A stretch of DNA of 64,000 nt. Origin: Stenotrophomonas indicatrix. GTDB lineage: Bacteria; Pseudomonadota; Gammaproteobacteria; Xanthomonadales; Xanthomonadaceae. The DNA lies in NCBI GenBank assembly GCA_041545745.1, contig CP168152.1, positions 1,486,001-1,550,000 on the forward strand, given 5' to 3'. The position numbers and the translations under genes were made by a program. Shown in pieces: positions 1-64,000 of this stretch. Position 1 is the stretch's first letter; each line of letters opens with the position of its first letter. The notes beneath the pieces were generated by a model that had not been told where the DNA came from, made no database searches, and saw only the letters and a list, made by a program, of their open reading frames with translations.

Positions 1-599
1 ATCGCGTAATCCACCAGCTCCGGGTTGTAGTTGGTATCGACGACCGCGATCACCGGGATGCCGAGCTTCTTGGCTTCCTTGATGGCGATGTCTTCGTGAC
101 CGATATCGATGACGAAGATCGCGTCCGGCAGACGGTTCATGTCCTTGATGCCACCCAGCGAGGCTTCCAGCTTGTCACGCTCGCGACGCAGGCCCAGCAC
201 TTCGTGCTTGACCAGCTTCTCGAAGGTGCCGTCGGATTCACCGGCTTCCAGTTCCTTCAGGCGGGCAACCGACTGCTTGACGGTACGGAAGTTGGTCAGG
301 GTGCCGCCCAGCCAACGCTGGTTCATGAACGGCATGCCGCAACGCTCGGCTTCTTCGCGGATCGACTCACGCGCGCTGCGCTTGGTGCCCAGGAACAGGA
401 TGGTGCCGCGCTTCTGGGCAACCGACGAGATGAAGTTCATCGCGTCGTTGAACAGCGGGACGGTCTTTTCCAGGTTGATGATGTGGATCTTGCCGCGGGC
501 GCCGAAGATGTACGGAGCCATTTTCGGGTTCCAATAGCGGGTCTGGTGGCCGAAGTGGACGCCGGCTTCCAGCATCTGACGCATGGTGACCTGGGGCAT
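1..599 (-). CDS. rpsB: 30S ribosomal protein S2, C-terminus outside the window
   Basis: The minus-strand frame starts [18 protein letters not shown] and continues with NPKMAPYI and other segments typical of ribosomal protein S2, which joins the small subunit late and contacts S1. About 199 N-terminal residues are visible; the C-terminus lies beyond base 1. The start is the ATG at 599. The gene is read from a promoter about 220 bp upstream that overlaps the end of the pilus operon. In many proteobacteria rpsB lies next to, and divergent from, map. Here the two are separated by about 6 kb of pilus genes. Confidence 0.97.
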
Positions 600-811
600 T
601 GCAATACTCCTGATGGGGAACCGGCGATTCCGCCCGCGGGATAGGTATGCGGGACGCGTGGAAGCGCTGAAGGTTCCGGGGTTGGGCTTCCCTGTTGCCT
701 CCGTGGCCGAACTCCTTGCGGAGCACCCCGGCACGGATGGGGGCAGCAGGTGTGGATTCACCGGTGACGTCCGGCGTGGACGGCGTCCTGCGCACAGGGC
801 GGCAGGACATC
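600..811 (-). promoter_or_regulatory. Long rpsB 5' leader, possible S2 autoregulatory RNA
   Basis: About 210 nt separate the predicted rpsB transcription start (near 811) from its ATG at 599, with no gene between. Near its 5' end (about 786-810) the leader can fold a hairpin with GTCCTGC/GCAGGAC arms. Long rpsB leaders bound by S2 are known in gammaproteobacteria; that this one works the same way is inference. No other gene is seen in the stretch. Confidence 0.45.
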
Positions 812-817
812 CCGGCG

Positions 818-847
818 ATTATAGCCCGCTTGGGCGGCGCGCTGCAA
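818..847 (-). promoter_or_regulatory. rpsB promoter, -10 TATAAT and -35 TTGCAG
   Basis: On the minus strand a perfect -10 hexamer TATAAT (818-823) lies 18 bp from TTGCAG (842-847). The TAA stop codon of the upstream fimbrial chaperone gene (819-821) is part of the -10 box, so the rpsB promoter sits at the very end of the pilus operon. Confidence 0.65.
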
Positions 848-1517
848 TTGCGGGCGTCGGCGCGGCCAGGATCACCTCTGCACCGTCCTGCAGGCGAGCG
901 TGGAACCTGCCGCCTGCATAGCCATCGGCGCGCGGCGGCAGCTGCCATTGGCGCTGGCGCGCCGCCAATATGTAGCCGGCAAGGCCGGGCAGCAGCAGGT
1001 TGCGGTGGCCGCCAGCCGCCTCATAGGCAAGATCGCTCAGGCGCGCGTGCCCGGTGCCACCGTTCAGCAGTCGCAGTATCAGTTGCGACCCGTTGAGCAC
1101 CACTTCTGCCTGCAGGCAGGGGGGCGCTGGGCCGGCCGGTTCGCCGCGGAACAGGGGCAGTGAATAGCGTGGCATGGCCGGTTCTGCCGGTGCCAGGATG
1201 ATACGGAATGCCTGTTCGGCGGCCACCGGCGCGGACGACGCCGGCAGCAACCAGACGCGCTGCCGCGCACCGACAGGAAGGTCCAGCACGGTCGGACTGG
1301 CCAGCACCAGCGCGCTGCGTTGCAGGTGTTCGGCCCCCGGTTGCTGGTCCCACGCCCAGATCTGCACCTGGCCGCGCCAATGGCCAGGGCCAGGATTGTG
1401 CAGCCACAGCTCGGACCGCCCCTGTGCAGCCGGCAGGCGCAGCGTTGTCGGCATCAGATCCAGCGCCTGTAGCGGCATGGGCAGTAGTGCCATCAGCAGG
1501 GGCAGCAGTTGGCGCAT
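819..1517 (-). CDS. Second, divergent PapD-like fimbrial chaperone
   Basis: A 232-residue protein with an N-terminal signal peptide (about residues 1-18, ending LQA). It then reads like the two Ig-like domains of periplasmic pilus chaperones: SELWLHNPG, SPTVLDLPVGARQRVWLL, and a G1-strand-like RYSLPLFRG near residue 115. Such chaperones cap pilin subunits by donor-strand complementation until the usher takes them. It is the last gene of the pilus operon, and its ATG shares one base (TGATG) with the stop of the preceding small gene. It is clearly diverged from the other chaperone in the operon (5233-5985). It could serve the tip adhesin or act as an accessory chaperone; which one is inference. 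Confidence 0.82.
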   Translation of the reverse strand: MRQLLPLLMALLPMPLQALDLMPTTLRLPAAQGRSELWLHNPGPGHWRGQVQIWAWDQQPGAEHLQRSALVLASPTVLDLPVGARQRVWLLPASSAPVAAEQAFRIILAPAEPAMPRYSLPLFRGEPAGPAPPCLQAEVVLNGSQLILRLLNGGTGHARLSDLAYEAAGGHRNLLLPGLAGYILAARQRQWQLPPRADGYAGGRFHARLQDGAEVILAAPTPAIAARRPSGL

Positions 1518-1771
1518 CAGTAGTAGGTGGTACGCGGTTCGGATGCGGCACGCCCTTGCTCGTCCTGCGCTGGCGGGGCCAGTTCACGGATCTGTGGCGG
1601 CAGGTGCAGGGCGTCGCTGTGCTGCTGTGGCACCGGGCAACGGGGGCCGCCCTCCGTGCCTGCGCAGCCTTCAACCACGGTCAGGCGGATCTGCAGTGGG
1701 GCGGGCGCCGGGCCGGCCCACGCTGTCGTGCTGGCAATGGACATCACTCCGATCAGTACTGCCCGAACCAC
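1517..1771 (-). CDS. Small secreted protein of the pilus operon, unknown function
   Basis: An 84-residue ORF with a convincing signal peptide (to about residue 19, ending AWAG). The mature N-terminus, LQIRLTVVEGC, resembles the first strand of spore-coat-U pilins; a Pro/Gln-rich tail ending RTTYY follows. It lies 74 bp after the tip-protein gene, and its stop overlaps the start of the second chaperone, so it is co-translated with the operon. It could be a shortened pilin-like subunit, an assembly factor or a remnant. I do not recognise a named family. Confidence 0.6.
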   Translation of the reverse strand: MVRAVLIGVMSIASTTAWAGPAPAPLQIRLTVVEGCAGTEGGPRCPVPQQHSDALHLPPQIRELAPPAQDEQGRAASEPRTTYY

Positions 1772-1845
1772 CTGCCATCCACTGCGTTGTCGACTTGATG
1801 CGCGGTATCGGCCGACAGGGGGGATTCTGTAGTGCGGGGCGTCAC

Positions 1846-2886
1846 TCAGTAAGTGATCGTTACCTGTACCAGGTCGTTGTACGTGCCGGCCGGCGGTTGG
1901 CCACTCACCGGCGGTACCCGGCCGTAGATGGTCAACGGTTGCGCGCTGCCAGTGCCGACGCCGCTGAAGGTGTCCACGGTGAGCGTATTGCCCCAGCGCT
2001 GGCTGCGCGCAGCATCCCGATACAGCTCATAGGTCAGGTAATAGTTGTTGCTGCCGATGGTGGTGCGCATGCGCCGGGTACTGCTCAGGGCAGGGTTGTT
2101 CTGGCCGTTGTCGAGGCTTACCTGGAATGCGGTGCGCTTGAGGCAGGTCAGGGTGAAGGTGGCGGTCTGGTCGATGTTGGCGGGAATGCCGCCGGTGACG
2201 TTGCCGAAATTCATGGTGGTGGTGAGGTAGCTGCCGCATTGCGGCAGCACCGTGGCAGTGGCATTGAAGGTGAAGGCATTGCTGGCGGTGTTGGTGCCGG
2301 TAGCGCCGCCATTGCAGGTGGCCGGAACGGTGGCGGTGCCCAGCAGCACCTCGTTCCAGGCCCAGGTGAGTACCACGCTGGCACCGGTGAAGGTGCTGCT
2401 GTAGTTGCCGGAGGCCAGCAACTGGTTGGCCGGGATCTGTGCGAACAACTGCGTGGTACGGCTGCCGGAGCCGCCGATCAGCGGCACGTTGTAGGTCATC
2501 GTCAGTTCCTGTGCGGGCGGTGTGCCGCGCGGTGCCAGGCCGGTGACTTCGCTGTAGTTGGCGACGTTGTAGATCTGGAAGTTGAGCGGATCACTGCTGC
2601 CGTTGACCATTGTCCGCCACGGCGAAGTACTGGTGCCGCCGGTGCCATTGCCCAGGCCGATGCAGACGCGGATGCCGGTGGTGGCGATCAGGCTGAGCGC
2701 GGCGGTGGAGCAGTTCACGGTGATGTTCAAGGTACCGGGGGTGGCACCTGAAGCGCCGCTGCTGACGTTGCCGAAGGGCAGCAGCGCGTCGGCGGTGGCG
2801 GTGCAGGTGGCGGCCGCGCGCGTCGGTGCACTGGCGACCAGGCCTGCAAGCAGCAGCAGGCCGAGCAGCAGCGGGCGCAGGCTCAC
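1846..2886 (-). CDS. Two-domain spore coat U (CsuE-like) pilus tip protein
   Basis: A 346-residue secreted protein with two consecutive SCPU (Csu-type pilin) domains. The first begins around TCTATADALLPFGNVSSGA, the second around VLPQCGSYLTTTMNFGNV, and the protein ends ITY like other SCPU pilins. The start is taken as the GTG at 2886 (VSLRPLLLGLLLL), because that GTGA overlaps the usher's TGA and is followed directly by a signal peptide. In the Acinetobacter Csu pilus the two-domain CsuE is the tip adhesin, and size and position after the usher match. Attachment to abiotic surfaces is therefore likely but unproven. Confidence 0.85.
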   Translation of the reverse strand: MSLRPLLLGLLLLAGLVASAPTRAAATCTATADALLPFGNVSSGASGATPGTLNITVNCSTAALSLIATTGIRVCIGLGNGTGGTSTSPWRTMVNGSSDPLNFQIYNVANYSEVTGLAPRGTPPAQELTMTYNVPLIGGSGSRTTQLFAQIPANQLLASGNYSSTFTGASVVLTWAWNEVLLGTATVPATCNGGATGTNTASNAFTFNATATVLPQCGSYLTTTMNFGNVTGGIPANIDQTATFTLTCLKRTAFQVSLDNGQNNPALSSTRRMRTTIGSNNYYLTYELYRDAARSQRWGNTLTVDTFSGVGTGSAQPLTIYGRVPPVSGQPPAGTYNDLVQVTITY

Positions 2887-5279
2887 GGCGCCACCTCCGG
2901 CACGCATTGCAGGGGCGCCGGACGAGGCCATGCACCTGCGGCGACCACCTGCGGCGATGCCGGTACCCGCGTACGGCATTGTCCCCTGCTGGTGGTGATG
3001 TACAGCACGGTGCCAGCGGCCACGTCTTCCAGGTACAGCAGTCCGTCGTAACCAAGTGATGCCTGGCGGCCATCCGGCAGCTGCACCTCGCTGCCCGCTT
3101 CCAGCGGCTGCCCCGCCATGTCCTGCACGGTGAGGGTCAACGAGGGCCGCGAGCGCAGGTTGAAGGTCAGCCCGGTGCCGGCACGCTGGCGCGGTGTCAC
3201 CCAATCCTCGATGCGATCGGCGCGCATGTCCGCCGGCAGGTCCAGGGTGTCGATGGAGACGCGGTTGCGCTGCCAGGACAGCAGTGGGCTGATCAGGAGC
3301 AGGCCGCGATCGTCGGTGACACCGATCAGGCGGTTCTCAAGCCGCACTGGAACACCGCCAATGCCATTCGTGCTGACCACGGCGAAGGCATCGGCGACTT
3401 CGCGGGCGGCAAAGGTGTGCCCGGCCATCCACACCAGGCTGCCGCTGGCGCTGCCATAGGTGTAGTTGAGGCCGGCCTGCCGCGAGGCACCCAAGGCGTA
3501 GCGACCGACATCGTTGAGGATGCCGACTTCGGCCAAGCCGCCACTGCCGCCGTCGCCGTGGCGGACCTGGGCGCGCCAACCGATGCCGCCGGCGCTGCCG
3601 TCGCCAGGCACCGGCTGGGTGACATCGGCGACCCAGCTCTGGCGGTCGCCGTTGCGCTGGGTGGACAGGCTTGCCTGGCGGTTGTTGCCCAGGCTTGCGG
3701 TCAGCGACAGGTAGACACTGCGGTCATCGCTGTTGTCCAGGTTCTGGTTGACCGACAGGTAGGCCGACCAGCGCTGGCTCCAGCTGCGTGACCAGAACAG
3801 GCTGGCATAGCGGCTGTCCTCGCCATCGGGGTAGCGCAGGCGCAGGTAACTGGCGCTCAAGGTGCCCAAACGCAACAGGTCCAGGCCGACCGTGGCCTGC
3901 TCGCTGATGCTGGGCGGCAGGTTGGCCTGCAGCGCGCCCAGGTCGCGGTAGTCGCCGTGGCTGCGCACGCTGCGCAGGTTGAAATTGAAGCGCCGGTTGT
4001 TCCAGCTGTACCCCAGCGCCCACTGGCCGCCCTGCAGACCCTGGTAGTGGCTGTGGGCGTAAGCAGCATTGAATACGCCCGCACCGCCCAGCAGCCACCA
4101 GCCACCCACGCCGGCCTGGGCCAGACCGCCGCCGCCTTCGGCGTGTGCTTCGCCGGTGAAGGTATCGCTGACGCCGCCGCGCCAGCTGGCGCTTGCCACG
4201 GTGCGGTCGTCGTAGGCGAAGGAGCGTTCGCCGAACTGCTCGCGCAGCTGGCCGACGCCGAGCGACCAGTCCGACAGGCCCTTGGCCAGCAGCTGCTGGG
4301 TGCCGTAGAAGCTGAAATCCAGCGTCTGCATGCGGCCGAAGGCATCGGTGACCACCACCTGCGCGCTGCCGGTGCCGCTGATGCCCGGTTGCGCCGCCAG
4401 CTGGAACGGCCCGACCGGTACCTGGCCGCTGTACTGGCGCAGGCCATCCACATACAGCTCGACCGTCGATGGCACCACCGCCTGGCCGAGGAAGGCCGGG
4501 GTCGGAGTGAGTACACGGTACGGCTGCAGTCCGTAATTGCGGCCGATCTGCAGTCCGCCCAGGCGTACCGGCCGGCTCCAGTCGACAAAGCCGCTGTAGA
4601 AGTCGCCCACCTCCAGGGTCAGCGCCCTGTCCGGGAAATCCAGGGTCCAGCGCGTATCCAGGCGTACGCTTTCGCTGCGCCAGTGGCGGTCTCCGGTCTG
4701 GTAGCGACGGCTGACCGCGGTGTTGTCGAAGGTGCCGGCCCCTATGCCGAACACCCGCAGCTCAGAGCTCAGGGTCAGGTTGCCGAGGCTGTCGACGCGG
4801 CTGCCATACAGGTCGTAGTTGAGCAGGACGCCGGGCGAGGCACTGCCGCGCGGGGCACGGACCTGCGGGCGGCCGAGCATGGTGGTGGGCAGGGTCAACT
4901 GGTCCACTGGCACGTCCAGGGCGAGGGTCTGCAGCTGCGCGTCATAGCGCACCACCGCGCCGCTGATCTGGTCCAGATAGACCGGGACCTCACCGCTGGC
5001 GTTGAAGCCGAGCTGGCGCAGGATCTCGGGGCTGGCCTGCAGGCGACCCCGATTGTCGGTGAAGGGAAGCAGGCCGCGTGGCGTGCTGTTGAGGGTCACG
5101 TCCAGGTACAGCGTCTGGTTGGCTGTGAGTGGGGTGGGTGGTGGCAGCAGGGTATCGGCGGAGACCCCGGAGACATCGGCTGCATGAGCCGCCGGGGACA
5201 GGGCCGCACCGAGCGCTGCGCTCATCAGCGTCTCAGCGAGCCGGTGGTGGCGGCAGCGGCGTCTGTTCCGACTCGCCAT
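2883..5279 (-). CDS. Outer-membrane fimbrial usher (FimD/CsuD type)
   Basis: An usher of about 798 residues. It forms the outer-membrane channel that recruits chaperone-subunit complexes and polymerises the pilus. Visible parts are an N-terminal domain (LYLDVTLNSTPRGLLPF), a long beta-barrel region (SVRLDTRWTLDFPDRALTLEVGD is typical), and a C-terminal plug or cap region ending CVPEVAP. The start chosen is the ATG at 5279, which gives a signal peptide with a basic n-region ending AAHA and overlaps the chaperone gene by 47 bp. An in-frame ATG at 5225 is the alternative. The length is normal for archaic-clade ushers. Confidence 0.9.
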   Translation of the reverse strand: MASRNRRRCRHHRLAETLMSAALGAALSPAAHAADVSGVSADTLLPPPTPLTANQTLYLDVTLNSTPRGLLPFTDNRGRLQASPEILRQLGFNASGEVPVYLDQISGAVVRYDAQLQTLALDVPVDQLTLPTTMLGRPQVRAPRGSASPGVLLNYDLYGSRVDSLGNLTLSSELRVFGIGAGTFDNTAVSRRYQTGDRHWRSESVRLDTRWTLDFPDRALTLEVGDFYSGFVDWSRPVRLGGLQIGRNYGLQPYRVLTPTPAFLGQAVVPSTVELYVDGLRQYSGQVPVGPFQLAAQPGISGTGSAQVVVTDAFGRMQTLDFSFYGTQQLLAKGLSDWSLGVGQLREQFGERSFAYDDRTVASASWRGGVSDTFTGEAHAEGGGGLAQAGVGGWWLLGGAGVFNAAYAHSHYQGLQGGQWALGYSWNNRRFNFNLRSVRSHGDYRDLGALQANLPPSISEQATVGLDLLRLGTLSASYLRLRYPDGEDSRYASLFWSRSWSQRWSAYLSVNQNLDNSDDRSVYLSLTASLGNNRQASLSTQRNGDRQSWVADVTQPVPGDGSAGGIGWRAQVRHGDGGSGGLAEVGILNDVGRYALGASRQAGLNYTYGSASGSLVWMAGHTFAAREVADAFAVVSTNGIGGVPVRLENRLIGVTDDRGLLLISPLLSWQRNRVSIDTLDLPADMRADRIEDWVTPRQRAGTGLTFNLRSRPSLTLTVQDMAGQPLEAGSEVQLPDGRQASLGYDGLLYLEDVAAGTVLYITTSRGQCRTRVPASPQVVAAGAWPRPAPLQCVPEVAP

Positions 5280-5985
5280 TGAGCTTGGCCGTGATCTGGT
5301 CGTTGTCGCGGTCGATCGCCGTGCGTTCCAGCGGCCAGCGCATGATCTGGCCGGGGAGTACGTAGCCCAGCAGGCCCGGATGGACGATGCGCGGGCGCTC
5401 CTTGCTGCCGAGGGCAAGGTCGGCGATCTGCGCGTAGCTGTTGCCCGTGTTGCCCACTTCCACGCCGTTGCGGCCGTCGTCCAACCGGACCAGTCGGGCA
5501 TGCAGCTGTGGCGCGAGCCGGCTGCCGGCGCCGGGTTGCACGAATACCGGAATGGAATAGCGCAAAACGAACTGCATGCCTTCGGTGCGCGTGGCCAGAT
5601 CGGGCACCTCGTCGACGATCAACCGGTAGTACTGCTGCGCAGCCGGTGCGTCGGCCACGGCGCGGATGACCCGTACCAGCTGCTGCTGGCCGGCGGCCAG
5701 TTCCTGCATCGGTGGCGTGGCCAGCAGATCTTCGGTGGGCAGCAGCTGTTCGTTGCCGTCCTGCTGCACCCAACGGAATACCCGCACCTGCAGCTTCACC
5801 GGCGAGGTGCCGCTGTTGGTCAACCACAATTCGCCGGCGCGCTGGCGTGCCTCCAGCTGCAGGCTGGTGGGCGCGACCTGCAGGCTGGTCGCCGGGACCT
5901 CGGCGGCCACCAGCAGGCCAAAGACGAGCAGCGCCACGCCGGTGGCGCGCCACCGGCGGGATCCGGCCATTCGGGCGTGCTCCAT
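5233..5985 (-). CDS. PapD-like periplasmic pilus chaperone (CsuC type)
   Basis: A 250-residue chaperone: signal sequence (to about residue 33), then TSLQVAPTSLQLEARQRAGE and LWLTNSGTSPVKLQVRVFRW, the usual N-terminal Ig domain, and a G1-like strand RYSIPVFVQPG. It holds folded pilins in the periplasm and delivers them to the usher. Its ATG shares one base with the TGA of the upstream pilin gene (TGATG), so translation is coupled. The order pilin, chaperone, usher, two-domain tip protein is the Csu layout. Confidence 0.9.
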   Translation of the reverse strand: MEHARMAGSRRWRATGVALLVFGLLVAAEVPATSLQVAPTSLQLEARQRAGELWLTNSGTSPVKLQVRVFRWVQQDGNEQLLPTEDLLATPPMQELAAGQQQLVRVIRAVADAPAAQQYYRLIVDEVPDLATRTEGMQFVLRYSIPVFVQPGAGSRLAPQLHARLVRLDDGRNGVEVGNTGNSYAQIADLALGSKERPRIVHPGLLGYVLPGQIMRWPLERTAIDRDNDQITAKLNGESEQTPLPPPPAR

Positions 5986-6512
5986 CAATAGGTGATCGTG
6001 GCGGTAACGGTATCCAGGTAGTTGCCGGTCGCAGCGTTGGCCGTGCTCAGGTTGAGGATCTGGCCATAGACGATGTAGGGCACCGCCAGGCCGGTGCCGA
6101 TACCGGCCTGGGTGTTGGTGCCCGTGGTGGCGCCCCACACCAGGGTATGCGCAGCATCCTGGTAGAGCTGGTAGCCCACGTAGTTGTTGGCCGTCACTGC
6201 TGCGTTGGTGTTCTTCATCCGCCGCGTAGTGACGTCATTGGCCGTGCCGGCATTGGCGCCGGCATTCAGCGAGATGGTGTACGGGGTCAGCGCCGAGCAC
6301 TGCGCGGTCACGGTGCCCTGGCCCAGGGTCGGGGTGGCGGTGGTGGAGGCGGCGGTACCGAAGTCGACGTTGGTGGCTGCGGCCGCAGTAATGGTGCAGG
6401 CCTTGGTGACCACCAGGGTGACGTTGAACGTGGTGGTGTCGGCGGCGGCGGCCGGGCCTGCCACCAGCAGGGCCAAGGCCCAGGCCAAAGGGGAACGAGC
6501 TGCGGATCGCAT
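5985..6512 (-). CDS. Spore coat U domain major pilin (CsuA/B-like)
   Basis: A 175-residue pilin with signal peptide (ending AAAAD) and one SCPU domain: TTTFNVTLVVTKACTI at the start, an N-terminal donor strand, and a VTATITY end. The ATG at 6512 is preceded by a strong GGGAGG. Other upstream in-frame Mets lack both this site and a signal peptide. As first gene of the operon it is expected to be the most highly expressed and to form the pilus rod. Confidence 0.88.
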   Translation of the reverse strand: MRSAARSPLAWALALLVAGPAAAADTTTFNVTLVVTKACTITAAAATNVDFGTAASTTATPTLGQGTVTAQCSALTPYTISLNAGANAGTANDVTTRRMKNTNAAVTANNYVGYQLYQDAAHTLVWGATTGTNTQAGIGTGLAVPYIVYGQILNLSTANAATGNYLDTVTATITY

Positions 6513-6738
6513 GGACAACCTCCCTGACCCGAAGGTCCGTTGAACAGCGCGAAGTCGGCACGTTCGGCGCCGATTTGACGACAGTGGCGCCAGCGTAGGC
6601 ACCGCAAGTGTCTGTATTCCGTGAGAAACAGGCGATCGAAAGGGTGTGGGCCATCACGCTTTCACCTTCCTTGCCGGATCCGTGCATGGCCCGTATCGCC
6701 AGTTGGGTGGCGTTCGTTCAGATTGCGGCCGGATCGGC

Positions 6739-6744
6739 GATAAT
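6739..6744 (+). promoter_or_regulatory. Candidate -10 (GATAAT) of map
   Basis: GATAAT ends 7 bp before the map ATG at 6752, so transcription would start at or next to the start codon. A weak -35 (TTCAGA, 6717-6722) is 16 bp upstream. This suggests a leaderless or nearly leaderless map mRNA. The only purine-rich stretch, GGGAG, is 2 nt from the ATG, too close for a normal Shine-Dalgarno. Confidence 0.4.
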
Positions 6745-6751
6745 GGGAGCC

Positions 6752-7528
6752 ATGAGCGTGAATATCAAAACCCCGCAGGAAATCGAGATGATGCGCATCG
6801 CCGGCCGCCTGGCCAGCGAAGTGCTCGACATCGTCACCCCCCACGTCAAGCCCGGTGTCACGACCGAGGAACTGGACCGCATCTGCCACGACCATATCGT
6901 GAACGTGCAGGGCACCATTCCGGCCAACGTCGGCTACCGCGGCTTCCCAAAGACCGTGTGCACCTCGGTCAACAATGTCATCTGCCACGGCATTCCCAGC
7001 GAAGGGAAGGTCCTCAAGGATGGCGACATCATCAATATCGACGTCACCGTCATCAAGGACGGCTGGCATGGCGACACCAGCCGCATGTACTTCGTCGGCA
7101 CCCCGTCGGTGATGGCCAAGCGCCTGGTCGACGCCACCTATGAGGCCATGTGGCGCGGCATCCGCGCGGTGCGTCCGGGCGCAACCCTGGGCGACGTCGG
7201 CCATGCGATCCAGAGCTATGCCGAAGGCGAGCGATTCAGCGTGGTGCGCGAGTACTGCGGTCACGGCATTGGCAAGGTCTACCACGATGAGCCGCAGGTG
7301 GTGCATTACGGCCGTCCCGGCCAGGGCCTGGTGCTGCAGCCGGGCATGACCTTCACCATCGAGCCGATGATCAACGAGGGCACCCGTTACAACAAGGTGC
7401 TGCCCGATGGCTGGACCGTGGTGACCAAGGACCGCAAGCTGTCGGCGCAGTGGGAGCACATGATCGCGGTCACCGAGACCGGCGTGGACGTGCTGACCCT
7501 GTCGCCGGGCGAGTCGCAGGTCTCCTGA
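6752..7528 (+). CDS. map: Methionine aminopeptidase type I
   Basis: 258 residues, starting MSVNIKTPQEIEMMRIAGR. It removes the initiator Met from nascent proteins in the cytoplasm with two divalent metals. Landmarks are CHGIPSEGKVLKDGDIINID with the first Asp ligand, DTSRMY, GHGIGKVYHDEP with the His ligand, MTFTIEPMI with Glu, and WEHMIAVTE with the last Glu. It is the first gene of the map-glnD-dapD-arsC-like-dapE run, two bases from glnD. Confidence 0.97.
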   Translation: MSVNIKTPQEIEMMRIAGRLASEVLDIVTPHVKPGVTTEELDRICHDHIVNVQGTIPANVGYRGFPKTVCTSVNNVICHGIPSEGKVLKDGDIINIDVTVIKDGWHGDTSRMYFVGTPSVMAKRLVDATYEAMWRGIRAVRPGATLGDVGHAIQSYAEGERFSVVREYCGHGIGKVYHDEPQVVHYGRPGQGLVLQPGMTFTIEPMINEGTRYNKVLPDGWTVVTKDRKLSAQWEHMIAVTETGVDVLTLSPGESQVS

Positions 7529-7530
7529 CG

Positions 7531-10158
7531 ATGCTGCCGGCGAGTTCGCTGCTGGACACGCCGGCCGCGTCGCTCAACGACCCGGACTGGGCTGCTGCCG
7601 CGCGCGATGCGCTGCAGCAGGCCGATACGCGCCTGTACCGCCGCTTCGACCAGGGCGACAACATCGAGCGCCTGCTGGCATTGCGCGCGCGCGCGGCCGA
7701 TCACCTGATCCGCCATGCGTGGCAGCGCTGCCTGCCGGCCGACAGTGGCCTGTCGCTGTTTGCGGTCGGTGGCTATGGGCGCGGTGAACTGTTCCCACGC
7801 TCGGACATCGACCTGTTGGTGTTCGGCGATCCGCAGGCGCAGCTGGCCCATGAGGAGGCGCTCGCGCGCCTGTTCGCGCTGCTGTGGGATTGCGGCCTGG
7901 CGGTCAGTCACGCGGTGCGTTCGGGCGGGCAGTGCGGCGAGGCTGCAGCCGACCAGACCGTGCTGACGGCATTGATCGAAGCGCGCCCGCTGATGGCCGA
8001 TGAGGCGGCGCGGCGTGCGCTGCGTGCGGCAGTGGATGACCGCGAACTGTGGCCGCCGCGTGCGTTCTTCCTGGCAAAGCTGGAGGAACTGCGCAACCGC
8101 CACCAGCGTTTTGGCGACACCGCCGACAACCTGGAGCCGGACCTGAAGGATGGCCCCGGCGGCCTGCGCGATCTCAACACGCTGGGCTGGATGGCGCTGC
8201 GTGCGTTTGGTGTGCGCGATCTGGAAGCGCTGGTCGGCCTGGGCCACCTGGGCGCTGACGAGGCCGCGGCGCTGAAGCGCGAACGTGCGGTGCTGGCGCG
8301 ACTGCGCTTCGGCCTGCACCTGGTGGCGCGACGCCCGGAAGAGCGCCTGCGCTTCGATTACCAGAAGACCCTGGCCGCGCGCCTGGGCTTTGAAGACGAC
8401 GCCGAAAGCCTGGGCGTCGAGAAGATGATGCAGGGTTTCTACCGTGCCGCTTCGGTGGTGCGGCGGATCAGCGATCGTCTGCTGCAGCGCTTCGAGGAAC
8501 AGTTCGATGGCGAGGCGCAGCCCGAGCCGCTGACCGTGGGGTTCGCCCTGCGCCGTGGCTATCTGGCGGCCAACGATGCCGACTGGCCGAGTGCTGACAT
8601 CGGCCAGGTCTTCGCGCTGTTCGCCAGCTGGGCGAACAATCCGCAGATCCGTGGCCTGCATTCGTTGACCGCGCGTGCGCTGGCCGAATCGCTGCCGCTG
8701 CTGCCTGCCTATGACCAGGCAGACCCCGACGCGCGCGAACAGTTCATGGCCCTGCTGCGTGGCCAGCGCCCGGTCGACACGCTTTCGCGCATGGCGCGGC
8801 TGGGCGTGCTCGGGCAGTGGATTCCCGCATTCGCCCAGGTCAGCGGGCGCATGCAGTTCGACCTGTTCCATGTCTACACCGTCGACCAGCACACGCTGAT
8901 GGTCCTGCGCAACATGGGGCTGTTTGCCAGCAGTCGCGCCGATGAACGTTTCTCGATCGCCCATGAAGTCTGGCCGCGCCTGCGCAAGCCCGAGCTGCTG
9001 CTGCTGGCCGGCCTGTTCCACGACATCGCCAAGGGCCGAGGTGGCGATCATTCCGAACTGGGCGCGGTCGATGCACGGGCGTTCTGCCATGCGCAGGGGC
9101 TGAGCGGTTCGGACACCGAACTGGTGGCCTGGCTGGTCGAACAGCACCTGCGGATGTCGGTGACCGCGCAGAAGCAGGACATCGCCGATGCGGACGTGAT
9201 CCATCGCTTCGCGACCCTGGTCGGCAGTCGCGACCGCTTGGATTACCTCTATCTGCTGACCTGTGCCGACATCGCCGGCACCAGCCCGAAGCTGTGGAAC
9301 GCGTGGAAGGACCGGTTGCTGGCCGATCTGTACTTCGCGACACGGCGCGCGCTGCGCGAGGGCCTGGAGCACCCGGTTCCGGCCACCGAACGCGTGGCCG
9401 AAGCGCGCGACAGCGTGCGTGCGCTGGTGCGCGAGCAGGGCTACGACGATGCCACCATCGATCGCCAGTTTGCGGTGATGCCCGACGAAGGTTTCATCCG
9501 CCTGCGCCCGGAACAGCTGGCCTGGCAGGCTGCCGCGCTGATACCGATCAAGCAGGGCCAGACCCTGGTGAAGGTTCGCCGGATCAGTGTCGATGATCCA
9601 GCGCTGGAAGTGTTCGTGCATTCGCCGGACCGTGACGGCCTGTTCGCCGCGATCGTGATGACCCTGGACCGCAAGGGCTACGGCATCCACCGCGCGCGCG
9701 TGCTGGATGGTCCGGCCGACACGATTTTCGATAATTTTGAAGTGAGCCCGGCCGATACGTTTGCCGATGGCAGCAGCGCCAACCTGGAAGCGGCCCTGCG
9801 CGAGGCGCTCAGTGGCGATTTGACGCGGCTGCGACCCTCGCGCCGGGTGGTGCCACGCCAGCTGCGCCACTTCCGTTTCGCCCCGCGTATCGAGTTCCGC
9901 GATGAACCCGGCGCAACCCGTTTCGCCCTGGTCGCACCCGATCGTCCCGGCCTGCTGGCCGACGTGGCGTTCGTGCTGCGCAACCAGGGACTGCGCGTGC
10001 AGGACGCGCGCATTGCCACATTCGGCGAACGCGCCGAAGACACCTTCGTGATCAGTGACGAACACGACCTCCCCCTGACTGAATCCGCCCGGCAGCAGCT
10101 GCATGACGCAATGCTGGCCTGCCTGGACCCTGATCGAAACGCCGGAGACCCCGCCTGA
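7531..10158 (+). CDS. glnD: Bifunctional PII uridylyltransferase/uridylyl-removing enzyme
   Basis: 875 residues, starting [17 protein letters not shown]. It senses glutamine and modifies PII (GlnB/GlnK) to control nitrogen assimilation. Domains in order: nucleotidyltransferase with [17 protein letters not shown] (about 80-96), an NT-linked region, an HD domain with [17 protein letters not shown] (about 500), and two C-terminal ACT domains ([34 protein letters not shown]). The start follows the map stop by 2 bp. The stop TGA shares its last base with the dapD ATG, so the two are translationally coupled. Confidence 0.97.
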
Positions 10159-11219
10159 TGGCCACCAAGCCTGTAAAGAAGACTGCCGCGACCGCCAAGA
10201 GCGCAGCAGCCAGAAAGACCACTGCCGCTGAGCCGGTTGCGAAGAAGACTGCCGCGCCGAAGAAGGCTGCGGTGAAGAAGGCACCGGCGAAGAAGGCACC
10301 GGCGAAGAAGGCCCCGGCCAAGACCGCCGAAGCCGCGCGCGCCGAGAACATCGCACGCAAGTCGCTGCGCAAGCCGGCCGGCCCGGGCGTGGAAGAGCTG
10401 AAGTTCGGCATCGAAAGTGCCTTCGAGCGCCGCGCCACGCTGACCCTGCACGAACTGGAAGGCTCGACCCGTCCGCTGGTCAACCGCGTGATCGACGGCC
10501 TGGAAAGCGGCGAATTCCGCGTCGCCGAGCCGGACGGCCATGGTGGCTGGAAGGTCAACGAATGGCTGAAGAAGGCGGTGCTGCTGTATTTCCGTGTCAA
10601 CGACATGGCCGTGGTCGATGCACGCCCGGCACCGTTCTGGGACAAGGTCGAATCGCGCTTTGCCGGCTATGACGAGGCGAAATTCCGCCGCGGCGGCGTG
10701 CGCGTTGTGCCGGGTGCGATCGCCCGTCGCGGCACGTATTTCGGCAAGGACGTGGTGTTGATGCCGAGCTTCACCAACATCGGCGCCTACGTCGGCGAAG
10801 GCACCATGGTCGACACCTGGGCCACCGTCGGTTCCTGCGCGCAGATCGGCCAGCACTGCCACCTGTCCGGCGGTGCCGGCATCGGCGGCGTGCTCGAGCC
10901 GCTGCAGGCCAGCCCGACCATCATCGAAGACCATTGCTTCATCGGTGCGCGTTCGGAAGTGGTGGAAGGCGTGGTCGTCGGCCATCACAGCGTGATCGGC
11001 ATGGGCGTGTTCCTCAGCCAGAGCACCCGTATCTACAACCGCGCCACCGGCGAAATCAGCTACGGCTACATCCCGCCGTACAGCGTGGTGGTGTCCGGCT
11101 CGCTGCCGAGCAAGGACGGTACCCACTCGCTGTACTGCGCGGTGATCGTCAAGCAGGTCGATGCCCGCACCCGCAGCAAGACCAGCGTCAACGACCTGCT
11201 GCGCGGCCTGGCCGACTGA
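10158..11219 (+). CDS. dapD: Tetrahydrodipicolinate N-succinyltransferase with H1-like tail
   Basis: 353 residues. From about residue 78 ([15 protein letters not shown]) it is a normal DapD, which succinylates tetrahydrodipicolinate in the DAP/lysine pathway. The left-handed beta-helix repeats are clear ([39 protein letters not shown]). E. coli DapD is about 274 residues. The extra N-terminal part is Lys/Ala/Pro-rich like histone H1 or AlgP, and is encoded partly by three 15-bp direct repeats (10275-10319, KKAPA). The ATG overlaps the glnD stop. There is no internal ATG near residue 78 and no good Shine-Dalgarno there, so the tail is probably translated. Confidence 0.93.
10275..10319 (+). repeat. 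Three 15-bp in-frame tandem repeats in dapD
   Basis: Units AAGAAGGCACCGGCG at 10275-10289, 10290-10304 and a slightly changed third at 10305-10319, each coding KKAPA. Such repeats can expand or contract by slippage without breaking the frame. Confidence 0.9.
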
Positions 11220-11232
11220 CGGAGCCGCACGC

Positions 11233-11598
11233 ATGAGCACCATCGTCTACGGTCTGAAGAACTGCGATACCTGCAAGAAGGCGACCAAGTGGCTGGACCG
11301 CTTCGGCGTGCCGTATACCTTCGTCGACTATCGCGACAACAAACCCAGCCCGGAAACGCTGCTGGAATGGGCCGCGCAGCTGGGCGGCCTGGCGGCGATG
11401 GTCAACCGGTCCTCCACCACCTGGCGGCAGCTGCCGGACAACCGCAAGGCCGCCGATTCGGAGGCGGAGTGGAAGCTGCTGCTGCGCGAGTACCCACAGC
11501 TGATCAAGCGCCCGCTGGTGGTGACCGCCGACGGCAAGGTCAGCCAGGGTTTCAGCGACAACGGTTTCAAGGCGCGCTTCGGCGTGGGCGGCGCGTGA
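11233..11598 (+). CDS. ArsC/Spx-family thioredoxin-fold reductase-like protein (YffB type)
   Basis: 121 residues, starting [20 protein letters not shown], with the CDTCKKA motif of the ArsC/Spx family. [11 protein letters not shown] and [16 protein letters not shown] follow the fold. E. coli YffB and similar proteins sit beside dapE and are of uncertain function; true arsenate reduction is not implied. GGAG at 11221 is about 8 nt from the ATG at 11233. Its TGA overlaps the GTG of dapE by four bases. Confidence 0.88.
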
Positions 11599-12722
11599 GC
11601 GCCGTCCTCGACCTGGCCTGCGATCTGATTGCACGGCCGTCGGTGACCCCGGACGACGCCGGTTGCCAGGCGCTGATCGGTGAACGTCTGCAGGCGGCCG
11701 GTTTCACTTGTGAGCACCTGCGGTTGGGCGAGGTCGACAACCTGTGGGCCACCCACGGCAGCGGCGCACCGGTGCTGGTCCTGCTGGGCCACACCGACGT
11801 GGTGCCGCCGGGCCCGCGCGAGGCATGGCAGAGCGATCCGTTCGCGCCGCAGATCCGCGATGGCGTGCTGTACGGTCGCGGCACCGCGGACATGAAGGGC
11901 AGCGTGGCTGCGTTCGTGATCGCTGCCGAACAGTTCGTCGCGGCGCATCCGCAGCACACCGGCACGCTGGCGGTGCTGTTGACCAGCGACGAAGAGGGCG
12001 ATGCCATCGACGGCGTGCGCCATGTCGCACGGCTGTTCGCCGAGCGCGGCCAGCGCATCGACTGGTGCATCACCGGCGAGCCGTCGTCCACCACCACGCT
12101 GGGCGACCTGCTGCGCGTGGGCCGGCGTGGCAGCCTGTCGGCCAAGCTGCGCGTGCAGGGTGTGCAGGGCCACGTGGCCTACCCGGACAAGGCGCGCAAT
12201 CCGATCCATCTTGCCGCGCCGATGCTGGCCGAACTGAGTGCGCGGCGCTGGGACGAGGGCTATGAGAGCTTCCCGTCGACCAGCCTGCAGATCTCCAACA
12301 TCCACGCCGGTACCGGCGCCAACAACGTGATTCCTGGTGAGCTGGTGGTGGATTTCAACATCCGCTACAACCCGCATTGGGATGCAGCGAAGCTGGAAGC
12401 GGAGATCACCACGCTACTGGACCGTCATGGCCTGCAGTACACGCTGAAGTGGCATCGCAGCGGCGAACCGTTCTACACCCCGGAAGGGACATTGCGCGCA
12501 GCGGCGCGCGCGGTGCTGGCCGAGCACACCGGTCGCGCGCCGGAAGAGAGCACCGGTGGTGGCACCTCCGATGCGCGCTTCATCGCGCCCCTGGGTGCGC
12601 AGTGCATCGAAGTCGGCCCGGTCAACGCCAGCATCCACCAGGTGGATGAAAACGTGCGCGTGGACGAGCTGGAAGCGCTGCCGGGGCTGTACCAGCGATT
12701 GGTTGAACGCCTGCTGGTGTAG
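11595..12722 (+). CDS. dapE: Succinyl-diaminopimelate desuccinylase
   Basis: 375 residues from a GTG start at 11595 that overlaps the previous stop (GTGA). It hydrolyses N-succinyl-LL-DAP in lysine and cell-wall DAP synthesis with two Zn ions. M20 peptidase motifs are visible: [11 protein letters not shown] (His ligand, Asp), [11 protein letters not shown] (Asp bridging the metals), [11 protein letters not shown] (catalytic Glu-Glu) and [11 protein letters not shown] near the end. Together with dapD it makes this operon a lysine-pathway cluster. Confidence 0.96.
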
Positions 12723-12768
12723 CACCCCTCCGCCGGGTTTCCGTGGATACGCCGGGCATGGTCCGGCG

Positions 12769-13662
12769 CTACTCCGAGAACTGGAAGAACGGCGGTTTGA
12801 TCGCTTCGCGCCAGTACGACTCGTCGGCCATGTAGAAGCCCTGCGCGCGGGCCTTGGCGAACCACGTCGCCGCGGCATCCACGTTCTTCTGCAGGCCATC
12901 GCCGCCGCGGCCGAGTGCCAGCCCGGCCAGGTACTGGCCATACACGTTGCCCTGTGCAGCGGCACGCTCATACCAGCGCAGCGCTTCGGTCTTGTCCTGC
13001 ACCACGCCGATGCCGGCCTCGTACAGCGTGCCCAGGTCCACCTGCGCTTCGGCATCGCCGCGCGCGGCACGGCGCTGGATGCGGGCGATCACCGGGTTCG
13101 GTGAAGCGTCAGTGCTGAGCGGAGTGCCGGGCTTCGCGGACCCGCTGGTGGCATCGCGCAACGGCTGCAGCTTGTACAGCTGGCGCAGGTAGACCGCGTG
13201 GCGCAGGCGCCAGCGCAGTGCGCCCTCCATGTCGCCTCGTCGCTCGTACCACGTCTCCAGATCGCTCATCGCATACGGCGAGCCGTGATAGGCGGCGCTG
13301 TGGTACCAGCGATAGGCCTTGCGCGCGGAGGGTTTGAGCACGACCGCGTCGGGCTTCTGCGGAGTGTCACCACTGTCCAGTCGGCCGCGCTCCAGGATCG
13401 CACCGAGCTGTTCCTCTGCACTGGTGGTGCGGTGGGTGCGCGGCGTGGTGGCGGCGGCGCGCGCGTACCAGTCCAGTGCGCGCACGTCGTTGCGGTACTG
13501 GTACAGCTTGGCCACGCGTAGCGCCGAATCGAACTGGCCATCGGCAGCTGCGGCCAGGGCGTCGCGTTCGCTGTCATCGACCGGGCGGGTGGACGTGGTC
13601 GCGCAGCCGGCCAGGGCGATCAGGGCCAGGATGGGCAGCAGGTGACGGTAGGAAGGGGTCAT
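12769..13662 (-). CDS. Sel1-repeat (TPR-like) lipoprotein
   Basis: 297 residues with a lipoprotein signal (ALIALAGC, Cys about 19), so likely membrane-anchored and periplasmic. SLR/TPR-like repeats follow, the clearest being GDAEAQVDLGTLYEAGIGV and AAQGNVYGQYLAGLALGRG, with ALRWYERAAA. Such proteins usually scaffold other proteins; no specific partner is evident. Transcribed away from asnB, with about 115 bp between its start and the asnB leader peptide. Confidence 0.8.
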   Translation of the reverse strand: MTPSYRHLLPILALIALAGCATTSTRPVDDSERDALAAAADGQFDSALRVAKLYQYRNDVRALDWYARAAATTPRTHRTTSAEEQLGAILERGRLDSGDTPQKPDAVVLKPSARKAYRWYHSAAYHGSPYAMSDLETWYERRGDMEGALRWRLRHAVYLRQLYKLQPLRDATSGSAKPGTPLSTDASPNPVIARIQRRAARGDAEAQVDLGTLYEAGIGVVQDKTEALRWYERAAAQGNVYGQYLAGLALGRGGDGLQKNVDAAATWFAKARAQGFYMADESYWREAIKPPFFQFSE

Positions 13663-13741
13663 CCATGGGTTCCGGAAAGCGGGCAGGGGATTATCCGGGT
13701 CGGCACCGGCGTGGCCGCTGAATCGGTTGCCATCGCAACAG

Positions 13742-13770
13742 TTGCGCCGCGCCGGAAACCCGGTTACGGT
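13742..13770 (+). promoter_or_regulatory. Candidate promoter of the asnB leader
   Basis: TTGCGC (13742-13747), a 17-bp spacer, then TACGGT (13765-13770). Transcription would start about 13777, practically at the leader-peptide ATG (13778), so the leader would be translated without a Shine-Dalgarno. Assigned by inspection only. Confidence 0.4.
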
Positions 13771-13777
13771 CGGATCC

Positions 13778-13879
13778 ATGTCGCTCCGCCTGGCCACCGC
13801 CGTCAACAACACCAACCGCAATAATCTGCGTGCGAATAATCGTGCGCGGCCGATGCGGGACTGCGCCCTGGGTAGATAG
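13778..13879 (+). CDS. Asparagine-rich leader peptide of asnB
   Basis: A 33-codon ORF (ATG 13778, TAG 13877) too short for normal gene finding. Residues 10-21 read NNTNRNNLRANN: seven Asn codons (both AAC and AAT) in twelve, directly upstream of an asparagine synthetase gene. The ORF ends before an intrinsic terminator (13905-13935) that precedes asnB. By analogy with trp, his and leu leaders, ribosome stalling on Asn codons when charged tRNA-Asn is scarce should favour read-through into asnB. The coding sequence itself contains one strand of the proposed antiterminator (13847-13859). Existence of the ORF is seen; regulation is inferred. Confidence 0.72.
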   Translation: MSLRLATAVNNTNRNNLRANNRARPMRDCALGR

Positions 13880-13953
13880 ACAGCAACATACGCCCGGACA
13901 CCAGAAAACCCGCATCGGCCGATGCGGGTTTTTTTGTGCCCGGGCGCAGTCCC
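13847..13953 (+). promoter_or_regulatory. Attenuator region: competing antiterminator and terminator hairpins
   Basis: The 13-nt sequence CGGCCGATGCGGG occurs twice (13847-13859 and 13916-13928). The strand CCCGCATCGG (13909-13918) can pair with the second copy, making the terminator stem, or with the first copy inside the leader ORF, making an antiterminator. In addition GGGACTGCGCCC (13857-13868) is exactly complementary to GGGCGCAGTCCC (13942-13953), which could enclose the terminator. The alternatives are mutually exclusive, as in amino-acid attenuators. Confidence 0.65.
13905..13935 (+). terminator. Intrinsic terminator in the asnB leader
   Basis: A-run, perfect inverted repeat AACCCGCAT/ATGCGGGTT with a CGGCCG loop, and seven T's (13929-13935), all upstream of asnB and after the leader-peptide stop. 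Its position before the structural gene marks it as an attenuator. Confidence 0.8.
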
Positions 13954-14020
13954 ACCCGGGCCTGGATGGCCGGTCGAACACCTTTCCCCCGTGTACTTCC
14001 CCACAACAGGAGTTCCACCC

Positions 14021-15712
14021 ATGTGTTCGATCTTCGGTATTTTCGGCCTGCAGGCCGGTGACGATCTTCCTTCCCTGCGCCGCCATGCGCTGGAGCTGTC
14101 GCAGCGCCAGCGTCATCGTGGCCCGGACTGGAGCGGCGTGTACCTGGACGAGGGCGCGCTGCTGGTGCACGAGCGCCTGGCCATCGTCGATCCGGCAGGC
14201 GGCTCGCAGCCGCTGCTGTCCGAAGACGTGCAGCTGGCGCTGGCGGTCAACGGAGAGATCTACAACCACCAGCAGCTCAAGGCCGGCCTCGTCGAAGCCT
14301 ATGCCTTCCAGACCGGTTCGGACTGCGAGGTGATCAACGCGCTGTACCGCCAGGGCGGATCGCCGGCGCAGTGGCTGGAACAGCTCAACGGCATCTTCGC
14401 CTTCGCTCTGTGGGACCGTGCAGCCGGCCGTGTACTGGTGGCGCGCGACCCGGTCGGCGTGGTGCCGCTGTACTGGGGCCATGATGCGCAGGGACGGTTG
14501 CGCGTAGCGTCTGAAATGAAGGCGCTGGTGGATACCTGCGCCGACGTTGCCCAGTTCCCGCCGGGCCACTACTACGACAGCGCCAGCGGTGAGCTGGTGC
14601 GCTACTACCAGCAGCCGTGGCGCGAGTACGACGACGTGCAGGGCCGCCAGGCCGATCTCGCCGAGCTGCGCCAGGCCTTTGAACATGCGGTCGAACGCCA
14701 GTTGATGAGTGACGTGCCATATGGCGTGCTGCTGTCGGGTGGGCTGGATTCGTCGCTGGTTGCTGCCGTGGCAGCACGTTATGCGCGGCGTCGCATTGAA
14801 GATGGCGGCCAGAGCGAAGCGTGGTGGCCGCGCCTGCATTCGTTCGCCATCGGCCTGAAGGGTTCGCCGGATCTGGCCGCTGCTGCGGTCGCCGCCGAAG
14901 CGCTGGGCACGGTGCACCACGGCTTCGAATACACCTTCGAGGAAGGCCTGGATGTGCTGCCGGAGGTGATCCGCCACATTGAAACCTACGACGTCACCAC
15001 CATCCGCGCCTCCACGCCGATGTTCCTGCTGGCGCGTCGGATCAAGGCAATGGGCGTGAAGATGGTGCTGTCCGGCGAGGGCAGTGACGAGATCTTCGGC
15101 GGCTATCTTTACTTCCACAAGGCACCGGACGCGCGCGAATTCCACCAGGAACTGGTGCGCAAGCTCGATGCCCTGCACAACTACGATTGCCTGCGCGCCA
15201 ACAAGTCGATGATGGCCTGGGGCGTGGAGCCGCGCGTGCCGTTCCTGGACCGCGAGTTCCTCGACGTGGCGATGCGTTTCGATGCCGCGCACAAGATGGT
15301 CGGCGCCGGCTTCGGTGGTCGTCGCATCGAGAAGGCGGTGCTGCGCGAGGCCTTCGAGGGCTACCTGCCGGATAGCATCCTGTGGCGACAGAAGGAGCAG
15401 TTCAGCGATGGCGTCGGCTACGGTTGGATCGACGGCCTGAAGGCGCATGCCGAAGCACAGGTCAGCGACCGCGTACTGGCCGCCGCCGACAAGCGTTTCC
15501 CGCACAACCCGCCGCAGACCAAGGAGGCGTACTACTACCGTCACCTGTTCGAGCAGTTCTTCCCCAGTCATGCGGCGGCTGAAACCGTGCCGGGCGGGAA
15601 GTCGATCGCCTGTTCCTCGCCGGCAGCCATTGCCTGGGACGCCAGCTTCGCCGCCGCCGCCGATCCGTCGGGCCGCGCCATCGCCGGCGTGCACGAGCAG
15701 GCGTTGGCCTGA
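14021..15712 (+). CDS. asnB: Asparagine synthetase B, glutamine-hydrolysing
   Basis: 563 residues. It starts MCSIFGIFGLQ with the catalytic Cys2 of class II glutamine amidotransferases; RHRGPDWSG, LAIVDP and NGEIYNH complete that domain. The C-terminal synthetase domain has the PP-loop SGGLDSSL (about 240) and SGEGSDEIFGGY. It makes asparagine from aspartate, glutamine and ATP in the cytoplasm. A good AGGAG (14008-14012) precedes the ATG. The gene is preceded by the Asn-rich leader and terminator described separately. Length is normal for bacterial AsnB. Confidence 0.96.
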   Translation: MCSIFGIFGLQAGDDLPSLRRHALELSQRQRHRGPDWSGVYLDEGALLVHERLAIVDPAGGSQPLLSEDVQLALAVNGEIYNHQQLKAGLVEAYAFQTGSDCEVINALYRQGGSPAQWLEQLNGIFAFALWDRAAGRVLVARDPVGVVPLYWGHDAQGRLRVASEMKALVDTCADVAQFPPGHYYDSASGELVRYYQQPWREYDDVQGRQADLAELRQAFEHAVERQLMSDVPYGVLLSGGLDSSLVAAVAARYARRRIEDGGQSEAWWPRLHSFAIGLKGSPDLAAAAVAAEALGTVHHGFEYTFEEGLDVLPEVIRHIETYDVTTIRASTPMFLLARRIKAMGVKMVLSGEGSDEIFGGYLYFHKAPDAREFHQELVRKLDALHNYDCLRANKSMMAWGVEPRVPFLDREFLDVAMRFDAAHKMVGAGFGGRRIEKAVLREAFEGYLPDSILWRQKEQFSDGVGYGWIDGLKAHAEAQVSDRVLAAADKRFPHNPPQTKEAYYYRHLFEQFFPSHAAAETVPGGKSIACSSPAAIAWDASFAAAADPSGRAIAGVHEQALA

Positions 15713-15714
15713 CC

Positions 15715-15783
15715 CAAAAAAGGGGACGGAGGGGATTAAGTCGCTTATGCCACAAACGACTTAATCCCCTCCGTCCCCTTTTT
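15715..15783. repeat. Long REP-like palindrome between asnB and the antiporter gene
   Basis: Inverted arms of about 28 bp (core GGGGACGGAGGGGATTAAGT and its complement) around a 13-bp centre, with A's on one side and T's on the other. It can act as a bidirectional terminator. The G-rich arm resembles dispersed palindromes of xanthomonads; family membership is from memory, not tested. Confidence 0.7.
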
Positions 15784-15822
15784 GCGACGTATCATCGGCG
15801 CCCTGCACATTGGGGAATGTTC

Positions 15823-17205
15823 ATGGACGTACAGACCGGAGGTCCCGTGCGGCCGACGAAGTGGGCTTGGCGTTACCTGGTCTGGGCCGGCCTGCCGCTG
15901 CTGGTCGGCCTGCTGCTGGCCCGCTATGCCGGGCCCGGGCTGCCGGTGATCCGCAACAAGGCCGAGGCCGTGGTCGGTAGTGATTGGGCACATCACCTGT
16001 CCTCGCCGCTCGGCCTGTTCCTGCTGCAGCTGCTGGTGCTGTTGCTGGTCGCCAAGGGCGCCGGCGCACTGTTGAAGCGTTTCGGCCAGCCGGCCGTGAT
16101 CGGCGAGATGGCCGCTGGCCTGATGATGGGGCCGCTGTTGCTGGGCAGTCTGCTGCCACAGGTGCACGGCGCGCTGTTCCCGGCCGCTTCGCTGGGGCCG
16201 CTGGGCATGCTCAGTCAGCTGGGTGTGTTGATGTTCCTGCTGGTGGCTGGCGCCGAGCTGGATCTGGGCGCGCTGCGCGGGCGTCGTCGATTCGCCTTCA
16301 CCGTCAGCCACGCCGGCATCGCGGTGCCGTTCGTGCTCGGCGTGGCGCTGGCCATCTGGCTGTACCCGCAGCATGGTCCGGAAGGCGTGAGCTTTACTGC
16401 GTTCGCGCTGTTCGTCGGCATCTCGATGAGCATCACCGCCTTCCCGGTGCTGCTGCGCATCCTCGCTGATCGCGGTATCACCCACACATCGTTGGGGCAG
16501 ACCGCCATCGCCTGCGCGGCGCTGGGCGATGCGACCGCGTGGTGTCTGCTGGCGCTGATCGTGGCGGCGGCGCAGGCCACTGGCTGGCTGCCGGCCAGCC
16601 TCAACCTGCTGTGCGTGGTGGCGTTCATCGCGCTGATGCTGGGCTTGGTAAAGCCATGGTTTGCCCGCCAGACCATCGCGCCGGGCCGCGAAGGGCGCTG
16701 GCTGCTGGGCATCCTGCTGCTGTCACTGGCCAGTGCGCTGGTCACCGAAGTGCTCGGCATCCACGCGCTGTTCGGCGCCTTCGCTGCGGGCGTGGCGGTA
16801 TCGTCCAACGCGCAGCTGCGGCAGCTGCTGGTGGTCAGGGTCGAACCGTTCGCGGTGACCCTGCTGCTGCCGCTGTTCTTCGCCATGACCGGCCTGCGCA
16901 TGCGGGCCGACGCGTTGCACAGCAGCGACATCCTGCTGTGCGTGGTGGTGATCGCAGTGGCCACGGTGGGCAAGCTGCTGGGCACCTGGAGTGCGGCGCG
17001 CAGTACCGGCATGGCCTCGCGTGAAGCGTGGCGACTGGGCGCGCTGATGAACACCCGTGGGTTGATGGAGTTGATCGTGCTCAACCTGGGCTACGAGCTG
17101 GGCCTGCTCGGCGACCGCCTGTTCGCGGTGCTGGTGATCATGGCGCTGGTGACCACCGCGATGACCGGGCCGCTGTTGAACCTGATCGAGCGTCGCAGGG
17201 CCTGA
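15823..17205 (+). CDS. CPA2-family cation:proton antiporter
   Basis: 460 residues, about 12-13 hydrophobic segments throughout, fitting the KefB/NapA-like Na+/H+ or K+/H+ exchanger fold. FGQPAVIGEMAAGLMMGP (about 85-102) is the conserved N-terminal motif of the family, and MNTRGLMELIVLNLGYELG marks the late helices. The ATG at 15823 is chosen because GGGGA (15812-15816) is 6 nt away; the ATG at 15817 would abut it. No KTN/TrkA-N regulatory domain follows, unlike KefB/C. Substrate ion unknown. Confidence 0.87.
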   Translation: MDVQTGGPVRPTKWAWRYLVWAGLPLLVGLLLARYAGPGLPVIRNKAEAVVGSDWAHHLSSPLGLFLLQLLVLLLVAKGAGALLKRFGQPAVIGEMAAGLMMGPLLLGSLLPQVHGALFPAASLGPLGMLSQLGVLMFLLVAGAELDLGALRGRRRFAFTVSHAGIAVPFVLGVALAIWLYPQHGPEGVSFTAFALFVGISMSITAFPVLLRILADRGITHTSLGQTAIACAALGDATAWCLLALIVAAAQATGWLPASLNLLCVVAFIALMLGLVKPWFARQTIAPGREGRWLLGILLLSLASALVTEVLGIHALFGAFAAGVAVSSNAQLRQLLVVRVEPFAVTLLLPLFFAMTGLRMRADALHSSDILLCVVVIAVATVGKLLGTWSAARSTGMASREAWRLGALMNTRGLMELIVLNLGYELGLLGDRLFAVLVIMALVTTAMTGPLLNLIERRRA

Positions 17206-17215
17206 GCGCTGGACG

Positions 17216-17238
17216 GTAGTGCCGGCCGCTGGCCGGCA
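17216..17238. repeat. GTAG-headed palindrome (SMAG-like)
   Basis: GTAG followed by a TGCCGGCC/GGCCGGCA stem. It lies between two convergent genes and can end transcription from either side. Confidence 0.65.
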
Positions 17239-17280
17239 GCCACGCACACGAGTCGGGCATCATGCGGTCACTGTCGGGCG

Positions 17281-19611
17281 CTACCTCACCGGTACCAGCG
17301 TCATCGTGTGCTGTGCCTTGCCGGGCAGGAACGGGGTGGGGTGACCATGCACCCAATCCTCATGCCCCGCGCCCCAGTACGGCGACAGCGGATGGCCGCT
17401 CTGCCCGCCCGGCATGTGCACGATGCCGTCGGCTTCGTGGCCGGGCGAGACCACCATCCGCTGCGAGGCACCGAAGGTCGGCGTCTGTACACGCGGCATG
17501 TCACGGTCGCCGGGCAGGGGATCGGCCGGCATGCACAACCAGCGACTGGCGAAGGCGGGCAGGGCGCGCGCAACCGGATGGCAGATCGCTGCGGTATTGC
17601 GCTCGCCCCAGGTACGGTGTGCCAGCGGCCCCTGCGTGGACAGCTCGGCTTCGGTGCGACGTGCAGCATCGGCCAGCAGCGCATCCCAGCTCGTGTACGC
17701 GGACGGCAGCAGGTTGGCGGGTCGCTGTTCCAGCATCGGCCAGGCCACGCCTTCCAGCTGTGCCAGGCGTGGTGCCAGGAAATCCTCGCCCAGCTGCGCC
17801 CGGGCCGGTGCCAGCAGCGCATCGGTCAGCGTGTCGAGCACCTGTGTACGGAACTCGCGTACCACCCGGTAGCTGGTCGAATTGATTGCGGCGCGACCGT
17901 CCCAATGGTCGCTGACCGTTCTCAACCGCTTCAGTGCCGGATCGTCGCTGTGCTCGATCACTTCCTGAAGCAGCACCCACCAGCGCTGCAGGAACACCGC
18001 GCGGTCGTCCAGCTGGATTGCCAGCAGGTCGTGTTCGTCAAAGCGCTCCTGCGTGGCCAGCAGATCGCGGATCTGCCGTCCGCGTGCACCGAGGTCGTAG
18101 CCGCCGTTGCCGACGGTGGCCAGGGTCGCCTCGTCCACCACGCGGCTGTTGGCGGTCCACAACCGATGGCTGGGCGGATCGATCAGGCTCGGCGCGGCGT
18201 CGCTGCGGATCGGCCAGGGCGCGCAGCCCTGGTTGGCCTGATTTTCATTGAAACCCAGTGGCGCGCAGTGCGGGCCACGGTCGGGCCGCGCGCCGATCAG
18301 GCGCCACGCGATGCGTCCGCTGCGGTCGCCGACCACCAGGTTCTGCGCGGGAATGCCGGCGTGGTCGGCAATCTGCAGGGCCTGGTCCAGATCGGCAGCG
18401 CGTGCCATGTCGGCGAAGTCCATGCGCACCGCGCCCGGCAACTGCGCGACCCAGCGCAGGGCGTCGCCACTGCCATCGGCGTGGGTATGCACGATCGGTC
18501 CCCACGCGGTTTCGCGTACCGGAAAACGTACGTCGGCGCCGCCGGCCACGACGATCCGTTCCTCATGCACGGTCACCGCGGCGTCGGCGGGCTCGCTGCG
18601 AAAGTCGGCGGTGTCGATGTAGCTGTTGGTGAAACCCCAGGCCACGTGGCCGTTGCTGCCGACAATCACCGCCGGCACGCCCGGCAGCGAGAATCCGCTG
18701 ACGTCGACCTGGCCACCTGCGGCCTGCGGATCGGGGTAGCGCAGGCGCACGCGGAACCACAGGCTGGGCGCGCGCAGGCCCAGGTGCATGTCGTCGGCGA
18801 CGATCGCACGGCCATCGGCGGTCAGCGCGCCGGCAACGGCGAAATTGTTGCTGCCGACCGCGTCGGCATCTTCGGCAACTGCGCCGGTTGCGGCCTTCAG
18901 CGTGTGCAGGTCCAGCTGGCTGGCATCGGGCAGTGTGGCGTTGCCGCGGGGAGGGCCGGCCAGCGGCGCGTCCCACTCGCTGCCGTCATGCGCCAGCAGG
19001 GCGTACAGGGCCGGCGGCACCACCGTGCGGATGCGCTGCAGGGCCAGTTCGGACTGGTTGCTGGGGTCCTGCAGGTCGGCGTACATGGCCAGGCCCGCCA
19101 GCACGCTGTCGCTGGCCTGCCACGGTTGCGGCGCCTGCCGCAGCAGCAGGTAGGCCCATGGCCGCACCGCCAGGCTGCCCAGGCCCTGGTTGACCCCGTC
19201 CACATAGGCGCGCACGGCCGCAGGGTCGCTGCCCAGCGCATCCTGCAGATGGGTTTCGGTGCGCGCGCGCAGGCGGTGTACGCGCATGCGCTTGTCGGCT
19301 TCGATGGCCTTCGCCCCGAACAGCGCGGACAGTTCACCTGCGGCACTGCGCCGCATCAGGTCCATTTCGAAATAACGTTCCTGCGCGTGAACACGGCCGA
19401 GCGCCCGCAGGGCATCGGCCTTGTTGCCGGCGGTGATGGTGACCACCCCCAGCGCATCGCGCTCCACGGTGACCTTGCTGGCCAGCCCGGGCAACGGGCG
19501 CTCGCCGTCCAGCTCGGCCAGGCTGCCGCGCAGCAGCAACCACAGGACCAGCACCGCGAGCAGCACGATCGCGACCAACGCACCCAGAATCCACCGCCAC
19601 GTACGACGCAT
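17281..19611 (-). CDS. Penicillin-acylase family N-terminal nucleophile hydrolase
   Basis: 776 residues with an N-terminal membrane segment (about 8-28), then a penicillin amidase (PF01804) layout. The alpha region has VTVERDALGVVTITAGN and LGRVHAQERYFEMDLMRR. A spacer and the autocatalytic beta-chain start follow at GSNNFAVAG (nucleophile Ser about 252). VIVGSNGHVAWGFTNSYIDT and late Asn residues complete the site. Family members cleave amides of beta-lactams or acyl-homoserine lactones; which substrate is used here cannot be told. The start is the ATG at 19611, ahead of the anchor. Confidence 0.9.
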   Translation of the reverse strand: MRRTWRWILGALVAIVLLAVLVLWLLLRGSLAELDGERPLPGLASKVTVERDALGVVTITAGNKADALRALGRVHAQERYFEMDLMRRSAAGELSALFGAKAIEADKRMRVHRLRARTETHLQDALGSDPAAVRAYVDGVNQGLGSLAVRPWAYLLLRQAPQPWQASDSVLAGLAMYADLQDPSNQSELALQRIRTVVPPALYALLAHDGSEWDAPLAGPPRGNATLPDASQLDLHTLKAATGAVAEDADAVGSNNFAVAGALTADGRAIVADDMHLGLRAPSLWFRVRLRYPDPQAAGGQVDVSGFSLPGVPAVIVGSNGHVAWGFTNSYIDTADFRSEPADAAVTVHEERIVVAGGADVRFPVRETAWGPIVHTHADGSGDALRWVAQLPGAVRMDFADMARAADLDQALQIADHAGIPAQNLVVGDRSGRIAWRLIGARPDRGPHCAPLGFNENQANQGCAPWPIRSDAAPSLIDPPSHRLWTANSRVVDEATLATVGNGGYDLGARGRQIRDLLATQERFDEHDLLAIQLDDRAVFLQRWWVLLQEVIEHSDDPALKRLRTVSDHWDGRAAINSTSYRVVREFRTQVLDTLTDALLAPARAQLGEDFLAPRLAQLEGVAWPMLEQRPANLLPSAYTSWDALLADAARRTEAELSTQGPLAHRTWGERNTAAICHPVARALPAFASRWLCMPADPLPGDRDMPRVQTPTFGASQRMVVSPGHEADGIVHMPGGQSGHPLSPYWGAGHEDWVHGHPTPFLPGKAQHTMTLVPVR

Positions 19612-19736
19612 TGCAGGTCCTTCCCGAGCATGTCGGCCGATTGTAGCCGCAGGCGCAACTGCGACTGATTCCGATTAGATCACCGTATTTCCAGATGGGG
19701 CACCATGGGCGCCATCGATTCACAGGAGCTCCCCCC

Positions 19737-20225
19737 ATGAAAGGCAACCCGGACGTCATCGCCTGCCTGAAGGAACTGCTGCGCGGCGAACTCGCCGCCC
19801 GCGACCAGTACTTCATCCACTCCCGCCGCTACGAGGACCAGGGCCTGTTCGCGCTGTACGAACGCCTGAACCACGAGATGGAAGAGGAAACCCAGCATGC
19901 CGACGCGCTGCTGCGCCGGATCCTGTTCCTGGGCGGCGACCCGGACATGCGCCCGCATGCCACCGAGCCGGGCAGGACCGTGGAGGAAATGCTGCGCAAG
20001 GACCTGGACACCGAATACGCCGTTCGCAACAACCTCGCCGCCGGCATGAAGCTGTGCGAGGAGAAGGGCGACTACGTGAGCCGCGACATGCTGCTGGCAC
20101 AGTTGAAGGACACCGAGGAAGACCACGCCTGGTGGCTGGAGCAGCAGCTGGGCCTGATCAAGCGCATCGGCCTGGAGCTGTACCAGCTGAGCAAGATCGA
20201 CGGCAGCGGCGCCCCGGCGCACTGA
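19737..20225 (+). CDS. bfr: Bacterioferritin-like iron storage protein lacking the haem Met
   Basis: 162 residues, start ATG 19737 after AGGAG. A four-helix ferritin with the ferroxidase ligands in register with E. coli Bfr: Glu18, Glu51 and His54, then Glu94, Glu127 and His130 equivalents ([21 protein letters not shown]). It oxidises Fe(II) and stores iron in the cytoplasm. The residue equal to Met52, the axial haem ligand of Bfr, is Thr (EETQHAD). It may not bind haem at the usual intersubunit site and may behave like a non-haem ferritin or need a partner subunit. Confidence 0.93.
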
Positions 20226-20240
20226 CCGACGCCGCTTTCG

Positions 20241-20297
20241 GTAGAGCCGAGCCATGCTCGGCTGCTGTACCTGATGTAGAGCCAAGTCATGCTTGGC
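20241..20297. repeat. Pair of GTAG-headed palindromes
   Basis: GTAGAGCCGAGCCATGCTCG (20241-20260, stem to 20263) and GTAGAGCCAAGTCATGCTTG (20276-20295, stem to 20297). The stems differ but each is self-complementary and the GTAGAGCC head is shared, as in SMAG repeats. Confidence 0.7.
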
Positions 20298-20402
20298 GGC
20301 ATTTCACAGAATCACAACGTCCCGTCGCCCGCCAGCACCGGAGCACCGCCAGCCAGCCTTCGCCAGCCAGCTGCTCCACCGCCCGCCAGCCGACAAACAA
20401 AG

Positions 20403-20428
20403 AAGCCGGGGAATGCCCCGGCTTTTTT
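20403..20428. terminator. Intrinsic terminator after bfr
   Basis: AAGCCGGGG/CCCCGGCTT hairpin followed by six T's. The stretch from 20226 to 20573 carries no gene; it holds this terminator and four palindromic repeats. Confidence 0.8.
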
Positions 20429-20441
20429 GTGTCTGACGTCT

Positions 20442-20480
20442 GGGGTCGGATCCGTTTTCGAAGAAAACGGCTCTGACCCC
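20442..20480. repeat. GGGGTCGGATCC-type palindrome
   Basis: Outer arms GGGGTC/GACCCC are constant in this family and inner arms (here CGTTTTC/GAAAACG) vary between copies. Other copies lie at 20531-20568, 35694-35732, 62868-62907 and 62924-62961. Confidence 0.75.
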
Positions 20481-20530
20481 ATCGGGTGAGGCGTGCCAAC
20501 CAAGGTTGGCATCTACCAGAGGTGATGCCT

Positions 20531-20568
20531 GGGGTCGGAGCCCTTTCCGTTGAAAGGGATCCGACCCC
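20531..20568. repeat. GGGGTCGGAGCC-type palindrome
   Basis: Second copy of the family, with inner arms CCCTTTC/GAAAGGG. It ends 5 bp before the parC stop codon and could terminate parC transcription. Confidence 0.75.
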
Positions 20569-20573
20569 GCGCC

Positions 20574-22817
20574 TCATTCGACCGACAGCCCTTCCACCTT
20601 CTGCCAGCCGCGCGGCAGCAGGTGGCCGCGGGTGGCACGGGCGCCCAGGTAGGCCTCGAGCTCGTTGAACTTCAGGCCCATCGTGCGTTGGCCACTGCGT
20701 ACCTGCAGGGTCTGCCCGGGGCTGATCGCCACGATCGCCACCACGCGTTCGGTGGCGAGCTTCGCCTTGGGGATCTCGATGATCTTGTTGCCCTTGCCCT
20801 TGTCCAGTTCCGGCAGGTCGCTGGCGGCGATCGCCAGCAGGTTGCCCGAACTGGTCACCGCGACGATGCGGTCGGTGGCGACGTTGGCCACCACCGACGG
20901 CGACAGCACCGACGAGCCCGCCGACAGGTTCAGCATCGCCTTGCCGGCCTTGTTGCGGCCGATCAGGTTCTCGAAACGGGTGACGAAGCCGTAGCCGTGG
21001 GTCGAGGCCAGCACGAAGCGGGTATCCGGCTCGGCGCTGGCCAGGGTCACGAAGCTGGTGCCCGCGGCCGGCGAGAAGCGGCCGGTCAGCGGTTCACCGT
21101 TGCCGCGTGCCGAGGGCAGGGTATGCACCGGCGTGGAGTAGGCGCGGCCTTCGCTGTCGAGGAACGCGACCTGCTGGGTGCTGCGTGCACGCACCGCGCC
21201 CTGCAGGGCATCGCCATCCCGATAGGACAGGGTCGAGGCGTCGATGTCGTGGCCCTTGGCCGCGCGGATCCAGCCCTTCTCGGACATCACCACCGTCATC
21301 GGCTCGCTCGGTACCAGTTCGGTCTCGTCGATGGCCTGCGCCGCCTGGCGCTGCACCAGCGGCGAACGGCGCTCGTCACCGAACTTCTTGGCATCGGCCT
21401 GCAGCTCGTCGCGGATCAGCTTCTTCAGCTTGGCCTTGCTGTCGAGGATGCTCAGGATCTTGTCGCGTTCCTTGGCCAGCTCGTCCTGCTCGCCACGGAT
21501 CTTCATCTCTTCCAGGCGGGCCAGCTGCTTCAGCTTGGTTTCCAGGATGTACTCGGCCTGGTCTTCGGACAGGCCGAAGCGCGCGATCAGCGCTGCCTTC
21601 GGTTCGTCCTCGGTACGGATGATGTGGATCACCTCGTCCAGGTTGAGGAACGCCACCAGCAGGCCTTCCAACAGGTGCAGACGACGCTCGACCTTCTGCA
21701 GGCGGTGCTGCAGGCGACGGGTGACGGTGCTGCTGCGGAACACCAGCCATTCGCTGAGCAGCGTCTTCAGGTTCTTCACCTGCGGACGGCCGTCCAGCCC
21801 GATCACGTTGAGGTTGACGCGGTAGCTGCGCTCCATGTCCGTGGTGGCGAACAGGTGGCCCATCAGCTGCTCGGCGTCGACGCGGTTCGAGCGCGGCACC
21901 AGCACCACGCGCACCGGGTTGGCGTGGTCGGACTCATCACGGATGTCTTCCAGCCACGGCAGCTTCTTTGCACGCATCTGCGCGGCGATCTGCTCGATCA
22001 CCTTCGACGGCGACACCTGGAACGGCAACGCGGTGACCACCACGTTGTGCGCTTCCTTGATGTAGGTCGCACGCGCACGCACGCTGCCGTTGCCGGTCTC
22101 GTACATGTTCCGCAGGTCGTTGGCGGGGGTGATGATCTCGGCGTTGGACGGGTAGTCGGGGCCCTTCACGTGCTCGCACAGGTCGCGCACGCTGGCGTCC
22201 GGGTCGTCCAGCAGGTGCAGCAGCGCGCTGACAATCTCGTTGAGGTTGTGCGGCGGGACATCGGTGGCCATGCCCACGGCGATGCCGGTGGTGCCGTTCA
22301 GCAGCAGATGCGGCAGGCGTGCCGGCATCCAGGTCGGTTCCTGCAGGGTGCCGTCGAAGTTCGGCGCCCAGTCGGTGGTGCCCTGGCCCAGTTCGCCCAG
22401 CAGCACTTCGGCGATCGGGGTCAGCTTGGATTCGGTGTAACGCATCGCCGCGAACGACTTCGGATCGTCGCTGGAACCGAAGTTGCCCTGGCCTTCGATC
22501 AGCGGGTAACGGTACGAGAACGGCTGCGCCATCAGCACCAGCGCCTCGTAGCACGCGCTGTCGCCATGCGGGTGGTACTTGCCGATGACGTCACCGACGG
22601 TACGCGCGGACTTCTTCGGCTTGGACGCGGCATTCAGGCCCAGCTCGCTCATCGCATAGATGATGCGGCGCTGCACCGGCTTCAGGCCGTCGCCGAGGAA
22701 CGGCAGGGCGCGATCCAGGACCACGTACATCGAGTAGTCGAGGTAGGCGCGTTCGGCGTATTCGCGCAGCGGCAGTTGTTCGAAACCGTGGAACACGGGG
22801 CGGGCAAGATCGGTCAT
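20574..22817 (-). CDS. parC: DNA topoisomerase IV subunit A
   Basis: 747 residues. It decatenates daughter chromosomes together with ParE. The N-terminal breakage-reunion domain shows [40 protein letters not shown] and the catalytic Tyr in AAMRYTES (about 127). The C-terminal part has beta-pinwheel repeats ([16 protein letters not shown]). The quinolone-resistance positions equal to E. coli Ser80 and Glu84 are Ser87 and Glu91, i.e. the sensitive-type residues. The start is the ATG at 22817. A palindrome lies just after the stop. Confidence 0.97.
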
Positions 22818-22876
22818 GCGGCGTTGTTACCTATGTCGGGAGGCGGTGACGGCGGTCGCCGCTCTCAATCCAGTGA

Positions 22877-23785
22877 TTATCCGGATGCGGCGGGGGATGC
22901 CAAGCCGCGTGCAGGGTCAAGGCCCGGTTCCAGGCCGTGGCCGGCCCGTGCCAGGTAGCGTCCGGGCGGTAGTCCGAAGTGTCGCCGGAACACGGTGACG
23001 AAGGCGCTGGCACTGCTGAAGCCCAGTGCGTGGGCGATGTCAGCCACGCTGTGGCCTTCGCTGAGCTGCCGCAGCGCCTCGGCCAGCCGCGCCTGCTGCC
23101 GCCACTGGGCGAAGCTCAGGGTGGTTTCGTCGCGGAAATGGCGGGTCAGGCTGCGCGGCGACAGGCCGGCCCAATGCGCCCACTGCGCCAGCCCGCGCTC
23201 GTCGGCCGGATCGGCCAGCAGCTGCGAGGCGATCTTCAGCAGGCGCCGGTCGCGCGGCATCGGCAGGTGCATGCGCTGGCGCGGCGCGACGCGTATCTCG
23301 TCCAGCAGCACGTTGATGATGTGCTGCCGCTCGGTGGTGCTTTCGTAGTCCTGCGGCCAGTCGCAGATGCGTTCGGCCACCGCCTGCGCCAACCGCGAGA
23401 TGCCCAGTACGCAAGGGTCGGCGGGCAGTTCGGCGCACAGCGGCGCGGCCAGCACCATGCCCCAGCCGCGCAGGGGGCCATCGATGTGGACCGTATGCGG
23501 CTCGGCTGGTGGCATCCAGCCCGCCGAGCCCGGTGCCAGCGACCAGGTGCCATGCGAGGTGCGGGTGGTCAGCAGGCCGCGTTCGACGCAGATCAGCTGC
23601 GCGCGCACGTGGTGATGCCAGTCCACTTCGCGGGCCAGTCCCTGCGGGCTGTCGAAGCGGAAGGCGATGACCGGAGGGCCGTCATTGCGCTCGAACCAGT
23701 CCAGCGCTTCCTCACGCAGCAGGGTGGCAGGTCCGGGTTCGCCCGCCTTCACGTGGGCTGGGGGTGGCTTGAATGTGACATTCAT
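22877..23785 (-). CDS. AraC-family transcriptional regulator
   Basis: 302 residues: an N-terminal cupin-like sensing domain (VDWHHHVRAQLICVERG, WMPPAEPHTVHI) and a C-terminal two-HTH AraC domain (about 190-285; LSPRSLTRHFRDETTLSFAQ, VADIAHALGFSSASAFVTVF). It reads divergently from the emrRCAB operon across 145 bp, so it may sense a compound exported by that pump or be independent. Inducer unknown. Confidence 0.9.
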   Translation of the reverse strand: MNVTFKPPPAHVKAGEPGPATLLREEALDWFERNDGPPVIAFRFDSPQGLAREVDWHHHVRAQLICVERGLLTTRTSHGTWSLAPGSAGWMPPAEPHTVHIDGPLRGWGMVLAAPLCAELPADPCVLGISRLAQAVAERICDWPQDYESTTERQHIINVLLDEIRVAPRQRMHLPMPRDRRLLKIASQLLADPADERGLAQWAHWAGLSPRSLTRHFRDETTLSFAQWRQQARLAEALRQLSEGHSVADIAHALGFSSASAFVTVFRRHFGLPPGRYLARAGHGLEPGLDPARGLASPAASG

Positions 23786-23884
23786 TGGCTGGATTGTACT
23801 ACCGGGCCAGTTGGGAGCGCCATTAAGGTGGCGCCTTCACCTGATCCAGCCCATTGCTGCAACACAGCATTCGATGCCAGATCG

Positions 23885-23906
23885 AATATTTCCATTGAGA
23901 AATATT
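23885..23906. promoter_or_regulatory. Candidate EmrR operator upstream of emrR
   Basis: A perfect inverted repeat, AATATTTC, 6 bp, GAAATATT, lies 25 bp before the emrR start in an AT-rich patch of otherwise GC-rich DNA. MarR-type repressors bind such palindromes and usually autoregulate. Assignment to EmrR is inference from position. Confidence 0.55.
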
Positions 23907-23930
23907 TTTTTTGGAAGAGAATGCTCCCCC

Positions 23931-24374
23931 ATGATCTGTCCTGCAACCACTCCCCCCAGCTTCGGCCTGCTGCTGCGTCAGGTGCGCGACGGCCTGGTCC
24001 GCCAGCTCGATGCGTCCATGGCCGAAGAAGACCTCGGCATCGGCTTCACCCACTACATCGGGCTGAAGGTGCTCTCGAACATGGCGCCGTGCACGGCCAA
24101 CGAACTGGCCCAGGCCATCGACCAGGTGCCCAGCGCGGTCACCCGCCTGCTGGACAAGCTGGAAGCGCTCGGTTGCGTGCGCCGCGAGCCGCACACCCAG
24201 GACCGGCGTGCGCTGCAGATCGTATTGACCGACGAAGGCCGCGCGCTGTGGGCGCGGTTGAAGCTGCGCGGCGACGCGGTGATGGATTACGCCCTGCGCG
24301 ATCTGTCCGCCGACGAACGCACGCAGCTGCTGTCCCTCCTGACCCGAATCCGCGATTCCCTGACGACCCCATGA
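23931..24374 (+). CDS. emrR: MarR-family repressor of the emrCAB pump
   Basis: 147 residues, start ATG 23931. The winged-helix MarR fold is clear: CTANELAQAIDQVPSAVTRLLDKLEALG (recognition helix) and REPHTQDRRALQIVLTDEG (wing). In S. maltophilia a MarR-type EmrR represses emrCAB, and the gene order here is the same. The stop overlaps the emrC ATG (ATGA), so regulator and pump form one operon. Antibacterial ligands are expected to release it from DNA, by family knowledge. Confidence 0.88.
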   Translation: MICPATTPPSFGLLLRQVRDGLVRQLDASMAEEDLGIGFTHYIGLKVLSNMAPCTANELAQAIDQVPSAVTRLLDKLEALGCVRREPHTQDRRALQIVLTDEGRALWARLKLRGDAVMDYALRDLSADERTQLLSLLTRIRDSLTTP

Positions 24375-25864
24375 ACCCGATCCCGCATCCCACTCTCCGC
24401 CGGTCCGGGCGCGCGCTGCTGGTTTCAGCGCTGACCCTGGCCCTGGCCGCTTGCGCCAGCAGCCGCGGCCTCACCCCGCAGGGCCACGTGCTCGACGTGG
24501 ACAGCCTGCACAGCGAACGCACCCTGGCCGACAGCGACCTGAGCGCCGCCGGTTTTCCCGCCCAGGACTGGTGGAAGGCACTGGGCGATACGCAGCTGGA
24601 TGCGCTGATCGCCGAAGGTCTGGCCGGCCATCCGAGCCTGGACGCCGCCGACGCCCGCCTGCGCCAGGCACAGTCACAGGTCGGCACCGCACGCGCCGAT
24701 CGCCTGCCCAGCCTGTCCGTGTCCGGTGGCTACACCGGCCTGCGCCTGCCCGAATCGATGGCCGGCGATGAAATCGGTGGCCATTACGCCGGCAGCAGCC
24801 AGGTCGCCTTCGATTTCAGCTACGGCATCGACCTGTGGGGCGGCAAGCGCGCCGCCTGGGAAGCTGCCGTGGACGGCGCCCATGCCGCTACCGTCGAGGC
24901 CCAGGCCGCGCGCCTGAACCTGTCCACTGGCATCGCCCAGGCTTATACCGATCTGGCTTACGCCTGGCAGCTCAATGACGTGGCCGAAGAAGAACTGGCG
25001 CGCTCGCAGAAGTCGCTGGAACTGACCCGTCAGCGTCGTAGCGCCGGCATCGACAGCGACCTGCAGGTGCGCCAGGCTGAAGCCCGTGTGCCGGCCGCAC
25101 AGCAGCAGTTGCTGGCGGCACAGCAGCGCATCGACGCGGGCCGCACCGCGTTGGCCGCGCTGGTCGGCAAGGGCCCGGACCGTGGCCTGTCGATCGAACG
25201 CCCGCGCGCGATGAACCCGTTGGCGCTGCAGCTGCCGGGCGTGGTGCCCAGTGAACTGCTCGGTCGCCGCCCCGACATCGTCGCCGCGCGCTGGCGGGTG
25301 GAAGCGGCCGACAAGCAGATCAAGGTCGCCAAGACCAAGTTCTACCCGAGCCTCAACCTGACCGCACTGGCCGGCGTGGTCGCACCCAACGTCGGCGACC
25401 TGCTGCAGAGCAGCTCCAGCTTCGCCTACATCGGCCCGGCGCTGAGCATGCCGATCTTCGAAGGCGGCAAGCTGCGCGCGAACCTGGCCAACACCGATGC
25501 GCAGTACGACCTGGCCGTAGCGAACTACAACCAGGCGGTGCTCGATGCACTGCGCGATGTGGCCGACCAGGTCAACGCCGTGCGCTCGCTGGCGCAGCAG
25601 GCGCAGTCGCAGCAGCAGGCGGTGGATACCGCACGCGCTGCGTTCGACCTTGCGCAGCAGCGCTATCGCGCCGGCATCGGCAGCTATCTGGACGTGCTGA
25701 CCGCGCAGTCCACCCTGCTGCAGTCGCAGCAGCAGCTGGCCGGCCTGCAGTCGCAGCAGCTGCAGACCTCGGTGCGCCTGAGCAAGGCGCTCGGTGGTGG
25801 TTTCCAGCCCAGTGACGCTGATGCCGCCCCGCTTGCTTCCCATTCCGATTCCTCGCATTCCTGA
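24371..25864 (+). CDS. emrC: Outer-membrane channel of the EmrCAB efflux pump
   Basis: 497 residues, a TolC-like lipoprotein of the NodT class: lipobox LALAACASS (Cys about 30), WWKALGDTQLDALIAEGLAG, and two copies of the OEP repeat ending in long helices (YGIDLWGGKRAAWEA; PIFEGGKLRANLANTDAQY). It forms the exit duct for drugs moved by EmrB. Its ATG overlaps emrR. Placement of the outer-membrane gene first, giving emrC-emrA-emrB, matches the S. maltophilia EmrCAB pump. Confidence 0.9.
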   Translation: MNPIPHPTLRRSGRALLVSALTLALAACASSRGLTPQGHVLDVDSLHSERTLADSDLSAAGFPAQDWWKALGDTQLDALIAEGLAGHPSLDAADARLRQAQSQVGTARADRLPSLSVSGGYTGLRLPESMAGDEIGGHYAGSSQVAFDFSYGIDLWGGKRAAWEAAVDGAHAATVEAQAARLNLSTGIAQAYTDLAYAWQLNDVAEEELARSQKSLELTRQRRSAGIDSDLQVRQAEARVPAAQQQLLAAQQRIDAGRTALAALVGKGPDRGLSIERPRAMNPLALQLPGVVPSELLGRRPDIVAARWRVEAADKQIKVAKTKFYPSLNLTALAGVVAPNVGDLLQSSSSFAYIGPALSMPIFEGGKLRANLANTDAQYDLAVANYNQAVLDALRDVADQVNAVRSLAQQAQSQQQAVDTARAAFDLAQQRYRAGIGSYLDVLTAQSTLLQSQQQLAGLQSQQLQTSVRLSKALGGGFQPSDADAAPLASHSDSSHS

Positions 25865-25875
25865 AGACGCCTGCC

Positions 25876-27054
25876 ATGAGCCAGACCCAAGACACTGCGG
25901 CCCCCGCCGCCCCCAACCGCCGCGGCAAGCTGTTGCGCGGCCTGTTCGTGATCGTCGTGCTGCTGCTGGCGGCACTGGCGCTGTGGTACTTCATGTTCGG
26001 CCGTTGGTTCGAAGAGACCGACGATGCCTACGTGCAGGGCAACCAGGTGCAGATCACTCCGCTGGTGGCCGGTACCGTGGTCGCCATCAACGCCGATGAC
26101 GGCATGCGCGTGGAGCGTGGCCAGCTGCTGGTGCAGCTGGACCCGGCCGATACCTCGGTGGCCCTGCAGCAGGCCGAAGCCAACCTGGCCAAGACCGTGC
26201 GGCAGACCCGCGGCCTGTACCGCAGCGTCGAAGGTGCGCAGGCGGACTTGAACGCACGCCAGGTGACCCTGAAGCGCGTGCGCGACGACTTCGCACGCCG
26301 CAAGGACCTGGCCGCCACCGGCGCCATCTCCAACGAAGAACTGGCCCACGCCCGCGATGAGCTGGCAGCTGCCGAAGCGGCCGTGGCCGGTTCGCGCGAG
26401 ACCGTCGAGCGCAACCGCGCACTGGTCGATGACACCGTGATCGCCACCCAGCCGGACGTGCAGGCTGCCGCCGCGCAGCTGCGCCAGGCCTTCCTCAACA
26501 ACGCACGTTCGGGCATCGTCGCGCCGGTCACCGGCTATGTCGCCCGTCGTTCGGTGCAGGTCGGCCAGCGCGTGCAGCCGGGCAATGCGCTGATGGCGGT
26601 GGTGCCGACCGAGCAGATGTGGGTCGAAGCCAACTTCAAGGAAACCCAGCTGCGCCACATGCGCCTGGGCCAGGAAGTGGAGCTGAAGTCGGACCTGTAT
26701 GCCGGTGACGTGAAGTACAAGGGCCGCATCGACAGCCTCGGCCTGGGCACCGGCTCGGCGTTCTCGCTGCTGCCGGCGCAGAACGCCAGCGGCAACTGGA
26801 TCAAGATCGTTCAGCGCGTGCCGGTGCGCATCGCCATCGATGCCAAGCAGCTGGCCGAACACCCGCTGCGCATCGGCCTGTCGATGAAGGCCGAAGTGAG
26901 CCTGCGCGACCAGAAGGGTGAAGTGCTGCCGAGCGCGGCCGCCAAGGGCACGGTGTTCGACACCGACGTGTACGCCAAGCAGCTGCACGATGCCGATGAG
27001 GTGATCCACACGATCATCCAGGGCAACCTGCCGCAGCAGTCCAAGGCGAGCTGA
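25876..27054 (+). CDS. emrA: EmrA-type membrane fusion protein
   Basis: 392 residues. One N-terminal membrane helix (about 18-40) is followed by HlyD/EmrA domains: YVQGNQVQITPLVAGTVVAI (lipoyl half-motif), a long alpha-hairpin (about 85-195), then IVAPVTGYVARRSVQVGQRV and a beta-barrel. It bridges EmrB in the inner membrane and EmrC in the outer membrane. It starts 11 bp after emrC and ends 8 bp before emrB. Confidence 0.93.
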   Translation: MSQTQDTAAPAAPNRRGKLLRGLFVIVVLLLAALALWYFMFGRWFEETDDAYVQGNQVQITPLVAGTVVAINADDGMRVERGQLLVQLDPADTSVALQQAEANLAKTVRQTRGLYRSVEGAQADLNARQVTLKRVRDDFARRKDLAATGAISNEELAHARDELAAAEAAVAGSRETVERNRALVDDTVIATQPDVQAAAAQLRQAFLNNARSGIVAPVTGYVARRSVQVGQRVQPGNALMAVVPTEQMWVEANFKETQLRHMRLGQEVELKSDLYAGDVKYKGRIDSLGLGTGSAFSLLPAQNASGNWIKIVQRVPVRIAIDAKQLAEHPLRIGLSMKAEVSLRDQKGEVLPSAAAKGTVFDTDVYAKQLHDADEVIHTIIQGNLPQQSKAS

Positions 27055-27062
27055 GGTCGGCC

Positions 27063-28640
27063 ATGTCCGCACAAGCTCCAGCTGCGCCCGGCGCACCGGC
27101 GGCGCCGGGTGCGGCCGCCGGCTTCCTGCCACCCAGTGTGGCCCTGTGCACCGTGGGCCTGGCGATGGCCTCGTTCATGCAGGTGCTCGACACCACCATC
27201 GCCAACGTCTCGCTGCCGACCATCGCCGGTAACCTTGGCGCCAGTTCGCAGCAGGCGACGTGGGTCATCACCTCGTTCGCGGTGAGCACTGCGATCGCGC
27301 TGCCGTTGACTGGCTGGCTCAGCCGTCGCTTCGGCGAGCGCAAGCTGTTCGTGTGGGCCACGCTGGCCTTCGTGATCACCTCGCTGCTGTGCGGCCTGGC
27401 CCAGAGCATGGGCATGCTGGTGCTGTCGCGTGCGCTGCAGGGCTTCGTCGCCGGCCCGATGTACCCGATCACCCAGTCGCTGCTGGTGTCGATCTATCCA
27501 CGGGAGAAACGTGGACAGGCGCTGGCGCTGCTGGCGATGATCACCGTGGTGGCGCCGATCTGCGGGCCGATCCTCGGTGGCTGGATCACCGACAACTACA
27601 GCTGGGAATGGATTTTCCTGATCAACGTGCCGCTGGGCATCTTCGCTGCGCTGGTGGTGGGCAACCAGTTGAAGGGTCGCCCCGAGCACGTCGAGAAGCC
27701 GAAGATGGACTACGTCGGCCTGGTCACCCTGGTGATCGGCGTGGGCGCCTTGCAGCTGGTGCTCGACCTGGGCAACGACGAGGACTGGTTCTCGTCGATG
27801 AAGATCGTGGTGCTGGCCTGCGTGGCCGTGGTGGCGCTGACCGTGTTCCTGATCTGGGAACTGACCGACAAGGATCCGATCGTCGACCTGAAGCTGTTCC
27901 GGCACCGCAACTTCCGCGCCGGTACGCTGGCGATGGTGGTGGCTTACGCGGCGTTCTTCAGCGTGGCCCTGCTGATTCCGCAGTGGCTGCAGCGCGACAT
28001 GGGTTACACCGCGATATGGGCAGGCCTGGCGACCGCACCGATCGGCATTCTTCCGGTGATCATGACCCCGTTCGTGGGCAAGTACGCATCGCGCTTCGAC
28101 ATGCGCATGCTGGCCACCATCGCGTTCGTGGTGCTGTCGATGACCAGTTTCCTGCGATCGGGGTTCAACCTGCAGGTGGATTTCCAGCACGTGGCCGGCG
28201 TGCAGTTGATCATGGGCATCGGTGTGGCGCTGTTCTTCATGCCGGTGCTGCAGATCCTGCTGTCGGACCTGGATGGTCGTGAGATCGCGGCCGGCTCGGG
28301 CCTGGCCACGTTCCTGCGTACGCTGGGTGGCAGCTTCGCCGCGTCGCTGACCACTTGGCTGTGGGCGCGTCGCACGCAGGTGCATCACGCGGACCTGACC
28401 GAACACATCTCGGTGTATCAGCCGGGCATGCAGGATCAGGTCGCAGCGATGGGGCAGGGTGACCTGCAACACGGTGCGGCGGTGTTGAACAACATGATCA
28501 ACCACCAGGCGTCGCAGATGGGCTTCAACGACATCTTCTTCCTGCTGGGCTGGATCTTCCTGGCGATCATCACCTTCCTGTGGCTGGCCAAGCCGCCGTT
28601 CGGTGCAGGCGCGGGTGCCGCCGCCGGTGGCGGGCACTGA
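27063..28640 (+). CDS. emrB: EmrB-type MFS drug:H+ antiporter (DHA2, 14 TM)
   Basis: 525 residues with 14 predicted membrane spans. Motif C-like AMITVVAPICGPILGGWITD, FMQVLDTTIANVSLPTIAG in TM1 (motif D1), and motif A-like GWLSRRFGERKLF. It expels hydrophobic compounds (EmrCAB of S. maltophilia is reported for uncouplers, nalidixic acid and macrolides). The N-terminus has a low-complexity Ala/Pro stretch before TM1. A terminator follows the stop. Confidence 0.94.
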   Translation: MSAQAPAAPGAPAAPGAAAGFLPPSVALCTVGLAMASFMQVLDTTIANVSLPTIAGNLGASSQQATWVITSFAVSTAIALPLTGWLSRRFGERKLFVWATLAFVITSLLCGLAQSMGMLVLSRALQGFVAGPMYPITQSLLVSIYPREKRGQALALLAMITVVAPICGPILGGWITDNYSWEWIFLINVPLGIFAALVVGNQLKGRPEHVEKPKMDYVGLVTLVIGVGALQLVLDLGNDEDWFSSMKIVVLACVAVVALTVFLIWELTDKDPIVDLKLFRHRNFRAGTLAMVVAYAAFFSVALLIPQWLQRDMGYTAIWAGLATAPIGILPVIMTPFVGKYASRFDMRMLATIAFVVLSMTSFLRSGFNLQVDFQHVAGVQLIMGIGVALFFMPVLQILLSDLDGREIAAGSGLATFLRTLGGSFAASLTTWLWARRTQVHHADLTEHISVYQPGMQDQVAAMGQGDLQHGAAVLNNMINHQASQMGFNDIFFLLGWIFLAIITFLWLAKPPFGAGAGAAAGGGH

Positions 28641-28662
28641 TCGATCGTTGTTGTTGAAACGC

Positions 28663-28690
28663 AGAAACCCCGCCGGAAGGCGGGGTTTCT
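28663..28690. terminator. Terminator after emrB
   Basis: AGAAACCCCGCC/GGCGGGGTTTCT hairpin with a 4-nt loop and partial T-tract. It lies between convergent emrB and the zinc-ribbon gene. Confidence 0.75.
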
Positions 28691-28773
28691 GTTTGGGCGT
28701 TGCGGAAAGTGCGGGGACATGCCTTTCAAATGGTGTGCCCTGGCACATCCAGGTCAAGCAGACTGGTTCGGGC

Positions 28774-29052
28774 CTAGCGTGTGCGATACACGCGCTTGAA
28801 CACCACGCGATCGCGGAACAGCTGGCTGATCGCCCACATTCCTGCCACAAGTACGACGCCACCCGTGACCCAGCCGGCAGTGGCCTGCACGTGGCTACCG
28901 ACAAATGCGCCGCAGATGATGGCGGCGACGATGACAAGCAGGTGCGCTTCTTTTGGTGCGCCGTAATGGACCTCGGCCTGGCATCCCACGCAGACGGTTA
29001 CGCCGTAGTTGGAGTTGGTGTGGCAGTGGGGGCAGATGATGCTGCGCTGCAT
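28774..29052 (-). CDS. Small zinc-ribbon membrane protein, unknown function
   Basis: 92 residues. The N-terminus holds two CxxC knuckles (CPHCHTNSNYGVTVCVGC), a zinc ribbon, followed by two hydrophobic segments (about 37-55 and 60-78) and a basic tail. Looks like a membrane protein with a cytoplasmic Zn finger. No functional partner is evident; the neighbours are emrB (convergent) and a tRNA. About 330 bp upstream (29053-29382) contain only the tRNA terminator. Confidence 0.7.
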   Translation of the reverse strand: MQRSIICPHCHTNSNYGVTVCVGCQAEVHYGAPKEAHLLVIVAAIICGAFVGSHVQATAGWVTGGVVLVAGMWAISQLFRDRVVFKRVYRTR

Positions 29053-29342
29053 AGAGCGTCCTTTGCGGGAGGAAGGGCACCGGAGCAGAGCGTGATGTCG
29101 TGTCTGCCCCCGGTAGCAGTAAATCTGCCTGCCGGGGAAAAGGAATTGCGTGGATTTCGTTTAGGAAAAGTACGAATTCGAGCGGAACGTGAAATGGATT
29201 CGGATACGAATGATGTTCAGAGCGTGGCGGCGATGTGCCGAAGGGGGATCGCACAATCAAGTGGCCGCCAGATGGGGCCGGATACGACACGTCACGTCGA
29301 GCAGCAATCGCATGCAACGCCGCGCCCCGAACTCCGGACATG

Positions 29343-29364
29343 AAAAAACCCGCTTGCGCGGGTT
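29343..29364 (-). terminator. Terminator of the first tRNA-Leu
   Basis: On the minus strand AAACCCGCGCAAGCGGGTTTTTT, a short GC hairpin with a T-run about 20 bp after the tRNA 3' end. Near-copy of the terminator behind the second tRNA-Leu. Confidence 0.75.
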
Positions 29365-29382
29365 TGATCATTGTCTGAGTCA

Positions 29383-29469
29383 TGGTGCCCAGGAGAGGAC
29401 TCGAACCTCCACGAAGTTGCCCCCGCTAGCACCTGAAGCTAGTGCGTCTACCAATTCCGCCACCTGGGC
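29383..29469 (-). tRNA. tRNA-Leu (CAG), copy 1
   Basis: 87 nt with encoded CCA. Acceptor GCCCAGG pairs with CCTGGGC, D-arm GGCGGAATTGGTAGACGC, anticodon loop TTCAGGT (anticodon CAG) on a CTAGC/GCTAG stem, a long class II variable arm, and TTCGAGTCC in the T-loop. Identical in sequence to copy 2. Confidence 0.97.
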
Positions 29470-29483
29470 GACTCAGGAGGAGA

Positions 29484-29512
29484 ATTTTGCAGGAAGGTTG
29501 GATATGTGTCAA
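29484..29512 (-). promoter_or_regulatory. Promoter of tRNA-Leu copy 1
   Basis: Consensus -35 TTGACA (29507-29512), 17-bp spacer and -10 CAAAAT (29484-29489) on the minus strand, starting transcription about 8 nt before the mature 5' end. It lies in the gap just after the lysR stop. Confidence 0.8.
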
Positions 29513-29519
29513 CACCATT

Positions 29520-30431
29520 TCACACATTTTTTTCTGCACCCCTTTCCGCGTCCACATCCAGATGCAGCAGCAGGCTGCGCATCGGCGGCGAGAGCGATTT
29601 CCAGTCGGCGAACGCGGCGCACAGCCGGCGTTGTGCCCATGCGTTGTCGAGTGCAACGGCGACGATGCCGGTGGCCCGCCGATATTGCCGCGCGATCGTG
29701 CGCGGCGCGATGCCCACGCCGATGCCATGGCCCACCATCGTGCACAGGCCTTCAAAGGTCTTCATGCGGATGCGTACGTCGAGCGTGCGTCCGGCCTCTG
29801 CCGCCAGTTCTTCGATATAGGTCTGCAGCGCATTGCCGTCGGCCAGGGCAACGAAGGTCTCGCCCAGCACATCGCTGAAGTCGAGCGAGCGCCGCGCGGC
29901 GAAGCGGTGGCCGGCCGGCAGCAGCATCATCAGCGGGTCTTCGGCAATGACATGGCGGCCCAGCCCATCGGCGGGGACGGCGTCACTGATGATGCCGGCC
30001 TCTGCCTGGCCGGCACGGATCGCACGCACGACTTCATTGCTGGTGCGTTCGTGCAGTTCGACGCGCAGGCGAGGGCGTTCGGCCAGCCATGGGGCCAGTC
30101 GTGCGGGCAGATAGTTGGTCAATGCCGCGGTGTTGGCGTACAGGTGCAGCGTGCCGCGAGCGCCGTGGGCGAACGCCTGCAGTTCGCCGCGCAGCTGTGC
30201 CTGCTGCTGCAGGATCAGGCGCGCGTGATGGGCCAGTGCGGCGCCCGCTTCGGTGAGGCTGACGCCGCGCGGGTGACGGGTCAGCAGTGCGGTGCCGGCG
30301 TCGGTTTCGATGGCGCGCAGGCGTTCGCTGGCCGATCCCAGTGCCAGATTCGCCTCTACGGCGCCGGCGGTGATGCTGCCGGCTTCGGCTACTGCCAGAA
30401 ACAGGCGCAGATCGGCAATGTCCAAGCGCAT
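29520..30431 (-). CDS. LysR-family transcriptional regulator
   Basis: 303 residues. N-terminal winged HTH (MRLDIADLRLFLAVAEAGSITAGA, then LGSASERLRAIETDAGTALL) and a periplasmic-binding-like effector domain (LSLAV-type; FVALADGNALQTYIEELA). Divergent from a TauE/SafE-family transporter with 97 bp between the starts, a typical LysR-target arrangement. The start is the ATG at 30431; an upstream in-frame extension has no regulatory-protein character. Confidence 0.88.
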   Translation of the reverse strand: MRLDIADLRLFLAVAEAGSITAGAVEANLALGSASERLRAIETDAGTALLTRHPRGVSLTEAGAALAHHARLILQQQAQLRGELQAFAHGARGTLHLYANTAALTNYLPARLAPWLAERPRLRVELHERTSNEVVRAIRAGQAEAGIISDAVPADGLGRHVIAEDPLMMLLPAGHRFAARRSLDFSDVLGETFVALADGNALQTYIEELAAEAGRTLDVRIRMKTFEGLCTMVGHGIGVGIAPRTIARQYRRATGIVAVALDNAWAQRRLCAAFADWKSLSPPMRSLLLHLDVDAERGAEKNV

Positions 30432-30453
30432 GTCGTTTGCTCCGCTCGGCCCT

Positions 30454-30474
30454 GCCTTCGGCTGGTCCGAAGGC
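30454..30474. promoter_or_regulatory. Palindrome in the lysR/tauE intergenic region
   Basis: GCCTTCGG, 5 bp, GCCTTCGG complement (CCGAAGGC): a perfect 8+8 inverted repeat between the divergent starts. Could be the LysR operator or simply a stem-loop; no T-N11-A check was possible beyond eye. Confidence 0.35.
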
Positions 30475-30528
30475 GCAGGCGGGAAAGACCGCATTGTGCG
30501 CGCCTGCGGCGCCGGCTCCAATGGCAGC

Positions 30529-31275
30529 ATGAACGAGACGACGTACTTCTATGGGTTGCTGGTGGGGGTGTTCCTGTTGGCCGGGGTGGTCAAGGGCGTG
30601 ACCGGCATGGGCCTGCCGACGGTGGCGATGGGATTGCTGGGCGGCGCGTTGTCGCCGGTGGCGGCGGCCTCGATGCTGTTCATTCCCACCTTCGTCACCA
30701 ATGCCTGGCAGTTGCTGTCCGGGCCATCACTGGGTCGCACCGTGCGGCGGCTGTGGCCGATGATGCTGGCGGTGGTGATCGCTACGCTCGGTGCCGCCGC
30801 GTTGCTGGTGCGGGTGGATCGTGATGTGTCGCGTACCGCGTTGGGTGTGGCGCTGGTGGTCTACGCCGGGTACGCGTTGCTGGCGCCGGTGTTGCGGGTC
30901 CCGGCTCGGCGCGAGCGCTGGCTCGGACCACTGGTGGGCGCGATGTCCGGTGTGGTGACCGGCGCAACCGGCGTGTTCGTGATGCCGGCAGTGCCCTACC
31001 TGCAGTCGCTGGGGTTGCAGCGAGACGAGCTGGTGCAGGCGCTGGGGCTTGCATTCACGGGGTCCACGATCTCGCTGACCACGGGCCTGGTGCTGCACGG
31101 TGCGTTCGGCGTGCAGCAGCTCGGTCTCAGCGCGTTGGCGGTGGTGCCGTCGCTGGCCGGCATGTGGCTGGGGCAGGTGATCCGCCAGCGCATCAGTGCG
31201 CGGGTATTCCGTGCGTGCTTCCTCGGCTTCCTGTTGCTGCTGGGCCTGGAGTTGGTGCTGCGTTCGTGGTGGTGA
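30529..31275 (+). CDS. TauE/SafE-family membrane transporter
   Basis: 248 residues, about 8 hydrophobic segments. GVFLLAGVVKGVTGMGLPTVAM near the N-terminus and GAMSGVVTGATGVFVMPAVPYLQ in the middle are the duplicated glycine-rich TauE/SafE signatures. Family members export sulfite, sulfoacetate or similar organosulfonates; the substrate here is unknown and probably set by the divergent LysR. The start is the ATG at 30529. Confidence 0.87.
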   Translation: MNETTYFYGLLVGVFLLAGVVKGVTGMGLPTVAMGLLGGALSPVAAASMLFIPTFVTNAWQLLSGPSLGRTVRRLWPMMLAVVIATLGAAALLVRVDRDVSRTALGVALVVYAGYALLAPVLRVPARRERWLGPLVGAMSGVVTGATGVFVMPAVPYLQSLGLQRDELVQALGLAFTGSTISLTTGLVLHGAFGVQQLGLSALAVVPSLAGMWLGQVIRQRISARVFRACFLGFLLLLGLELVLRSWW

Positions 31276-31296
31276 TGCCGGCCGGACGCCGGACAA

Positions 31297-31325
31297 GAAA
31301 AAACCCGCTTTCGCGGGTGTTTTTC
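31297..31325. terminator. Bidirectional terminator between tauE and tRNA-Leu copy 2
   Basis: AAAACCCGCTTTCGCGGGT hairpin with A's on one side and T's on the other. It can end both the tauE transcript (+) and the tRNA transcript (-). Confidence 0.75.
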
Positions 31326-31335
31326 ATTCTCGACA

Positions 31336-31422
31336 TGGTGCCCAGGAGAGGACTCGAACCTCCACGAAGTTGCCCCCGCTAGCACCTGAAGCTAGTGCGT
31401 CTACCAATTCCGCCACCTGGGC
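31336..31422 (-). tRNA. tRNA-Leu (CAG), copy 2
   Basis: 87 nt, sequence identical to copy 1, including CCA and anticodon loop TTCAGGT. The two copies form long direct repeats on either side of lysR-tauE. Confidence 0.97.
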
Positions 31423-31435
31423 GTCGAGGAGGAGA

Positions 31436-31464
31436 ATTATGCGGTGCCGTGATGGAGGTGTCAA
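31436..31464 (-). promoter_or_regulatory. Promoter of tRNA-Leu copy 2
   Basis: Minus-strand TTGACA (31459-31464), 17-bp spacer, CATAAT (31436-31441). Close to consensus. Confidence 0.82.
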
Positions 31465-31498
31465 GACCCTTGTGAAATCCCCGCGACCACCGCGCCCA

Positions 31499-31521
31499 GT
31501 AGATCCACGCCATGCGTGGAT
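31499..31521. repeat. GTAG-headed palindrome (SMAG-like)
   Basis: GTAG then ATCCACGC/GCGTGGAT around a CAT centre. The same stem recurs at 46027-46050 and twice in 58257-58311. Confidence 0.75.
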
Positions 31522-31546
31522 GGGGTGCCGCATCCGGATTACAGGC

Positions 31547-31578
31547 AAAAAAAATCCCCGCCGAAGCGAGGAATTTTT
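31547..31578 (-). terminator. Terminator of tRNA-Leu copy 3
   Basis: On the minus strand, AATTCCTCGC and GCGGGGATT-like arms around a TTCGG loop, followed by eight T's. Confidence 0.75.
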
Positions 31579-31582
31579 TCGT

Positions 31583-31667
<85 letters not shown>

Positions 31668-31681
31668 GTTCCAGAGGCGCA

Positions 31682-31710
31682 ATTGTGAAGATGAACCGGG
31701 GGGCTGTCAA
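31682..31710 (-). promoter_or_regulatory. Promoter of tRNA-Leu copy 3
   Basis: Minus-strand TTGACA (31705-31710), 17-bp spacer, CACAAT (31682-31687). Confidence 0.78.
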
Positions 31711-31795
31711 CGATTTCCTGAAAATTCTTAATGGGGATGCTTCAACCGTTTTGCTGACCCGTTCTGCACGCCCGCAACGGCTACCATGGAGGGCG

Positions 31796-34255
31796 ATGAC
31801 TACCAAAAAACCAAGCAAGGGCGGGAGCAAGTCCCGCAGCGAAGCCCCGAACAAGGGTGCCAAGGCCGGCCCGGCCCGCAACAACAAGCCAGGCAAGCCG
31901 TTGCCGGGTTGGCTGCCCGCCGTGGCCGATGCCGCCGCCGCTCCGCGTGGACGTGGCCCGCGCAATGCAGAGGCACCGGGCCCCGCGCCGGGCCGCAAGC
32001 TGCCGCCGACGGGCAAGGTGATCGACGATCCCTATGCGTCCCGCGAAGCGGAAAAGTACGAACAACCCATCGCCAGCCGCGAGGCCATCCTGGCCCTGCT
32101 GGAACGCTGCGAAGGGCCGCAGACCGCTGAAGAACTTGGCGCGCGCCTGGGCCTGACCGCACCGGACCGCGCCGAGGCACTGTCGCGCCGGCTCGGCGCC
32201 ATGGTCCGCGATGGCCAGCTGGTGCAGAACCGCCGCGGCGGCTTCGCGCCCATCCAGACGTTGAACCTGGTCACCGGTGTGGTGATTGCCAATCCGGAAG
32301 GGTTCGGCTTCCTGCGCCCGGTCGAGGGCGGTGACGATCTGTTCCTGCCGCCGTATGAAATGCGCAAGGTGATGCACGGCGACAAGGTGCTGGCCCGTGT
32401 TACCGGCATCGATCACCGCGGCCGTCGCGAAGGCAGCATCGCCCGCGTGCTTGAGCGCGGCATGACGCGACTGATCGGTCGCTTCAGCGTCGAGATGGGC
32501 ATCAACTACGTGGTACCCGATGACAAGCGCATCCAACGCAACGTGCAGGTGCCGCCGGACCAGACCGGCGACGCGCGCGATGGCCAGCTGGTCGTCTGCG
32601 AGTTGACCCAGGCACCGGACAGCCGCCGTCCGCCGATCGGCCGCATCATCGCCGTGCTCGGCGACAAGCTGACCGCATCGCTGGTGGTGGAGACCGCGAT
32701 TCACGGCCACGAACTACCGTTCGAGTTCCCGCAGGAGGTGCTGGACGAAGCCGCCTCGGTGCCGCTGGTGGTCGAACCGGCGATGATCGGTAATCGCGTC
32801 GACCTGCGCAGCACGCCGCTGGTCACCATTGATGGCGAGGACGCCAAGGACTTCGACGACGCGGTGTACTGCGAGCCGAACGCCGACGGCTTCCGTCTGG
32901 TGGTGGCTATTGCCGATGTCTCCAACTATGTCCGTCCCGGCACGCCGCTGGATGATGAAGCGCAGAAGCGCGCCACCTCGGTGTACTTCCCGGGCTTCGT
33001 GGTGCCGATGCTTCCGGAAACGCTGTCCAACGGCATCTGTTCGCTGATGCCGAAGGTCGACCGCATGTGCTTTGTCTGCGACATGCAGATCGACCGCGAG
33101 GGCGTCGTCATCCACTCGCGCTTCTACGAAGCGGTGATGAATTCGCACGCGCGCCTGACCTACACCCAGGTGTGGCAGGCGGTGGGCGAGGACGATGCCG
33201 GTGCCAAGGCCTTCATCGGCGACCTGCTGCCGCAGGTGCAGCGCCTGCACCAGCTGTACAAGGTGCTGTCCAAGGCGCGCACCAAGCGTGGCGCGATCGA
33301 ATTTGAAAGCAGCGAAGTCCGCTTCGTGCTCGACAACCGCGGTGAAGTCACCCAGGCCGGCATGCTGGTACGCAACGATGCGCACAAGCTGATCGAGGAA
33401 TGCATGATCGCGGCCAACGTGGAGGCGGCCAAGTACCTGCTGTCGCGCCACGTGCCGGCGCCTTACCGCGTGCACGAGAAGCCGCCGGAGACCAAGTACG
33501 CCGATCTGCTGGAGTTCCTCAAGGAGTTCAAGCTGAGCCTGCCGCCGTGGTCGAAGGTGCGCCCGGGCGATTACACCAAGCTGCTGAAGAAGATCCGCGA
33601 CCGTCCCGATGCCACGCTGCTGGAATCGGTGCTGCTGCGCAGCCAGAGCCTGGCCGTGTACAGCCCGGACAACAACGGCCACTTCGGCCTGGCCCTGGAG
33701 GCGTACGCGCACTTCACCTCGCCGATCCGTCGTTACCCGGATCTGCTGGTGCACCGTGCGATCAAGCATGCGCTGTCGGGCAAGCCGCTGGACAAGTTCA
33801 CCTACAACGCCCGCGAGATGGCCGCACTGGCACTGCAGTGCTCCGAGCGTGAGCGTCGTGCCGATGAGGCCGAGCGTGAAGTCGATGAGCGTTACCGCGC
33901 GGCGTGGATGGAGAAACACGTCGGTGGCCAGTTCGACGGCGTGATCAGCGGTGTGACCAGCTTTGGCCTGTTCGTGGAGTTGGCCGACTCGAAGGTACAG
34001 GGCCTGGTGCACGTGACCCAGTTGCCACAGGACTATTACAAGTTCGACGCGACCCGCAAGACGTTGACCGGTGAGCGCCGCGGCAGCAGTTACCGGCTGG
34101 GTGACCAGGTGCGCATTCTGGTGCTGAAGGCCAGCATGGAAGAACGCAAGATCGACTTCCGCCTGGTCGAGCACAAGGGTGAGGAAGAGGTGCAGAACCC
34201 GGCGCCGCTGCCCGAGCGCGGCAAGCCGGCCAAGCGCACGAAAAAGCAGTATTGA
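31796..34255 (+). CDS. rnr: Ribonuclease R
   Basis: 819 residues, a processive 3'-5' exoribonuclease that degrades structured RNA and works in RNA quality control. Order: basic N-terminal extension (about 1-75), winged-helix region (ALLERCEGPQTAEELGARL), two cold-shock domains (about 165-300), the RNB catalytic domain with DGEDAKDFDDAVY (Asp ligands, about 350-365), an S1 domain (FDGVISGVTSFGLFVEL) and a Lys-rich tail. The start is the ATG at 31796 with GGAGGG just upstream. rlmB follows after one inserted gene, keeping the rnr-rlmB link known from enterobacteria. Confidence 0.96.
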   Translation: MTTKKPSKGGSKSRSEAPNKGAKAGPARNNKPGKPLPGWLPAVADAAAAPRGRGPRNAEAPGPAPGRKLPPTGKVIDDPYASREAEKYEQPIASREAILALLERCEGPQTAEELGARLGLTAPDRAEALSRRLGAMVRDGQLVQNRRGGFAPIQTLNLVTGVVIANPEGFGFLRPVEGGDDLFLPPYEMRKVMHGDKVLARVTGIDHRGRREGSIARVLERGMTRLIGRFSVEMGINYVVPDDKRIQRNVQVPPDQTGDARDGQLVVCELTQAPDSRRPPIGRIIAVLGDKLTASLVVETAIHGHELPFEFPQEVLDEAASVPLVVEPAMIGNRVDLRSTPLVTIDGEDAKDFDDAVYCEPNADGFRLVVAIADVSNYVRPGTPLDDEAQKRATSVYFPGFVVPMLPETLSNGICSLMPKVDRMCFVCDMQIDREGVVIHSRFYEAVMNSHARLTYTQVWQAVGEDDAGAKAFIGDLLPQVQRLHQLYKVLSKARTKRGAIEFESSEVRFVLDNRGEVTQAGMLVRNDAHKLIEECMIAANVEAAKYLLSRHVPAPYRVHEKPPETKYADLLEFLKEFKLSLPPWSKVRPGDYTKLLKKIRDRPDATLLESVLLRSQSLAVYSPDNNGHFGLALEAYAHFTSPIRRYPDLLVHRAIKHALSGKPLDKFTYNAREMAALALQCSERERRADEAEREVDERYRAAWMEKHVGGQFDGVISGVTSFGLFVELADSKVQGLVHVTQLPQDYYKFDATRKTLTGERRGSSYRLGDQVRILVLKASMEERKIDFRLVEHKGEEEVQNPAPLPERGKPAKRTKKQY

Positions 34256-34260
34256 AAGGT

Positions 34261-34318
34261 GTGCCGACCAACGGTCGGCACCCACCTCACCCGGTAGGTG
34301 CCAACCGTTGGTTGGCAC
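34261..34318. repeat. Two palindromes after rnr, one GTAG-headed
   Basis: GTGCCGACCAACGGTCGGCA (34261-34280) and a GTAG-headed GTGCCAACC/GGTTGGCAC stem (34294-34318), inverted relative to each other. Confidence 0.65.
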
Positions 34319-34340
34319 GACGTTTCGGAGGAAAGCGGCA

Positions 34341-34835
34341 ATGCAGGGCCAACCCGAATACAGCGGCGGCTGCCAGTGCGGTGCGATCCGCTTCCAGGTG
34401 CGGGGCGAGCTGACCGACAGCTCGATCTGCCACTGCCGGATGTGCCAGAAGGCCTTTGGCGCGTACTACGCGCCGCTGGTCTCGGTGCGCGGCGTGCAGT
34501 TCAGCTGGACGCGTGGCCAACCGCGCTATTTCCAGTCCTCCAACGTGGTGCGACGCGGGTTCTGCGCCGACTGCGGCACGCCATTGACCTATGAAGCGCC
34601 CGATGGCATGGCGGTGGCCGCCGGTGCCTTCGACCAGCCTGAACGCCTGCCGCCGACCATCCAGTATGGCGTCGAGCGCAAGCTGCCCTTCGTTGACGGG
34701 CTGGGCGGGCTGCCGGCACGCCGCACCGAAGATGATGTCGCCGCGCTGGAGTTCCTGGCCACGATCGTGTCCCACCAGCACCCCGACCACGACACCCCGC
34801 ACTGGCCGCCGCGCAGCCGTTCGGCCGAAGGGTGA
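34341..34835 (+). CDS. GFA/CENP-V family zinc-binding protein
   Basis: 164 residues. Zn-coordinating cysteines of the GFA family are present: GGCQCGAIRFQV at the N-terminus, CHCRMCQKAFG, and FCADCGTPLTY. Proteins of this family include Gfa, once proposed to speed glutathione-formaldehyde adduct formation; most have unknown function. GGAGGA precedes the ATG. It sits between rnr and rlmB and has palindromes on both sides, so it may be a later insertion. Confidence 0.85.
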   Translation: MQGQPEYSGGCQCGAIRFQVRGELTDSSICHCRMCQKAFGAYYAPLVSVRGVQFSWTRGQPRYFQSSNVVRRGFCADCGTPLTYEAPDGMAVAAGAFDQPERLPPTIQYGVERKLPFVDGLGGLPARRTEDDVAALEFLATIVSHQHPDHDTPHWPPRSRSAEG

Positions 34836-34842
34836 ACGGCGG

Positions 34843-34865
34843 GTAGCGCCGGGCCATGCCCGGCG
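34843..34865. repeat. GTAG-headed palindrome (SMAG-like)
   Basis: GTAG followed by CGCCGGGC/GCCCGGCG around CAT, between the GFA gene and rlmB. Confidence 0.7.
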
Positions 34866-34927
34866 AGCGCGAAGCGCGGCCGCCCCCGATGCTCTACCAT
34901 AGCCACCCCCTTTCCGGTCCTGCCCGC

Positions 34928-35671
34928 ATGAGCAAGAACAGCCAGTGGATCGTCGGCGTCAACGCCGTCGCCTCCTCCATCGAGAACGACGCCGAGAACG
35001 TCCGCGAAGTGCTGGTCGAGGCCGGTGCGAAGAATCCGCGTCTGACCGAGATCGAGGAAAATGCCCGCCGCAAGGGCATCGACGTGCGCAAGGTCAACAG
35101 CCAGGCGCTGGACGGCGTGGGCGGTTCGGTGCGCCACCAAGGCGTGGCTGCACGCTATGCCGCCGCCCGCACCTACAACGAGAACGAGCTGGAAGGCCTG
35201 GTCACGGCTGCGGAAGGCAAGGCCCTGCTGCTGGTGCTGGACGAGGTGCAGGACCCGCACAATCTCGGCGCCTGCCTGCGTTCGGCCGCCGCTGCCGGCG
35301 CTACCGCCGTGATCATTCCCAAGGACAAGTCGGCCACGGTCAACGCCACCGTGCGCAAGACCTCGGCCGGTGCTGCCGACCTTATTCCGGTGGTGGCGGT
35401 GACCAACCTGTCGCGCTGCCTGAAGGACCTGCAGAAGCAGGGCGTGTGGATCTACGGCCTGGCCGGTGAAGCCACCTCGTCGCTGTACCAGTTGGACCTG
35501 AAGGGCAACATCGCGCTGGTGCTGGGCGGCGAAGCCGACGGCCTGCGCCGCCTGACCCGCGAGAACTGCGATGGCCTGGTCAAGATTCCGATGCCGGGCG
35601 AGATCGAGAGCCTGAACGTTTCGGTCGCTGCCGGCGTCAGCCTGTTCGAGGCCGTGCGCCAGCGCGGTTGA
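34928..35671 (+). CDS. rlmB: 23S rRNA Gm2251 2'-O-methyltransferase
   Basis: 247 residues. N-terminal substrate-binding domain (WIVGVNAVASSIENDAENV) and C-terminal SPOUT methyltransferase with the three SpoU motifs: LDEVQDPHNLGACLRSAAAAG (motif 1), ALVLGGEADGLRRLTRENCD (motif 2) and IPMPGEIESLNVSVAAGV (motif 3). It methylates G2251 in the peptidyl-transferase P loop using SAM. Adjacent to rnr as in E. coli apart from one extra gene. Confidence 0.95.
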   Translation: MSKNSQWIVGVNAVASSIENDAENVREVLVEAGAKNPRLTEIEENARRKGIDVRKVNSQALDGVGGSVRHQGVAARYAAARTYNENELEGLVTAAEGKALLLVLDEVQDPHNLGACLRSAAAAGATAVIIPKDKSATVNATVRKTSAGAADLIPVVAVTNLSRCLKDLQKQGVWIYGLAGEATSSLYQLDLKGNIALVLGGEADGLRRLTRENCDGLVKIPMPGEIESLNVSVAAGVSLFEAVRQRG

Positions 35672-35693
35672 TCGGCACCGCTGCAGAATGATC

Positions 35694-35738
35694 GGGGTCA
35701 GATCCCTTTCCAGGGAAAAGGGATCTGACCCCTTTTTT
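35694..35738. terminator. GGGGTCAGATCC palindrome acting as rlmB terminator
   Basis: Outer arms GGGGTCAGATCCC/GGGATCTGACCCC with inner CTTTCC-type pairing, followed by six T's. This is a member of the GGGGTC palindrome family that here looks like a rho-independent terminator. A further palindromic stretch (35748-35812) lies before the macC stop. Confidence 0.75.
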
Positions 35739-35816
35739 GTGATCTGCCATGTCGACCAAGGTCGACACCTGCCGGGCAGGTGTTAGCCGCCAACCTCGGT
35801 TGGCGCTCCGGGCACG

Positions 35817-37256
35817 TTACCCGGCGCTGCCACCCAGCGCCTTGAACAGGGTCACGTCGTTGTTCAACTGGCTCTGCCGCACCCGCGCCAGTGACAGTTC
35901 CGCATCGCGGCGGGTCTGTTGTGCTTCCAGCCAGGTGCGCAGATCGGTAGCGCCCACGCGATAGCGCACCTCCTGCGCGCGCTCCACTTCCACTGCTTCA
36001 TCGTAGGACGCCTGCGAGGCAGTCACCTGGCGCAGCAGCTGCTCACGTGCGGACAGGGCGTTGTCCACCTCCGACAGCGCGGTGTACAGCGTCTTGCGGA
36101 AGTTGGTGGCGGCGATCTGGTAGTTGGTACCGGCCACGTCCGTATCCAGCTGCGCGCGCTGCAGGTTGAGGAAGGGCAGCGACAGGCCAGCGCCCAGCGT
36201 CGCCACCGGATTGCGCAGCACATCGCCCAGCGAGGTCGCGCTGGAACCCAGGCTGCCGGTAAGACTCAGTGCCGGGTAGTACTGGGTGGCGGTCACCCGG
36301 ATCGTCTTCAGGCTGTTGCGCAGCCGCAGTTCGGCCGCGCGCAGGTCCGGCCGGCGGCCGAGAAGATCGGCCGGCAGGCCTTCGGCAATGGACGGACTCT
36401 GCGCCTCCAGCAGGTTCTGCGGTTCGTCCTGCTGCGGCCAGGGCGTGCCATCCAGCAGCACGGTCAGCGCATTGCGCACTTCCACCCGCTGTTGTTCCAG
36501 CGCGCTCTGCGCCGAACGCTGCGACTGCAGGTTCTGCAGTGCCTGGCGTACTTCCAGCCGCGACACCGCACCGGCATCGAAGCGTGCCTGCACCAGTTCG
36601 TGCGTGCGTTGCAGTCGCTCGAGGTTGGCCTGGCCGGTGGCGATGGACTGGTTGAGGTAGGCCAGTGCCCAGTACTGGTTGATGACATCACCGATCACCA
36701 GCAGGGCGGTGTTCTGCCGATCTTCTTCGCTGGCGTCTGCCTCCCAGCGGGCGATGTCGCGCTGGGTGCGCAGGCGGCCCCACAGGTCTATTTCCCACCC
36801 CAGCGACACACCGGTGGAATAGCTGCGGCGCCAGTCGTCGGCCTGGTCGGTGGCGCGGCTGCCACTGCCGCTCACCCCGGACGACGATGGCTGCGGCCAC
36901 AGCGCGTTGCTGGCCAGCCCGGCCTGCAGGCGTGCACGTTGCACCGCCAGCCCGGCCGCACCGAGGTCGCTGTTGGCGGCAAGCGCCTGCGCGACGAGGC
37001 GGTCCAGGCGCTCATCGCCGAAGCCGATCCACCAGCGGTCCTGGCGGATGTCGCGAACCGGGGTGTCCAGGCCGCTGCGCGGGTCGTCGGCCGGTGCGTT
37101 GAGGGTCGCATCGCCACGGCCATAGGTGGCCGCAACGCTGGGGTCTTCAACCGGATAGCGGCCCACGGAAGCGCAGGCGGAGAGTGCAAGCAGCACGGCG
37201 CCGGCCAGCAGCAGGCGTGTGGGAGCGGGGAAGGGCAGTCGGGTCATCATCTTCAT
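35817..37256 (-). CDS. macC: Outer-membrane channel lipoprotein of the MacABC pump
   Basis: 479 residues, NodT-type OEP lipoprotein: lipobox ALSACASVG (Cys about 27), [19 protein letters not shown], and two OEP repeats ending [21 protein letters not shown]. maltophilia has a MacABC tripartite ABC pump reported to affect drug tolerance and biofilm formation; having the outer-membrane gene in the operon (macA-macB-macC) fits. The start is the ATG at 37256, overlapping the macB TGA. Confidence 0.9.
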
Positions 37257-39211
37257 TCGCGGGCCAGGGCCTCCACCGGGTCGAGCTGGGCGGCACTGCG
37301 TGCCGGCAGGAAGCCGAACGCCACGCCGATCAGGGTTGAACAGGCGAAGGCGGCAATGATGGAAGCGGTGGAGAACAACACCTGGAAATCGCTGGCGAAA
37401 CGGCCGATCAACACACCCATCAGCAGGGCCAGGCCGATGCCGAGCAATCCGCCGAGCAGGCACACCAGCACCGCTTCGATCAGGAACTGCTGGCGGATGT
37501 CGCTCTGCCGCGCACCCACCGCCATGCGCACGCCGATCTCGCGGGTACGCTCGGTCACCGAGACCAGCATGATGTTCATCACGCCGATGCCACCGACCAG
37601 CAGCGCGATGGCGGCAATGGCGCCGATCAGCAGGGTCATCGTGCGCGTGGTCTGTTCGATGGTGTCGCGGATCTCGGCGCTGTTGCTGAGGAAGAAGTCC
37701 TCGGTGCCGTGGCGCATGGTCAGCAGCCGGGTGATTGCTTCCTGCGCCGCATCCATCGGCGTTTCATCGTTGACCCGCACGGTGATGCTGGAAACGTGGC
37801 TCTGCCCGAGCATGCGCGACATCACCGTGGTGTAGGGCACGAACACGCTCAGGCTGGTGCTGCCGCCGAAACCGAAGCTCTGCTTCTTGGCCACCCCGAC
37901 CACGCGCACCGGAACGTTGCCAAGCAGGATCACCTGGCCGATCGGGTCGCTGTCAGGGAAGAACTGGGTCCTGGTGTTCTCATCGATCACCGCCACCTGG
38001 CCGAGTCCCTTCACCGCATCGGTTTCGAAGAAGCTGCCGCTGAGCAGGCTCACGCCCTTCACCCGGAAGTACTGCTCGCCGACGCCACTGATCTGCGCGG
38101 TGGCCGACTGGTTGCGGTAGCGCGCGGTGACCGAACTGGACACGCTGGGGGTGGCGCTGTCGACGTAGCTCTGCCGCGACAGGGCATCGGCATCGCTGGC
38201 CTTGAGGGTCTGCACCCGCGCCGAACGCATGTCGCCGAACCCGCGGCCGGGGTAGACGTCGATGGTGTTGGTACCAAGCGCGCTGATGTTCTGCAGGATC
38301 TGCTGCTGCGAGCCATTGCCCAGTGCCACCACCGATACCACCGAGGCGATGCCGATGATGATGCCGAGCATGGTCAGGAAGGTGCGCAGGCGATGAGCGT
38401 TCATCGCCAGCAGGGCCATCCGGAACGCTTCGGTGAAGCGGTCGCGGGCGGCCAGCCAGCTGCTGCCATGGGCGACGCCCGTGCTCGGTTCGCGTTGCGC
38501 ACGGTAGCTGGGCGCGGCCGGATTGGCGCGGTCGGCGATGATCTCGCCGTCGCGGATCTCGATGATGCGTTGTGCGTGCTCGGCCACGCTCATGTCGTGG
38601 GTGACGATGATGATGGTGTGCCCTTCGGCATGCAGCTCGCCGAGGATGGCCATCACCTCTTCGCCGGATTTCGTATCCAGTGCGCCGGTCGGTTCGTCGG
38701 CCAGGATCACCTCGCCACCGTTCATCAGCGCACGCGCGATCGACACGCGTTGCTGCTGGCCACCGGACAGCTGCCCGGGCTTGTGGTGCATGCGGTCGGC
38801 CAGACCGAGGCGCTGCAGCAGCTGCTCGGCACGCGCGGTGCGCACCGGGCCGGGGCTGCCGGCATAGACCGCCGGTACGGCCACATTGCCGCGCGCGTCG
38901 AGATCCCCCAGCAGGTGGTAGCGCTGGAAGATGAAACCGAAGTGCTCGCGGCGCAGCTCGGCCAGCTCGTCGGGTGCCATTTTTCCCGTCTCGCGGCCCG
39001 CTACCTGGTAGCTGCCACGGGTAGGGCGGTCCAGGCAGCCGAGGATGTTCATCAGCGTGGACTTGCCCGAACCGGACTGGCCGACAATGGCCACCATCTC
39101 ACCGGCATGGATGTCCAGGTTGACGTCGCGCAACACGGCGATGACGTCTTCGCCGGCCGGGAATTCGCGTCGCAGGTTGCGCAGGCGCAGCAGCGGCGCC
39201 GTCGTGCTCAT
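37253..39211 (-). CDS. macB: MacB ABC transporter, ATPase plus permease
   Basis: 652 residues. ATPase domain (1-230): Walker [10 protein letters not shown] (about 45), signature [15 protein letters not shown], Walker [13 protein letters not shown], and the switch His in VTHDM. Then one TM helix, a large periplasmic domain and three C-terminal helices (FtsX-like). A mechanotransmission ABC protein that drives export through MacA/MacC. The ATGA start-stop overlaps on both sides show one coupled operon. Confidence 0.96.
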
Positions 39212-40446
39212 CGGCGCCCCATGCCCGGGCCGCCGACCCGCATCTGCATGCCGCCACGGTTGCCGCCGCCTGCGGCCGCCGCAGCGCCGCCTTCGCCGAC
39301 CACCACACGCTCGCCTTCCTTCAGGCCAGACAGGACCTCGACGCTGGCGCCGTTGTTGATGCCGACCTTGACCTTGCGCGGCTGCGGCTGGCCCTTGTCA
39401 TCGACCACGCGCACGATGCGCTCGCCATCGCGCGACTTCGGCCCCAGCGCAACGGCGGGCACCATCAGTACGCCCTTGGCCTGCTTGAGCAGCACCGATA
39501 CCTGTGCGGTCATGTCGATGCGCAGGGTGCCATCGGGGTTTTCGACGTCGAACAACGCGTTGTAGTAGACCGCGCTGCTGGAGCTGGAACTGGACGAGCT
39601 GCTGGAACTGGACGAGCTCTCGTTGGCGATCGACGCCGGCGCCGGATTGATCTGCCGCAGCGTGGCGTGGTACTTGCGGTCAGGGTCACCCAGCGTGGTG
39701 AAGTACACCGGCATGCCGGCCTTGATCTTGACCACGTCGGCCTCGGATACCTCGGCATTGACAGTCACCACGTCCAGCCGGGCCAGCATCACGATGGTCG
39801 GCGCGGTCTGGTTGGCGTTCACCGTGCGGCCTTCCTCGGCCACTACCGCCACCACGGTGCCGTCCATCGGCGCGACGATGCGGGTGTAAGCCAGGTTGGC
39901 ACGCGCGGTGCCCAGTTCGGTTTCGCGGCCCTTGATCTGCGCTTCGTAGGATTGCAGCTGCGCACGCGCGGTCTTCAGCTGGGCCTCGGCGGCATCATAT
40001 TCCTGGCGCGAGGTGGCTTCGGCCGCCAGCATCTGCTGCTGGCGTGCGAACTCCAGTTCGGCCTGGCGAAGGGTGGCCTGCTGCACCGCGCGCTGCGCGG
40101 TCACCTGGTCCAGCGAGGCCTGCGCGTTGAGCACCTGGTTCTGCTGGGTGGTGGCATCGATCTCGGCGATCAGGTCGCCTTCCTTCACCGTGTCGCCCAG
40201 CTGCACCTTCAGCGACTTGATCTGGCCGGAGGCCTGCGCACCGACGCTGACCAGCTTGTAGGCGTCGATCACGCCGGTAGCCTCCACCGTCTGTTCGATG
40301 TCGCCGCGGCTGACCGGGGTGGTCGCCAGGGCCGGTGCGGCCGGCTTGCGCAGCAGCCACCAGGCGGAAACGGCGGCGATCAGGACAAGCAGGGCGATCA
40401 ACATCAGGCGACCCTTGCGGGTCGCGGGCAACAGGCGGGAGATCAC
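39208..40446 (-). CDS. macA: MacA membrane fusion protein with a poly-Ser tract
   Basis: 412 residues. N-terminal membrane anchor (about 13-31), lipoyl and alpha-hairpin region ([42 protein letters not shown]), then a beta-barrel. It links MacB to MacC. Residues 277-291 are 15 consecutive serines (codons at 39574-39618), encoded by mixed Ser codons that contain a near-repeat of about 18 bp. This stretch is not part of the usual MacA fold. First gene of the operon, divergent from macR. Confidence 0.93.
39574..39618 (-). repeat. In-frame poly-serine tract in macA
   Basis: 15 Ser codons made of AGC, TCG, TCC and AGT, with AGCTCGTCCAGTTCC occurring twice. Length could vary among strains without breaking the frame. 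Confidence 0.9.
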
Positions 40447-40572
40447 GTGGCGGCTTCACTCTGGGGGCCGCAGTGGCGGCGTTGGTGGGCATTGTGAAGA
40501 TCGAGCGATGCTGTGCTCAATCCTCGGGGTGTGTCTCTATGTAACACTGTCTCCGAGACGGCGTATCAGCAG

Positions 40573-40595
40573 GTATCCCGCACTGCGGGGGATAC
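40573..40595. promoter_or_regulatory. Palindrome in the macA/macR intergenic region
   Basis: GTATCCCGCA-CT-GCGGGGGATAC, nearly perfect inverted repeat in the 205-bp gap between divergent macA and macR. A possible response-regulator site or stem-loop; not assignable by eye. Confidence 0.35.
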
Positions 40596-40651
40596 AGTGG
40601 TACGCATTGGCCTGGATGCGGTTCAGCTGCCGACACGGGATGATTCGCGAC

Positions 40652-41380
40652 ATGGAGACTGAAAACCCGATGCACCGTTTGCTGATCGTCGATGACGATA
40701 ACGATATCCGTACTCTGTTGGCCGAGCAGCTCGGCCGCGCTGGCTATCAGGTCAGCACCGCCGCCGATGGCACCGCCATGCGACAGTTGCTGGAACGCGA
40801 GCACGTGGACCTGATCGTGCTCGACCTCAACCTGCCACGCGAAGATGGCTTGACCCTGTGCCGCGACCTCCGCGCGCGCTCGAACACGCCGGTGATCATG
40901 CTCACCGCGCGCGCCGAGCCGATCGACCGCGTACTTGGCCTGGAAATGGGCGCTGACGACTACCTGGCCAAGCCGTTCGAACCGCGCGAACTGCTGGCGC
41001 GCATCCGCAACGTGCTGCGCCGTACCGAGGCGCTTCCGGCCAACCTGGAGCCGCTGGCGGTGCGCCGTGCGCGTTTCTCGCGCTGGATCTTCGACCTGGA
41101 GCATCGCCACCTGGTCGATCCGGACGGGCGCGTCGTGGTGCTGTCCGGCGCCGAGTTCCGCCTGCTGCGGGTGTTCATCGCCCATGCCAACAAGGTGCTC
41201 TCGCGCGAGCAGCTGGTGGCCCTCAGCAGCGGCCGCAACTATGAAGCGCAGGACCGGGCCATCGATCTGCAGGTCAGCCGGTTGCGCAACAAGCTCGCCG
41301 ATGACGGTGGCCCCGATGGCCTGATCAAGACCGTGCGCAACGAAGGCTATGTGCTGGCCTCGGCCGTCAACCTGGAATAA
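40652..41380 (+). CDS. macR: OmpR-family response regulator MacR
   Basis: 242 residues. Receiver domain with acidic patch LLIVDDDNDIR, phosphoacceptor Asp58 (DLIVLDLNLPREDG), and Lys in YLAKPFEPREL. The C-terminal winged helix (about 150-238) reads VVLSGAEFRLLRVFIAH and VSRLRNKLADDGG. Paired with macS 6 bp downstream and divergent from macABC, so likely controls that pump. Another in-frame ATG at 40670 would give a 6-residue shorter protein. Confidence 0.93.
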   Translation: METENPMHRLLIVDDDNDIRTLLAEQLGRAGYQVSTAADGTAMRQLLEREHVDLIVLDLNLPREDGLTLCRDLRARSNTPVIMLTARAEPIDRVLGLEMGADDYLAKPFEPRELLARIRNVLRRTEALPANLEPLAVRRARFSRWIFDLEHRHLVDPDGRVVVLSGAEFRLLRVFIAHANKVLSREQLVALSSGRNYEAQDRAIDLQVSRLRNKLADDGGPDGLIKTVRNEGYVLASAVNLE

Positions 41381-41386
41381 GCCGCG

Positions 41387-42778
41387 ATGAAGCGCCTGCG
41401 CCATTTCCTGTCCTCGATGGTAGGACGGCTGTTCGTGATCCTGCTGCTGGGCATGAGCGTGGCCGCGATCGGCGCGACCATGCTGGCCAGTTCAAAGCGG
41501 CAGCAGGAATTCGAGCGGCAGAACCTGAACCGCATTGCCGATCGCCTGCAGGGCTACATCAATCTGCTGGATGGCAACCCGGAACTGCGTGAGCGGCTGT
41601 TGGAGATCGGTGGCCCCAGCGTGCGGGCGCTGCAGCCCGGCGCGCGCATCGGGCGGGCCGACAGGGCGCTGATGGAAGTGCTGGAGGACCGCCCGGGCCC
41701 GGTGTCGCGGGCCCATGTGCACTTCGCCTCGTTCCGTTCGTGCATTCCCAAGCTGCAGGACCTACTGCCGCCGCCGCCGCCGGGTCACCGCAAGCCGCCA
41801 CACGAACGCGATCCCACCTTCATCCCACCCAAGTGCCGGGCGGTGGACGTGGTGCTCAACGACGGCACATTGCTGAAGCTCGCCCTGGATTCGCCTGCGA
41901 TCGCACACAACGGCATCCTTGCCGTGGACCCGCTGTTCCTGACTCTGCTGGTACTGGCCATTGCCGTGCTGGCCTACGTGGTCGCTCGCATGGCCAGTGC
42001 GCCGCTGCAGGAGCTGGCGGCAGCCGCCGAGGACCTCGGCGATGACCTGCAGCGGGCGCCACTGCCGCTGCGCGGGCCGCGCGAAGTGCAGCGCGCCGCC
42101 GAGGCCTTCAATGCCATGCAGCATCGGCTGCAGCGGCACCTGGCCGAACGCACGCAGATGCTGGCGGCGATCACCCACGACCTGCAGACCCCGCTGACCC
42201 GGCTGCGCCTGCGCCTGGAAAACGTGACTGACGAGACCTTGCGCGAGCGACTGATCGGCGACCTGGCCGCGATGCAGGCGCTGGTACGCGAGGGGCTGGA
42301 ACTGGCCCGCAGTGCGGAGAGTGCCGAGCAGCGCGCCGCGCTGGATCTGGATTCGCTGCTGGGGAGCATCGTCGAGGACACCGCTGAGGACGGCGCCGAC
42401 GTCGTCTTCGAAGGCCGCAGCGGCGCGGTGCTGATGCTGCGCCCGTTGGCGATGCATCGCTTGTTCTCCAACCTGGTGGACAACGCGGTGATGTATGCGC
42501 AGCGGGCCCGGGTACGTGTCGAGCGCGGCGAGGACACGATCACGGTGGTCATCGCCGATGATGGCCCCGGGCTGGCCGATGACCAGCTGGAAGCGGTATT
42601 CGATCCGTTCGTGCGGGTGGAGACATCCCGTTCGCGCGAGACCGGTGGTGCCGGCCTGGGCCTGACCATCGCCCGGGCGCTGGCCGAAAAGGACGGGGGC
42701 CGACTGTGGCTGCGCAACCGCCCCGAAGGTGGGTTGGAAGCAGTGGTGCAATGGTCGACCAGCGCCGAGGCGCGGTAG
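41387..42778 (+). CDS. macS: Sensor histidine kinase MacS
   Basis: 463 residues. TM1 (about 14-31), periplasmic sensor (about 32-180), TM2 (about 183-205), HAMP-like segment, DHp with phosphorylatable His264 (ITHDLQTPLTRLRLR), N-box NLVDNAVMYA, and G-boxes DDGPGLAD and GGAGLGLTIA. The sensor carries Cys119 and Cys150 around a loop of seven prolines and several His (LPPPPPGHRKPPHER), which could bind a metal or form a disulphide. Cognate of MacR. Confidence 0.9.
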   Translation: MKRLRHFLSSMVGRLFVILLLGMSVAAIGATMLASSKRQQEFERQNLNRIADRLQGYINLLDGNPELRERLLEIGGPSVRALQPGARIGRADRALMEVLEDRPGPVSRAHVHFASFRSCIPKLQDLLPPPPPGHRKPPHERDPTFIPPKCRAVDVVLNDGTLLKLALDSPAIAHNGILAVDPLFLTLLVLAIAVLAYVVARMASAPLQELAAAAEDLGDDLQRAPLPLRGPREVQRAAEAFNAMQHRLQRHLAERTQMLAAITHDLQTPLTRLRLRLENVTDETLRERLIGDLAAMQALVREGLELARSAESAEQRAALDLDSLLGSIVEDTAEDGADVVFEGRSGAVLMLRPLAMHRLFSNLVDNAVMYAQRARVRVERGEDTITVVIADDGPGLADDQLEAVFDPFVRVETSRSRETGGAGLGLTIARALAEKDGGRLWLRNRPEGGLEAVVQWSTSAEAR

Positions 42779-43033
42779 CCGCAGGGATCGGCACCGGTGC
42801 CAGGCGGTGCCGGATGCGGTGACTCCGACGACAGGGTTTGCCCTATCATCTGCATACTTCCCTATTCTTCGTCCGATGAGCCTGCCTGTTCCTGCCGGCA
42901 TGCCGCCCTACGCGGTGCGGCCATTCCTGTTCGCGTTTGCCGCCACCGCCGGCATCCGCCGCTGGCCGCCGCCGCCGCGCTGATGGGCGGGCAGGGGGCG
43001 GGCAGGTGCCGGGCGGGGCGCCACGCGAAGAAC

Positions 43034-46003
43034 ATGGGTCGTCTGCTGCGATTGGGTGTGCTGTGGCTGCTGTTGGCGATAGCCGCGCCGCTGGCCGCGC
43101 AGAGTGGCGCGCCGCCACTGCGCGACTACGCCATCGACGTATGGACCTCGCGCAATGGTCTGCCGCACAACTCGCTACGCGACATCGCGCAGACCCCGGA
43201 AGGCCACCTGTGGTTCGCCACCTGGGAAGGCCTGGTGCGCTACAACGGCCTGGATTTCACCGTGTTCGACCGCAGCACGCGGCCAGGGCTGCGCGACAAC
43301 GGCATCGGCGCGCTGCTGGTCGACCCGCAGGGCGGGCTGTGGATCAGCGACTCGCGTGGCAATGTCAGCCACCGCGGCAGCGATGGCCAGTGGCGGGTCT
43401 GGGAGCACCAACCGGATACGCCGCAGGTGCTGATCCAGTCCATGCAGATGGACAGCCAAGGTCGCCTGTGGCTGTTGTACGAGGGCAAGGGCATCGGCTA
43501 TCTGACCCCGGACAAGGGCATCGTCTACCAGCACCCGCCGCCGGGCCTGCCGCTGGCGATGAGTTTCACCAAGATGGCGGTCGATGCGCAGGACCGGGTC
43601 TGGATCGGCACCCTCGACGGCCTGGTGCTGCGCGACACCGACGGCGTACTGCAGCGCGCGCCGGCAGCGTGGGGCGTGGACAGGGGCCTGTCGTGGCCCT
43701 ATCGGGCACCCGATGGCACGCTGTGGATCGTCGCGGGCGAGCGCCTGTACCGGGTGGAGGACGATCGCCTGGTACTGGTGCACCGGTTGCCCGGCCAGTT
43801 GCACTTGACCGCCATGCTGCAGGACCGCCATGGCGACCTGTGGCTGGGCACCGAGAACCAGGGCCTGCTGCGCATCTCGGCGCATGGCCTGGAGCGCCTG
43901 CCGGCAGGTCTGAACCTGCCCGGCGGGCGTGTGGTCAGCCTGCGCGAAGACGCCGAGGGCAGCATCTGGGTGGGTGCCAACGGGGGCCTGTATCGCCTGC
44001 GCGAAACGCTGTTCAGCAGCTACACCGAACGCGACGGTCTCAGCGGTGACTACGTGCGCACGGTGCTCGAAGACCGTGATCGCCACCTGTGGGTGGGCAG
44101 TGCCAGCGGCCTGGACCTGCAGACCGCCGACGGTCGATTCCGCGCGATGCCGCTGCACAACCGCGGTGGCAAGGCGCCCTCGGTGCTGAGCCTGGCCCAG
44201 GATGCCGGCGGCGATCTGTGGGTGGGCACCTTCGGCGACGGCATCTACCGGTTGCGCGCCGATGGACGGCTTCGCCACAACTACGCCGCGGCCGATGGCC
44301 TGCCCGGCGGCAACATCCGCGCGATCAGCATCGCGCCTGACGGCGTGGTCTGGGCGGGGACGCAGAAGGGCGTGGTCCGCATCGAGGGTGACGAGGTGAG
44401 CGTGCCAACGGTTCCCGGCATGCCGGGAGGCCTCACCACCGCGCTGGAACACGATCACCAGGGAAATCTGTGGATCGGCACCATTGAAGGCGTCCGCGTG
44501 CTGCGTGGTGATCGGGTGCAGTCGATCGACCTGGCGCCGCTGGGCGGTGGCCGCAGCGTGTTCGGCTTCCACCAGATCGGCGATGCGATGTGGATCAGCA
44601 GTGACCGTGGGCTGTATCGCTGGCAGCGGGGCACACTGGCGCGCGTGGGCCTGGAGCAGGGCATGCCGGTGGATGCGGTGTTCCAGCTGGTGCCCGACCG
44701 CCTGGGCAATGTGTGGATCAGCAGCAACCGCGGTGTGCTGCGTACCGATATGGCAACGCTCAACGCCGTGGCCGATGGGCGCGCGCCGCGGGTAACCGTG
44801 GAGCGTTACAACGAAATCGACGGCATGGCCAATGCGCAGGCCAACGGCAGCTCCGGACCCTCGGCGATCCTGCGCCAGGATGGCACGTTCTGGGTGGTGA
44901 CCGCCGGTGGCCTGAGCACGGTCGATCCGCAGCGGCTGCAGCGTTTCCGCGAGCGTCCGGCGCCACCTGCGGCAATCGAGAACGTGCAGGTGGACGGTGC
45001 GCCGGTGCACTGGGAAGGCCGCGAGCGCAACCTGATTCCAGGTGGGCGACGGCTTGCGGTGAGCTACGTGGGCCTGAGCTATCTGATGTCCGACCGCATC
45101 CGCTACCGCACGCGGCTGGAGGGTCTGGACAGCGGCTGGGTGGAGCGTGGTCCGCAGCGCAGCGTGGAGTTCGTTGGTCTGCCGCCGGGCGATTACACGC
45201 TGCACGTCGCCGCTTCGCACCCAGGCGGCAGCTGGGGCCATCAGGAAGCAGTGTGGAGCTTCACTGTCGAGCCGTTCTGGTGGCAGCGGCGCAGCGTACA
45301 GGCGCTGACCGGGCTGGTGCTGCTGGCCGCGCTGGTAGCGCTGTACCGTTTCCTGCTGCAGCAGTACAAGGCCAGCAACCTGCGCCTGGCACGGCGCGTG
45401 GACGAGGCAACCTTCGACCTGCAGGCGCAGACCGTGCACCTGCAGGCGTTGAACCAGGAAAAGACCGAGCTGGCCGAGCGCCTGGCGCGGCAGGCCGAGG
45501 CATTCGAACGGCAGGCCCGCGAAGACGCGCTGACCCGGCTGGCCAACCGTCGCGGCTTCGACGAGGCGCTGGCCCGCGACTTCGCCCGCGCCCAGCGCAG
45601 CGGCCATCCGCTCTGCCTGGTGGTGCTGGACATCGACCACTTCAAGGACGTCAACGATCAGCACAGCCACAGCATTGGTGATGCGGTATTGGTGGAAGTA
45701 GCCCAGGTGATCGCAGCGGCCAGTCGCGATTCGGACCTGCCGGCACGCACCGGCGGCGAAGAATTCGCGCTGCTGCTCAACGACACCCGGCTGGAGGAGG
45801 CGGCGCAACTGTGCGCGCGCCTGCGTGGCCTGTTCCATGACCATCCGGACTGGGCCGGCATACCCGGCCTGCGGGTGACCTTCAGTGCGGGCCTGGTGGA
45901 ACTGGATGGCGACGACCGCACCCCGGCGCTGCTGTACCAGCGTGCCGACCGCGCGTTGTACCGCGCGAAGAGCGACGGCCGCGATCGTACGAGTATCGGT
46001 TGA
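43034..46003 (+). CDS. Two-component-propeller membrane diguanylate cyclase
   Basis: 989 residues, start ATG 43034. Signal peptide (ending LAAQSG), then many Reg_prop propeller repeats (e.g. HLWFATWEGLVRYNGLD, DLWVGTFGDGIYRL) forming the periplasmic seven-bladed sensors, a Y_Y_Y domain (about 690-750), one TM helix (about 755-775), a coiled coil, and a GGDEF domain with active-site GGEEF (about 906) and an RDSD inhibitory site (about 898). It makes c-di-GMP in response to an unknown periplasmic signal. Long spans without start ambiguity support the frame. 255 bp to macS hold no clear gene. Confidence 0.92.
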   Translation: MGRLLRLGVLWLLLAIAAPLAAQSGAPPLRDYAIDVWTSRNGLPHNSLRDIAQTPEGHLWFATWEGLVRYNGLDFTVFDRSTRPGLRDNGIGALLVDPQGGLWISDSRGNVSHRGSDGQWRVWEHQPDTPQVLIQSMQMDSQGRLWLLYEGKGIGYLTPDKGIVYQHPPPGLPLAMSFTKMAVDAQDRVWIGTLDGLVLRDTDGVLQRAPAAWGVDRGLSWPYRAPDGTLWIVAGERLYRVEDDRLVLVHRLPGQLHLTAMLQDRHGDLWLGTENQGLLRISAHGLERLPAGLNLPGGRVVSLREDAEGSIWVGANGGLYRLRETLFSSYTERDGLSGDYVRTVLEDRDRHLWVGSASGLDLQTADGRFRAMPLHNRGGKAPSVLSLAQDAGGDLWVGTFGDGIYRLRADGRLRHNYAAADGLPGGNIRAISIAPDGVVWAGTQKGVVRIEGDEVSVPTVPGMPGGLTTALEHDHQGNLWIGTIEGVRVLRGDRVQSIDLAPLGGGRSVFGFHQIGDAMWISSDRGLYRWQRGTLARVGLEQGMPVDAVFQLVPDRLGNVWISSNRGVLRTDMATLNAVADGRAPRVTVERYNEIDGMANAQANGSSGPSAILRQDGTFWVVTAGGLSTVDPQRLQRFRERPAPPAAIENVQVDGAPVHWEGRERNLIPGGRRLAVSYVGLSYLMSDRIRYRTRLEGLDSGWVERGPQRSVEFVGLPPGDYTLHVAASHPGGSWGHQEAVWSFTVEPFWWQRRSVQALTGLVLLAALVALYRFLLQQYKASNLRLARRVDEATFDLQAQTVHLQALNQEKTELAERLARQAEAFERQAREDALTRLANRRGFDEALARDFARAQRSGHPLCLVVLDIDHFKDVNDQHSHSIGDAVLVEVAQVIAAASRDSDLPARTGGEEFALLLNDTRLEEAAQLCARLRGLFHDHPDWAGIPGLRVTFSAGLVELDGDDRTPALLYQRADRALYRAKSDGRDRTSIG

Positions 46004-46292
46004 TCCAGTGCAAAGCATCCACGCGTGGCGTGGATCTACTGGAGTGCCGTACCAACGGTTGGCACCCATCGAGCGCAGCGCCCCGCTGTTGCCCCCGCTC
46101 TTCTGATCTTTCCGTGGCGCCCAGGAAACTGTCGAAGGCCGGGCAGGGTGGGTTCGCGGGGGTATCCGCGCCATGGATGGCGCGGCTAAGCCTCCAGGGA
46201 CGGATTCACGGCGTCCGCCGCGAACCCACCTTGCCCGGCCCAACCGATGAATCGCTGTCAGCCCGCCACGAGGGGCTCCGCCGTTGGCCGCC
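46004..46292. repeat. Intergenic palindrome cluster between DGC and rnt
   Basis: No gene is seen. It holds a GTAG-less copy of the ATCCACGC palindrome (46017-46042) and a large inverted repeat with 23-bp arms (46137-46159 and 46218-46240) described under findings. Confidence 0.6.
46137..46240. repeat. Long inverted repeat, copy A of a covarying palindrome family
   Basis: Arms of 23 bp (22 Watson-Crick, one G-T) around about 58 bp. The centre has GCGCCATGGATGGCGCG and an AGGGACG-type box shared with copy B at 62996-63097, although the arms have a different sequence. Confidence 0.7.
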
Positions 46293-46952
<660 letters not shown>

Positions 46953-46985
46953 CTAGCAGAGCGACCCTGAGCGCCCGGGATCCGG

Positions 46986-49597
<2,612 letters not shown>

Positions 49598-49598
49598 C

Positions 49599-49627
49599 TA
49601 CTCAACGAATCCTCGCCGGGAGTTCAA
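49599..49627 (-). promoter_or_regulatory. Candidate promoter of the hvfABCX operon
   Basis: Minus strand TTGAAC (49622-49627), 17 bp, TGAGTA (49599-49604). The -35 also contains GAAC, as in many ECF-sigma promoters, but no clear ECF -10 was found. Position fits hvfA (start 49540). Confidence 0.45.
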
Positions 49628-49656
49628 ATTTTCGTGAGAAGTATTGCGATATCAAC

Positions 49657-49687
49657 AAAAAAGGCCGCTGTCGCGAGGACAGCGGCC
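49657..49687 (-). terminator. Terminator after phoU
   Basis: Minus strand GGCCGCTGTCC/GACAGCGGCC hairpin with a TCGC loop and six T's, 35 bp after the phoU stop. It separates the pst/pho transcript from hvfABCX. Confidence 0.85.
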
Positions 49688-49721
49688 ACCTTGGAGTCGA
49701 ATCCGGTGTTGCAGTGCAGTA

Positions 49722-50429
49722 TCAGATATCGCCCGCGCTGGAGGTCTCGTCGCGCTTCTGGCGCGGTGGCAGCGGCTGTTCGCCATGCACCAGGAACCAC
49801 ACGTTCTCGGCGATGTTGGTGGCGTGGTCACCCACGCGCTCCAGATTCTTGGCCATGAACAGCAGATGGGTGCACGGGGTGATGTTGCGCGGGTCTTCCA
49901 TCATGTAGGTCAGCAGCTCGCGGAACAGCGCGGTGTACTGCGCATCCAGGCGGGCGTCGTCCTCGCGCAGTTCCAGCGCGGCATCGGCATCGTTGTCGCG
50001 GTAAGCTGCGATGGCGCGGCGGACCTGCTGCGCAGCCAGACGGCCGAGGGCGCGCAGGCCCTGGATCTGCGGCAGCGGCGGCACCTTGCCCAGCGCGATG
50101 GAGCGCTTGGCGACGTTGGCTGCATAGTCGCCGATGCGTTCGATATCGGCCGGAATGCGCAGGCCGGCGAGAATCTCGCGCAGGTCGCGCGCCATCGGGC
50201 CGCGCAGCGCCAGGCGCATCACGTCGTGGCTGATCTGCTGTTCCAGCGAATCGATCGCTTCATCGTTGGCGATGATGCGATGGGCGGCGTTCTCATCGCG
50301 TTTCTCGATGACGTCCATCGACGCCTCCAGCTGGGCGACGGCCATCTCGCCCATGCGCACGATTTCGGCCACCAGGCGCTGCTGCTCTTCGTCGTAGCTT
50401 TTGACGATGTGGTCGTTGGGAAGGTTCAT
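49722..50429 (-). CDS. phoU: Phosphate transport system regulator PhoU
   Basis: 235 residues, two PhoU helical bundles with repeated metal-binding signatures (ADIERIGDYAANVAKRS, NLERVGDHATNIAENVW). It links the Pst transporter to PhoR and dampens the Pho response when phosphate is high. The start is the ATG at 50429, MNLPNDHIVKSYDEE. Last gene of the pst run; no phoBR in the window. Confidence 0.96.
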   Translation of the reverse strand: MNLPNDHIVKSYDEEQQRLVAEIVRMGEMAVAQLEASMDVIEKRDENAAHRIIANDEAIDSLEQQISHDVMRLALRGPMARDLREILAGLRIPADIERIGDYAANVAKRSIALGKVPPLPQIQGLRALGRLAAQQVRRAIAAYRDNDADAALELREDDARLDAQYTALFRELLTYMMEDPRNITPCTHLLFMAKNLERVGDHATNIAENVWFLVHGEQPLPPRQKRDETSSAGDI

Positions 50430-50443
50430 GGTCTGCAATCCAG

Positions 50444-50466
50444 GTAGAGCCAGGCCGCGCCTGGCT
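50444..50466. repeat. GTAG-headed palindrome between pstB and phoU
   Basis: GTAGAGCCAGG/CCTGGCT stem inside the pst operon, where it could reduce or process read-through into phoU. Confidence 0.6.
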
Positions 50467-50494
50467 GGGACATGTGGCGAAGCGTCAGCGCCGA

Positions 50495-51352
50495 TCAGCC
50501 AAAGCGACCGGTGATGTAATCCTCGGTCTGCTGCTTGGACGGCTGCGAGAAGATCACTTCGGTGCGGTCGTGCTCGATCAGGTCGCCCAGGTACATGAAG
50601 GCGGTGTAATCGGACACGCGTGCGGCCTGCTGCATGTTGTGGGTGACGATCACGATGGTGTATTCGTGCTTCAGCTCTTCCACCAGCTGCTCGATGCGGC
50701 TGGTGGAGATCGGGTCCAGCGCCGAGGTCGGCTCGTCCAGCAGCAGCACCGACGGGCGCAGGGCCACGGCACGGGCGATGCACAGGCGCTGCTGCTGGCC
50801 ACCGGACAGGCCCAGCGCGCTCTGGTTGAGCTTGTCTTTCACTTCGTCCCACAGTGCGCCCTGGCGCAGCGCGTGTTCGACACGGTCGGCCATGTCCGCC
50901 TTGGACAGCTTCTCGTGGTGGCGGATGCCGTAGGCCACGTTCTCGAAGATGGTCATCGGGAACGGCACCGGCTTCTGGAACACCATGCCGACCTTGCTGC
51001 GCAGGCGGTTCATCGGGTACTTCGGCGACAGGATGTTCTCGCCGTCGAGGATCACCTCACCGCGCGCTTCCAGCTTCGGGTACAGCGCGTAGATGCGGTT
51101 GAAGATGCGCAGCAGGGTCGACTTGCCGCAACCGGAGGGACCGATCAGCGCGGTCACGCGCTTTTCCGGGATCTCCAGGTTGATGCCCTTCAGGGCGTGG
51201 AACTTGTCGTAGTAGAAGTCCAGTCCACGCGCGGCGAGCTTGACCGGTGCCGGAGCGTGCAGGTTCTCGTGCGAGGCCGGCACCACGATGCGCTGCATCG
51301 GCACGGCGTTGGAAAGGTCGTTCATGGCGGTATCCACGGAAAGGTCAGTCAT
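50495..51352 (-). CDS. pstB: Phosphate ABC transporter ATPase
   Basis: 285 residues from ATG 51352 ([13 protein letters not shown]). Walker [28 protein letters not shown] signature, Walker [14 protein letters not shown], His switch [17 protein letters not shown] and [22 protein letters not shown] are PstB-typical. It powers high-affinity phosphate uptake. ATG 51352 overlaps the pstA stop by 8 bp; ATG 51325 would give a shorter N-terminus and cannot be excluded. Confidence 0.95.
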
Positions 51353-52208
51353 GGGAGATACGGTTGCGCAGCAGGAAGCCGCGAGCGGCAAGGCTGACAA
51401 GCAACACGAAGACAGTCAGCACCAGGGCACCTGCCCAGGCCAGCACCTGCCAGGATTCATACGGGCTGCCGGCGAACTGGTTCATCACCACGGGCACCGA
51501 GGCCATCGGCTGGAACACGTTGCTGTTCCAGTACTGGTTGCCGAAAGCGGTGAACAGCAGCGGTGCGGTCTCGCCGGAAATGCGTGCCAGCGCCAGCAGG
51601 ATGCCGGTAATGATGCCGGCCGAGGCACTGCGGTACAGCACCTGCACGATCACCTTCCACTGCGGGATGCCCAGCGACAGGGCGGCTTCGCGCATCTGCG
51701 AAGGCACCAGGCGCAGCATCTCGTCGGTGGTGCGCACCACCACCGGCAGCACGATGAATGCCAGCGACAGTGCACCGGCGAACGCGGAGAAGCTGCCGCC
51801 GGTCTGCATCACGTACAGGGTGTAGACGAACAGGCCCAGCACGATGGACGGGGCCGACAGCAGGATGTCGTTGACGAAGCGGACCACGGTGCCGGCCTTG
51901 CGGGCGTTGCCGTACTCGGCCAGCCAGGTGCCGGCCAGCACGCCCAGCGGGGTGCCGATGCCGATCGCCAGTGCACACATCACCGCACTGCCGAAGAAGG
52001 CGTTGGCAAGACCGCCTTCCTGCATTGGCGGCGGTGTCATCTTGGTGAACAGATCCAGGTTGATGCCGGCCAGGCCCTTGGAGGCCAGGGTGAACAGGAT
52101 CCAGCCGAGGAAGAACAGGCCGAACAGCGCAGTGGCGCAGGACATCGTGATGGCGATGACATTGCCGATGCGGCGGCGCAGGTACAGGGAGTCAGCGGTG
52201 CTGGACAT
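51345..52208 (-). CDS. pstA: Phosphate ABC transporter permease PstA
   Basis: 287 residues, six TM segments, with the EAA loop in [22 protein letters not shown]. Forms the Pi channel with PstC in the inner membrane. Its ATG shares one base with the pstC stop. Confidence 0.96.
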
Positions 52209-53176
52209 CAGTTGCCCTCCTTTCGGGACAGGCGCATCAGCATCAGGCGGGCGATGGCGAGCACCACGAAGGTGACGATGAAGAGGACGAAGCCGAGCAG
52301 CAGCAGCGCCGAGCGGTAGGTTTCAGTGGCCTCGCCGAAGTCGTTGGCGATCAGCGCGGCGATGGTGGTGCCCGGTTCCAGCAGCGACGGCGACAGGCGC
52401 ACGCTGTTGCCGATCACGAAGGCGACGGCCATCGTCTCGCCCAGTGCGCGGCCCAGGCCGAGGAACACGCCACCGATCACCGCCGAGCGGGTATAGGGCA
52501 GGACGATGTCCCAGCTCACTTCCCACTTGGTGGAACCCAGCGCGTAGGCCGATTCCTTCAGGCGGGTCGGCACGGTCAGGAACACTTCGCGCATCACCGA
52601 GGAGATGAATGGGATGACCATGATCGCCAGCACGAAACCGGCGGTGAGCATGCCGATGCCCAGCGGCGGGCCCTGGAACACCGGGCCGATGATCGGCCAT
52701 TCGCCCAGGGTTTCGTTGAGGAACGGGGTGACGTACTCGGTCATCACCGGCACCAGCACGAACAGGCCCCACATGCCGTAGATGATCGAGGGAATGCCCG
52801 CCAGCAGTTCGATGGCGGTACCGACCGGACCACGCAGCCAGCGCGGTGCCACTTCGGTGAGGAAGAAGGCGATGCCGAAGCTGACCGGCACGGCGATGAC
52901 CATCGCGATCAGCGCGGTGACCAGGGTGCCGTAGATCGGGGCGAGGGCGCCGAACTTGTTTTCGACCGGATTCCAGTCGGAAGAGAAGAAGAAGCTCAGG
53001 CCCTGCACCTGCAGGGCGTGGCGACCACCCCACAGCATCGACAGTGCGGCGCAGGCCAGTGCGATCAGGACGAAGATGACGGTGCCGACCAGCACCCATC
53101 GGAACAGTTTGTCGTTGCGGGCATCACGCGTGTCACGCGTGGACGGGGCGGCTACAGGCTGGGCGATGGCATTCAT
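52208..53176 (-). CDS. pstC: Phosphate ABC transporter permease PstC
   Basis: 322 residues, six to seven TM segments; FFSSDWNPVENKFGALAPIYGTL and LKESAYALGSTKWEVSWDIVLPY (EAA loop) are PstC signatures. The start is the ATG at 53176, MNAIAQPVAAPST; upstream in-frame residues have no PstC similarity. 82 bp after pstS. Confidence 0.95.
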   Translation of the reverse strand: MNAIAQPVAAPSTRDTRDARNDKLFRWVLVGTVIFVLIALACAALSMLWGGRHALQVQGLSFFFSSDWNPVENKFGALAPIYGTLVTALIAMVIAVPVSFGIAFFLTEVAPRWLRGPVGTAIELLAGIPSIIYGMWGLFVLVPVMTEYVTPFLNETLGEWPIIGPVFQGPPLGIGMLTAGFVLAIMVIPFISSVMREVFLTVPTRLKESAYALGSTKWEVSWDIVLPYTRSAVIGGVFLGLGRALGETMAVAFVIGNSVRLSPSLLEPGTTIAALIANDFGEATETYRSALLLLGFVLFIVTFVVLAIARLMLMRLSRKEGN

Positions 53177-53258
53177 GGGGACGGCAGGGCCAGGAGGGGG
53201 CGGGGCAGCACGATGTTCAGGAGGCGGTGCCCGCACGTGGCGGGCACCGTCGGGTCCA

Positions 53259-54347
53259 TCACTTCAGTTCGGTCGCCCAGTAGGCTTCGATCTGCTTGAC
53301 CAGCTCGGCCGGCAACGGCACGTAGTGCAGTTCGTTGGCCTGGGTCTGGCCGCTTTCGAAGGCCCACTTGAAGAAGGCCAGCGCATCCTGGTTGCGCTTG
53401 GCATCCTTCGGCTTCTTCTGCATCAGCATGAAGTTGGTGGCGGTGATCGGCCACGCCTGCTCGCCCGGGGCGTTGGTGATGACCAGGTTGAAGTCCTTGG
53501 CGCTGGCCCAGTCGGCGCTGGCGGCAGCGGCGGCGAAGGTTTCAGCGTTCGGCTGCACCCAGGTGCCGGCCGCGTTCTGCAGCGAGGTGTATGGCATCGC
53601 GTTCTGCAGGGCATAGGCCAGTTCGACGTAGCCGATCGAGCCCTTGATCTGCTTCACGTAGGAAGCAACGCCTTCATTGCCCTTGCCACCCACGCCGTCC
53701 GGCCACTGCACCGAGGTGCCTTCGCCAACCTTGCTCTTCCACTCCGGGCTGACCTTGGACAGGTAGTTGGAGAAGTTGAAGGTGGTGCCCGAACCATCCG
53801 AACGGTGGACGATGGTGATCTTGCCGTCCGGCAGGGTCACGCCCGGGTTGGCGGCGACGATGGCCGGGTCGTTCCAGGTCTTGACCTTGCCCAGGAAGAT
53901 GTCGGCGAGCAGGGCGCCACTGAGGCGCAGCTTGCCGGCTTCCAGGCCGTCGATGTTGACCACCGGCACCACGCCGCCGATGGCCGACGGGAACTGGGCC
54001 AGGCCAGCCTGGGCCAGTTCGTCGCTGCTCAGCGGCTTGTCGGAGGAGCCGAAATCAACGGTGCCGGCCTTGATCTGGGCGATGCCACCGCCGGAACCGA
54101 TCGACTGGTAGTTGATCTTGGCGCCGGTGGCGGTGTTGTAGTCGGCCGACCACTTGGACACCAGCGGGAAGATGAAGGAGGCGCCGGCTCCGGAGACCTC
54201 CGCGGTCACCTTGTCGCCGGCAGCGGCCGGAGCAGCGGCGCCGTCAGCGGCCGGCTGCTGTGCGGCCTGCTTGTCGCCACCGCAGGCAGACAGGCCCAGG
54301 GCGATGGCCAGGGAAAGGGCGGCAAGGCTGGCCGAGTGCAGTTTCAT
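53259..54347 (-). CDS. pstS: Phosphate-binding lipoprotein PstS
   Basis: 362 residues. Lipobox GLSACGGDK (Cys about 22), a linker of Ala/Pro/Gly, then TAEVSGAGASFIFPLVSKW, YQSIGSGGGIAQI, VHRSDGSGTTFNFSNYL, all phosphate-binding segments. Anchored in the inner membrane, it hands Pi to PstCA. The start is ATG 54347 after GGAG. A second pstS without lipobox lies upstream. Pho-box-like sites at 54400-54437 drive it. Confidence 0.95.
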   Translation of the reverse strand: MKLHSASLAALSLAIALGLSACGGDKQAAQQPAADGAAAPAAAGDKVTAEVSGAGASFIFPLVSKWSADYNTATGAKINYQSIGSGGGIAQIKAGTVDFGSSDKPLSSDELAQAGLAQFPSAIGGVVPVVNIDGLEAGKLRLSGALLADIFLGKVKTWNDPAIVAANPGVTLPDGKITIVHRSDGSGTTFNFSNYLSKVSPEWKSKVGEGTSVQWPDGVGGKGNEGVASYVKQIKGSIGYVELAYALQNAMPYTSLQNAAGTWVQPNAETFAAAAASADWASAKDFNLVITNAPGEQAWPITATNFMLMQKKPKDAKRNQDALAFFKWAFESGQTQANELHYVPLPAELVKQIEAYWATELK

Positions 54348-54363
54348 GGTCACTCCATAGCGG

Positions 54364-54383
54364 GGTAGAGCCGACGGTGTCGG
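54364..54383. repeat. GTAG-headed palindrome in the pstS leader
   Basis: GTAGAGCCGAC/GTCGGC stem between the Pho box and pstS. Confidence 0.55.
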
Positions 54384-54399
54384 CGGATGCGGCTATGAA

Positions 54400-54437
54400 A
54401 TGATGTTTTTGTTACAGCCGTATGACGTCCATGACAG
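54400..54437 (-). promoter_or_regulatory. Candidate tandem PhoB boxes of pstS
   Basis: Minus strand CTGTCAT-GGAC-GTCATAC (54420-54437) followed by CTGTAAC-AAAA-ACATCAT (54400-54417). The second resembles CTGTCAT-N4-CTGTCAT. They are 53-90 bp upstream of the pstS ATG. Confidence 0.55.
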
Positions 54438-54832
54438 AGGTGTCCTGGATCACGTTCTGGCAAGGGTTTCGGGGAATTCGCAGTTGGCCGCCGGGCCGGC
54501 TGCCGGCGCCAACTGCGCTTCTGCGCGGTTCCCGGTGCGGCGGCGCATTGCCGTTGCCCTTGCTCCTGCTCCTGCCTTCCATGACCCCACCGCGCCCCCG
54601 ATGGACTGTCGGACGGCGGTGGGCCGAGCCTACAAGGACGTACTTGCGGCGTGTCCTGCGCAGCCCGGCCCATCGACGCAACAACACATCAACGCAGGCG
54701 CAGCGCCTTTCACGACCAACCGCACAAAAAAGAAGAGCGCCGGACCCCGAAGGATCCAGCGCCCGGTGGGGCCGGCGGGGGAGAGAGGACCCGCCGACCC
54801 CGTTCCTGCGGGGGAACGCCTTGCAACGAAAC
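54438..54832. other. Intergenic stretch between the two pstS genes
   Basis: No gene seen. It holds the terminator of the upstream pstS (54723-54768) and, around 54600-54660, a degenerate version of the centre of the long palindrome family (GCCGAGCCTACAAGGACGTA). Confidence 0.5.
54723..54768 (-). terminator. Terminator of the soluble pstS
   Basis: Minus strand GGCGCTGGATCC/GGGTCCGGCGC-type hairpin with TTCG loop, then TTCTTTTTT. Confidence 0.7.
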
Positions 54833-55852
54833 TCAGTACTTCAGGTTCTGCGTCCAGTAGGTCTCGATCTGGCGCACCAGCGCGTCCGGCAGCGGCACGT
54901 AGTCCAGCTGCTTGGCCTGCGCATCGCCATTCTTGTAAACCCAGCGGAAGAACTCCTGGGTGGCCTTGGCGCCCGCCACGTTCTTCGGCTGCTTGCGCAC
55001 CAGGATGAAGTTGGTGGCGGTGATCGGCCATGCATCAGCGCCCGGGGCGTTGGTCATCACCAGGTAGAAGTCACGGGCGTTGGCCCAGTCGGCGCTGGCC
55101 GCAGCGGCCGAGAACGAGGCGTCCGACGGCTGCACGATCTTGCCGGCTGCGTTCTTCATCGCCGCGTAGGACATCTTGTTCTGCAGTGCGTAGGACAGTT
55201 CGACGTAGCCGATGCCACCCTTGATCTGCTTCACGTAGGCAGCAACGCCTTCGTTGCCCTTGCCGCCGATGCCGGCCGGCCACTGGACCGAGGTGCCTTC
55301 ACCGACCTTGCTCTTCCACTCCGGGCTGACCTTGGACAGGTAGTTGACGAAGTTGAAGGTGGTGCCCGAGCCGTCCGAACGATGGACAATCGTGATCTTG
55401 CCGCTGGGCAGGGTCAGGCCGCTGTTCAGGGCGGCGATGGCCGGGTCGTTCCAAGTGGTGATCTTGCCCAGGAAGATGTTGGCCAGGGTCGGGCCATCCA
55501 GCTTCAGCGCGCCCGGGGCGACGCCCGCGACGTTGATCACCGGCACCACGCCGCCAATCACCGACGGGAACTGGGCCAGGCCGGCGGCAGCCAGCTCTTC
55601 CGGCTTCAGCGGCGCATCGGACGAACCGAAGTCCACGGTCGCGGCCTTGATCTGGGCGATACCACCGCCGGAACCGATCGACTGGTAGTTGACCTTCTTG
55701 CCGGTGGCGGTGCTGTAGTCGGCCGACCACTTGGACATCACCGGATAGATGAACGAGGCGCCCGCGCCGGTGACATCGGCGGCGTTGGCGGCGAACACGG
55801 ACGATGCGGCCAGAATGGCGACGGCGGCGCGCGACTTGAAGGCGTGGATCAC
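54833..55852 (-). CDS. pstS2: Second PstS, soluble periplasmic phosphate-binding protein
   Basis: 339 residues from GTG 55852 (VIHAFKSRAAVAILAASSVF), chosen because AGGAG is 9 nt upstream and a standard signal peptide (ending AANA) follows. The mature part is close to the downstream PstS (GAGASFIYPVMSKWSADY, YQSIGSGGGIAQI, VHRSDGSGTTFNFVNYL) but has no lipobox Cys, so it should be soluble in the periplasm. Own terminator and own Pho-box-like sequence suggest separate expression. Confidence 0.9.
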   Translation of the reverse strand: MIHAFKSRAAVAILAASSVFAANAADVTGAGASFIYPVMSKWSADYSTATGKKVNYQSIGSGGGIAQIKAATVDFGSSDAPLKPEELAAAGLAQFPSVIGGVVPVINVAGVAPGALKLDGPTLANIFLGKITTWNDPAIAALNSGLTLPSGKITIVHRSDGSGTTFNFVNYLSKVSPEWKSKVGEGTSVQWPAGIGGKGNEGVAAYVKQIKGGIGYVELSYALQNKMSYAAMKNAAGKIVQPSDASFSAAAASADWANARDFYLVMTNAPGADAWPITATNFILVRKQPKNVAGAKATQEFFRWVYKNGDAQAKQLDYVPLPDALVRQIETYWTQNLKY

Positions 55853-55942
55853 GGGAGAGACTCCTGGGGTGGTCGAGGGGCGGCTGCCCGACGTTTCGGT
55901 GCACATTCCATAACGGTTCCATGACACGCCCGCGTCTGTCAT

Positions 55943-55960
55943 ATGACGCAGACGTGACAG
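55943..55960 (-). promoter_or_regulatory. Candidate PhoB box of the second pstS
   Basis: Minus strand CTGTCAC-GTCT-GCGTCAT, matching CTGTCAT-N4-CTGTCAT at 11 of 14 positions, 91 bp before the GTG start. A TTATGG -10-like element lies at 55908-55913. Confidence 0.5.
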
Positions 55961-55988
55961 CCGTCATGGCGGTGCCCCAGCCTCCCTG

Positions 55989-56768
55989 TCAGAGCCCGCG
56001 CAACGCCTCCGGAACGGCATAGCGACCGCCGCTGGGCAGCAGTGTCCAGCGCTGCGCAGGTGCCGTCGTGTCGGTTGCATGGCAGTCGTCACCCGCAGCG
56101 ACGCTGATCGTATCGGTGCGCTTTTCGCGCACCAGGATCGGTGCCAGGCCAGGGGGATTGCTGTTGCCCATTTCCAGCGTGCGCTCGAAGCGGCTGAACT
56201 CGCCGGCGCAGCGCGTATCCCATTCGCCGCGACTGCCGCTGACGGCCAGCGGGGCAAGCACCCGGCGCAGCCGTCGGCCATCACGCACGAACAACTGCAG
56301 TTCGGTCTGTGCGAACGGGTTGGGGCCTGAGCTGCCGCTGTAGTCCATGCGCACGCCAAACGCGCGGGTGGCCGGATCCAGTTGCCAGCGTGCCATGTCC
56401 AGGTGGAGCCCGGTGAAGCGCAGCGCATCGCTGCTGACCGCATCGGCCACGCGGGTCCAGGCCAGCGGCCGGCCACTGGCGGTGTCGATCAGCAGAAGAT
56501 CCAGGTCGCCACCGCGCACGTCTTCCGAGGCGGGCGCTGTCCATTGCGCGACGGCCAGCAGGGTCGTGCCGGGCTGCGCGGGCCACGCACGGCAGGCGGT
56601 GCTGTCGGCATCGGTAAAGCGTGCCGTCACTGGCAACGCGCCAGCCGGCAACTGCCGATACGCGACCTCGCGTACGGCCTCTGCATTGTCACAGGCGAGC
56701 GCGGTGGCGGGCAGGGCGGCGAGCAGGGCAGCGCACAGCAGGCGGCGCAGGCGAAGGGAAGTGGGCAT
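55989..56768 (-). CDS. Secreted protein of unknown function in the pho block
   Basis: 259 residues with signal peptide (ending ATALAC). The mature part has several Cys (CDNAE, TACRAW, TRCAGEF, DDCHAT) that may form two disulphides, and a WTRVADAVSSDALRFTGLHLD stretch. No family recognised. It lies between the porin and pstS2, in the same direction, so it may be phosphate-regulated, but about 110 bp separate it from the porin gene and no Pho box was seen. Confidence 0.65.
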   Translation of the reverse strand: MPTSLRLRRLLCAALLAALPATALACDNAEAVREVAYRQLPAGALPVTARFTDADSTACRAWPAQPGTTLLAVAQWTAPASEDVRGGDLDLLLIDTASGRPLAWTRVADAVSSDALRFTGLHLDMARWQLDPATRAFGVRMDYSGSSGPNPFAQTELQLFVRDGRRLRRVLAPLAVSGSRGEWDTRCAGEFSRFERTLEMGNSNPPGLAPILVREKRTDTISVAAGDDCHATDTTAPAQRWTLLPSGGRYAVPEALRGL

Positions 56769-56827
56769 CCCGAAGGTCCATGTCGACAGGGCAGGACATC
56801 ATCGCGCGGCCACCACCTGCCCACAAC

Positions 56828-56858
56828 GACGAAGGCACGGCCGGAGCCGTGCCTTCGT
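56828..56858 (-). terminator. Hairpin after the porin gene
   Basis: CGAAGGCACGGC/GCCGTGCCTTCG perfect stem with a short loop, 20 bp after the porin stop; T-tract weak. Confidence 0.6.
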
Positions 56859-56878
56859 TCGAACGCGTGCTTCCGGTC

Positions 56879-58090
56879 TTACCAGAAGAACTGCGCGCGG
56901 GCTTCCAGGATGTTCGGATCGTCGTTGACGAAACCACGGGCGCTCGAGCTGTACTTCTTGCTGTCGACCATCACGTAGTTGAGCATCAGCTTGAAGTTCG
57001 AGCGCCAGTACCAGTTGGCGCCGACGGTCCAGATGTCCATCTTGCCGCCGAGCACGCCATCGACGATCGGCGGACGGCCGGCCACCGGGTTGGCGGCGAG
57101 GTTGCCGTCGTTCAGATCCATGTGGTCATAGCGCACGCCCAGCTGCCACTGGCCGCCGGCCGGGTTGTTCGGCAGGCCGGTGCCCGGCGTGCCACCCTTG
57201 TAGCTCCAGGTCTCGCCGGTGACGTTCCACACGCCGCTGACGTAGTAGCCGTCACTGGTGTAGTTGTCGTTGGCCAGGCGCTTGGCCTTGCTGGTGTAGT
57301 ACTCGGCCTGGGCCTTGAACGGGCCCTGGAAGTACATCGCTTCGGCGCCAATGGTGCTGACGCGGTCGGTGTCGATCATGTTGCCACTGTCGACCAGGCG
57401 CACGGTGGCCAGGTCGGCGTTGGGACGGGCGCGCACGCGCAGGGTGTCCGCGTCGGTGTCGTAGTCAACATAGCTCAGGCCGAAGTGCAGGACCTGGCCC
57501 TTCTCGTTGATCGGCGCCCAGGTGCCGCGCGCGCCGTAGCCGCTGCCGTGGGCAAGGTTGCGGGTCAGCTCGCGGCCGAAGGCGCTGGCGGTCACCGACC
57601 AGTTGTCCTGGCCGTAGCTATAGGCACCGCCGAGGCGACGGGCGACGGCGTAGGTGTTGGTGACTGCAGCCTTGGAGATGAAGTCGTTGTTCTTGGTGCT
57701 GGACAGTTCTTCCAGGCTGTTGGGCTGCTTGAACTGGCCGACCTGGATGAAGTGGCTGGCATTGCCCAGCAGCTTGTACTTCACGTTGGTGTCGAGGAAC
57801 TTGTCGGCCTTGGCGTCATAGCCGACCACCCACTCCACGTTGCCCGGGCCTTTGCCCTTCAGCACCAGCTCGGCGCGACGCAGTTCGAATTCGCTGTTCT
57901 TGCCGTTGCCGGCGTCACCGCCGTTGAGGTCCACGACGTCATTGTCGTACCAGTTGCCGTCGGCCTGGACCAGGCCTTCGAAGGTGATTTCCGAACCGCC
58001 GATCACATCGATGGCGACTTCGGCGTGGGCGGCCGGCACATACAGCGCAGCAGCCACGGCGACCGTCAGGAGTTGGTGATGCAGTTTCAT
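56879..58090 (-). CDS. oprP: OprP/OprO-type phosphate-selective porin
   Basis: 403 residues: signal peptide (ending AAHA), then FEGLVQADGNWYDND and GNGKNSEFELRRAELVLKGKGPGNVEWVVGYDAKADKFLD, features of OprP/OprO porins, with a C-terminal beta-strand ending ARAQFFW. A 16-strand trimeric channel that passes phosphate or polyphosphate across the outer membrane. The start is the ATG at 58090. Its neighbours are all phosphate genes. A partial Pho-box-like element is upstream. Confidence 0.92.
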   Translation of the reverse strand: MKLHHQLLTVAVAAALYVPAAHAEVAIDVIGGSEITFEGLVQADGNWYDNDVVDLNGGDAGNGKNSEFELRRAELVLKGKGPGNVEWVVGYDAKADKFLDTNVKYKLLGNASHFIQVGQFKQPNSLEELSSTKNNDFISKAAVTNTYAVARRLGGAYSYGQDNWSVTASAFGRELTRNLAHGSGYGARGTWAPINEKGQVLHFGLSYVDYDTDADTLRVRARPNADLATVRLVDSGNMIDTDRVSTIGAEAMYFQGPFKAQAEYYTSKAKRLANDNYTSDGYYVSGVWNVTGETWSYKGGTPGTGLPNNPAGGQWQLGVRYDHMDLNDGNLAANPVAGRPPIVDGVLGGKMDIWTVGANWYWRSNFKLMLNYVMVDSKKYSSSARGFVNDDPNILEARAQFFW

Positions 58091-58143
58091 GGAGAGGAGC
58101 CTTGCAGGCAGGTGGGAAGATGCGCGCAGGCTAAAACGTGAAG

Positions 58144-58161
58144 ATTGCGTAAATGTGACAG
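58144..58161 (-). promoter_or_regulatory. Partial Pho box upstream of the porin gene
   Basis: Minus strand CTGTCAC-ATTT-ACGCAAT; only the first half-site is close to consensus. About 55-70 bp upstream of the ATG. Confidence 0.4.
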
Positions 58162-58256
58162 TTCGCGCACGACCGCGATCCGCCGCAGGCCCCGTCACGG
58201 CTGGGCCCGCCATTGAAACCGGTTACGTATGACGCCCGGATTGCGCCCCGGTTGCA

Positions 58257-58311
58257 GTAGCTCCACGCCATGCGTGGATGGTTTTTCCGCAGATCCACGC
58301 CACGCGTGGAT
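58257..58311. repeat. Two ATCCACGC palindromes (one GTAG-headed)
   Basis: CTCCACGCCATGCGTGGAT and ATCCACGCCACGCGTGGAT in tandem after nth; the first is preceded by GTAG. A BIME-like pair. Confidence 0.7.
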
Positions 58312-58318
58312 GTCATCG

Positions 58319-59008
58319 TCACTCCGCGAGGGTCTTGTCCTTGAACCGGCAAAGATCGGCAATCACGCACCCCGGGCAATCCGGTTTGCGTGCTTTGCAC
58401 ACGTACCGTCCGTGCAGGATCAGCCAGTGGTGCGCATCCAGCAGGAACTCGGCGGGAATCGCTTTGACCAATCGGTCTTCGACCTCGCGCACGTTCTTTC
58501 CTGGCGCAAGCCCGGTGCGGTTGGCGACACGGAAGATATGCGTGTCCACCGCCATCACCGGTTCGCCGAAGGCGGTGTTGAGCACCACGTTGGCGGTCTT
58601 GCGACCGACACCGGGCAGGGCCTCCAGTGCATCGCGATCGCGTGGCACTTCGCCGCCGTGCTTCTCCAGCAGCAGCGCGCAGGTGGCGATCACGTTCTTC
58701 GCCTTCGCGTTGAACAGGCCGATGGTGGCGATGTACTTCTTCAGTCCCTCTTCGCCCAGGGCGAGGATTTTCGCCGGCGTGTTGGCAACCGGGAACAGGC
58801 GACGGGTGGCCTTGTTGACGCCGACGTCGGTGGCCTGCGCCGACAGTGCGACCGCCACCAGCAGTTCGAAGGGAGAGCTGTATTCCAGCTCGGTCTTCGG
58901 ATGCGGGTTGAGTTCGCGCAGGCGGGTGAACATTTCCACCACGTCGGCACGCGGCATCGTATTGCCGCGGCGCGCTGGCGCGCGCGCGGTCTTCTTCGCA
59001 GTCGCCAT
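58319..59008 (-). CDS. nth: Endonuclease III
   Basis: 229 residues. Base-excision repair glycosylase/AP lyase for oxidised pyrimidines. HhH motif LPGVGRKTANVVLNTAFG with catalytic Lys (K in GRK), catalytic Asp in VDTHIFRV, and the FCL 4Fe-4S motif CKARKPDCPGCVIADLC. A basic Lys/Ala N-terminal extension of about 17 residues precedes the core. ATG overlaps the previous gene's TAA. Confidence 0.96.
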   Translation of the reverse strand: MATAKKTARAPARRGNTMPRADVVEMFTRLRELNPHPKTELEYSSPFELLVAVALSAQATDVGVNKATRRLFPVANTPAKILALGEEGLKKYIATIGLFNAKAKNVIATCALLLEKHGGEVPRDRDALEALPGVGRKTANVVLNTAFGEPVMAVDTHIFRVANRTGLAPGKNVREVEDRLVKAIPAEFLLDAHHWLILHGRYVCKARKPDCPGCVIADLCRFKDKTLAE

Positions 59009-59361
59009 TACTGCTCCTTGCCGACGGCGCGGGCCTTGGCCCGGGCGAGGATGGCGGCCGCTGCGGCAGGCAGGGCGGGTTTGACGTCCGGTGCCGGCGC
59101 GGGCGTCCGCCGCGCATCACGCTCGGCCTCGCGGCGGGCCAGACGCACCTCGCGTGCGCGGAAACGTTCGCGCGCGGCCCACGCACGCTGCAGCTGCAGC
59201 TGCATCCGGCAGAGGCGGTCGGGCAGGTCAGGATGATCTGGCAACAGTCGATCATCGCCAGCGCGCACGACGTAGTCCATCAGTCCCGCCTGCAGGGCGC
59301 CATCGGGATCGTCTGCCTGGACCCGGGCGAACAGCAGCACGGGGTTGGGTCGGGATGCCAT
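59008..59361 (-). CDS. Small protein of unknown function between ech and nth
   Basis: 117 residues. N-terminal NPVLLFARVQADDPDGALQAG, then an Arg/Glu-rich helix (QLQRAWAARERFRAREVRLARREAERDARR-like) likely to form a coiled coil. No family recognised. Starts 4 bp after the enoyl-CoA hydratase stop and its TAA overlaps the nth ATG, so the three genes are co-transcribed. Confidence 0.75.
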   Translation of the reverse strand: MASRPNPVLLFARVQADDPDGALQAGLMDYVVRAGDDRLLPDHPDLPDRLCRMQLQLQRAWAARERFRAREVRLARREAERDARRTPAPAPDVKPALPAAAAAILARAKARAVGKEQ

Positions 59362-59365
59362 GGCG

Positions 59366-60160
59366 TCAGCGGTTCTGGAAAGCGGGAGGACGGCGCTGCA
59401 GGAAGGCGCTGGTGCCTTCGCGCATGTCTTCGGTGGCGAACAGCAGACCGAACTGCGCACTTTCGTATTCCAGGCCGGCGTCCAGGCTGCATTCGCCGCC
59501 CACGTGCACCGCGTCGAGCAGGCCACGCAGGGCCAGCGGCGCCGACTGTGCCAGCTGCCGGGCCAGGGCCTGCACGCGGGCGTCGAGCTCGGCGGCGGGC
59601 ACCACCTCGTTGACGATGCCCAGGGCCAGTGCGCGTGCGGCGTCGATGGGGGTGCCCAGCAGGCACAGCTCCAGCGTGGCCGCCCGACCACACAGGCGCA
59701 GCAGGCGCTGGCTGCCGCCGAAGCCAGGAATCAGGCCGAGATTGATCTCCGGCTGGCCGACCTTGGCGGAATCGGCGGCGATGCGCAGATGGCAGGCCAT
59801 GGCCAGTTCCAGCCCGCCGCCCAGCGCAAATCCGTTCACGCGGGCGATCACCGGCTTGGGCATGCGTTCGATGCGGCGCATCAATGCTTGGCCGAGCAGG
59901 GAGAAATCACGTCCCTGAACCGCGCTCAATGTGTTCATTTCCGCGATGTCGGCGCCGGCTACGAACGCCTTGGGGCCGGCGCCGGTCAGCACCACCACCC
60001 GTACCGCCGGGTCGGCGGCGGCGTCGCCAAACGCCTCGGCCAGGGCCTGCAGGGTGGCGGCATTGAGGGCGTTGAGCTTGTCCGGGCGTTGCACGGTAAT
60101 GGTGCGGATGGCGCCGTCATCGCTGACGTCGACCGGGTGGGGAGTGGGGGCCTCGACCAC
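59366..60160 (-). CDS. Enoyl-CoA hydratase/isomerase family protein
   Basis: 264 residues from GTG 60160 with AGGAG 6 nt upstream. Crotonase fold: oxyanion hole AFVAGADIAEM and NGFALGGGLELAMACHLRIA, with two Glu (GGGLELA; GQPEINLGLIPGFGGSQRL) at the hydratase positions, so a true hydratase in fatty-acid beta-oxidation is likely. First of a three-gene operon with an unknown and nth. Confidence 0.92.
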   Translation of the reverse strand: MVEAPTPHPVDVSDDGAIRTITVQRPDKLNALNAATLQALAEAFGDAAADPAVRVVVLTGAGPKAFVAGADIAEMNTLSAVQGRDFSLLGQALMRRIERMPKPVIARVNGFALGGGLELAMACHLRIAADSAKVGQPEINLGLIPGFGGSQRLLRLCGRAATLELCLLGTPIDAARALALGIVNEVVPAAELDARVQALARQLAQSAPLALRGLLDAVHVGGECSLDAGLEYESAQFGLLFATEDMREGTSAFLQRRPPAFQNR

Positions 60161-60326
60161 GGGAAACTCCTGGAACGTTAAAAAATAGTGAGATTGAACT
60201 CTGTAAACGCAGACAGGTCATAGCCTGCGTGGTGAGTAGCGGTTACACGTTGTGGCCGTTATCCTAACCCGTCGCCTCAGGGCGGCGCAGAACGTCCCTG
60301 AGTTACCACCCCTGGAGAACTGTTTG

Positions 60327-61028
60327 ATGAAGTTGCGTTCTATCGCGGTCGCCGTCGCGGCCCTGGCCCTGACGGGCAATGCCTTCGCCCAGGACATCGC
60401 GTCCGAGAAGGGCAAGCTGAGCTACTACTTCGGTTACGACTACGGCAACAACCTGGCGGAGCTGACCGGTCGCGGTGAGCAGCTGGACATCAACTCGGTG
60501 GTGAAGGGTCTGCAGGACGCCTACGCCAAGAAGCAGCCGGCCATTACCGCCGAGCAGCTGAAGCCGGCCGTTGAAGCGTTCCAGAAGCGCGAGCAGGGCC
60601 GTGCCCAGGCCGCCAAGGCCGAGTACGAAAAGGCTGCTGCCGAAAACAAGACCAAGAGCGATCAGTTCATGGCGCAGAACAAGGCCAAGGCGGGCGTGCA
60701 GACCCTGCCGAGCGGCGTTCAGTACCGTGTGATCGAAGCCGGCAAGGGTGCCAAGCCGACCCAGGCCAGCACCGTGCAGCTGGAAGTGGCCGGTCCGTTC
60801 CCGTACGGCCAGCGCCCGGCCGAGGCTCGCCCGGCCCAGCAGATTCCGTCGATCAAGGTCAGCGAAGTCGAAATGAAGGCCATGCGCGAGACCCTGCTGC
60901 AGATGCCGGCTGGCTCGAAGTGGGAAGTGTCCCTGCCGCCGGATCAGGCCTATGGCGCCGACCCGCGCACCCCGTTCCCGCCGAACGTGGCTGTGCAGTT
61001 CGAGATCAAGCTGATCAGCGTCAAGTAA
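60327..61028 (+). CDS. FKBP-type peptidyl-prolyl isomerase-like periplasmic protein
   Basis: 233 residues, start ATG 60327 after GGAGA. Signal peptide (ending AFAQD), an N-terminal FKBP dimerisation domain of the Mip/FkpA type (KLSYYFGYDYGNNLAEL), a long helix, and a C-terminal FKBP-like domain (VQYRVIEAGKGAKPT, WEVSLPPDQAYG). The latter lacks the usual YTGKLxDGxxFDSS core, so isomerase activity may be lost and it may act as a chaperone. A terminator follows. Confidence 0.85.
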   Translation: MKLRSIAVAVAALALTGNAFAQDIASEKGKLSYYFGYDYGNNLAELTGRGEQLDINSVVKGLQDAYAKKQPAITAEQLKPAVEAFQKREQGRAQAAKAEYEKAAAENKTKSDQFMAQNKAKAGVQTLPSGVQYRVIEAGKGAKPTQASTVQLEVAGPFPYGQRPAEARPAQQIPSIKVSEVEMKAMRETLLQMPAGSKWEVSLPPDQAYGADPRTPFPPNVAVQFEIKLISVK

Positions 61029-61051
61029 GAAGAAGCAGCGTCAACATCAAC

Positions 61052-61080
61052 GCGCCGGTGATCCCACCGGCGCGTTTTTG
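61052..61080 (+). terminator. Terminator of the FKBP-like gene
   Basis: GCGCCGGTG/CACCGGCGC hairpin then T-rich tract. Confidence 0.8.
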
Positions 61081-61157
61081 TTTCTGCGTCGCGCAGCCGT
61101 CGCGTTGATCCCATCCCAAATCCGGTCCATTCGCGCTACTGTTGACCGGTGCAAATA

Positions 61158-61961
61158 ATGGAAGAAACGGCGCGTGCTGTCGCAAGCCCCTGCATCAACG
61201 TGTGCAAGCTGGATCACAACCGGCTCTGCGCCGGCTGCGGGCGGCATCTCGACGAAATTGCACGGTGGTCGTCGATGAGTGACAGCGAGCGGTCCCACAT
61301 CCTGCACCGCGTGCTGCCCCTGCGCCAGCAACTGCAGCAGTCGCTGCGAGGTTCCCTGGCCGAACATGAGCGCCTGCTGCGTGCGCTGCATCCGCTGGCC
61401 GAGCCGCCGGCAGGCGATGGCTGGAACCGCAGTGAGCTGGATGATCTGCTGCCTCCCGGACCACCGGTCGAGGCAGCGGTGTTGGCTGGCATCGTGCCGC
61501 GTGCCAACGGGGCGCAGGTGATCCTGACCCGGCGTACCGAAACCCTGCGGCAACATGGTGGCCAGGTCGGTTTTCCCGGTGGCCGTACCGAATCGGATGA
61601 TCGTGATGCGCTGGCTGCAGCACTGCGCGAAAGCCAGGAAGAAATCGCCTTGGCGCCGACGCAGGTGCAGGCACTGGGTTATCTCGATCCGTTCGTGACC
61701 ATCACCGGCTACCGGGTGACCCCGGTGGTGGCGGTGATCGATCCTGATTTCGTGGCGGTCCCGCAGCCCAGCGAAGTGGCCGAGGTGTTCGAAGTGCCGC
61801 TGGACTACCTGATGGCTGCCGACAACCTGCGCCAGGTCGAAATCAACCATCGCGGCCGCGTCCGCCATGTCCTGGAATACGGCTGGCCCGGCCAGCGCAT
61901 CTGGGGCGCTACTGCGGCCATCCTCTACAACCTGCGTCGCCGCCTGGAGCAAGTGCAATGA
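61158..61961 (+). CDS. DUF1289 zinc-finger plus NUDIX CoA pyrophosphatase fusion
   Basis: 267 residues. The first 55 residues are a DUF1289 domain (PCINVCKLDHNRLCAGCGRHLDEIARW) with CxxxC and CxxC cysteines. The rest is a NudL-like CoA pyrophosphatase: LTRRTETLRQHGGQVGFPGG (CoA motif) and the Nudix box GRTESDDRDALAAALRESQEEIA, whose last Gly is Ala. It probably cleaves CoA to 4'-phosphopantetheine and 3',5'-ADP. The start is ATG 61158; a GTG at 61149 is possible. Overlaps the next start by four bases. Confidence 0.85.
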   Translation: MEETARAVASPCINVCKLDHNRLCAGCGRHLDEIARWSSMSDSERSHILHRVLPLRQQLQQSLRGSLAEHERLLRALHPLAEPPAGDGWNRSELDDLLPPGPPVEAAVLAGIVPRANGAQVILTRRTETLRQHGGQVGFPGGRTESDDRDALAAALRESQEEIALAPTQVQALGYLDPFVTITGYRVTPVVAVIDPDFVAVPQPSEVAEVFEVPLDYLMAADNLRQVEINHRGRVRHVLEYGWPGQRIWGATAAILYNLRRRLEQVQ

Positions 61962-62860
61962 AGTTGATCGACCCGCCGTGGACCACCCTCGTTGATGTCG
62001 CGACCCTGGCTGCGGCCCTGGGCAACGGAGTACGCGTGGTCGATGCCCGCGCAACTGCAAGCACCGCCGTGCGCGTGGTCGACGCGCGTGCCTCGCTGGC
62101 CGATCCGCAGGCGGGCAATGGCCTCTACGCACAGGGACACATTCCCGGTGCGGTGCATGCCGATCTCAACCGCGACCTGTCCGACCTGACGCGGGTCGGC
62201 CATGGGCGCCATCCGTTGCCGGACAGCGATGCGTTCGCAGCGCGGCTGGGGCAGTGGGGCATCGGCACGGACACGCAGGTGGTGGTGTATGACGGCAGCG
62301 ATGGCAGCATGGCCGCTGCGCGACTGTGGTGGCTGCTGCGCCTGATCGGGCACACGAAGGTGGCCGTGCTTGATGGCGGCATCGCTGCCTGGCAGGCCGC
62401 GGGCCAACCGTTGGCGACCGGCAGCAGCGAAGTCGCGGCGTTGCCGGCGTACCCGGGACGTTTTGATACCAGCCAGGTCGCCAGCGCGGACGAGATCGAA
62501 TCACGCCTCAAGCATGCGCCGGGCTGGCTGGTCGACGCCCGCGCGGGCGAGCGTTTCCGTGGCGAGGTGGAGCCGCTGGACCCGGTCGCCGGCCACGTGC
62601 CGGGTGCGGTCAATCGACCGTTCGCGTTGAACGTGCTGGACGGCCGCCTGCGTGATGCGCAGGAACTGCGTGCCGAACTGCAGGGCGTGATCGGCAACCA
62701 GGACCCGCAGCGCGTGGTCCTGATGTGTGGCTCGGGTGTGACCGCCTGCCATCTGCTGCTGGCGATGGAAAGTGCGGGCTTGTCTGGCGCACGCATCTAT
62801 GCCGATTCATGGAGTGGCTGGGTCAGCGACAGCAGCCGCCCGGTGGCGACCGGCGCCTGA
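61958..62860 (+). CDS. sseA: 3-mercaptopyruvate/thiosulfate sulfurtransferase
   Basis: 300 residues, two rhodanese domains. Catalytic Cys loop CGSGVTA (about 251) is the 3-MST-type hexaloop. The inactive N-terminal domain contains the octapeptide VRVVDARA twice, about 15 residues apart, coded by similar DNA, so a small tandem duplication. Transfers sulfane sulfur in cyanide detoxification or cysteine metabolism. Translationally coupled to the NUDIX gene. Confidence 0.9.
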   Translation: MKLIDPPWTTLVDVATLAAALGNGVRVVDARATASTAVRVVDARASLADPQAGNGLYAQGHIPGAVHADLNRDLSDLTRVGHGRHPLPDSDAFAARLGQWGIGTDTQVVVYDGSDGSMAAARLWWLLRLIGHTKVAVLDGGIAAWQAAGQPLATGSSEVAALPAYPGRFDTSQVASADEIESRLKHAPGWLVDARAGERFRGEVEPLDPVAGHVPGAVNRPFALNVLDGRLRDAQELRAELQGVIGNQDPQRVVLMCGSGVTACHLLLAMESAGLSGARIYADSWSGWVSDSSRPVATGA

Positions 62861-62867
62861 GCCGCGC

Positions 62868-62961
62868 GGGGTCGGATCCGTTTTCCAGCGGAAAGCGGCT
62901 CTGACCCTATCGACCGTAAATCTGGGTCAGAGCCCGTTGCGTAGCAACGGGATCCGACCCC
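62868..62961. repeat. Two GGGGTC palindromes in tandem
   Basis: 62868-62907 and 62924-62961, same constant ends but different inner arms. The stretch 62861-63191 has no gene; it holds these, the long palindrome (62996-63097) and a GCCGGCC palindrome (63135-63158). Confidence 0.75.
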
Positions 62962-62995
62962 GGCTCGATCCGAAAGATCGCAGAGATCTGTCGAA

Positions 62996-63097
62996 GGCGG
63001 GGTGGGTCCGGTTGCGGGGGCGTGAGCGCCATGGATGGCGCGACCGAGCTTACAGGGACGTACTTGCAGCGTCCCCCGCAACCGGACCCGCCCCGCC
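62996..63097. repeat. Long inverted repeat, copy B of a covarying palindrome family
   Basis: Arms of 25 bp (24 Watson-Crick, one G-T) around about 52 bp. The centre GCGCCATGGATGGCGCG and CAGGGACGTACTTG is shared with copy A. The arm sequence is different from that of copy A but fully self-complementary. Confidence 0.75.
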
Positions 63098-63191
63098 AAC
63101 CCACGGAATGCCTGCTGTTGCTTTGGCTTTGAGGTTGCCGGCCAGCGGCCGGCACTACCGCTTCGGCGGGTGCAGGGCGCAGCCCTGCCGA

Positions 63192-63758
63192 TCAACCCAG
63201 TGGCTGCAGCGGCACCTTGGCCAGGATCCGCTGCCACGGGAACAACGGGCCCGGATCGCGCTTGCGCGCCACGGTCACCGCCGGGTCATCACTGGCCGGC
63301 ACCTGCTCCAGGTCCAACTGGTCATGTCCGGCAATCCGCCGCAGCGACGGGTAACGAGCCACCAGTGCCTGCAGCAGCTGTTCCAGCGCCAGCAGCTGCG
63401 CTTCGGTATACGGCTCGTCCATCGCCTGATGGCGGCTGTCGAGCCAGTGCGGGTAGCGCCCCGAATTGACCAGTTCGATGCCCACCGAATCGGCATTCAT
63501 GCCGCGCACGTGGTGGGCGATGCGCTCCGGCGCCACGTACTGCACCACGCTGCCGTCGCGGTCGATGTAGAAATGCCCGCTGTTGCCGGCGCCGCTGTCG
63601 TACAGCACGCGCTCGCCGTACTCCCGTGCGGTCGCCAGGTCGGGCAGTTCGGTGCAGTGGATCACCACCATCGCCAGGCTGGATGGATCGCGCAGTGGCA
63701 GGCGGTCGTGGTAGGGCAGCGGCTGCAGCTGCAGGCCGGGCAGGAGCGGGTTGGGCAT
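63192..63758 (-). CDS. AmpD-like N-acetylmuramoyl-L-alanine amidase
   Basis: 188 residues, no signal peptide. Amidase_2 fold: VVIHCTELPDLATAREYGE with the first Zn His, HFYIDRDGSVVQYVAPERIAHHVRG, and late GHDQL with RKRDPGPLFPW giving the other His and Asp ligands. Cytoplasmic AmpD enzymes recycle anhydro-muropeptides and set beta-lactamase induction. S. maltophilia has more than one AmpD homologue; which one this is cannot be decided here, and no ampE follows. Confidence 0.85.
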   Translation of the reverse strand: MPNPLLPGLQLQPLPYHDRLPLRDPSSLAMVVIHCTELPDLATAREYGERVLYDSGAGNSGHFYIDRDGSVVQYVAPERIAHHVRGMNADSVGIELVNSGRYPHWLDSRHQAMDEPYTEAQLLALEQLLQALVARYPSLRRIAGHDQLDLEQVPASDDPAVTVARKRDPGPLFPWQRILAKVPLQPLG

Positions 63759-63830
63759 TCGGCGATGCTAGCATTGCCGAATGAAACTGCCTTCCTTTCT
63801 GCTGTCGGTCCGCTCCGTGGGAGCGCACGC

Positions 63831-64000
63831 ATGAGCCGCGGTCACTGCATCCTGTCGCACGGCTTCGAGAGCGGCCCGGAGGCGACCAAGGTCACCGCCC
63901 TGGCCGAGGTTGCCGAGCGCCTGGGCTGGACCCATGAACGCCCGGACTACACCGACCTGGACGCAATGAGCGAGGTCAGCCGCGTTGGTGACGTGCGCAC
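63831..64000 (+). CDS. Alpha/beta hydrolase, C-terminus outside the window
   Basis: Only 56 residues visible: MSRGHCILSHGFESGPEATK, with the early HGF loop of alpha/beta hydrolases near the oxyanion hole. The Ser-His-Asp triad lies beyond the window. The ATG overlaps the stop of a short upstream ORF (63781-63834). Confidence 0.6.
   Translation, partial: MSRGHCILSHGFESGPEATKVTALAEVAERLGWTHERPDYTDLDAMSEVSRVGDVR

What the first reader, a model, noticed from the sequence alone, without database searches (positions are those of the whole stretch)
13742..13953. Asparagine-codon leader peptide and terminator upstream of asnB: an apparent Asn attenuator
Seen directly: a 33-codon ORF (13778-13879) with seven Asn codons in twelve (residues 10-21), a terminator with seven T's (13905-13935) before asnB, and a 13-nt exact duplication (13847-13859 and 13916-13928) so that CCCGCATCGG (13909-13918) can pair with either copy. 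GGGACTGCGCCC (13857-13868) also pairs with 13942-13953. Known: trp, his, leu, ilv, phe and thr operons use this logic; I do not recall asparagine being a standard case. Inference: low Asn-tRNA stalls the ribosome and lets the antiterminator form. A weak point is that the stop codon is 18 nt past the duplicated strand, so the exact geometry is not textbook. The putative promoter makes the leader nearly leaderless.
Basis: partly seen in the sequence, partly recalled or inferred. Interest (0 to 1): 0.87.

Follow-up and report, generated by a model that had tools for sequence, protein, structure and literature searches.

The report
Asparagine-sensing switch ahead of asnB
Just before a gene for making asparagine, this bacterium and its relatives carry a tiny asparagine-rich gene and an RNA stop signal that very probably let the cell switch on asparagine synthesis when asparagine runs short, a well-known kind of switch that we did not find described for asparagine.

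Summary
Upstream of asnB lies a 33-codon leader with seven Asn codons in twelve, then an intrinsic terminator whose 5' arm can pair instead with a strand inside the leader. The layout recurs at 95 of 110 asnB loci read first (93 distinct). In an even draw of the order it recurs in 34 of 36 asnB-bearing genomes of three families and in none of 35 from five others. Asn codons lie in the leader frame (588, against 2 and 4). The antiterminator strand follows the terminator arm between clades; in five loci strands 2 and 3 change together while strand 4 stays. A promoter-like TTG[CT] lies 35-37 nt before the leader start in 92 of 93 loci, so the leader mRNA is probably leaderless. AsnRS is present, and AsnA and GatB absent, in the own genus; two further asparagine-synthase-family proteins exist. 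Best explanation: ribosome-mediated transcription attenuation by asparagine. No Rfam match in the stretch searched; our paper searches showed no description. New member of a known kind; no expression data.

The parts
13742..13770 (+). Promoter-like pair of the leader: -35-like TTGCGC (13742-13747), 17-nt spacer, -10-like TACGGT (13765-13770); start of RNA inferred at about 13777-13778
   Evidence: TTG[CT] begins 35-37 nt before the leader start in 92 of 93 distinct loci and 39 nt in the last (the start codon was picked among in-frame ones by a TTG[CT] 33-40 nt upstream), against 8 of 415 other ATGs in the same regions at 35-37 nt; C just before the start in 89 of 93. The strict consensus scan found no promoter. 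No RNA start was measured.
13778..13879 (+). Leader peptide ORF (33 codons), probably translated from a leaderless mRNA
   Evidence: an Asn-rich ORF with hairpin at 93 distinct loci
13805..13840 (+). Control codons: 7 Asn (AAC AAC . AAC . AAT AAT . . . AAT AAT)
   Evidence: 588 in-frame Asn codons over 93 loci against 2 and 4 in the other two frames
13816..13859 (+). Protector fold (1:2): CCGCA (13816-13820) with TGCGG (13854-13858), enclosing hairpin 13826-13835/13840-13849; would hold strand 2 when no ribosome is stalled
   Evidence: folds so (z only -0.90); strand 2 predicted paired upstream with mean probability over 0.5 before arm 3 exists in 87 of 93 loci, no shuffled control; inner hairpin paired in 81.5% of cells
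13852..13859 (+). Strand 2, antiterminator strand GATGCGGG inside the leader ORF
   Evidence: pairs with 13909-13916
13905..13935 (+). Intrinsic terminator: strand 3 (13905-13918), strand 4 (13919-13932), T tract 13929-13935
   Evidence: of 97 loci with an Asn-rich ORF by the rule, 96 have a hairpin within 110 nt after its stop
14008..14012 (+). Shine-Dalgarno-like AGGAG of asnB
   Evidence: an SD-like word precedes asnB at 88 of 93 loci
14021..15712 (+). asnB, asparagine synthase B, the regulated gene
   Evidence: NF006949 868.6 bits; of the three asparagine-synthase-family proteins found in the genome the only one over that model's cut-off

Best explanation
It is a ribosome-mediated transcription attenuator that senses charged tRNA-Asn. 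Transcription starts at or within a base or two of the leader AUG, so ribosomes load on the bare 5' end (inferred from conserved promoter-like spacing). With enough Asn-tRNA the ribosome passes the Asn codons. Strand 2 is then covered by the ribosome or folded back on the leader (1:2), strand 3 pairs with strand 4, and RNA polymerase stops at the T tract before asnB. With little Asn-tRNA the ribosome stalls on the Asn run. This opens 1:2 but leaves strand 2 free, since strand 2 begins 11 nt after the last Asn codon in 49 of 93 loci, near the expected front edge of a stalled ribosome. Strand 2 takes strand 3, the terminator cannot form, and asnB is transcribed. Shown here: parts, conservation, alternative pairing, genetic context. 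Inferred: stalling, the RNA start, and the change in termination.
For: Recurrence at 95 of 110 asnB loci, 93 distinct; 34 of 36 AsnB-bearing genomes of families f1, f2 and f12 in an even draw of the order. In-frame Asn 588 against 2 and 4. Alternative pairing: at 59 of 93 loci all six core bases of strand 3 pair with the leader end and at 90 of 93 at least five; full matches in shuffled leaders average 5.7, maximum 13. In five loci strand 3 has CCTGC and strand 2 has CAGG while strand 4 keeps G, so 2:3 is A-U and 3:4 only G-U. Constant promoter-like spacing. One AsnB clade of 53 rows (SH-like support 99) holds all 49 leader-bearing rows of the tree. AsnRS over its cut-off in 21 of 21 genomes; AsnA over its cut-off in 0 of 21; GatB in 3 of 21, all three of families outside f1, f2 and f12 and without an AsnB match. 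The same genome has an ilvC leader of the same layout.
Against: No expression data. Within the Stenotrophomonas/Xanthomonas-type alignment the 2:3 helix hardly varies and gives no covariation (0 pairs with changes on both sides); support comes from comparing clades, and the five CCTGC loci may be one event. At 34 of 93 loci the six-base core is not fully paired, in 18 of them by an A-A mismatch at the outer base. Leaders of some clades bind another clade's strand 3 as well as or better than their own (matrix; own better than the mean of others in 83 of 93). At five loci the best duplex starts upstream of the last Asn codon. In maltophilia-type leaders strand 2 lies at -25 to -18 from the stop codon, so a ribosome waiting at the stop would not cover it and the protector fold must act. 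Some loci have short T tracts. Two further proteins of the own genome pass the broad asparagine synthase model (467.5 and 329.5 bits, cut-off 267.1), so AsnB may not be the only source. The leaders were found by a rule that asks for 3 or more Asn in 12 codons, so the Asn counts are conditional on it.
Confidence: 0.9

Rival explanations
1. The leader makes a functional small protein, or its terminated RNA (about 158 nt) acts in trans as a small RNA, and the terminator simply ends that transcript; asnB has its own promoter.
For: A precedent exists: Sinorhizobium rnTrpL and its peptide act in trans (PMC7298713, abstract start and passages).
Against: By eye the peptide is poorly conserved apart from Asn and the codons that form strand 2. 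The terminator arm and the leader strand change together between clades, which a bare terminator does not need. What lies just upstream of the leader on the window is the start of a divergent minus-strand ORF, not a + strand gene that would need this terminator.
Confidence: 0.05
2. The element senses something other than Asn charging, for example slow decoding in general or the queuosine state of tRNA-Asn, to which AAU-rich runs would be sensitive (queuosine link recalled, not from a call).
For: Leader Asn codons are 294 AAT of 588, against 85 AAT of 794 in the asnB genes of the same 93 loci (Fisher p 5e-60, loci not independent), while other C/T-ending codons end in T about equally often in leaders (237 of 1452 in 12 codon pairs) and asnB genes (4211 of 27112 in 15 pairs).
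Against: Asn codons ahead of an Asn synthase gene point to Asn charging; AT-rich codons may only keep the run free of structure.
Confidence: 0.08
3. A tRNA- or metabolite-binding leader RNA (T-box or riboswitch) controls the terminator without translation.
For: A T-box tied to asparagine is known in Clostridium acetobutylicum (title of Saad et al. 2012 in the reference list of PMC4206432).
Against: No Rfam match reaches its gathering score in window 13000-15000 or in six relatives; conservation follows a reading frame.
Confidence: 0.01
4. Chance: an Asn-rich ORF next to a terminator.
For: A 13-nt duplication in 212 nt is not rare (18 of 602 windows).
Against: Recurrence in three families, unique Asn run in 64 kb, near-constant promoter distance.
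Confidence: 0.005

Closest known systems
Ribosome-mediated attenuators of trp, his, leu, ilv, phe and thr operons (recalled; general account in the start of the abstract of PMC1183508, listing)
   Same: Control codons for the product amino acid in a short leader ORF, protector 1:2, antiterminator 2:3, terminator 3:4 ahead of the biosynthetic gene.
   Different: Asparagine as the sensed amino acid; target asnB; probably leaderless leader; strand 2 lies inside the leader ORF, upstream of its stop codon.
Sinorhizobium meliloti trpL/rnTrpL (PMC7298713, passages)
   Same: The RNA 5' end is the ATG of the leader ORF: a leaderless leader peptide in an attenuator.
   Different: Trp instead of Asn, another bacterial class (recalled), additional roles in trans; here the 5' end is only inferred.
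ilvC-associated branched-chain leader of the same genome (G000:C1:3787839-3788099) and of relatives
   Same: In 15 of 15 loci read (L229-L243) TTG begins 36-38 nt before an in-frame ATG of the leader; GTGCGGG-like strand in the ORF after the control codons; in the own genome the terminator stem begins 24 nt after the stop.
   Different: Ile/Leu/Val control codons; another target gene.
Asn-linked T-box leaders (e.g. Clostridium acetobutylicum; reference title seen in PMC4206432)
   Same: Respond to tRNA-Asn charging and control Asn-related genes (recalled).
   Different: The RNA binds the tRNA directly, no leader peptide; no Rfam match here.

Membership tests
Ribosome-mediated transcription attenuator | Short leader ORF with a run of codons for the pathway's amino acid | tested here: met
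   7 Asn in 12 codons here; in frame at 93 distinct loci
Ribosome-mediated transcription attenuator | Intrinsic terminator between leader and gene | tested here: met
   some relatives have weak T tracts
Ribosome-mediated transcription attenuator | Antiterminator exclusive with the terminator and clear of a ribosome stalled at the control codons | tested here: met
   Pairing and geometry. Within one clade no covariation. The release by stalling itself is inferred.
Ribosome-mediated transcription attenuator | Protector helix that hides strand 2 when the ribosome is absent or has left | tested here: inconclusive
   Predicted in 87 of 93 loci, no shuffled control; own leader folds no better than many shuffles (z -0.90); inner hairpin paired in 81.5% of cells
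Ribosome-mediated transcription attenuator | Gene product makes the sensed amino acid, and the tRNA is charged with the free amino acid | tested here: met
   AsnB; AsnRS over cut-off in 21 of 21, AsnA in 0 of 21, GatB in none of 13 genomes of the own genus. Two other asparagine-synthase-family proteins exist.
Ribosome-mediated transcription attenuator | Read-through rises when the amino acid is short | not testable with these tools
   needs expression data
Leaderless mRNA | RNA 5' end at the start codon | tested here: inconclusive
   Promoter-like spacing and C before the ATG in 89 of 93 point to it; in 16 of 93 loci an AGGA-like word before the ATG could serve as a Shine-Dalgarno site; no RNA 5' end available
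T-box | Match to the T-box model of Rfam | tested here: not met
   No T-box among the hits; no match at gathering score in six relatives

The most novel reading that the evidence does not exclude
In this clade of Lysobacterales, ribosome-mediated attenuation runs on leaderless mRNAs as a rule. The asparagine attenuator, and the ilvC attenuator in the Lysobacteraceae loci read, start translation at the RNA's very 5' end, so a 70S ribosome can load as soon as the AUG leaves the polymerase and is coupled to it from the first codon. The asparagine attenuator also adds a new amino acid to the list, and its AAU-rich control codons may make it read tRNA-Asn quality as well as charging.
Probability: 0.5. 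Interest if true: 0.72.

Novelty: new member of a known kind. Interest (0 to 1): 0.62.

Why it matters
It would add asparagine to the amino acids known to be controlled by leader-peptide attenuation, in a group that includes Xanthomonas, Stenotrophomonas, Lysobacter, Dyella and Rhodanobacter, and would explain how these bacteria tune asnB. A conserved leaderless leader would also give a natural test bed for how ribosome loading without a Shine-Dalgarno step is timed against RNA polymerase.

Tried and rejected
Rfam gave only sub-threshold hits, some to leader families, and nothing at gathering score in six relatives. The strict sigma-70 scan found no promoter and did not list the + strand terminator, perhaps because part of its T run is taken into the stem (inference); comparison replaced it. 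Covariation inside the Stenotrophomonas/Xanthomonas-type alignment was uninformative for 2:3. The extra pairing with 13942-13953 was rejected as a general part. A common descent of the asn and ilvC attenuators was considered: in this genome the two leaders align with a score that 0 of 1000 shuffles reach, but the linkers of ilvC leaders in other genera look different (by eye), so shared function suffices. A His leader was sought in the 1500 nt before hisG and not found. The single Asn-rich leader in family f7 (L167, same place as L200) was followed up: of the 30 f7 loci read (34 of 39 genomes had AsnB) only that same genome shows one; L207 has a weak 3-Asn ORF. The loose rule also flagged L115, L156, L161 and L170, with no promoter match and with no or only a 6-bp hairpin; I judged these chance. 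A class-wide search added little: 5 of 229 genomes had a match at its cut-off.

Rows dropped or chosen before counts: of 110 loci 97 have an Asn-rich ORF by the rule and 96 of these a hairpin. L082 (distant AsnB, chance ORF) was removed by hand; L084, also marked for removal, has no hairpin; 95 remain. L045 has only 60 nt upstream and counts among the 15 without. The 80 named loci are the best 80 of 586, and the 30 family loci are the 30 best-scoring of 268 genomes with a match. L117 and L119 were counted as leader-bearing in the tree by reading, although the hairpin finder missed the first and the promoter rule the second. The rows were chosen by me from a larger set, and L200, with its different Asn leader, is labelled 'none' there. 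The 93 loci include many close relatives and are not independent.

Full report
What is there. The window is probably from a Stenotrophomonas genome: the nearest named AsnB, 96% identical, is from S. maltophilia LMG 978. Asparagine synthase asnB starts at 14021. Ahead of it, on the same strand, lie a promoter-like pair (TTGCGC, 17 nt, TACGGT), a 33-codon ORF beginning 7 nt after the -10-like hexamer, seven Asn codons at residues 10-21, and a strong hairpin with seven T. The sequence before it is the start of a divergent minus-strand ORF (12772-13662), so no + strand gene just upstream needs this terminator. In six frames of 64 kb no other stretch has six Asn codons in twelve.

Conservation. A scan of named genomes with AsnB kept the best 80 of 586 loci, and a family search (268 of 297 genomes with a match) gave 30 loci, the best-scoring, counting the own one. 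Of these 110 loci, 95 have an Asn-rich short ORF followed by a hairpin ahead of asnB (65 of the 80, 30 of the 30); 93 are distinct. The 15 others are L033, L043, L045 (contig end), L072, L073 and the distant L076-L085. In an even draw of 121 genomes of the order, 71 have AsnB. All 71 upstream regions were read: the layout is present in 17 of 18 (f1), 3 of 3 (f2) and 14 of 15 (f12), and in none of 35 from f4, f5, f7, f9 and f10, one of which (L167) has a different Asn leader. Sixteen f1 loci came from 28 genomes that I had picked for divergent or missing AsnB (two of them, G040 and G042, are also in the draw); 12 of the 16 lack the leader. A FastTree of 86 AsnB proteins that I chose puts all 49 leader-bearing rows in one clade of 53 (SH-like support 99; 5 changes of the label over the whole tree). 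The four without leader there are one same-family genome (L115) and three genes labelled Myxococcota, Acidobacteriota and Rhodococcus, as if the leader were lost when the gene moved, or the bins are mixed.

The ORF is read. In the 93 leaders 588 Asn codons lie in frame, 2 and 4 in the other frames. The search rule asked for at least 3 Asn in 12 codons, so this is partly by construction; the same arrangement across families is not. By eye the peptide is otherwise free to change, apart from codons that form strand 2. Asn is spelled AAT in 294 of 588 leader codons, against 85 of 794 in the asnB genes of the same loci. Other C/T-ending codons end in T in 237 of 1452 leader codons (12 pairs) and 4211 of 27112 asnB codons (15 pairs), so only Asn is shifted. 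This bias is unexplained.

The alternative pairing. Strand 3 of the terminator pairs with strand 2 inside the leader. The leader end and the strand-3 core form all six pairs in 59 of 93 loci and at least five in 90, against a mean of 5.7 full matches in shuffled leaders, maximum 13 in 200 rounds. The native 33-nt leader end binds strand 3 as well as or better than 95% of shuffles in 76 of 93. Between clades the two strands move together (GCGGGT with ACCCGC, GCGGGC with GCCCGC). In five loci strand 3 has CCTGC and strand 2 has CAGG, while strand 4 keeps the G and makes do with a G-U pair: a sign of selection on 2:3 rather than on the terminator alone. Results against: inside the Stenotrophomonas/Xanthomonas-type alignment 2:3 does not vary enough to covary; 18 loci have an A-A mismatch at the outer core base; leaders of some clades bind another clade's strand 3 as well as their own or better. 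The protector fold is predicted in 87 of 93 loci, without a shuffled control; the own leader alone folds no better than many shuffles (z -0.90); its inner hairpin has three pairs changed on both sides but only 81.5% of cells paired.

Geometry. Strand 2 begins 11 nt after the last Asn codon in 49 of 93 loci, and 10-14 nt after it in 70; in 5 the best duplex starts upstream of it. From general knowledge of ribosome footprints (recalled), a ribosome with that codon in its A site reaches about 9-10 nt beyond it. So strand 2 is free when the ribosome waits there and is covered once it moves on. In 61 of 93 loci strand 2 begins 13-16 nt before the stop codon, where a ribosome at the stop would cover it. 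In maltophilia-type leaders the stop is further away (-25 to -18), and the protector fold must do this work.

The start. A TTG[CT] begins 35, 36 or 37 nt before the leader start codon in 92 of 93 loci and 39 nt in one; the start was picked among in-frame codons by a TTG[CT] 33-40 nt upstream. Only 8 of 415 other ATGs in the same regions have one at 35-37 nt. The base before the start is C in 89 of 93. A -10-like hexamer 5-8 nt before the start was scored in 80 of 93. This puts the RNA start at the AUG. In 16 loci an AGGA-like word could also be a Shine-Dalgarno site. The 5' end itself was not measured. In Sinorhizobium the attenuator RNA of trpL is reported to start at the ATG (PMC7298713, passages), so a leaderless leader peptide is not without precedent. 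In the same family the ilvC-associated branched-chain leader shows the same spacing: TTG 36-38 nt before an in-frame ATG in 15 of 15 loci read, out of the 22 of 60 genomes in which the search found something similar.

Physiology. AsnRS passes its cut-off in 21 of 21 genomes, AsnA in 0 of 21 (one match below it) and GatB in 3 of 21. These 21 are 13 of the own genus and one each from families f2 to f9; no other f1 genus and no f12 genome was tested. In the own genus, then, Asn-tRNA is made from free asparagine. The own genome has three asparagine-synthase-family proteins: AsnB, the only one over the AsnB model's cut-off, and two others that pass only the broader asparagine synthase model and score highest against an XrtA/PEP-CTERM amidotransferase model, below its cut-off. 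So asparagine comes from AsnB, perhaps from one of these, or from outside.

Literature. Ten searches of the held library were made: six with asparagine or asnB among the terms and four broader ones. No title or abstract start in their listings concerns an asnB attenuator or an Asn leader peptide. Word searches in PMC1183508, PMC2965389 and PMC1262725 gave no asparagine case. Papers not held there, among them the comparative surveys of proteobacterial attenuators and the Xanthomonas RNA-start maps that I recall (one look-up failed), could hold one.

Verdict. A conserved asparagine attenuator of the classical ribosome-mediated logic in three families of the order, with a probably leaderless leader. 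New member of a known kind; the mechanism rests on anatomy and comparison, not on expression data.

Noticed in passing
G000:C1:3787839-3788099 (L228, L229) and L230-L243: A branched-chain leader (ILVLVLIT run) with terminator lies upstream of ilvC in the same genome, and similar leaders in relatives, with TTG 36-38 nt before an in-frame ATG in 15 of 15 loci: probably a second leaderless attenuator.
   Followed up: partly
leader codons of 93 loci, e.g. window 13805-13840: Asn codons of the leaders are AAT in half of cases, against about 11% in the asnB genes; other C/T-ending codons are not shifted. Unexplained.
   Followed up: partly
L167 (same place as L200): In family f7 one genome has an unrelated-looking Asn leader (MFAIYNTINTTNNRLLRSAGSF) with a promoter-like sequence further upstream and a good terminator ahead of asnB; not seen in the other f7 loci read.
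   Followed up: partly
L120-L130: Eleven loci from genomes of the same family carry a different AsnB clade without an Asn leader.
   Followed up: partly
L033, L043, L072: AsnB of the leader-bearing clade in records labelled Acidobacteriota, Rhodococcus and Myxococcota, without leader: gene transfer or mixed assemblies.
   Followed up: no
L002, L003 (G000:C1:2973983-2975185 and 550831-551973): Two more asparagine-synthase-family proteins of the own genome, both over the broad cut-off of TIGR01536 but not over that of AsnB; their role is unknown.
   Followed up: partly
window 15716-15784: A long inverted repeat with a T run just after asnB (GGGGACGGAGGGGATTAAGTCG and its complement): looks like a terminator of asnB or a repeated element.
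   Followed up: no
window 13857-13868 and 13942-13953: The leader end pairs with sequence just past the terminator over 12 nt; kept almost only in close relatives.
   Followed up: yes
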